A stretch of 20,033 nt of DNA from Eubacterium sp. (GTDB taxonomy: Bacteria; Bacillota_A; Clostridia; Lachnospirales; Lachnospiraceae). A program made the translations under genes and the position numbers. Below, in pieces: positions 1-20,033 of the stretch (position 1 is its first letter; every line of letters starts with the position of its first letter). The notes beneath the pieces are model-generated. The model saw only the letters and a list, made by a program, of their open reading frames with translations, did no database searches and had not been told where the DNA came from. The stretch lies in the NCBI GenBank assembly GCA_017475785.1, contig JAFVEX010000087.1, positions 1-20,033 of the forward strand, given 5' to 3'.

Positions 1-1
1 A

Positions 2-1057
2 AAAACAGAAATCAGGCGGATCTGTATCCTGCTGGTCACAGCATGGATCCTTGTCTGCAGAATGTCTGCGACAGGCGTTTCTGCAAAATCAGTGACTGAT
101 CCGCAGAAAAAGGGGAGTTTTATTATTCATTACTATGATGGCGGCAATCAATCGGACCCGGTCATCGGAGCCGTTTTTACTTACTACAAGATCGCGGATC
201 TTGCTCAGAATGTGACAGCCGGCAGTTTTGAGAACGGGTTCATTCCGGTCATCACAAAGGAAAACGGCAAAATGATGCCTGTGAGTACGGATACGGCTGC
301 AGATGAAGTCGCGCAGGCTGTCCAGAAAGCCTACAGGGACATGCGTGCTGTAAAAGGGAAAACCTATACCGGAAAGACCGGAAAAGATGGAAAAGCGGTT
401 ACAGAGAACATGGAGCAGGGACTTTATCTGGCTGTGGAGACGAAGCCAGCGGAAAACCACCTTCCATCTGCCCCGTTTATTTTTATGCTGCCGTTTACAT
501 CAGAGGGCGGAGATACATGGGAATATCTGGCGCGCGCCGAGCCGAAGCCGGTTCCCTGCGGAAGTCTGATGATTTCCAAAAAGGTAACAGGTTCTGCCGG
601 AGAAAAAGGCAGAGCCTTTCACTTCACGGTATCACTTGGGGCAAAGGGAAGCTTTGCGTATATCCGGTCCGATGGAAAAGAGGGATCTCTGAAGGATGGA
701 GATACGATAGAACTGTCAGATGGCCAGTCGGTTACGGTAAACACGCTTCCATCCGGAACCAGATATGAGATTACTGAAAAAGAAGCCGGAAAGGAAGGCT
801 ATACGACATCTGTCAGAAATGAGAAGGGAAGAATCAGAAGCAAAAAGACTGTTCAGGTAGTGTTTACGAACAGAAAAGATCCAGTGTTGACGCCGGAGCC
901 TGCATCTGAAGCAGAAACAAAAAGAGCGGGCAATGTCATGACCGGTGACTCTGCAAATCTGTGGATTCCTGCTGCGATGATGTCAGCAGGGGCATTGGTC
1001 CTGACAGTTCTGCTGCGCAGAATGAGAAGGGGGAGAAAACAATATGAGGAAACGTAA
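2..1057 (+). CDS. Pilin-like surface protein with C-terminal anchor, 5' end outside window
   Basis: The first ATG in this frame is at 62, but the frame stays open to position 2. The upstream codons read as basic residues then a hydrophobic stretch (RRICILLVTAWILV), which is a signal peptide, so the true start lies left of the window. After it comes a pilin-like region containing GLYLAVETK and SAPFIFMLP. Next is a Cna-B/DUF7601-like beta domain beginning GSLMISKKVTG and containing LPSGTRYEITE. The C-terminus has NVMTGD, a hydrophobic segment and RRMRRGRK, laid out like a sortase sorting signal although the usual P before the variable position is missing. I infer a sortase-attached pilin or pilus-associated protein on the cell wall. 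It overlaps the following adhesin gene by 14 nt, so the two are probably co-transcribed. No sortase gene is visible here. Confidence 0.8.
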   Translation, partial: KTEIRRICILLVTAWILVCRMSATGVSAKSVTDPQKKGSFIIHYYDGGNQSDPVIGAVFTYYKIADLAQNVTAGSFENGFIPVITKENGKMMPVSTDTAADEVAQAVQKAYRDMRAVKGKTYTGKTGKDGKAVTENMEQGLYLAVETKPAENHLPSAPFIFMLPFTSEGGDTWEYLARAEPKPVPCGSLMISKKVTGSAGEKGRAFHFTVSLGAKGSFAYIRSDGKEGSLKDGDTIELSDGQSVTVNTLPSGTRYEITEKEAGKEGYTTSVRNEKGRIRSKKTVQVVFTNRKDPVLTPEPASEAETKRAGNVMTGDSANLWIPAAMMSAGALVLTVLLRRMRRGRKQYEET

Positions 1058-4000
1058 ACGGAGAAGTGTATGGAGTATATTCCTGATACTGACTGTTGTG
1101 CTGACAGTCGTTTTTCCTGCTTTTGCGGCAGGAGCAGCTGTTTCTTCGCAGGCAGAGTCCGGTGCGTATCAGGCGGAAAATGAAATTCTGGTGACGGGAA
1201 CAGGTGATGCGGCACAAGCCCTGCCGGAAGAAGAAACCGGTCAGGGTTCGAGGTCAGAAAGTACTTACGATGGTGGGGCTGAGCCTGGCGAGAATCCTGG
1301 TGAGGAAGCTGTAGATGAGGAAAAGCCTGTATCCGGCGAAAAATCGGTATCCGGTGAGGAAGAACCTGCATCCGGTGGAGAAGCCATGCCGGGAGAAGAA
1401 AGCAGAGGGCGTGAAGAAGCTTTAGAAACACCTGAAAATACACAGACAGCCGGTGAGCAGGACAGGCCAGCTGAGGAAAAACTGACGGAAAGCGAGGAAG
1501 GGAAGACATATGCGCACAATGAACAAGAGGATTCTGTGGAAATCCCAGAATCAGATGATGACACGCAGCCTGAAATACAGTCTGATGAAGTATCAGAGCC
1601 GGAGGAACTGGAAGGGGATACGGCCGATGAAGAGACTGCAGAATCTCTGATGACAGATGACGAGGTACTGATACCGTCAGAACGCGTTGAACAGGAGGAT
1701 CTGGAGGGGATTCTGGGGAGCGGAATTGACCGTCAGGTTGACCCAGAGCTGGATGCGGTAGAAGAACTGATTCAGACAGAAGAAGCCGACGAGGGTATTT
1801 ACCAGATGGCAGCGGAGGCTTCCGGCAAGACAGACGACGCGGCGCTGGATGCAGCGGAGGCAGCAGCCGATGAGGATACTGTAATTCCTGAAGAAGTGGA
1901 GCTGGCACTGGAGAATGCCGGGCTTTCCGGCTCGCCGGACAATTCAGAGGAACTGGACGAGAAGGGCAACAGTCCGGACCGCGGCACGCTCGAGAGACAG
2001 AATGGAAAGTCAGCCGTCTGGGAACCTGCGGATACAAGAGAGGCGGCCATGGCTTACCTGTCTTCATTTGTATTGTCCGAGGTGAAGGATGGCGCAGGTG
2101 ACTGGGATGACGCGAGGGGATATGAAGCAGAAGGAGATGGCTATGACTGGCAGGGGAATGATTCCGACAACCACAATGCGGTCGTCCGGACGTTTGATCA
2201 GGTAACCTATACCTTTAGTTACTCGACTGCGCTCAATACAGAATATATCTATAATACAATCAGCGGGACACGCCTCTATCTGGAGTATTCACTTCCGATG
2301 AAAAGCTCAGAGGTGGTTTTTGACACAGGTGCCATGCCATGGCTGCGCGGAGACGGTCCGGACAAAAAGCCGGTAATTTATTACACACTTCCGGATGGAA
2401 AGACAGTAACTTCATTGGAAAATGGACAGACAGCGGTTTCGCAGCGGCTTGTCGGTTACCGGGAGCTGCCGGACCGCAGGGATTCGGAAGGCGGGGCATA
2501 TGATGTTCCCGGAGCGGGGACAATCAATTGTATTCTGTCGGTGCGTGAGGCAGCAAATAAATCCGTAATAAAACCGGAATTTAAAGCCTGGCTGGAGGCG
2601 GCCGGGCAGAACGAACACGCGCCCGAAGAGAACAGCGGTATCGTAAGAACTGCAGAGAATCCAAAAGGTTTTGCGGATGTCCGGGTAACCTCCGGGCCGT
2701 ATGTTTCCATTCATTTTTTGAAGAAGAACTCCTATCCCTGGACCATGTCCCATTATAATACATTCACATGGCGTGACGGATCATTTTCGGAGAAAGCGGG
2801 GAAAGGACGTATCAAGGCGCTGTATTTCGAAATAATCGCAGGAAAACCGGGCGGAACTATAAAAGGAACATCACCGATTGACAACACAAAGCCAATTACT
2901 GTCAATATGCGGATTCAGGCAAGTGCCTCCGATACTGCAGGCGCGACAGCAGCAGGGCTGTATGACCTCAGAACCGGCGGAATGGGATATGGCGATTATC
3001 TGATAAATGACAGTCAGGAAGCAGACGACAGAATCCGGTTTTTCTGGCACGAGAATGGGGAAGCAATGGCGGAAGAAGCACTCGGGCAGGGGCAGAGTAT
3101 TGGTGCCGGGCCTTCTCGTGACCGGTGGTCCGGAGAAATTAAATCTGACGGGGTACATGCGTCAGACGGACTGTATTCTTTTCAAATACAGAATTTTGAG
3201 CGCTCGGGGGCAGGCGAAACCCTGTCCACCGGTGAACTGTATTTTTTTCAGCAGATGAAAGAGTATGGCGACGCGAACATGCACTATTATCTGGAGGTGA
3301 CTGTTCCATCAATTGAGGCTGTTTCGAAGCTGGGAGGAGGGAACAGGAGCTTTCCGCAGACTTATCTGGACAGCAGCGGAGCAAAACAGGTGACCTCAGA
3401 AACGATCGAGAATCATCTGGACGGCTCCGGAACATGGGATTCTCATTTGAATATACACACCTACGCTTCCGGGGACAACTGGAACAAAGATCCTCATTAC
3501 CGCGCAGAAAGCAGCAACTACTCAACTTCTGCGACAGTCCCGTATGGAAGACCGATCGTACTGTATCAGACAATTACAGTCAAGCCTGCCAGCACTTCCG
3601 AACAGGAGCGCTCAAGACTGTCCATCAATCTCTGGGACAACCGCTATGTAACGGTTGATCATGAAAAGGACGGCCCGGATCCGAACCCGGGTGTCTCCTG
3701 GATGGGCAGACAATTCGGCGAGAACGGCAGGAAGCTGTATATTGTAAAAAATGACGGCTCAACATGGAGCAGCGCAGATGAGATGAAGTCTGTCAGCCTG
3801 CTGACATACCGAGATTTGCTCTATTTTGACAGCTATCAGCATGCTGTATCATTTCTGGCGTCCAAAAATCAGTCAACAGAGAATATCGTCGGGATGGCGG
3901 TTGAGTGGTTTGGCGAGCCGCTCGATCTGTTTCAGCAGGTGCACTTCGAATATGCGCTGCAGCTGAAGACCCGAAGTGATGTCCCGGCGGAGGATGTGAT

Positions 4001-4544
4001 TGGCAAAGTTGTGGAGACCACACAGAATGTCATCGGTTTTCGGGATAAAACCATCAGTGCGCAGCGGTCCATAGGAGGAGCGGATGGCACCGGGACAAAA
4101 CTGACAGCCGCAGAGGTAAAAAACGCCAGAATGATCTGGCCATCCAGGCGTGTATATGACGAAAACTGGGACGCGCTGGGCGATGTCAGCGGAACCAGCA
4201 CCGGCGCGCGCCAGTACACGCCAACCAGCTGGGACACAGATGGACATATTATAGCTTCTTCGCTAAGTGCGCACAACACGGTACATGAGGGACAGAGTAT
4301 TTATATTACCGGCTATCAGCTTAAGGTCAGCGCGGCGATTGTAAAAGAAGAGATCGGCGGGATGGCAGAGCCTGCAGTGACCTGTGACCTGAGTGAAAAA
4401 GAATCTGTGATTTATGAAGTGACGCCGGCATTTCAGCGGGTATTTGGCGTAACCAATGTGTCAGGTGACCTGTTGCTGCCTGCGCCAAAAGGGCAGGACG
4501 GGGCAAAAAATTATACCTCCTTCAAAAATCTGTATGCCAAATAG
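1044..4544 (+). CDS. Large secreted adhesin, N-terminal part, ended by an in-frame TAG
   Basis: ATG 1044 follows a strong AAGGGGGAG site 8 nt upstream, inside the end of the preceding pilin gene. The 1166-residue product begins with a basic signal peptide (MRKRKRRS, then a hydrophobic core ending near AFAAGA). Residues of about 30-330 are acidic and low in complexity, rich in Glu, Ser, Pro and Gly, with short degenerate repeats around VSGE and PGEE. From about residue 340 a folded beta-rich region follows (AVVRTFDQVTYTFSYST), typical of large isopeptide adhesins of gut Firmicutes. The reading frame stops at TAG 4542-4544 and continues in the same frame through 6752. The C-terminal domains and anchor are therefore in the next entry. 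Read through the stop, the protein would be 1902 residues. As written, this half is secreted with no wall anchor. Function is inferred from domain style. Confidence 0.75.
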   Translation: MRKRKRRSVWSIFLILTVVLTVVFPAFAAGAAVSSQAESGAYQAENEILVTGTGDAAQALPEEETGQGSRSESTYDGGAEPGENPGEEAVDEEKPVSGEKSVSGEEEPASGGEAMPGEESRGREEALETPENTQTAGEQDRPAEEKLTESEEGKTYAHNEQEDSVEIPESDDDTQPEIQSDEVSEPEELEGDTADEETAESLMTDDEVLIPSERVEQEDLEGILGSGIDRQVDPELDAVEELIQTEEADEGIYQMAAEASGKTDDAALDAAEAAADEDTVIPEEVELALENAGLSGSPDNSEELDEKGNSPDRGTLERQNGKSAVWEPADTREAAMAYLSSFVLSEVKDGAGDWDDARGYEAEGDGYDWQGNDSDNHNAVVRTFDQVTYTFSYSTALNTEYIYNTISGTRLYLEYSLPMKSSEVVFDTGAMPWLRGDGPDKKPVIYYTLPDGKTVTSLENGQTAVSQRLVGYRELPDRRDSEGGAYDVPGAGTINCILSVREAANKSVIKPEFKAWLEAAGQNEHAPEENSGIVRTAENPKGFADVRVTSGPYVSIHFLKKNSYPWTMSHYNTFTWRDGSFSEKAGKGRIKALYFEIIAGKPGGTIKGTSPIDNTKPITVNMRIQASASDTAGATAAGLYDLRTGGMGYGDYLINDSQEADDRIRFFWHENGEAMAEEALGQGQSIGAGPSRDRWSGEIKSDGVHASDGLYSFQIQNFERSGAGETLSTGELYFFQQMKEYGDANMHYYLEVTVPSIEAVSKLGGGNRSFPQTYLDSSGAKQVTSETIENHLDGSGTWDSHLNIHTYASGDNWNKDPHYRAESSNYSTSATVPYGRPIVLYQTITVKPASTSEQERSRLSINLWDNRYVTVDHEKDGPDPNPGVSWMGRQFGENGRKLYIVKNDGSTWSSADEMKSVSLLTYRDLLYFDSYQHAVSFLASKNQSTENIVGMAVEWFGEPLDLFQQVHFEYALQLKTRSDVPAEDVIGKVVETTQNVIGFRDKTISAQRSIGGADGTGTKLTAAEVKNARMIWPSRRVYDENWDALGDVSGTSTGARQYTPTSWDTDGHIIASSLSAHNTVHEGQSIYITGYQLKVSAAIVKEEIGGMAEPAVTCDLSEKESVIYEVTPAFQRVFGVTNVSGDLLLPAPKGQDGAKNYTSFKNLYAK
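4542..4544 (+). other. In-frame amber codon interrupting the adhesin gene
   Basis: The codons read Leu-Tyr-Ala-Lys-TAG-Leu-Asp-Gly-Glu-Val, with uninterrupted protein-like sequence on both sides in one frame. A single C to T change of CAG (Gln) would create this stop. TAG also serves as the normal stop of the DUF308 gene at 13420-13422, so genome-wide amber recoding is unlikely. Confidence 0.85.
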
Positions 4545-4559
4545 CTGGACGGAGAAGTT

Positions 4560-6752
4560 GTGGAGATTCCGACAGATGGATCAAAGCAGCTGATCTCAGA
4601 TTTTGTAGACGGAGGAACGGGGACATTCTCGGTCTCTTATGATGAGCAGAATAATGATATTCTGAACAGCTATATGAGCGCTGATGACTTCAGAAATGAC
4701 CAGTATGATGGGAAGATATTCCTGATCAGTCCGAAGCAGAAACCGGCACAGGCGTTGTCGGGGGACAATATCCCTTCACTGACGGCGAAGAATGAAACCA
4801 GTCAGGCGCAGCAGTACCAGTTTGTAAAGTCAACGAACGGCGGATATGGAATTCGAAATGTTGCGACAGGAAAGTATCTCTGTGTCCGGAAAACAGGCGC
4901 GGCACAAAATATCGTGCCGGGGAACACGGTGATAGCCGAGCTGGCTGACTGGACTACAACCTGGCATATCCTGGAAAACGCCGACGGAAGTGTATGCTTT
5001 CTCTCGGGTTATGACCCGCATTATGCAATCAATCTCAGAGGCAGCGGAACGACAGCCTGGATGACGACGTATTCCAGCGGGGAAAACCAGACGAATCTGG
5101 ACGAGCGCTGGTATCTCACACAGGTTTCCGGCGGGACAGGCGGCGTATCCGTGCATTTTGAAGGCTTGAATGATGAAGCCGGAATGCCGGTCTTTTATCC
5201 TGAATATACGCTGAACAAAGCGCAGATTTCTACAGATACCGAAATTACACAGACAGTCTTTGTGGCTGGAGATATGACTGCGGGGATCGGAAGCGCCGCA
5301 GATCAGCACAGCGCTTCTACAGGGCTTGATTTTGTGGAAATATACGCAAATGTACTGAAGGAGCTGGTTGATACAAAGACAGTAAAAGTGTCTGAACTGA
5401 AAAGCGGAAAGGAACTGATATACACCATACGCTATACCAACCAGTACAAAGCCGATCATCCCCTTTCGCTGACGGATTCAATTGCATTCAGCGGCGATGA
5501 AGACGGAACAGACATCAGAAAGACAACAAGCCTGAAGGTAACAGCAGTTTCAGCTGCCGCCGACGCAGGAAGTGCGATTACAGTCAGTACAGCGGCACAG
5601 GCAAATGAAAGCAGGAAGATTACCGCGGACGGAACACTGAAGTCAGGAGAAACGGCAGAGATTACATACCATGTGATGGTCGAGAATCCAACAGGAGATA
5701 CCTACATCCGCAACAGCTGTGTGCAGGAAGATACGTTTGGAACTGTCCGTTCCAACCGGGTGGAGACCTGGATCAGAGGAATGACCATGCAGGCTCGTAT
5801 TTATAAGAAAGTCAGCAAGGTTTCAAACAGCATTGGAGAAGCACATACCTGGACACTTACCAGTACGATTCCGGAGGATCTGTATGTGGATCAGGATGTT
5901 GTCTATCAAATTACCGATCAAATAGATCCCGGAAAAAAACGTCTGGATTTTGCGGGAAACGTCAAAGTCCGGCTGAACAAGGCTTCTGTGGATCCGGACA
6001 CTTTTGAGGTGCTTGACGGAAATGAGGAAGAAAGCATCCTGCTGACAGCAGAGACGGATTATCTTCTGGAGGCGCCAGGCGATGGGAGTACAGGCGGGAC
6101 ACTCTGTGTGAAAATGGCACCAGAAGGGCTGAAGAAGCTTGAAGAATATGCAAATGATGGTTATATGGTTCAGGTGCTGTATGACACAGCGATAAATGAA
6201 ACAGCGGAAGCAGCAGTGCATATTCCAAATGACTGTACCCTCGACTATGGTGTGGAAGGAGAATTGCTGCCGCAGGAGAAGAATCCAGTGACTCCTTATG
6301 TCTATACTGGCGATATTCCGATTTTGAAGAGAGACGCGGGAACAAAACGCCCGCTGAAGGGTGTCACATTCCAGATCTTTCTTGATGAGAACGGAACGAA
6401 CCCATTTATGAAAAACGAAAAGCCCTGCAGTATGGTAACAGGAGAAGACGGCAGAGTGCTGTTCCACGGAGAAGAAGACGGAACCTACTACCTGAAAGAG
6501 ATCAAAACCGTATCAGGCCATGATCTTCTTGCCGGTACGTTTCAGGTGACAGTGAAGGATGGTCTGGTCGGGGACGGATCTGATATTATCGTGGATAACT
6601 CTGTCAGTATTCCACTTCATGCAGGCGGAAGCGGAAAGACAGCGTTTGTATCTGCCGCGCTTCTGATGCTTGCCGTCGCCCTGTCATGTGCGGGATGGTT
6701 CCGGCGATACAGAAAATCAGGACACATTCGTAATTTTAAGCAGAGCGAATGA
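4560..6752 (+). CDS. Adhesin C-terminal part: lectin-like, isopeptide D2 and SpaA/Cna-B domains plus membrane anchor
   Basis: This is the in-frame continuation of the gene at 1044. It has no signal peptide. A GTG at 4560 with GGAG 5 nt upstream could allow a restart after the TAG, but the product would lack export information. Residues 50-188 look like a ricin-type beta-trefoil (GKYLCV, WHILEN, RWYLTQV). Residues 265-405 look like a DUF11-like repeat. Residues 412-580 match a fimbrial isopeptide D2 domain, with Lys in KKVSK and Asn557 in IPNDCTLDY as likely bond partners. Residues 586-682 match a SpaA/Cna-B domain (KRDAGTKRPLKGVTFQIF, GTYYLKEI). The end has IPLHAGGSG, a hydrophobic segment at about 694-713 and RRYRK, a degenerate LPxTG/LPxAGG-type anchor. 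It probably forms one wall-anchored adhesin with the preceding part. The last 36 bp overlap the convergent regulator gene. Confidence 0.75.
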   Translation: MEIPTDGSKQLISDFVDGGTGTFSVSYDEQNNDILNSYMSADDFRNDQYDGKIFLISPKQKPAQALSGDNIPSLTAKNETSQAQQYQFVKSTNGGYGIRNVATGKYLCVRKTGAAQNIVPGNTVIAELADWTTTWHILENADGSVCFLSGYDPHYAINLRGSGTTAWMTTYSSGENQTNLDERWYLTQVSGGTGGVSVHFEGLNDEAGMPVFYPEYTLNKAQISTDTEITQTVFVAGDMTAGIGSAADQHSASTGLDFVEIYANVLKELVDTKTVKVSELKSGKELIYTIRYTNQYKADHPLSLTDSIAFSGDEDGTDIRKTTSLKVTAVSAAADAGSAITVSTAAQANESRKITADGTLKSGETAEITYHVMVENPTGDTYIRNSCVQEDTFGTVRSNRVETWIRGMTMQARIYKKVSKVSNSIGEAHTWTLTSTIPEDLYVDQDVVYQITDQIDPGKKRLDFAGNVKVRLNKASVDPDTFEVLDGNEEESILLTAETDYLLEAPGDGSTGGTLCVKMAPEGLKKLEEYANDGYMVQVLYDTAINETAEAAVHIPNDCTLDYGVEGELLPQEKNPVTPYVYTGDIPILKRDAGTKRPLKGVTFQIFLDENGTNPFMKNEKPCSMVTGEDGRVLFHGEEDGTYYLKEIKTVSGHDLLAGTFQVTVKDGLVGDGSDIIVDNSVSIPLHAGGSGKTAFVSAALLMLAVALSCAGWFRRYRKSGHIRNFKQSE

Positions 6753-8228
6753 CAGACGAAGCAAAAAACAGGTTGATATATCGCTCAGATTAATTCCACA
6801 GATTGATTCAATCTTGCCGAGGCGGTATGTGACACTGTTGCGATGGAGGTGCAGGCGCCGGGCTGCGTCTTTGACGCAGCCTCCGCAGGCGAGATAAACC
6901 TGCAGCGTTTCGAGCAGAGCATTATCGGCATCAGAGCGAAGCTGTGCGACCGCGGGATGAAGATAGCGCGTCAGGTCTTCTTCACCCGCTGCGTGCCGCA
7001 GCAGCGTGTAAACGCTGTAGCGGTCAAAGGGATACAGGCGTTCTTCAGGTTCTACCAGAACGCCTGTCTCGAGTGCGTCAACTGCTTCCTGCTGTGCCTG
7101 CCTCACAGAAGTGACTGACTGGAACGCGCGGCTGATCCCAAAGCGGATGTCACTGCCTTCCGGAAACAGCTGCAGCAGTTTTGCTGTGTCGCGCAGTTCT
7201 TTGGCACTTCCGATCACGGAGGCATTGTCACGCTGAACGATGACGTGGCAGGAAGGGAACAGACGTTTACAGCGCTCAGAGAGCCAGGATTCCTTTGGGA
7301 AAGAGGCGGCTTTTCCAGAGGAGCCCGGCCGGCAGTAGACAAGCTGAAGGCGGTCTGGAAAGGGAAGCTGCAGATAGGCCTCGGGCAATGTCTCTGCAGG
7401 AGCCCCGATCAGCAGGTTGTAGAGGAAGCTGTGATAGGTATTTGTCCGGTACAACAGATCGGGAGAATAATTGATAATTGAATAGCCGATTACATTATTT
7501 AAGACACGAAGCATTTCGATATGTGAAGGGCGCCAGGTATCATCTCCCTCGATCAGCAGAATAAATCCCACCCAGAGATCATGGCAGTAGAGTCTGCTGG
7601 AAAATTTTTGGAAGGGCGAAGATTTACAGGTGACTTCGACTGGATCGGAACCGGTCTGGTTCATCTGAACTGATTTCAGAGAGCGGACTTCCGAGATGAA
7701 TTCATAGTCACAATATCCCTGTTCAATATTATGAAGCCAGAGTTTGTCTGTAACTGGAACCTGGGTCGAGTAACTCCTGATACGGAAGTCCCGGTCGCAC
7801 AAAATCAGAGAAGCGCCAAAAGACTGCGACGCGATATCAATGAGTGCGTCGACATTCTGTACACGGTCAGCAACACCCATCAGGTACTGCTGAAAATCGT
7901 TCCTCTGATGACGCCGGATCAGATCCTGCGCCTGATTAAATGCGAGACCAAAATCTTCTGGAGCAATCATTCCCAGGCAGGCACGAACACCCTCCGGGGA
8001 TTTGGCACGCAGATCTTCTGCTGTTTCATCAGCACCGGAAAGAATACAGTGCGCTGGCAAAACCGGTGGGATTTGTGAACTGTAACCAAAATACAGAACC
8101 GAATTATCAAAACGGCTGCTGTGCGGGTCGAATAACCGGACATCGGTTATCTCGATATTACTCTGATCAGAAATAACCTGTACAGGGCAAATTTTAATCA
8201 GTTGCTCAATAATTTGATCAAATCTCAT
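6717..8228 (-). CDS. PucR/CdaR-family transcriptional regulator
   Basis: The last 66 residues (beginning LLETLQVYLACGG and containing DAARRLHLHRNSVTYRLGKIE) match the PucR-type C-terminal helix-turn-helix. Upstream lie a GAF-like region (FGASLILCDRDFRIRSYST) and a CdaR GGDEF-like segment (RFGISRAFQSVTSVRQAQQEAVDAL). The frame extends to a TTG at 8288, but that codon is only about 6 nt from the predicted transcription start. I therefore chose ATG 8228 (MRFDQIIEQL), giving 503 residues; ATG 8249 is an alternative, and neither has a strong ribosome binding site. The gene is divergent from the flavoenzyme-decarboxylase operon and shares its promoter region and an inverted repeat, so it is the likely regulator of that operon. 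PucR proteins usually respond to a substrate of the linked pathway; the ligand here is unknown. Confidence 0.85.
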   Translation of the reverse strand: MRFDQIIEQLIKICPVQVISDQSNIEITDVRLFDPHSSRFDNSVLYFGYSSQIPPVLPAHCILSGADETAEDLRAKSPEGVRACLGMIAPEDFGLAFNQAQDLIRRHQRNDFQQYLMGVADRVQNVDALIDIASQSFGASLILCDRDFRIRSYSTQVPVTDKLWLHNIEQGYCDYEFISEVRSLKSVQMNQTGSDPVEVTCKSSPFQKFSSRLYCHDLWVGFILLIEGDDTWRPSHIEMLRVLNNVIGYSIINYSPDLLYRTNTYHSFLYNLLIGAPAETLPEAYLQLPFPDRLQLVYCRPGSSGKAASFPKESWLSERCKRLFPSCHVIVQRDNASVIGSAKELRDTAKLLQLFPEGSDIRFGISRAFQSVTSVRQAQQEAVDALETGVLVEPEERLYPFDRYSVYTLLRHAAGEEDLTRYLHPAVAQLRSDADNALLETLQVYLACGGCVKDAARRLHLHRNSVTYRLGKIESICGINLSDISTCFLLRLSFALLKITNVS

Positions 8229-8300
8229 ATAATACCGGACGATAATCATGATTAAAACGCGTTGGCTGCATCGCAAAGGATAAAACAATCCTATGGGAGA

Positions 8301-8329
8301 AGTTTAGTGCACGGTTCACAAAATGTCAA
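8301..8329 (-). promoter_or_regulatory. Sigma-70-type promoter of the PucR-family regulator gene
   Basis: Read on the minus strand, a perfect TTGACA (8329-8324) is followed by a 17-nt spacer and TAAACT (8306-8301). The predicted transcription start near 8294 gives a leader of about 66 nt to ATG 8228, which argues against the TTG at 8288 as start. Confidence 0.7.
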
Positions 8330-8346
8330 CAAACTTTTGGGAACCG
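8312..8346. promoter_or_regulatory. Inverted-repeat operator candidate in the divergent promoter region
   Basis: The arms CGGTTCACAAAA (8312-8323) and TTTTGGGAACCG (8335-8346) are complementary at 11 of 12 positions and are separated by 11 bp, so their centres lie 23 bp (about two helical turns) apart. The spacer begins with the regulator's -35 box. A further GGAACC at 8346-8351 directly follows the GGAACC at 8340-8345. The position suits autorepression of the regulator and activation of the divergent operon. Binding is inferred only. Confidence 0.55.
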
Positions 8347-8375
8347 GAACCATGGTGTCAAGGAGAAATTCCTAC

Positions 8376-8381
8376 TATAAT
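8376..8381 (+). promoter_or_regulatory. Likely -10 box (TATAAT) of the flavoenzyme-decarboxylase operon
   Basis: This is a perfect TATAAT about 130 nt upstream of ATG 8510. The region 17 nt upstream has no good -35 hexamer (TGGTGT/GTGTCA), which fits an activator-dependent promoter fed by the inverted repeat centred near 8329. AGGA and TCCT flank GAAAT in the spacer (8361-8373) and may be an extra small palindrome. Confidence 0.5.
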
Positions 8382-8509
8382 TAAATTATCTGATATTTTT
8401 GCGGAATCAAGAGGAATTGGTGATGATAAAAGGGACTTAATCCATGTGATGCGTGAAAAGTCAGAAGACGATGTGGTTGGCTGCTTCATTTTGATGAGAG
8501 GAGGTCAGG

Positions 8510-11320
8510 ATGTACGAAAAGCTATTTGAGAAAGGCCGCATAGGGAATGTGGAACTGAAAAACCGGCTGGTTATGACACCGATGGGAACCAATCTTGCCG
8601 AACTTGACGGAACACCGGGACCGGCTATGCTTGCGTATTTTGAGGCGCGCGCGATTGGCGGCTGCGGTCTGATAATGCCGGAGATCTGCCGGGTCAACGA
8701 AAAAACAGGAGCTGGCATGCTGCGTCAGATTTCTGCGACAAGTGACCGGCACATTCCAGGACTTGCAAAGCTCGCAGAGACTGTTCATAAGCATGGATCG
8801 AAGATTTTTATTCAGCTGCATCATCCGGGGCGTGAGGGCGTTTCGTCACTGATAGGCGGACAGCCCTGTGTATCCGCATCCGACCGTGTCTGTCAGGTGT
8901 CGCAGCAGGAAACACGTCCGATGACGCTGGATGAAATTCATGAGCTGGTCGGCCAGTTTGGCGACGCGGCGCTGCGCTGCAAAAAGGCCGGGATTGACGG
9001 CGTTGAGCTGCACTGCGCGCATGGATACTTGCTGCAGCAGTTCCTCTCTCCATACACGAATAAACGTGAAGATGAGTACGGCGGCAGCTTTGAGAACAGA
9101 ATTCGTATCGTACTGGAGATCATTGAAGATATCCGCAAAAAATGCGGCAATGACTATGTGCTGGGCTGCCGTGTTTCTGTCGAAGAATTCCTTGACAAGA
9201 TCGGCGTCACAGAGGATTACATCCATATACAGGATGGTATCAAAATCGTAAAGACAATGGAAGCTGCAGGCATTGACTTTGTCGATGTCAGCTGCGGGCT
9301 TTATGAGACCGGTATCATGAGCGTTGAGCCGATTTCCTTCCCGCAGGGCTGGAGAAAAGATTTTGTCAAGGCCGTAAGAGATGTTGTCGATATTCCGGTG
9401 ATTGCTGTTTCCGCAATCCGTGAACCGCAGGTCGCAGAAGCATTTCTTGAAGGCGGTGTCAGCGATTTTGTCGGAATGGGACGCACATGGCTTGCGGAGC
9501 CGGAGTGGGGCAAAAAAGTTCTTGAAGGCAGAGAGGATGAGCTGAACAAATGTATTTCCTGTCTGCGCTGCTTCGAGACGCTGCTCTCGCTCAATTCGCA
9601 GGGTCTGCCGTTTGAGTGCGCGGTGAATCCGCGGACATGTAATGAGTATCGGTATGGCGATCTGGAGCCTGACACAGAAGGACACAAGCTTGTTGTCGTT
9701 GGCGGCGGTCCGGCAGGAATGTATGCTGCGCAGACAGCGGCAAAAAGAGGTATCCAGGTTACGCTTCTGGACCGCCAGGAGGAACTGGGCGGAACTGTAA
9801 ATCTGGCAAAGAAACCGCCGCTGAAAGAGCGGATGCAGTGGCTTGCGGATTATCTCGGACAGGATCTGAAGAAGCGCGGTGTGGATATCCGCCTGGGGCA
9901 GGAGGCGACGGCTGACGAGATTGCGGCACTGAATCCGGATGCAGTGATTCTCGCAACTGGTTCTGCTGCTATCATTCCGAAAGATCTGCCGGGTGTCGAT
10001 GGAAGCAATGTCTACGGAATAGAGCAGGTACTGACCGGCAAAGCAGATCTGGCAGGCAAGAAGATTGCGATGATCGGCGCAGGACTTGCGGGACTGGAGA
10101 CCGGCGAGTACCTCGGCGAACAGGGATGTGATGTTACATTCGTTGACCTTTTGAAGCAGGCCGGCACAAATGCATACCGCACGAATGTCGCGGACATCAT
10201 GTCACGTTTGAATAAGATGAAGATCACGTGGGAACTTGGGAACGGTCTGAAGGAAATCCTTGCTGATGGCGTGATCATTGAGAATGTTGACACAAAGGAA
10301 ACAAAGAAGATAGACGCAGAGGCTGTCGTTCTCTCGCTCGGCAACCGCCCGGATCAGTCGTTGAAGGCTGCACTCGAAGAAAAAGGAATTCCGGTAAAGG
10401 TCGTCGGATCTGCGATAAAGGATGGTCTGATCGCGCCTGCGACACGTACCGGTTATGAAGCCGGCGCATCCATCTTTAAGAAAGAAACCCCAAGCTTTGT
10501 AATCCCCAAAGAGCAGATGAGCAATTTCGCGAAGGTTTCCCACATGCGCGGACAGGAGGGAATTTATCTGGCTTACCTGACGCAGCCGGAAGCAATTGCG
10601 AAAATCCTTCCGCCGCCGCTTCAGTCATTCTCAATCCCAGTGGTTACGCTCTCTGTCTGCCATATCAAGGATCCTACCTTTGCAGACAACTATTATGAGA
10701 CAATTCTGGGAGTATACTGTACCTATCAGGGTCAGCTGGGCATGTATCCGATCAGTCTGCTGCTGGGTGGAGAAGGCGCAGAGATGGCGACACAGCTCGG
10801 ACGGGACAATTCGGCGATTCCAAAGAAGCTGGGCGCTGAATTTGTGATCCGCAAAAATGACGGGAAGGTATCTGTTCAGGTTGCCCGCCGCGGCTCTGAA
10901 ATTGTCAATGTTGAGATGACGCTTGGCAGCTATAACCATCCGCTGACGCATATGCTGTATCAGGCGCCTGCAGCAGGAAAGCAGACAGCAGGCAGCGGCT
11001 ATTACTTCCATTTTGACCGTCTCCCGGATGAAAATGGTGTCTGGAGATTCACCAATACAGGCCTGATCAGGAATATTGTCAATTATGACTATGAGTCCTG
11101 GACGCCGGGCTTTGTAGATAAACTGGAGCTGAACTCCAGTCTGGATGATCCGTGGGGCTGCCTGCCGATTAACACCATTGTCGGCGGTACTTACGCAGAG
11201 AATAATCTGCTGATTACAGCGCTCCAGTATCTGGAAGATGTACCTGCAGATGTGCTGATGCCCATGATTATGCCTGCGTGGTATGACAGAACGACATTTA
11301 TGGAAGGCGGCAGGAAGTAA
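8510..11320 (+). CDS. Fusion: BaiCD-like OYE/Fe-S/FAD reductase joined to an acetoacetate-decarboxylase-like domain
   Basis: ATG 8510 follows GGAGG with 5-nt spacing. The 936-residue frame is continuous. Residues 1-340 form an old-yellow-enzyme FMN barrel (QLHHPGREG at 102-110, HGYLLQQFLSPYTNKREDEY ending at 190, probable proton donor Tyr173). Cys348, 351, 354 and 370 form a 4Fe-4S motif (CISCLRC...C). Residues 393-655 hold an FAD Rossmann fold (VVGGGPAGM) and an NAD(P)H fold (IGAGLAGLE). Enzymes of this build, such as BaiCD/BaiH and 2,4-dienoyl-CoA reductase, reduce conjugated enoyl or enone substrates. Residues of about 660-936 match a whole acetoacetate decarboxylase domain, with GRDNSAIPKKLG carrying the Schiff-base lysine candidate Lys772. 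The known homologues I recall keep these as separate proteins. It is probably a cytoplasmic bifunctional enzyme; the substrate is unknown. The SDR gene follows 88 nt downstream. Confidence 0.85.
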   Translation: MYEKLFEKGRIGNVELKNRLVMTPMGTNLAELDGTPGPAMLAYFEARAIGGCGLIMPEICRVNEKTGAGMLRQISATSDRHIPGLAKLAETVHKHGSKIFIQLHHPGREGVSSLIGGQPCVSASDRVCQVSQQETRPMTLDEIHELVGQFGDAALRCKKAGIDGVELHCAHGYLLQQFLSPYTNKREDEYGGSFENRIRIVLEIIEDIRKKCGNDYVLGCRVSVEEFLDKIGVTEDYIHIQDGIKIVKTMEAAGIDFVDVSCGLYETGIMSVEPISFPQGWRKDFVKAVRDVVDIPVIAVSAIREPQVAEAFLEGGVSDFVGMGRTWLAEPEWGKKVLEGREDELNKCISCLRCFETLLSLNSQGLPFECAVNPRTCNEYRYGDLEPDTEGHKLVVVGGGPAGMYAAQTAAKRGIQVTLLDRQEELGGTVNLAKKPPLKERMQWLADYLGQDLKKRGVDIRLGQEATADEIAALNPDAVILATGSAAIIPKDLPGVDGSNVYGIEQVLTGKADLAGKKIAMIGAGLAGLETGEYLGEQGCDVTFVDLLKQAGTNAYRTNVADIMSRLNKMKITWELGNGLKEILADGVIIENVDTKETKKIDAEAVVLSLGNRPDQSLKAALEEKGIPVKVVGSAIKDGLIAPATRTGYEAGASIFKKETPSFVIPKEQMSNFAKVSHMRGQEGIYLAYLTQPEAIAKILPPPLQSFSIPVVTLSVCHIKDPTFADNYYETILGVYCTYQGQLGMYPISLLLGGEGAEMATQLGRDNSAIPKKLGAEFVIRKNDGKVSVQVARRGSEIVNVEMTLGSYNHPLTHMLYQAPAAGKQTAGSGYYFHFDRLPDENGVWRFTNTGLIRNIVNYDYESWTPGFVDKLELNSSLDDPWGCLPINTIVGGTYAENNLLITALQYLEDVPADVLMPMIMPAWYDRTTFMEGGRK

Positions 11321-11408
11321 GCAGATCTTACAAGAGTAAGCAGGGGATTCTTACAAAATGACTTTTCGTTTGGTTTGATTCTTGTTGCGATGTATAAGGA
11401 GGTATCCA

Positions 11409-12281
11409 ATGAAGGATTTTAAGGGAAAAACCGCATTGATCACTGGCGCGGCGTACGGATTTGGACGTGAGTTTGTAAAACAGGCTGCAGCCAGAGGCAT
11501 GAAGATTGCTGCTGTAGATATTATAGGAGACGTGCTGGAAGAAGTGATCCCGATTGCGAAGGAATGTGGAGCAGAGGATATCATCACAATCCAGGCAGAC
11601 GTCAGCATCTACGAAGAGACGGAAAAGGTTGTTGCTGCCGTTCTCGAAAAATACGGAACAATTGACCTTCTGATGAACAACGCAGGCGTCGCGGTTCCCG
11701 GAAATGGAATTAATCTTCCGCTCAGGGACTGGGAGTGGATCGTGCAGACAAACCTGATGTCACACATTTATTTCATGCGTCAGGTCATTCCGGTTATGAT
11801 GAAACAGGGAACACACTGCAACATCATGAATACCTGCTCTATCGCCGGTATCATCTATTTCACCGGTATGGCGCCGTATTTCTCTACCAAGCATGCCGCG
11901 GTCGCGCTGAGTGAGTGCGTCAATTATGAACTGCAGGCACTTGGCGCGGATATTGCAATGGGTGTCTTCTGCCCCGGCTATGTTCAGACGCATCTTGACC
12001 ACAGCGAGGAATACCGGCCGGAGCGGTTTAAAGACGATTCCGATCCGTATTACCAGAGCAAAGAATTCGCGGAGGGACAGGCAGCGGCCAAGTACGTCAT
12101 CGAGACAGGCCTTCCGCTGGAGGGATTTGGAGAGACCGTCTTTAAGGCCATCGAAGAGGATCAGTTCTATGTACTGACACATCCGCAGTATGATGGAATG
12201 CTCCAGCTCCAGACAGGTGAAAAACTAAAACGCGCCAATCCGAATCTTGCACAGCTGGTTGCTGCGATCAAGGGTGCGTGA
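11409..12281 (+). CDS. Short-chain dehydrogenase/reductase (SDR), NAD(P)-dependent
   Basis: ATG 11409 has AAGGAGG 6 nt upstream; an earlier in-frame start at 11382 lacks such a site. The 290-residue protein shows the classical SDR pattern: TGAAYGFG at 12-19 for the cofactor, Asp37 at the end of the second strand (suggesting NAD(H) preference), NNAG at 90-93, Asn115, Ser144, and catalytic Tyr157 and Lys161 (YFSTK). The C-terminal part after residue 190 is longer than in 250-residue SDRs and probably shapes the substrate pocket. It lies 88 nt behind the flavoenzyme-decarboxylase fusion with no clear terminator between, so it should be co-transcribed. It probably oxidises or reduces a hydroxyl/carbonyl of the same substrate. 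BaiA-type hydroxysteroid dehydrogenases are a loose analogy only; the substrate is not shown by the sequence. Confidence 0.88.
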   Translation: MKDFKGKTALITGAAYGFGREFVKQAAARGMKIAAVDIIGDVLEEVIPIAKECGAEDIITIQADVSIYEETEKVVAAVLEKYGTIDLLMNNAGVAVPGNGINLPLRDWEWIVQTNLMSHIYFMRQVIPVMMKQGTHCNIMNTCSIAGIIYFTGMAPYFSTKHAAVALSECVNYELQALGADIAMGVFCPGYVQTHLDHSEEYRPERFKDDSDPYYQSKEFAEGQAAAKYVIETGLPLEGFGETVFKAIEEDQFYVLTHPQYDGMLQLQTGEKLKRANPNLAQLVAAIKGA

Positions 12282-12292
12282 TGCACACGGCG

Positions 12293-12313
12293 GTTCCGCG
12301 CAAAGCGCGGAAC
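12293..12313 (+). terminator. GC-rich hairpin after the SDR gene, without a U-tract
   Basis: GTTCCGCGC and GCGCGGAAC form a perfect 9-bp stem with an AAA loop, 11 nt after the SDR stop. No T-run follows, so it may act as an mRNA 3' stabiliser or a weak terminator rather than a canonical one. Confidence 0.4.
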
Positions 12314-12480
12314 TAGTAGATCGTTCTGCAAATAACTGTACCAAATGACTTGGCTAAATATCCATCTGCTTCATCAGAAAAATTCTTTGCAGAATGAATA
12401 TTTATCCTGCGTCATTGATCCGGTTATTTCTTGAACGCTCTACAGGTCTCAAGCGGAACCTGACGTACCTTCAGTGTTTT

Positions 12481-12504
12481 GAAAAGCTGAAAAGCTGGAA
12501 AGCT
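12481..12504. repeat. Three tandem octamers (GAAAAGCT, GAAAAGCT, GGAAAGCT)
   Basis: Three head-to-tail 8-bp units, the third with one change. The last units with the following bases also form a small hairpin, AAAAGCT / GGAA loop / AGCTTTT (12490-12507). A second hairpin, TTCTCTT / ATAA / AAGAGAA, follows at 12515-12532. Confidence 0.7.
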
Positions 12505-12528
12505 TTTTAACAGGTTCTCTTATAAAAG

Positions 12529-12612
12529 AGAAGCTGCCGCAGGTCAGTACATGAGGAACGCAGTCAGAAGCTGCCGCAGGTCAGTACATGAGGAACGCAG
12601 TCAGAAGCTGCC
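12529..12612. repeat. 37-bp tandem duplication plus a 10-bp third partial copy
   Basis: Positions 12529-12565 and 12566-12602 are identical 37-bp units starting AGAAGCTGCCGCAGG. The first ten bases recur at 12603-12612. The unit contains the 5' arm of the terminator that follows. There is no spacer, so this is not a CRISPR array. Confidence 0.85.
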
Positions 12613-12640
12613 TCATGACTGGTCTGCGGCACTTGTTTTT
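12573..12640 (+). terminator. Rho-independent terminator downstream of the SDR operon
   Basis: The 5' arm at 12573-12593 pairs with the 3' arm at 12611-12630 over about 20 bp, including two G-U wobbles and one bulged A. A T-rich tract (TTGTTTTT) follows at 12633-12640. It lies upstream of the DUF308 promoter, so it would insulate the two units. An identical 5' arm occurs 37 bp earlier (12536-12556). Confidence 0.65.
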
Positions 12641-12681
12641 GTGTCAACATATCTGACTTTTGCGCAAACCGCGAAAAGATA

Positions 12682-12690
12682 TGGTATAAT
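12682..12690 (+). promoter_or_regulatory. Extended -10 promoter (TGgTATAAT) of the DUF308 gene
   Basis: A perfect TATAAT (12685-12690) with the TGn extension. The -35 region is poor (TTGCGC at 19-nt spacing), as is common for extended -10 promoters. The predicted start is near 12697. Confidence 0.65.
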
Positions 12691-12696
12691 ATGTGC

Positions 12697-12774
12697 CGGG
12701 ATGTCTGCGAAGCAGACAGAGTCTTCGAGAGGCTGCGGGCGCGCAGCCAGCTGCTATGCAGACGGAGGTGACAT
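12697..12774 (+). promoter_or_regulatory. Structured 5' leader of the DUF308 gene
   Basis: It contains two perfect hairpins: GTCTGC / GAA / GCAGAC (12703-12717) and GGCTGCG / GGCG / CGCAGCC (12731-12748). The second ends 15 nt before the GGAGGTG ribosome binding site (12764-12770). No known riboswitch class was recognised. Confidence 0.4.
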
Positions 12775-13422
12775 ATGTTTGAAAAAATGAAACATGTAAA
12801 ACTAAACATTACGCTGTCGGCAGTTCTCACGGTGATCCTGGGTGTCGTGCTTGTCATCTGGCCGGGGGAAACTGTGGAAACATTTGCCAGAATATTCGGC
12901 GTGCTGCTTCTGCTGGCCGGAGCTGTGCTGCTGATCACCGCGCTGCGGAGCTTCAGACCTGCCCTGATCGGAGCCCTTCTGTTGCTTGCGGTCGGTATCT
13001 GGGCATTTGCAAACCCTAAGGCACTGACCTCGATTCTTCCGGTTGCGGCGGGCGTCCTGTTGATAACGCACGGCGTGCAGGATCTTGCGCTTCTGCCTTC
13101 GCTGAAGCGGTATCGCGCCGATAAATGGGGTGTGACGATTCTGTTCGCGATATTCAGCATCGGGTTTGGCGTGCTTTGTATTGCGCGCGCGTTTGGAATT
13201 GTAAAGCTTCTGATGGTGATTATTGGCCTGATGCTGATTTACGACGGGGTCACAGATATGGTAATTGTGCGGAAATACAATTACTTCCGCCGCCAGAATG
13301 AGAGAGAAGAGCCGCCGCAGCATGTCATGATTGACGCGCAGGGCAAAGAATTTCTGGAGGACTCTGTAATCGACGCGGAATTCCGGGAGTACCCGGAAGA
13401 TGACCCGGACAAGGAGTCATAG
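12775..13422 (+). CDS. DUF308 (HdeD-like) multi-pass membrane protein
   Basis: ATG 12775 follows GGAGGTG with 4-nt spacing. The 215-residue protein has about six hydrophobic segments between residues 12 and 163, broken by short loops containing WPGETVE and ANPKALTSI. That spacing is typical of the DUF308/HdeD family of small membrane proteins. The last 45 residues are hydrophilic and acidic (REEPPQHVMIDAQGKEF and following) and probably cytoplasmic. In enterobacteria HdeD is linked to acid resistance; I see no direct basis for that role here. It has its own extended -10 promoter and a structured leader. The thiamine genes start 132 nt downstream with no clear terminator between, so read-through into them is possible. 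It ends in TAG. Confidence 0.85.
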   Translation: MFEKMKHVKLNITLSAVLTVILGVVLVIWPGETVETFARIFGVLLLLAGAVLLITALRSFRPALIGALLLLAVGIWAFANPKALTSILPVAAGVLLITHGVQDLALLPSLKRYRADKWGVTILFAIFSIGFGVLCIARAFGIVKLLMVIIGLMLIYDGVTDMVIVRKYNYFRRQNEREEPPQHVMIDAQGKEFLEDSVIDAEFREYPEDDPDKES

Positions 13423-13554
13423 AAAGCGCGCATGTATTGCCGGGGCTGCGCGCACACACTGAAGAATAGAAGATCGAGCCTGCGCACACAGCATACATTT
13501 TTTGCATGGATCGTTCGTGAGTTCAGGTATGCGCATATACCCTGGAAGGACTGG
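13423..13554. other. Spacer between the DUF308 gene and thiW
   Basis: It contains an imperfect hairpin GCGCGCA...TGCGCGC (13426-13452) without a T-run. I saw no THI-box-like sequence, so no TPP riboswitch is evident upstream of the thiazole genes. In-frame codons from ATG 13432 reach into thiW but are not protein-like. Confidence 0.4.
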
Positions 13555-14368
13555 ATGATAAAGAAGAATAACGACATCAGTATTGAACAGAATGGACAAA
13601 TTACGGAAATGGCACAAAGCAATCAACTCAATTATACTGCAGACAGACAGAAAACCAGAATCACACGGCTGACGTTCATGGGAATGATGATCGCGCTGGG
13701 CGTTATCATCAGCCCGATCCTCCGCGTAGAGGGGATGTGCCCGATGGCGCACCTGATCAATATTACCTGCGCGGTATTAATCGGACCGGTTTACGCGTTT
13801 ATCTGCGCTCTGCTGATCGGTATTCTGCGCATGATTTTTATGGGAATACCGACCGCCGCTCGCCCTGACAGGAGCCGTGTTTGGCGCCTTTCTCTCAGGG
13901 ATGCTGTACCGTTTGTCGAAAGGAAGGCTGATCTGGGCGTTTCTCGGCGAGGTCATCGGAACAGGGATTATCGGTGCCGTCATCTCTTACCCGGTGATGA
14001 CGTTTATCTGGGGAAGAAACGGGCTCAGCTGGATGTTTTATGTGCCTTCGTTCATAGCGGGGACGCTGATTGGCGGCAGCATCGCGTTTTTTATGCTGAC
14101 GAAAATGCAGAAGGCCGGGCTTGTCGCGAAAATTCAGTCTGCTCTGGGATCAGAAGTCTACACAGGCGGGAATGAGGTGTTCAACAATTCTGTTGGAATT
14201 GCGGTGCTTGGCTTTATCGCGTATCTGGTGGTTCTGGTCATTGTGAAAAATTTCGTCAGTGAGCCGACAAGCTTTGTCAACAGTCTGAAATATCTTGTAC
14301 TTGCGGCATTTGTCCTTGCCGGGATTATCTACTGGGCAGTGAATAAAAAGAAAGCCGGTGTATCGTGA
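13555..14368 (+). pseudogene. thiW: ThiW, thiazole ECF-transporter S component, frameshifted
   Basis: ThiW is the substrate-binding membrane subunit of an ECF transporter for hydroxyethylthiazole. The first frame reads RITRLTFMGMMIALGVIISP and CPMAHLINITCAVLIGPVYA, ending sensibly at FMGIP (13851), then turns into non-membrane sequence. Another frame picks up at 13859 with LALTGAVFGAFLSG and continues through GEVIGTGIIGAVISYPV to TGA 14368. Removing the four bases ACCG at 13852-13855 joins them as GIPPLALTGAV, which fits the length I remember for the family. No plausible restart is present (GTG 13877 has GGAG only 2 nt away), and a half protein would not make the usual six-helix fold. I start it at ATG 13555, which has GGAAGGA 4 nt upstream; ATG 13609 is an alternative. 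It overlaps thiM by 4 nt. A real mutation and a sequencing error cannot be separated here. Confidence 0.75.
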
Positions 14369-15288
14369 GCACGGAAGAATATAAAAACCTGGGTGAAGAA
14401 AAACTCCGCAAAATTGCGAAGATTTCTGCGCGCCTGAGAGAGAGGAATCCGCTGATCCACTGCATCACCAGCCCGATCGCGGTCAATGACTGCGCAAACG
14501 CCGTTCTTGCGGCCGGAGCCCGCCCGATAATGGCGGAGCATCCGGAAGAAGCGGCAGGAATTACAGCAATTGCGCAGGCGCTGGGCGTGAGCCTTGCAAA
14601 CATTACCGATGCAAGGGCATCGTCGATGATGCTCTCTGGGCAGAAGGCACGGGAAATGGGGATTCCTTCTGTCATTGATGTCGTCGGTGTTAACTGCAGT
14701 CCTCTGCGCATGAAGCTCGCAGAACAGTTTCTGAAGGAATGCAGTCCTGCGGTCATAAAGGGAAATGCCTCGGAGATACGCGCAATTGCAGGAGCGCCTT
14801 ACGGTGAAGCCGGAATTGACACGGCAGCATCAGATCAGGTCAGCCATGACCATCCCGGATCTATTCAGAAGATGGCTGAAATTGTCCGTCGGTTTTCCAG
14901 AGAATGCGGCGCAGTTGTGCTGGCTTCCGGTGTGGTTGATCTCGTCAGCGACGGCAAGGTTGTGTATGCGCTGGAGAATGGATCTGCGCTGCTTGCCAAA
15001 ATCACCGGAACCGGCTGCATTTTGAACTGCCTTGTCGCGTCATATCTTTCCGTTGGCTCGCCGGCAGAGGCGGTGCTGTATGCCGTCGGTCTCCTGGGAA
15101 TAGCGGGCGAATGCGCAGAAGAAGCGGAGCGCATTGGTATGAAAACGGAAAAGCCAGACCGGCTGCGCAGGAACGAAAGCCGTCTGCCCGGACTGGGCAG
15201 CTTTCACATGTATCTGATGGATGCAATTTCAACGCTGGACGGGCCGCGGTTTTTAAGCCGGGTTAAGATCATGGAAACGCTGATTTAA
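14365..15288 (+). CDS. thiM: Hydroxyethylthiazole kinase ThiM
   Basis: ThiM phosphorylates 4-methyl-5-(2-hydroxyethyl)thiazole, the salvage entry of the thiamine thiazole branch. The 307-residue product begins at GTG 14365, overlapping the thiW stop in the sequence GTGA, the usual sign of translational coupling. Family features are PLIHCITSPIAVNDCANAVL at 29-48, VIDVVGV near 103-109, the KGNASEI substrate/ATP segment at 132-138, and ITGTGC at 213-218 with Cys218 at the catalytic cysteine position. It is somewhat longer than the usual 260-275 residues because of N- and C-terminal extensions. The common ITN of the first motif is ITS here. Convergent thiE/tenI lies 57 nt downstream. Loss of ThiW would leave the kinase dependent on another thiazole source. 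Confidence 0.93.
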   Translation: MSTEEYKNLGEEKLRKIAKISARLRERNPLIHCITSPIAVNDCANAVLAAGARPIMAEHPEEAAGITAIAQALGVSLANITDARASSMMLSGQKAREMGIPSVIDVVGVNCSPLRMKLAEQFLKECSPAVIKGNASEIRAIAGAPYGEAGIDTAASDQVSHDHPGSIQKMAEIVRRFSRECGAVVLASGVVDLVSDGKVVYALENGSALLAKITGTGCILNCLVASYLSVGSPAEAVLYAVGLLGIAGECAEEAERIGMKTEKPDRLRRNESRLPGLGSFHMYLMDAISTLDGPRFLSRVKIMETLI

Positions 15289-15306
15289 TCCATCACCGCT
15301 CAGCTC

Positions 15307-15321
15307 CGGGAGATTTTCCCG
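15307..15321. terminator. Weak hairpin between the convergent thiM and thiE/tenI genes
   Basis: CGGGA / GATTT / TCCCG forms a 5-bp stem in the 57-nt convergent gap. No strong T-run follows on either strand, so bidirectional termination is only a possibility. Confidence 0.25.
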
Positions 15322-15345
15322 TCAAATGCGTCTAAATTTCTAGAA

Positions 15346-16005
15346 TTAATTAGTGTTTCCCTGGCCGCTGTTCAGACGCATAAATCCAGACATCATGCAC
15401 CCGCCGGCGGCTCCGGCAGCCAGGATTTCCGGCATCTTTGCAAGAGATATTCCTCCGATTGCGTAGACAGGAATGTGGACGGCAGAAGTTGTTTCCCGGA
15501 GAAATGCAAGTCCTCTGCCTGGCAGTCCGGCCTTGCAGTCTGTCTCGTAAATATTTCCGGCAAAGCAGTAATCTGCGCCGCAGGCTTCTGCCAGCAACGC
15601 GTCCTGCACAGAATGAACAGAGGTTCCAACCAGCTCAAAATCGGCATGAAAGGACGGCGTTTCGCGGAAGAGCGCTTCCAGCTGCGCAAGAGGAAGATGT
15701 ATTTTTTTTACGCGCAGAGCTCTGGCCGCATCTGTGAACTGATGAAGGATCAGAGAGACAGAAGAAGCCTCCAGAATATCCCTTACTTCTTCTGCCAGGC
15801 GAAGATACGCGCCTTCTGTCATGTCTTTTTCCCGCAGCACCAGAGCCTTTGGAGGCTGCGAGAGGCCTGCCAGAAACCGGATCTGCGACAGAAATGCCTG
15901 TGCGGGATCCGGTGTATCCTGAAACAGATGGCGCCAGGAGACGGCGATCATATTTGTGTAGTCAGCCGTCATTTGATTAACGATGGGTGTGGTTTTGGAA
16001 AGCAT
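15346..16005 (-). CDS. ThiE/TenI-family protein (thiamine phosphate synthase-like)
   Basis: ThiE joins thiazole phosphate and HMP-PP to give thiamine phosphate; TenI relatives isomerise the thiazole. The 219-residue TIM-barrel protein shows LREK at 57-60, VGTSVHS at 126-132, GNIYETDCKAGLPGRG at 150-165 and AIGGIS at 182-187. The central segment that in ThiE usually carries an Asn-Asp-Arg and HLGQ reads LHQFTDAARAL and IHLPLAQL, and the 150-165 segment looks TenI-like, so I leave the symbol blank. Start ATG 16005 has AGGAGG 11 nt upstream, a rather long spacing. It is convergent to thiM. It may complete thiazole salvage with ThiM, if it still binds HMP-PP. Confidence 0.8.
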   Translation of the reverse strand: MLSKTTPIVNQMTADYTNMIAVSWRHLFQDTPDPAQAFLSQIRFLAGLSQPPKALVLREKDMTEGAYLRLAEEVRDILEASSVSLILHQFTDAARALRVKKIHLPLAQLEALFRETPSFHADFELVGTSVHSVQDALLAEACGADYCFAGNIYETDCKAGLPGRGLAFLRETTSAVHIPVYAIGGISLAKMPEILAAGAAGGCMMSGFMRLNSGQGNTN

Positions 16006-16111
16006 AAAACTGACAGCCTCCTGCTGTTTTATAAGTCCGTTATGATCCCTTGACGTTCAAATCATGTCTTAACTTTATTGGAAACGAACAAAATGCATGT
16101 GTTTTTGCGTT

Positions 16112-16121
16112 TACTATAGTA
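16112..16121. promoter_or_regulatory. Palindromic TACTATAGTA with a -10-like TATAGT in the thiE/tenI - MATE intergenic region
   Basis: A perfect 10-bp palindrome containing TATAGT (16115-16120) about 32 nt before the MATE start. No good -35 was found in either direction. It could be the MATE -10 region, an operator, or chance. Confidence 0.3.
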
Positions 16122-16151
16122 TATCAAAAACGAAGACATCAGAGAAGCATC

Positions 16152-17519
16152 ATGAAGCAAGTCGATTTTGAAAGCAATCAGATTACAGGGAATATCCTGC
16201 GGACTGCGCTGCCAATGCTGGCAGCGCAGTTATTTCAGCTTCTGTACAATATTGTAGACCGCATTTTTATCGCGCGGATTCCCGGCGCGGGAACAGCCGC
16301 GCTCGGCGGAGTCGGGATTTGTTTTCCGATCGTAACAATGATCTCGGCATTCACAAACCTGTATGGATCGGGCGGCATGCCGCTTTTTGCGATTGAGAGA
16401 GGAAAAGGAGAGGACGATGAGGCCGGCAGACTGATGGACACGTCGTTTTCTCTGCTGCTGTTCACAGCCGGGATTCTGACGATTTTCGGGCTGCTGTTTG
16501 GAGAGCCGCTTCTTCGTTTTCTGGGAGCGTCTGACAACGCGATGCAGTATAGCCTCCCATATTTGCGGATTTACCTTTTGGGCACGGTGTTCACCATGAC
16601 AGTCTCCGGGATGAATCCGTTTATTAACGCGCAGGGATACGCAGGAGTCGGAATGATTACCGTAATCATCGGTGCCGCCGGAAATCTGATCCTTGACCCG
16701 CTATTTATCTTCGGGCTTGGAATGGGTGTGCGCGGCGCGGCGATCGCAACCGTGATCGCGCAGGCCGCATCCATGATTTACTGTCTGCGTTTTCTGTTTG
16801 GAAAAACGATACCGATCAGAGTGCATCTGTTTTCTTTCCGGGAATTCTGGCAGAACTGGCGGCGCGCCTGGAATATTATCACGCTGGGACTGTCCTCCTT
16901 TGTAATGATGTTTACAAACAGCCTGGTGCAGATCAGCTGCAACAATGTGCTTGCCGAGACAGGCGGGGATGTGTATGTTTCCGTCATGGCGATTATTTCT
17001 TCCGTGAGGCAGATGCTGGAGCTGCCGGTGCTCGCTCTTTCAGAGGGATCCACGCCGGCGATCAGCTACAATTACGGCGCGCGCAGGCCGCAGTATGTCA
17101 GAAAAGCTATGTGGGTTATGTCACTGCTCGGAGTCGTGTATACATTTGCCATATGGGGAATCCTGACGGTGAACGCTGCGTTTTTTATCCGTATTTTTAC
17201 TTCGGACAGAACCATTCTTGCTGATGCCATGCGTGGCGTTCATCTGTACTTCTTCGCCTTTCCGTTCATGGTACTGCAGTACTGCGGCCAGACAACGTTT
17301 AAAGCCCTGAACAAGAAAAAGAGAGCGATCTTCTTTTCGATTTTCAGAAAAGTTGTCATTGTAGTGCCGCTGACATTTCTGCTCCCTTACGCCTTTCATA
17401 TGGGCACAGACGGCGTGTTTCTGGCAGAGCCGGTCTCTAATGTGATCGGCGGCACGGCCTGTTTTGTGACGATGATGCTGACAGTTCTTCCGGAACTGCG
17501 CAGAATGGAGATTCGTTAA
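16152..17519 (+). CDS. MATE-family multidrug/metabolite efflux transporter
   Basis: The frame is open from 16050, but the upstream residues are hydrophilic and unlike the family. ATG 16152 gives MKQVDFESNQITGNILRTAL, a typical MATE N-terminus, and a 455-residue protein of normal length. A weak GAGAAG lies 4 nt upstream. Family signs are LPMLAAQLFQLLYNIVDRIF, then GGVGICFPI, the duplicated NPFINAQGYAG and NLILDPLFIFGLGMGVRGAA segments of the first half, and SYNYGARRPQYVRKA in the second half, with about twelve hydrophobic segments. Such proteins export cationic compounds using Na+ or H+ gradients. Substrate cannot be read from sequence. It is transcribed away from thiE/tenI and runs toward apbE, 84 nt downstream. 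Confidence 0.92.
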   Translation: MKQVDFESNQITGNILRTALPMLAAQLFQLLYNIVDRIFIARIPGAGTAALGGVGICFPIVTMISAFTNLYGSGGMPLFAIERGKGEDDEAGRLMDTSFSLLLFTAGILTIFGLLFGEPLLRFLGASDNAMQYSLPYLRIYLLGTVFTMTVSGMNPFINAQGYAGVGMITVIIGAAGNLILDPLFIFGLGMGVRGAAIATVIAQAASMIYCLRFLFGKTIPIRVHLFSFREFWQNWRRAWNIITLGLSSFVMMFTNSLVQISCNNVLAETGGDVYVSVMAIISSVRQMLELPVLALSEGSTPAISYNYGARRPQYVRKAMWVMSLLGVVYTFAIWGILTVNAAFFIRIFTSDRTILADAMRGVHLYFFAFPFMVLQYCGQTTFKALNKKKRAIFFSIFRKVVIVVPLTFLLPYAFHMGTDGVFLAEPVSNVIGGTACFVTMMLTVLPELRRMEIR

Positions 17520-17546
17520 AAAAAGCTTTTCTCCCGTCCAAAACTC

Positions 17547-17555
17547 TGGTAGAAT
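17547..17555 (+). promoter_or_regulatory. Possible extended -10 promoter (TGgTAGAAT) of the apbE gene
   Basis: TAGAAT (17550-17555) preceded by TGn, about 50 nt before ATG 17604. The -35 region (TTTTCT at 17-nt spacing) is weak. Confidence 0.45.
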
Positions 17556-17603
17556 AGGGAACGTCAATGTGGTTAGTGCTTTAAAACTATTTCGGTGGAA
17601 TCG

Positions 17604-18767
17604 ATGGTGTTAAAAAAAATCGCCTGTGGCTGTGTTCTGGCAGCGCTTGTAATGACGCTTGGCGCGTGTGGGAGCAACACAGTTTCTGAAAACATAAATG
17701 CCGGTAGCGGCCAGACAGATGACGGCAAAGGCAAAGATGGAACAATCAATGAGAATGAAACGTATGAGCTGCAGACGCGCGAGCTTTTCGCGATGGACAC
17801 GTATATGACCTTCAGTGCATATGGAGCCGAGGCGGAAGCTGCACTGGATGAAGCAGAGGCCGAGATTGTGCGTCTGGATCAGCTGCTTGCGGCAGAATCC
17901 GAAACCAGTGAGGTTGCCGCGCTCAATGAAGCCGGAGGGGGAAAACTCAGTGAGGATACTGCATATCTGATCGGGCGGTCACTCGAACTTTATGATGAGA
18001 CGGACGGTGCATTCGAGATTGCAGTTTATCCAATTAAGCAGGCATGGGGATTCACTGACGAGAATTTCCGGGTACCGTCTGACGCGGAACTGCAGGAACT
18101 GCTGCCGCTGGCGGATTCCTCCCTGCTGGAGCTCGATGACGATGCAGGAACGGTTCATTATCAGAAGAGTGGAATGAAAATTGACCTCGGCGGCATTACA
18201 AAAGGATATGCGTCAAGCCGGCTTGTGGATATTTTTATGAAGCACGATGTCAAGGGAATGATCAATCTGGGCGGCAATGTGCAGGTGTACGGAGAAAAGC
18301 CGGATGGATCAGACTGGCGCATCGCCGTGCAGGCGCCCGAAATCAGTGAAGAGGAGCGGCTGCCCTGGCTGACTGCTTCTGCTTCCGGGAGCGCGGCGCT
18401 GGCCGGGATCGACTACATTGGCGTGCTGGAGACTCACGACCAGGCAGTGATTACATCTGGTGGCTACGAGCGGTACTTCGAGGAGAACGGCAGGATCTAT
18501 CACCATATCATTGATCCAAAAACAGGATATCCCTCCGACTCGGGACTTCTTTCTGTGACAATTGTCAGCAGAGACGGGACAATGGCAGACGGGCTGTCCA
18601 CTTCCATGTTTGTACTCGGGATGGAAAGGGCACAGGAGATCTGGCGCAGGCACAGCGAAGAATTTGATATGATCCTGATGGATACAGCCGGTGAACTCTA
18701 CGCGACAGATGGCATCCGGGATCAGTTTATCAGCGACCTGGAGATTCGCTGGATCACAAATGATTAA
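17604..18767 (+). CDS. apbE: FAD:protein FMN transferase, ApbE lipoprotein
   Basis: ApbE moves FMN from FAD onto Ser/Thr of target proteins outside the membrane. The frame begins at a GTG (17595), but ATG 17604 is preferred: it is preceded by GGTGGA and gives a short, regular lipoprotein signal MVLKKIACGCVLAALVM with lipobox LGAC (Cys22). The 387-residue protein then has an acidic Gly/Asp linker, MDTYMTFSAYG, DLGGITKGYA at 194-203, MINLGGNVQVYG, SGGYERYFEENG, HHIIDPKTGYP and ADGLSTSMFVLG, the conserved order of the family, including the Asp/Thr segment that binds magnesium. It acts on the outer face of the membrane. It ends in a strong terminator. The next gene encodes a secreted protein with a DAVSSAT sequence that may be its target. 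Confidence 0.93.
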   Translation: MVLKKIACGCVLAALVMTLGACGSNTVSENINAGSGQTDDGKGKDGTINENETYELQTRELFAMDTYMTFSAYGAEAEAALDEAEAEIVRLDQLLAAESETSEVAALNEAGGGKLSEDTAYLIGRSLELYDETDGAFEIAVYPIKQAWGFTDENFRVPSDAELQELLPLADSSLLELDDDAGTVHYQKSGMKIDLGGITKGYASSRLVDIFMKHDVKGMINLGGNVQVYGEKPDGSDWRIAVQAPEISEEERLPWLTASASGSAALAGIDYIGVLETHDQAVITSGGYERYFEENGRIYHHIIDPKTGYPSDSGLLSVTIVSRDGTMADGLSTSMFVLGMERAQEIWRRHSEEFDMILMDTAGELYATDGIRDQFISDLEIRWITND

Positions 18768-18796
18768 TACTTTATTCATAAATAGTGATACATTTG

Positions 18797-18828
18797 CGCC
18801 CTGTTTTCGCAAGAAACAGGGCGTTTTT
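18797..18828 (+). terminator. Rho-independent terminator of apbE
   Basis: CGCCCTGTTTT pairs with GAAACAGGGCG (11 bp with one wobble, loop CGCAA) and is followed directly by TTTTT. It lies 29 nt after the apbE stop. Confidence 0.9.
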
Positions 18829-18870
18829 AGCGCGTTTTAGAACCTCTTATCGTGATTCTAACGCACAGAA

Positions 18871-18891
18871 TATTCAAAAATTATTCAAAAA
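18871..18891. repeat. Two TATTCAAAAA direct repeats upstream of a promoter
   Basis: Copies at 18871-18880 and 18882-18891 have starts 11 bp apart (one helical turn) and end 4 bp before the -35 box at 18896. They suit an UP element or a regulator site; either is inference. Confidence 0.5.
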
Positions 18892-18895
18892 AAGC

Positions 18896-18925
18896 TTGAC
18901 GATCAAAGATTAGTTCGTTTAAACT
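18896..18925 (+). promoter_or_regulatory. Promoter of the secreted acidic protein gene
   Basis: TTGACG (18896-18901), an 18-nt spacer and TAAACT (18920-18925). The predicted start near 18931 coincides with the first base of a hairpin, giving a leader of about 190 nt. Confidence 0.65.
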
Positions 18926-18930
18926 ACCAC

Positions 18931-19075
18931 TTAGAAAAGAAACAATTGTATCAATCAGTTCCTTTTCTAAAACCGCAGATAGATGAGACGAAATGATGAC
19001 ATATTTCGCCTGTATGACGAGGGTGACCTCGTCATGCTTTTTGTTTAGAGTTAGTCTCAACTACCTGCGAAATAT
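18931..19075 (+). ncRNA. Structured 5' leader, candidate cis-regulatory RNA or attenuator
   Basis: Hairpin 1 pairs TTAGAAAAG (18931-18939) with CTTTTCTAA (18962-18970), with further inner pairs. A long-range helix pairs 18974-18989 with 19054-19069 at 14 of 16 positions, the two non-pairs being symmetric mismatches. Enclosed in it are a small hairpin CGAAAT/ATTTCG (18989-18994 with 19003-19008, sharing base 18989 with the long helix) and a terminator-like hairpin. ATATTTCGC (19001-19009) is also fully complementary to GCGAAATAT (19067-19075), a competing fold. I could not match it to a known riboswitch family. Folding is by eye. Confidence 0.55.
19014..19046 (+). terminator. Intrinsic terminator-like hairpin inside the leader
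   Basis: ATGACGAGG / GTGA / CCTCGTCAT is a perfect 9-bp stem with a GNRA-type loop, followed by GC and TTTTTGTTT. It lies 77 nt upstream of ATG 19123 and 88 nt after the -10, so transcripts could end prematurely as a short RNA of about 115 nt. Confidence 0.7.
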
Positions 19076-19122
19076 TCACAAGTACCCCGCTGAAACAATC
19101 AAAAAATGAAGGAGTAGTGAAC

Positions 19123-20033
19123 ATGAAGAAAGCAAATCTGAGCAGGCTGCTTTCGATTACGCTGGCAATGTCCATGACTGTGGGCATGTCTTCTTTTTCT
19201 GCTGTATCTGCACTCGCAGATTCCGGGGACGCAGAAAATGAAGCGGTTGTTGCTGAGTCTGCCGCAGAAGAAAACAGTGAATCTGAAGCGGAAGAGATAG
19301 TTAACGACGAAACAGTTCAGACTGATGAAGTCGAGACAGTCGTAGAGTTGGAAACAGATGCAGAAGAAACAGGCACAGACGCTGGATTTTCAGAGGGTAC
19401 TGAACCGTCTGAAAATGTTGAGAGCGAAAATGAAGACACTTATGTTGTTGGCGCTGTGGAAGACAGCAGTGCCGCAGAAGATACGAGTGTGCCGGATGCG
19501 TCAGTCTCTGAGGAAGCAGGAGCTGAAAATTCTGGTGAATCTATTGAAATAGAGACAGTGACCAGCGGGCCGCAGAAGGCACCTGCGCTTGTAGATGAGA
19601 ACGGATCGGGTGAGGAAGGAGATTCCGCCGGACAGGAAGGTGAGGAGAACCCCGCAGAGGATCCGGAAAATACGGAAGAAGACGCGGAATTCTCAGGATA
19701 TGTGCTGATGAATATTCCGTACAGCGAGTTCTACGCTGCGGAGGGCGTATCAGGGGTTGATGCTGTCAGCTCCGCTACCGTAAAAACCTACAACCAGACT
19801 ATGGCAGGCGGTTCGTATCATGCCGGGTATGGAGCACCGGAAGACATTTCCGAAGCGCAGATCCTTGGCGTGACCTACCCTGTAAAGGTTTCGGGAAAAG
19901 CAGATCTTGAAGGCCTGACTGAAGTCAAGAATGAAGATAAGGCAACGATTTCGGTCGCGGCAGGGAAGAGCGGCCTGACGACCGAAGAAGTTTCAGGAAA
20001 AGACCTGCTGTTCGCCAGCGGGACACACGCATA
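19123..20033 (+). CDS. Secreted acidic protein with a Tp47/Shp-like segment, 3' end outside window
   Basis: ATG 19123 has GGAG 8 nt upstream, and the frame is open for 303 codons to the window end. Residues 1-32 are a signal peptide (MKKANLSRLLSITLAMSMTV onward) with a likely cleavage after SALA. Residues of about 33-190 are acidic low-complexity sequence rich in Glu, Ser and Gly. From about 193 a folded segment starts: YVLMNIPYSEFYAAE, then DAVSSAT at 213-219, MAGGSYH and ILGVTYPVKV. From memory this resembles proteins labelled penicillin-binding Tp47 domain C, or surface proteins with Shp-like domains, in Lachnospiraceae. No anchor is visible because the gene is cut. It has its own promoter and a structured leader. 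The upstream neighbour is the flavin transferase ApbE, and DAVSSAT resembles flavinylation motifs. Function otherwise unknown. Confidence 0.8.
   Translation, partial: MKKANLSRLLSITLAMSMTVGMSSFSAVSALADSGDAENEAVVAESAAEENSESEAEEIVNDETVQTDEVETVVELETDAEETGTDAGFSEGTEPSENVESENEDTYVVGAVEDSSAAEDTSVPDASVSEEAGAENSGESIEIETVTSGPQKAPALVDENGSGEEGDSAGQEGEENPAEDPENTEEDAEFSGYVLMNIPYSEFYAAEGVSGVDAVSSATVKTYNQTMAGGSYHAGYGAPEDISEAQILGVTYPVKVSGKADLEGLTEVKNEDKATISVAAGKSGLTTEEVSGKDLLFASGTHA

Follow-up and report, generated by a model that had tools for sequence, protein, structure and literature searches.

In regard to known routes of fatty-acid saturation, the closest described system is the cla gene set, which the cited literature assigns to Lactobacillus plantarum. 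According to two sources (PMC11719350, PMC13365329), CLA-DC converts a 12(Z)-10-oxo acid into the conjugated 11(E)-10-oxo acid, which CLA-ER then reduces; the same isomerisation is given in a third (PMC12254105). The regulators reported for the L. plantarum cla genes in PMC9241672 and PMC11012127 are LttR and ArgR2, whereas the locus described here adjoins a regulator of the PucR type. Among the titles and abstracts of the open-access literature, no paper was found on a fusion of acetoacetate decarboxylase (ADC) and old yellow enzyme (OYE), none joining acetoacetate decarboxylase with aldolase-dehydratase or 2-enoate reductase, and none joining CLA-ER with old yellow enzyme.

In the window, the whole stretch of 20,033 nucleotides that was analysed, the gene at 8510..11320 (forward strand) encodes within one frame of 936 residues both an OYE/4Fe-4S/FAD enone reductase and an ADC-fold, CLA-DC-like domain, as the first-pass annotation had proposed. 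The reductase part (8510..10474, forward strand; residues 1-655) consists of an OYE barrel at residues 4-344, an Fe-S segment and FAD/NAD(P)H domains at residues 393-629. The ADC-fold domain (10505..11239, forward strand) has a Pfam ADC match at residues 666-910, inside the interval 660-936 where it had been expected. An AGGAGG motif directly precedes the fusion start, in the region separating it from a divergent regulator (8229..8509). In the full-length structure prediction, linker residues 658-666 have pLDDT values below 50 and the pTM is 0.61, and the orientation of the domains is not reliably predicted.

The survey of this architecture suggested at that stage showed that the fusion is not rare. 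In reference genomes, 54 loci were identified, of which 46 carry a complete fusion; 45 of these are in one frame and one (L039) is frameshifted, and on this ground an assembly or frameshift artefact as the source of the fusion was discarded. In a domain search on a chosen set of 46 fusion proteins, OYE, Pyr_redox_2 and ADC were each matched in all of them. Likewise, a protein search with the fusion yielded 1601 matches at E <=1e-3 among 7992 scored candidates, and the best 120 of the 1601 are nearly all full or almost full length, with a precomputed Pfam column giving both PF06314 and PF00724. The hosts include Lachnospiraceae, Anaerovoracaceae, Clostridium cadaveris, Acetobacterium, Oscillospiraceae and one member of the Actinomycetota, an Olsenella. 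One locus (L020) carries a second fusion copy beside the first, on the opposite strand and with its own short-chain dehydrogenase (SDR) gene.

The reductase part has the features of the OYE/4Fe-4S/FAD family, namely an OYE barrel, a cysteine cluster and a Pyr_redox domain. His168, His171 and Tyr173 (9011..9028, forward strand), which presumably serve in carbonyl binding and as proton donor, are invariant in the 46 aligned fusion proteins, and in E. coli dienoyl-CoA reductase the tyrosine of GYL is the aligned counterpart of Tyr173. Equally invariant are Cys348, Cys351, Cys354 and Cys370 (9551..9619, forward strand), which by family analogy are the probable 4Fe-4S ligands. The nearest structures in Foldseek are 2-naphthoyl-CoA reductase (6qkg_A, TM 0.82 by target) and 2,4-dienoyl-CoA reductase (1ps9, TM 0.81). 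Among NCBIfam models the best score was obtained with BaiCD (NF041087), and membership in that family was rejected, as 464.7 bits were reached of the 825 required. Membership in the nitroreductase family of CLA-ER was likewise discarded, the reductase part being an OYE.

Residues of the ADC-fold domain are compared here with those of C. acetobutylicum ADC, whose numbers were counted on the alignment. Lys772-Lys773 (10823..10828, forward strand) lie at the positions of Lys115/Lys116 and hold the predicted Schiff-base lysine, Gln682 (10553..10555, forward strand) takes the position of Arg29, and in 10652..10699 (forward strand) Ser715 stands at the position of Glu61, which is lost, and Glu730 at that of Glu76, which is kept. 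All five residues are invariant in the 46 aligned fusions, and the fusion domain shows in full the feature set derived in this analysis (Lys-Lys pair, Glu76 and Gln for Arg29). Arg29 and Glu61 are present in all four classical ADCs examined, and identity as a classical acetoacetate decarboxylase, which requires both, was rejected. Since several other ADC groups also lack both residues, the loss disfavours the classical reaction without pointing to one new reaction. At the Arg29 position, Gln occurs in the fusions and in the ADCs of loci L149-L153 and in no aligned ADC outside the clade described below, although within that clade the L155 ADC has Glu; at the Glu61 position, the ADCs of L149-L153 have Tyr where the fusions have Ser, Glu being absent from both. 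Because of the loss in other groups and the Glu of L155, the residues at these two positions are by themselves no mark of an isomerase.

In ADC trees, one clade (support 100/100) holds the fusion domains, two stand-alone ADCs of Peptoniphilaceae and the ADCs of L149-L155, and excludes classical, haloarchaeal and L086/L125-type ADCs; its support was 100/99 in a second tree, from which eight long-branch ADCs were left out. Over 273 residues the window domain has 32% identity with the L151 ADC, and 28% with a classical ADC over a 105-residue match. The Peptoniphilaceae proteins nest among the fusions and may derive from a split fusion, but a topology that keeps the fusions monophyletic was not rejected (p-AU 0.34). 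As the L086 ADC falls outside the clade despite belonging to the same kind of cassette, either OYE and ADC were brought together repeatedly or one ADC replaced another. Among the annotated neighbours of three haloarchaeal ADC loci no OYE or SDR was found by name; these neighbours include acyl-CoA and hydantoinase/oxoprolinase genes and, in one case, an acetone carboxylase subunit.

Furthermore, the fusion stands in a conserved setting. A PucR-type regulator (PF13556; 6717..8228, reverse strand, with the ATG at 8228 as guessed start and the longest frame from 8288) diverges from it, and a 290-residue SDR dehydrogenase (11409..12281, forward strand), preceded by AGGAGG, follows it. Of 45 fusion loci assessed for a divergent PucR gene, 38 have one, and of 43 assessed for a related SDR, 31 have it beside the fusion (25 downstream, 6 upstream), with none detected there in the other 12. 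These counts describe conservation and are no independent test, because the queries came from the same loci. Two close fusion relatives (L007, L003) have neither neighbour. The SDRs of fusion loci form three groups, about 26-37% identical between groups, those of the other two being 26-31% identical to the window SDR, and at L037 a zinc alcohol dehydrogenase (8915-9976) lies between PucR and fusion, where other loci have the SDR; thus the slot is conserved and its occupant varies. A protein made of two tandem SDR domains, each of them a relative of the window SDR, was also observed (L020:12973-14763, L004:779-2572, L021:4737-6275). It has about 597 residues in L004 and L020, ends at the contig end in L021, and directly follows the fusion in L020 and L021.

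Elsewhere in the window, a pilin-like surface protein with GramPos_pilinD1, DUF7601 and SpaA domains (62-1057) adjoins a large surface protein in 1044-6752, where two frames (1044-4544 and 4560-6752), in phase with each other and divided by a single in-frame stop, together resemble one protein with SpaA and ricin-type domains in its second part; the stop may reflect a broken gene, a sequencing error or a genuine stop. On the other side, a ThiW-like thiamine-precursor transporter gene (13432-14368) apparently extends over two overlapping frames, the first part matching ThiW, which suggests a frameshift. It is followed by hydroxyethylthiazole kinase and then, on the other strand, by a ThiE/TenI-like gene.

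Cla-type operons suitable for comparison were sought in 395 genomes of one order, chosen via the KxYKxGKxW signal-peptide marker and presumed to be Lactobacillales, and an ADC match was found in seven of them. In L150, L151 and L152, an SDR, an ADC and a nitroreductase gene lie side by side with a PucR gene, and the nitroreductases match PDB 4qlx, 'Enone reductase CLA-ER', with E values of 3.7e-100, 1.6e-129 and 1.1e-123, so that by content these are cla-type operons, identified through their CLA-ER and used here as the reference for kinship. L149 has an ADC and a nitroreductase gene with no SDR beside them; L154 holds, on a short contig, a comparable pair whose second gene was named by eye. 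No cla-type operon was obtained from the first phylum and class samples, one phylum sample giving the split cassette L086, nor from plasmid records or the small orders of genomes G424 and G405. Over 280 residues the window SDR has 47% identity with the L151 SDR, compared with 22-30% for four SDRs from unrelated places, and both have the same best NCBIfam model, PRK06194, below its cut-off. The window SDR therefore shows the close kinship to a cla-type operon SDR by which a CLA-DH is recognised here, and the linkage to SDR and enone reductase looked for in a CLA-DC-type isomerase is likewise present, with the SDR downstream and an ene-reductase-family part, presumed to act on enones, fused.

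Related to this, two loci hold the same parts unfused. In L086 (G028), from another lineage, PucR, OYE (646 residues), ADC (270 residues) and SDR are four separate neighbouring genes, and L153 (G965), in a genome presumed to belong to the Lactobacillales, has PucR, OYE, SDR and ADC as separate genes; their OYE proteins are 42% (L086) and 44% (L153) identical to that of the window. The L153 genome has no close CLA-ER homologue (best match 25%, E 5.7e-5), which suggests that the OYE takes the enone-reductase slot and that the fusion joins two consecutive steps, isomerisation and reduction. At L125 (G676) the stretch retrieved shows PucR-ADC-SDR and no OYE; some cassettes may therefore do without the reductase. 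In L126 (G718), two different ADC-like genes in tandem are followed by an SDR gene (4880-7108).

Taken together, we consider it fairly likely that the fusion combines isomerase and reductase activity within a small cassette for lipid saturation, made up of regulator, fusion and SDR, and acts on hydroxy or oxo derivatives of unsaturated fatty acids by CLA-like steps. In other words, this long enzyme of a gut or rumen bacterium probably brings a C=C bond into the position adjoining a ketone before reducing it, and is probably a fused clostridial counterpart of the L. plantarum saturation route. We infer each catalytic step and the substrate from the architecture, conservation, context, kinship and active-site residues described above. 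The SDR would oxidise a hydroxyl to the ketone, giving a beta,gamma-unsaturated ketone, with which Lys772 of the ADC-fold domain would form a Schiff base; the double bond would then shift into conjugation via a dienamine, and the alpha,beta-enone would be released. The OYE domain would reduce this enone with electrons passing from NAD(P)H over FAD and 4Fe-4S to FMN, the hydride going to the beta carbon and the proton coming from Tyr173, and the SDR could turn the ketone back into an alcohol. The overall route would correspond to the sequence CLA-DH, CLA-DC and CLA-ER, with the OYE replacing the CLA-ER nitroreductase. The assignment of the first step to the ADC domain and of the second to the OYE domain follows from kinship and gene context. 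That a lysine Schiff base may carry the isomerisation is suggested by the conserved Lys pair, and the fact that no lysine mechanism for CLA-DC was found in the literature searched counts against this proposal. Other points against the overall reading are the low identity (32%) of the window domain with the L151 ADC and their different residues (Ser and Tyr) at the Glu61 position, the 26-31% identity of the window SDR with the other two SDR groups, the 12 loci with no related SDR detected, the OYE-free stretch at L125 and the scarcity of a full-length oleate hydratase among the closest relatives described below.

The first-pass annotation had linked reduction of a C=C bond and lysine chemistry of the ADC fold, acting in turn on one intermediate, and had named decarboxylation or aldol/dehydration as that chemistry. 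The coupling gains support from L086 and L153, where the OYE and ADC parts neighbour each other as separate genes together with SDR and PucR, while the chemistry named is probably wrong. The ADC part is probably neither a decarboxylase nor an aldolase, and its grouping with the cla-operon ADCs, together with the absence of Arg29 and Glu61, makes migration of a double bond to a conjugated enone the better reading. A true beta-keto acid decarboxylase coupled to an ene-reductase would agree with the Pfam ADC match, the Lys-Lys pair and the retained Glu76, but the Gln and Ser that replace Arg29 and Glu61 of the four classical ADCs in all 46 aligned fusions, as well as a tree position outside the classical ADCs, make it highly improbable. 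It is also very unlikely that the domain is a pyruvate aldolase-dehydratase of the Sbi00515/Swit_4259 type, forming from pyruvate and an aldehyde an unsaturated keto acid that the OYE would reduce. In the fold comparison both this group and classical ADCs match the domain, the latter ranking slightly higher. Finally, the two domains could act on different substrates, the fusion serving co-expression or stability only. The uncertain domain arrangement of the structure prediction would allow this, but the recurrence of the same parts as unfused neighbours, again with PucR and SDR, leaves it barely plausible.

With the isomerase-reductase reading retained, the nature of the lipid has to be considered, and fatty acids, as hydroxy or oxo derivatives of unsaturated ones, are the likeliest substrates of the fusion family. 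Of 43 fusion genomes searched, 12 encode a full-length oleate hydratase (PF06100), compared with 1 of 44 genomes without the cassette (Fisher p 7e-4, uncorrected for kinship, genome size and completeness); it also occurs in all five included genomes with split or cla-type cassettes. The count covers 43 of the 54 fusion loci (L021, L031, L034, L038, L039, L045, L046, L049, L051, L053 and L054 were left out), excludes the partial matches of G1172 and G044 and includes one gene with an internal TAG (G001), and the background consists of 46 phylum genomes minus the cassette carriers G001 and G028, none of the 44 having an ADC match. The hydratase is present in 2 of the 20 closest relatives (L001-L020), as opposed to 10 of 23 more distant ones, which gives no support to linoleate being hydrated by the same cell in the lineage of the window, whose substrate may be hydroxy or oxo lipids made by others, or sterol-like compounds. 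Alternatively, the same chemistry could serve another lipid, a 3-beta-hydroxy-delta5 steroid or sterol or a plant terpenoid or oxylipin, which would be oxidised, shifted from delta5 to delta4 by the ADC domain and reduced as a 4-ene-3-one by the BaiCD-like OYE. BaiCD is an enzyme of bile-acid 4-ene-3-one metabolism, and the logic of SDR, isomerase and ene-reductase fits sterol saturation. The best NCBIfam score of the OYE part, reached with BaiCD although below the cut-off, speaks for this possibility, as does the absence of a full-length hydratase from 18 of the 20 nearest relatives searched, several being drafts. The relationship that links the ADC domain as well as the window SDR to proteins of cla-type operons speaks against it, as does the over-representation of the hydratase in the 43 fusion genomes, and we regard it as rather unlikely. 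More doubtful still is a combined scenario of widespread clostridial fused oxo-lipid saturation in which the window lineage handles delta5-3-oxo sterols or steroids, or plant oxylipins, and passes the enone between the two sites; in the delta5-3-oxo sterol or steroid case, the fusion may be the missing isomerase and 5-reductase of coprostanol-type saturation.

A rearranged cla-like set with a different reductase is thus present in Lachnospiraceae, Anaerovoracaceae, Clostridium, Acetobacterium, Oscillospiraceae and an Olsenella. If the proposed role is true, it provides candidate genes for the turnover of oxo- and hydroxy-fatty acids in strict gut and rumen anaerobes and a single-chain catalyst that would convert a beta,gamma-enone into a saturated ketone. 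In that case, database names for these proteins, '2,4-dienoyl-CoA reductase' and 'acetoacetate decarboxylase family protein' among them, would need correction.

Compared with known systems, the reductase part is like the BaiCD/2,4-dienoyl-CoA reductase/2-naphthoyl-CoA reductase family in domain order, cysteine cluster and active-site Tyr, but the window protein adds a C-terminal ADC domain and scores under the BaiCD cut-off. Classical acetoacetate decarboxylase (3bh2) shares with the window domain the fold, the Lys115/Lys116 pair and Glu76, whereas the latter has Gln for Arg29 and Ser for Glu61 and belongs to a separate clade. The split cassettes L086 and L153 have the same content of regulator type, reductase, ADC and SDR, but as separate genes in a different order. 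The L. plantarum cla operon, as represented by L150-L152, agrees with the window in an SDR of the same kind, an ADC-fold protein of the same clade and an enone-reductase part, and in L150-L152 also in the adjoining PucR gene. On the other hand, its CLA-ER nitroreductase is separate, while in the window an OYE/4Fe-4S/FAD enzyme is fused to the ADC domain. By analogy, with catalysis read from these likenesses, the fusion would represent an altered form of an already known pathway, that of L. plantarum.
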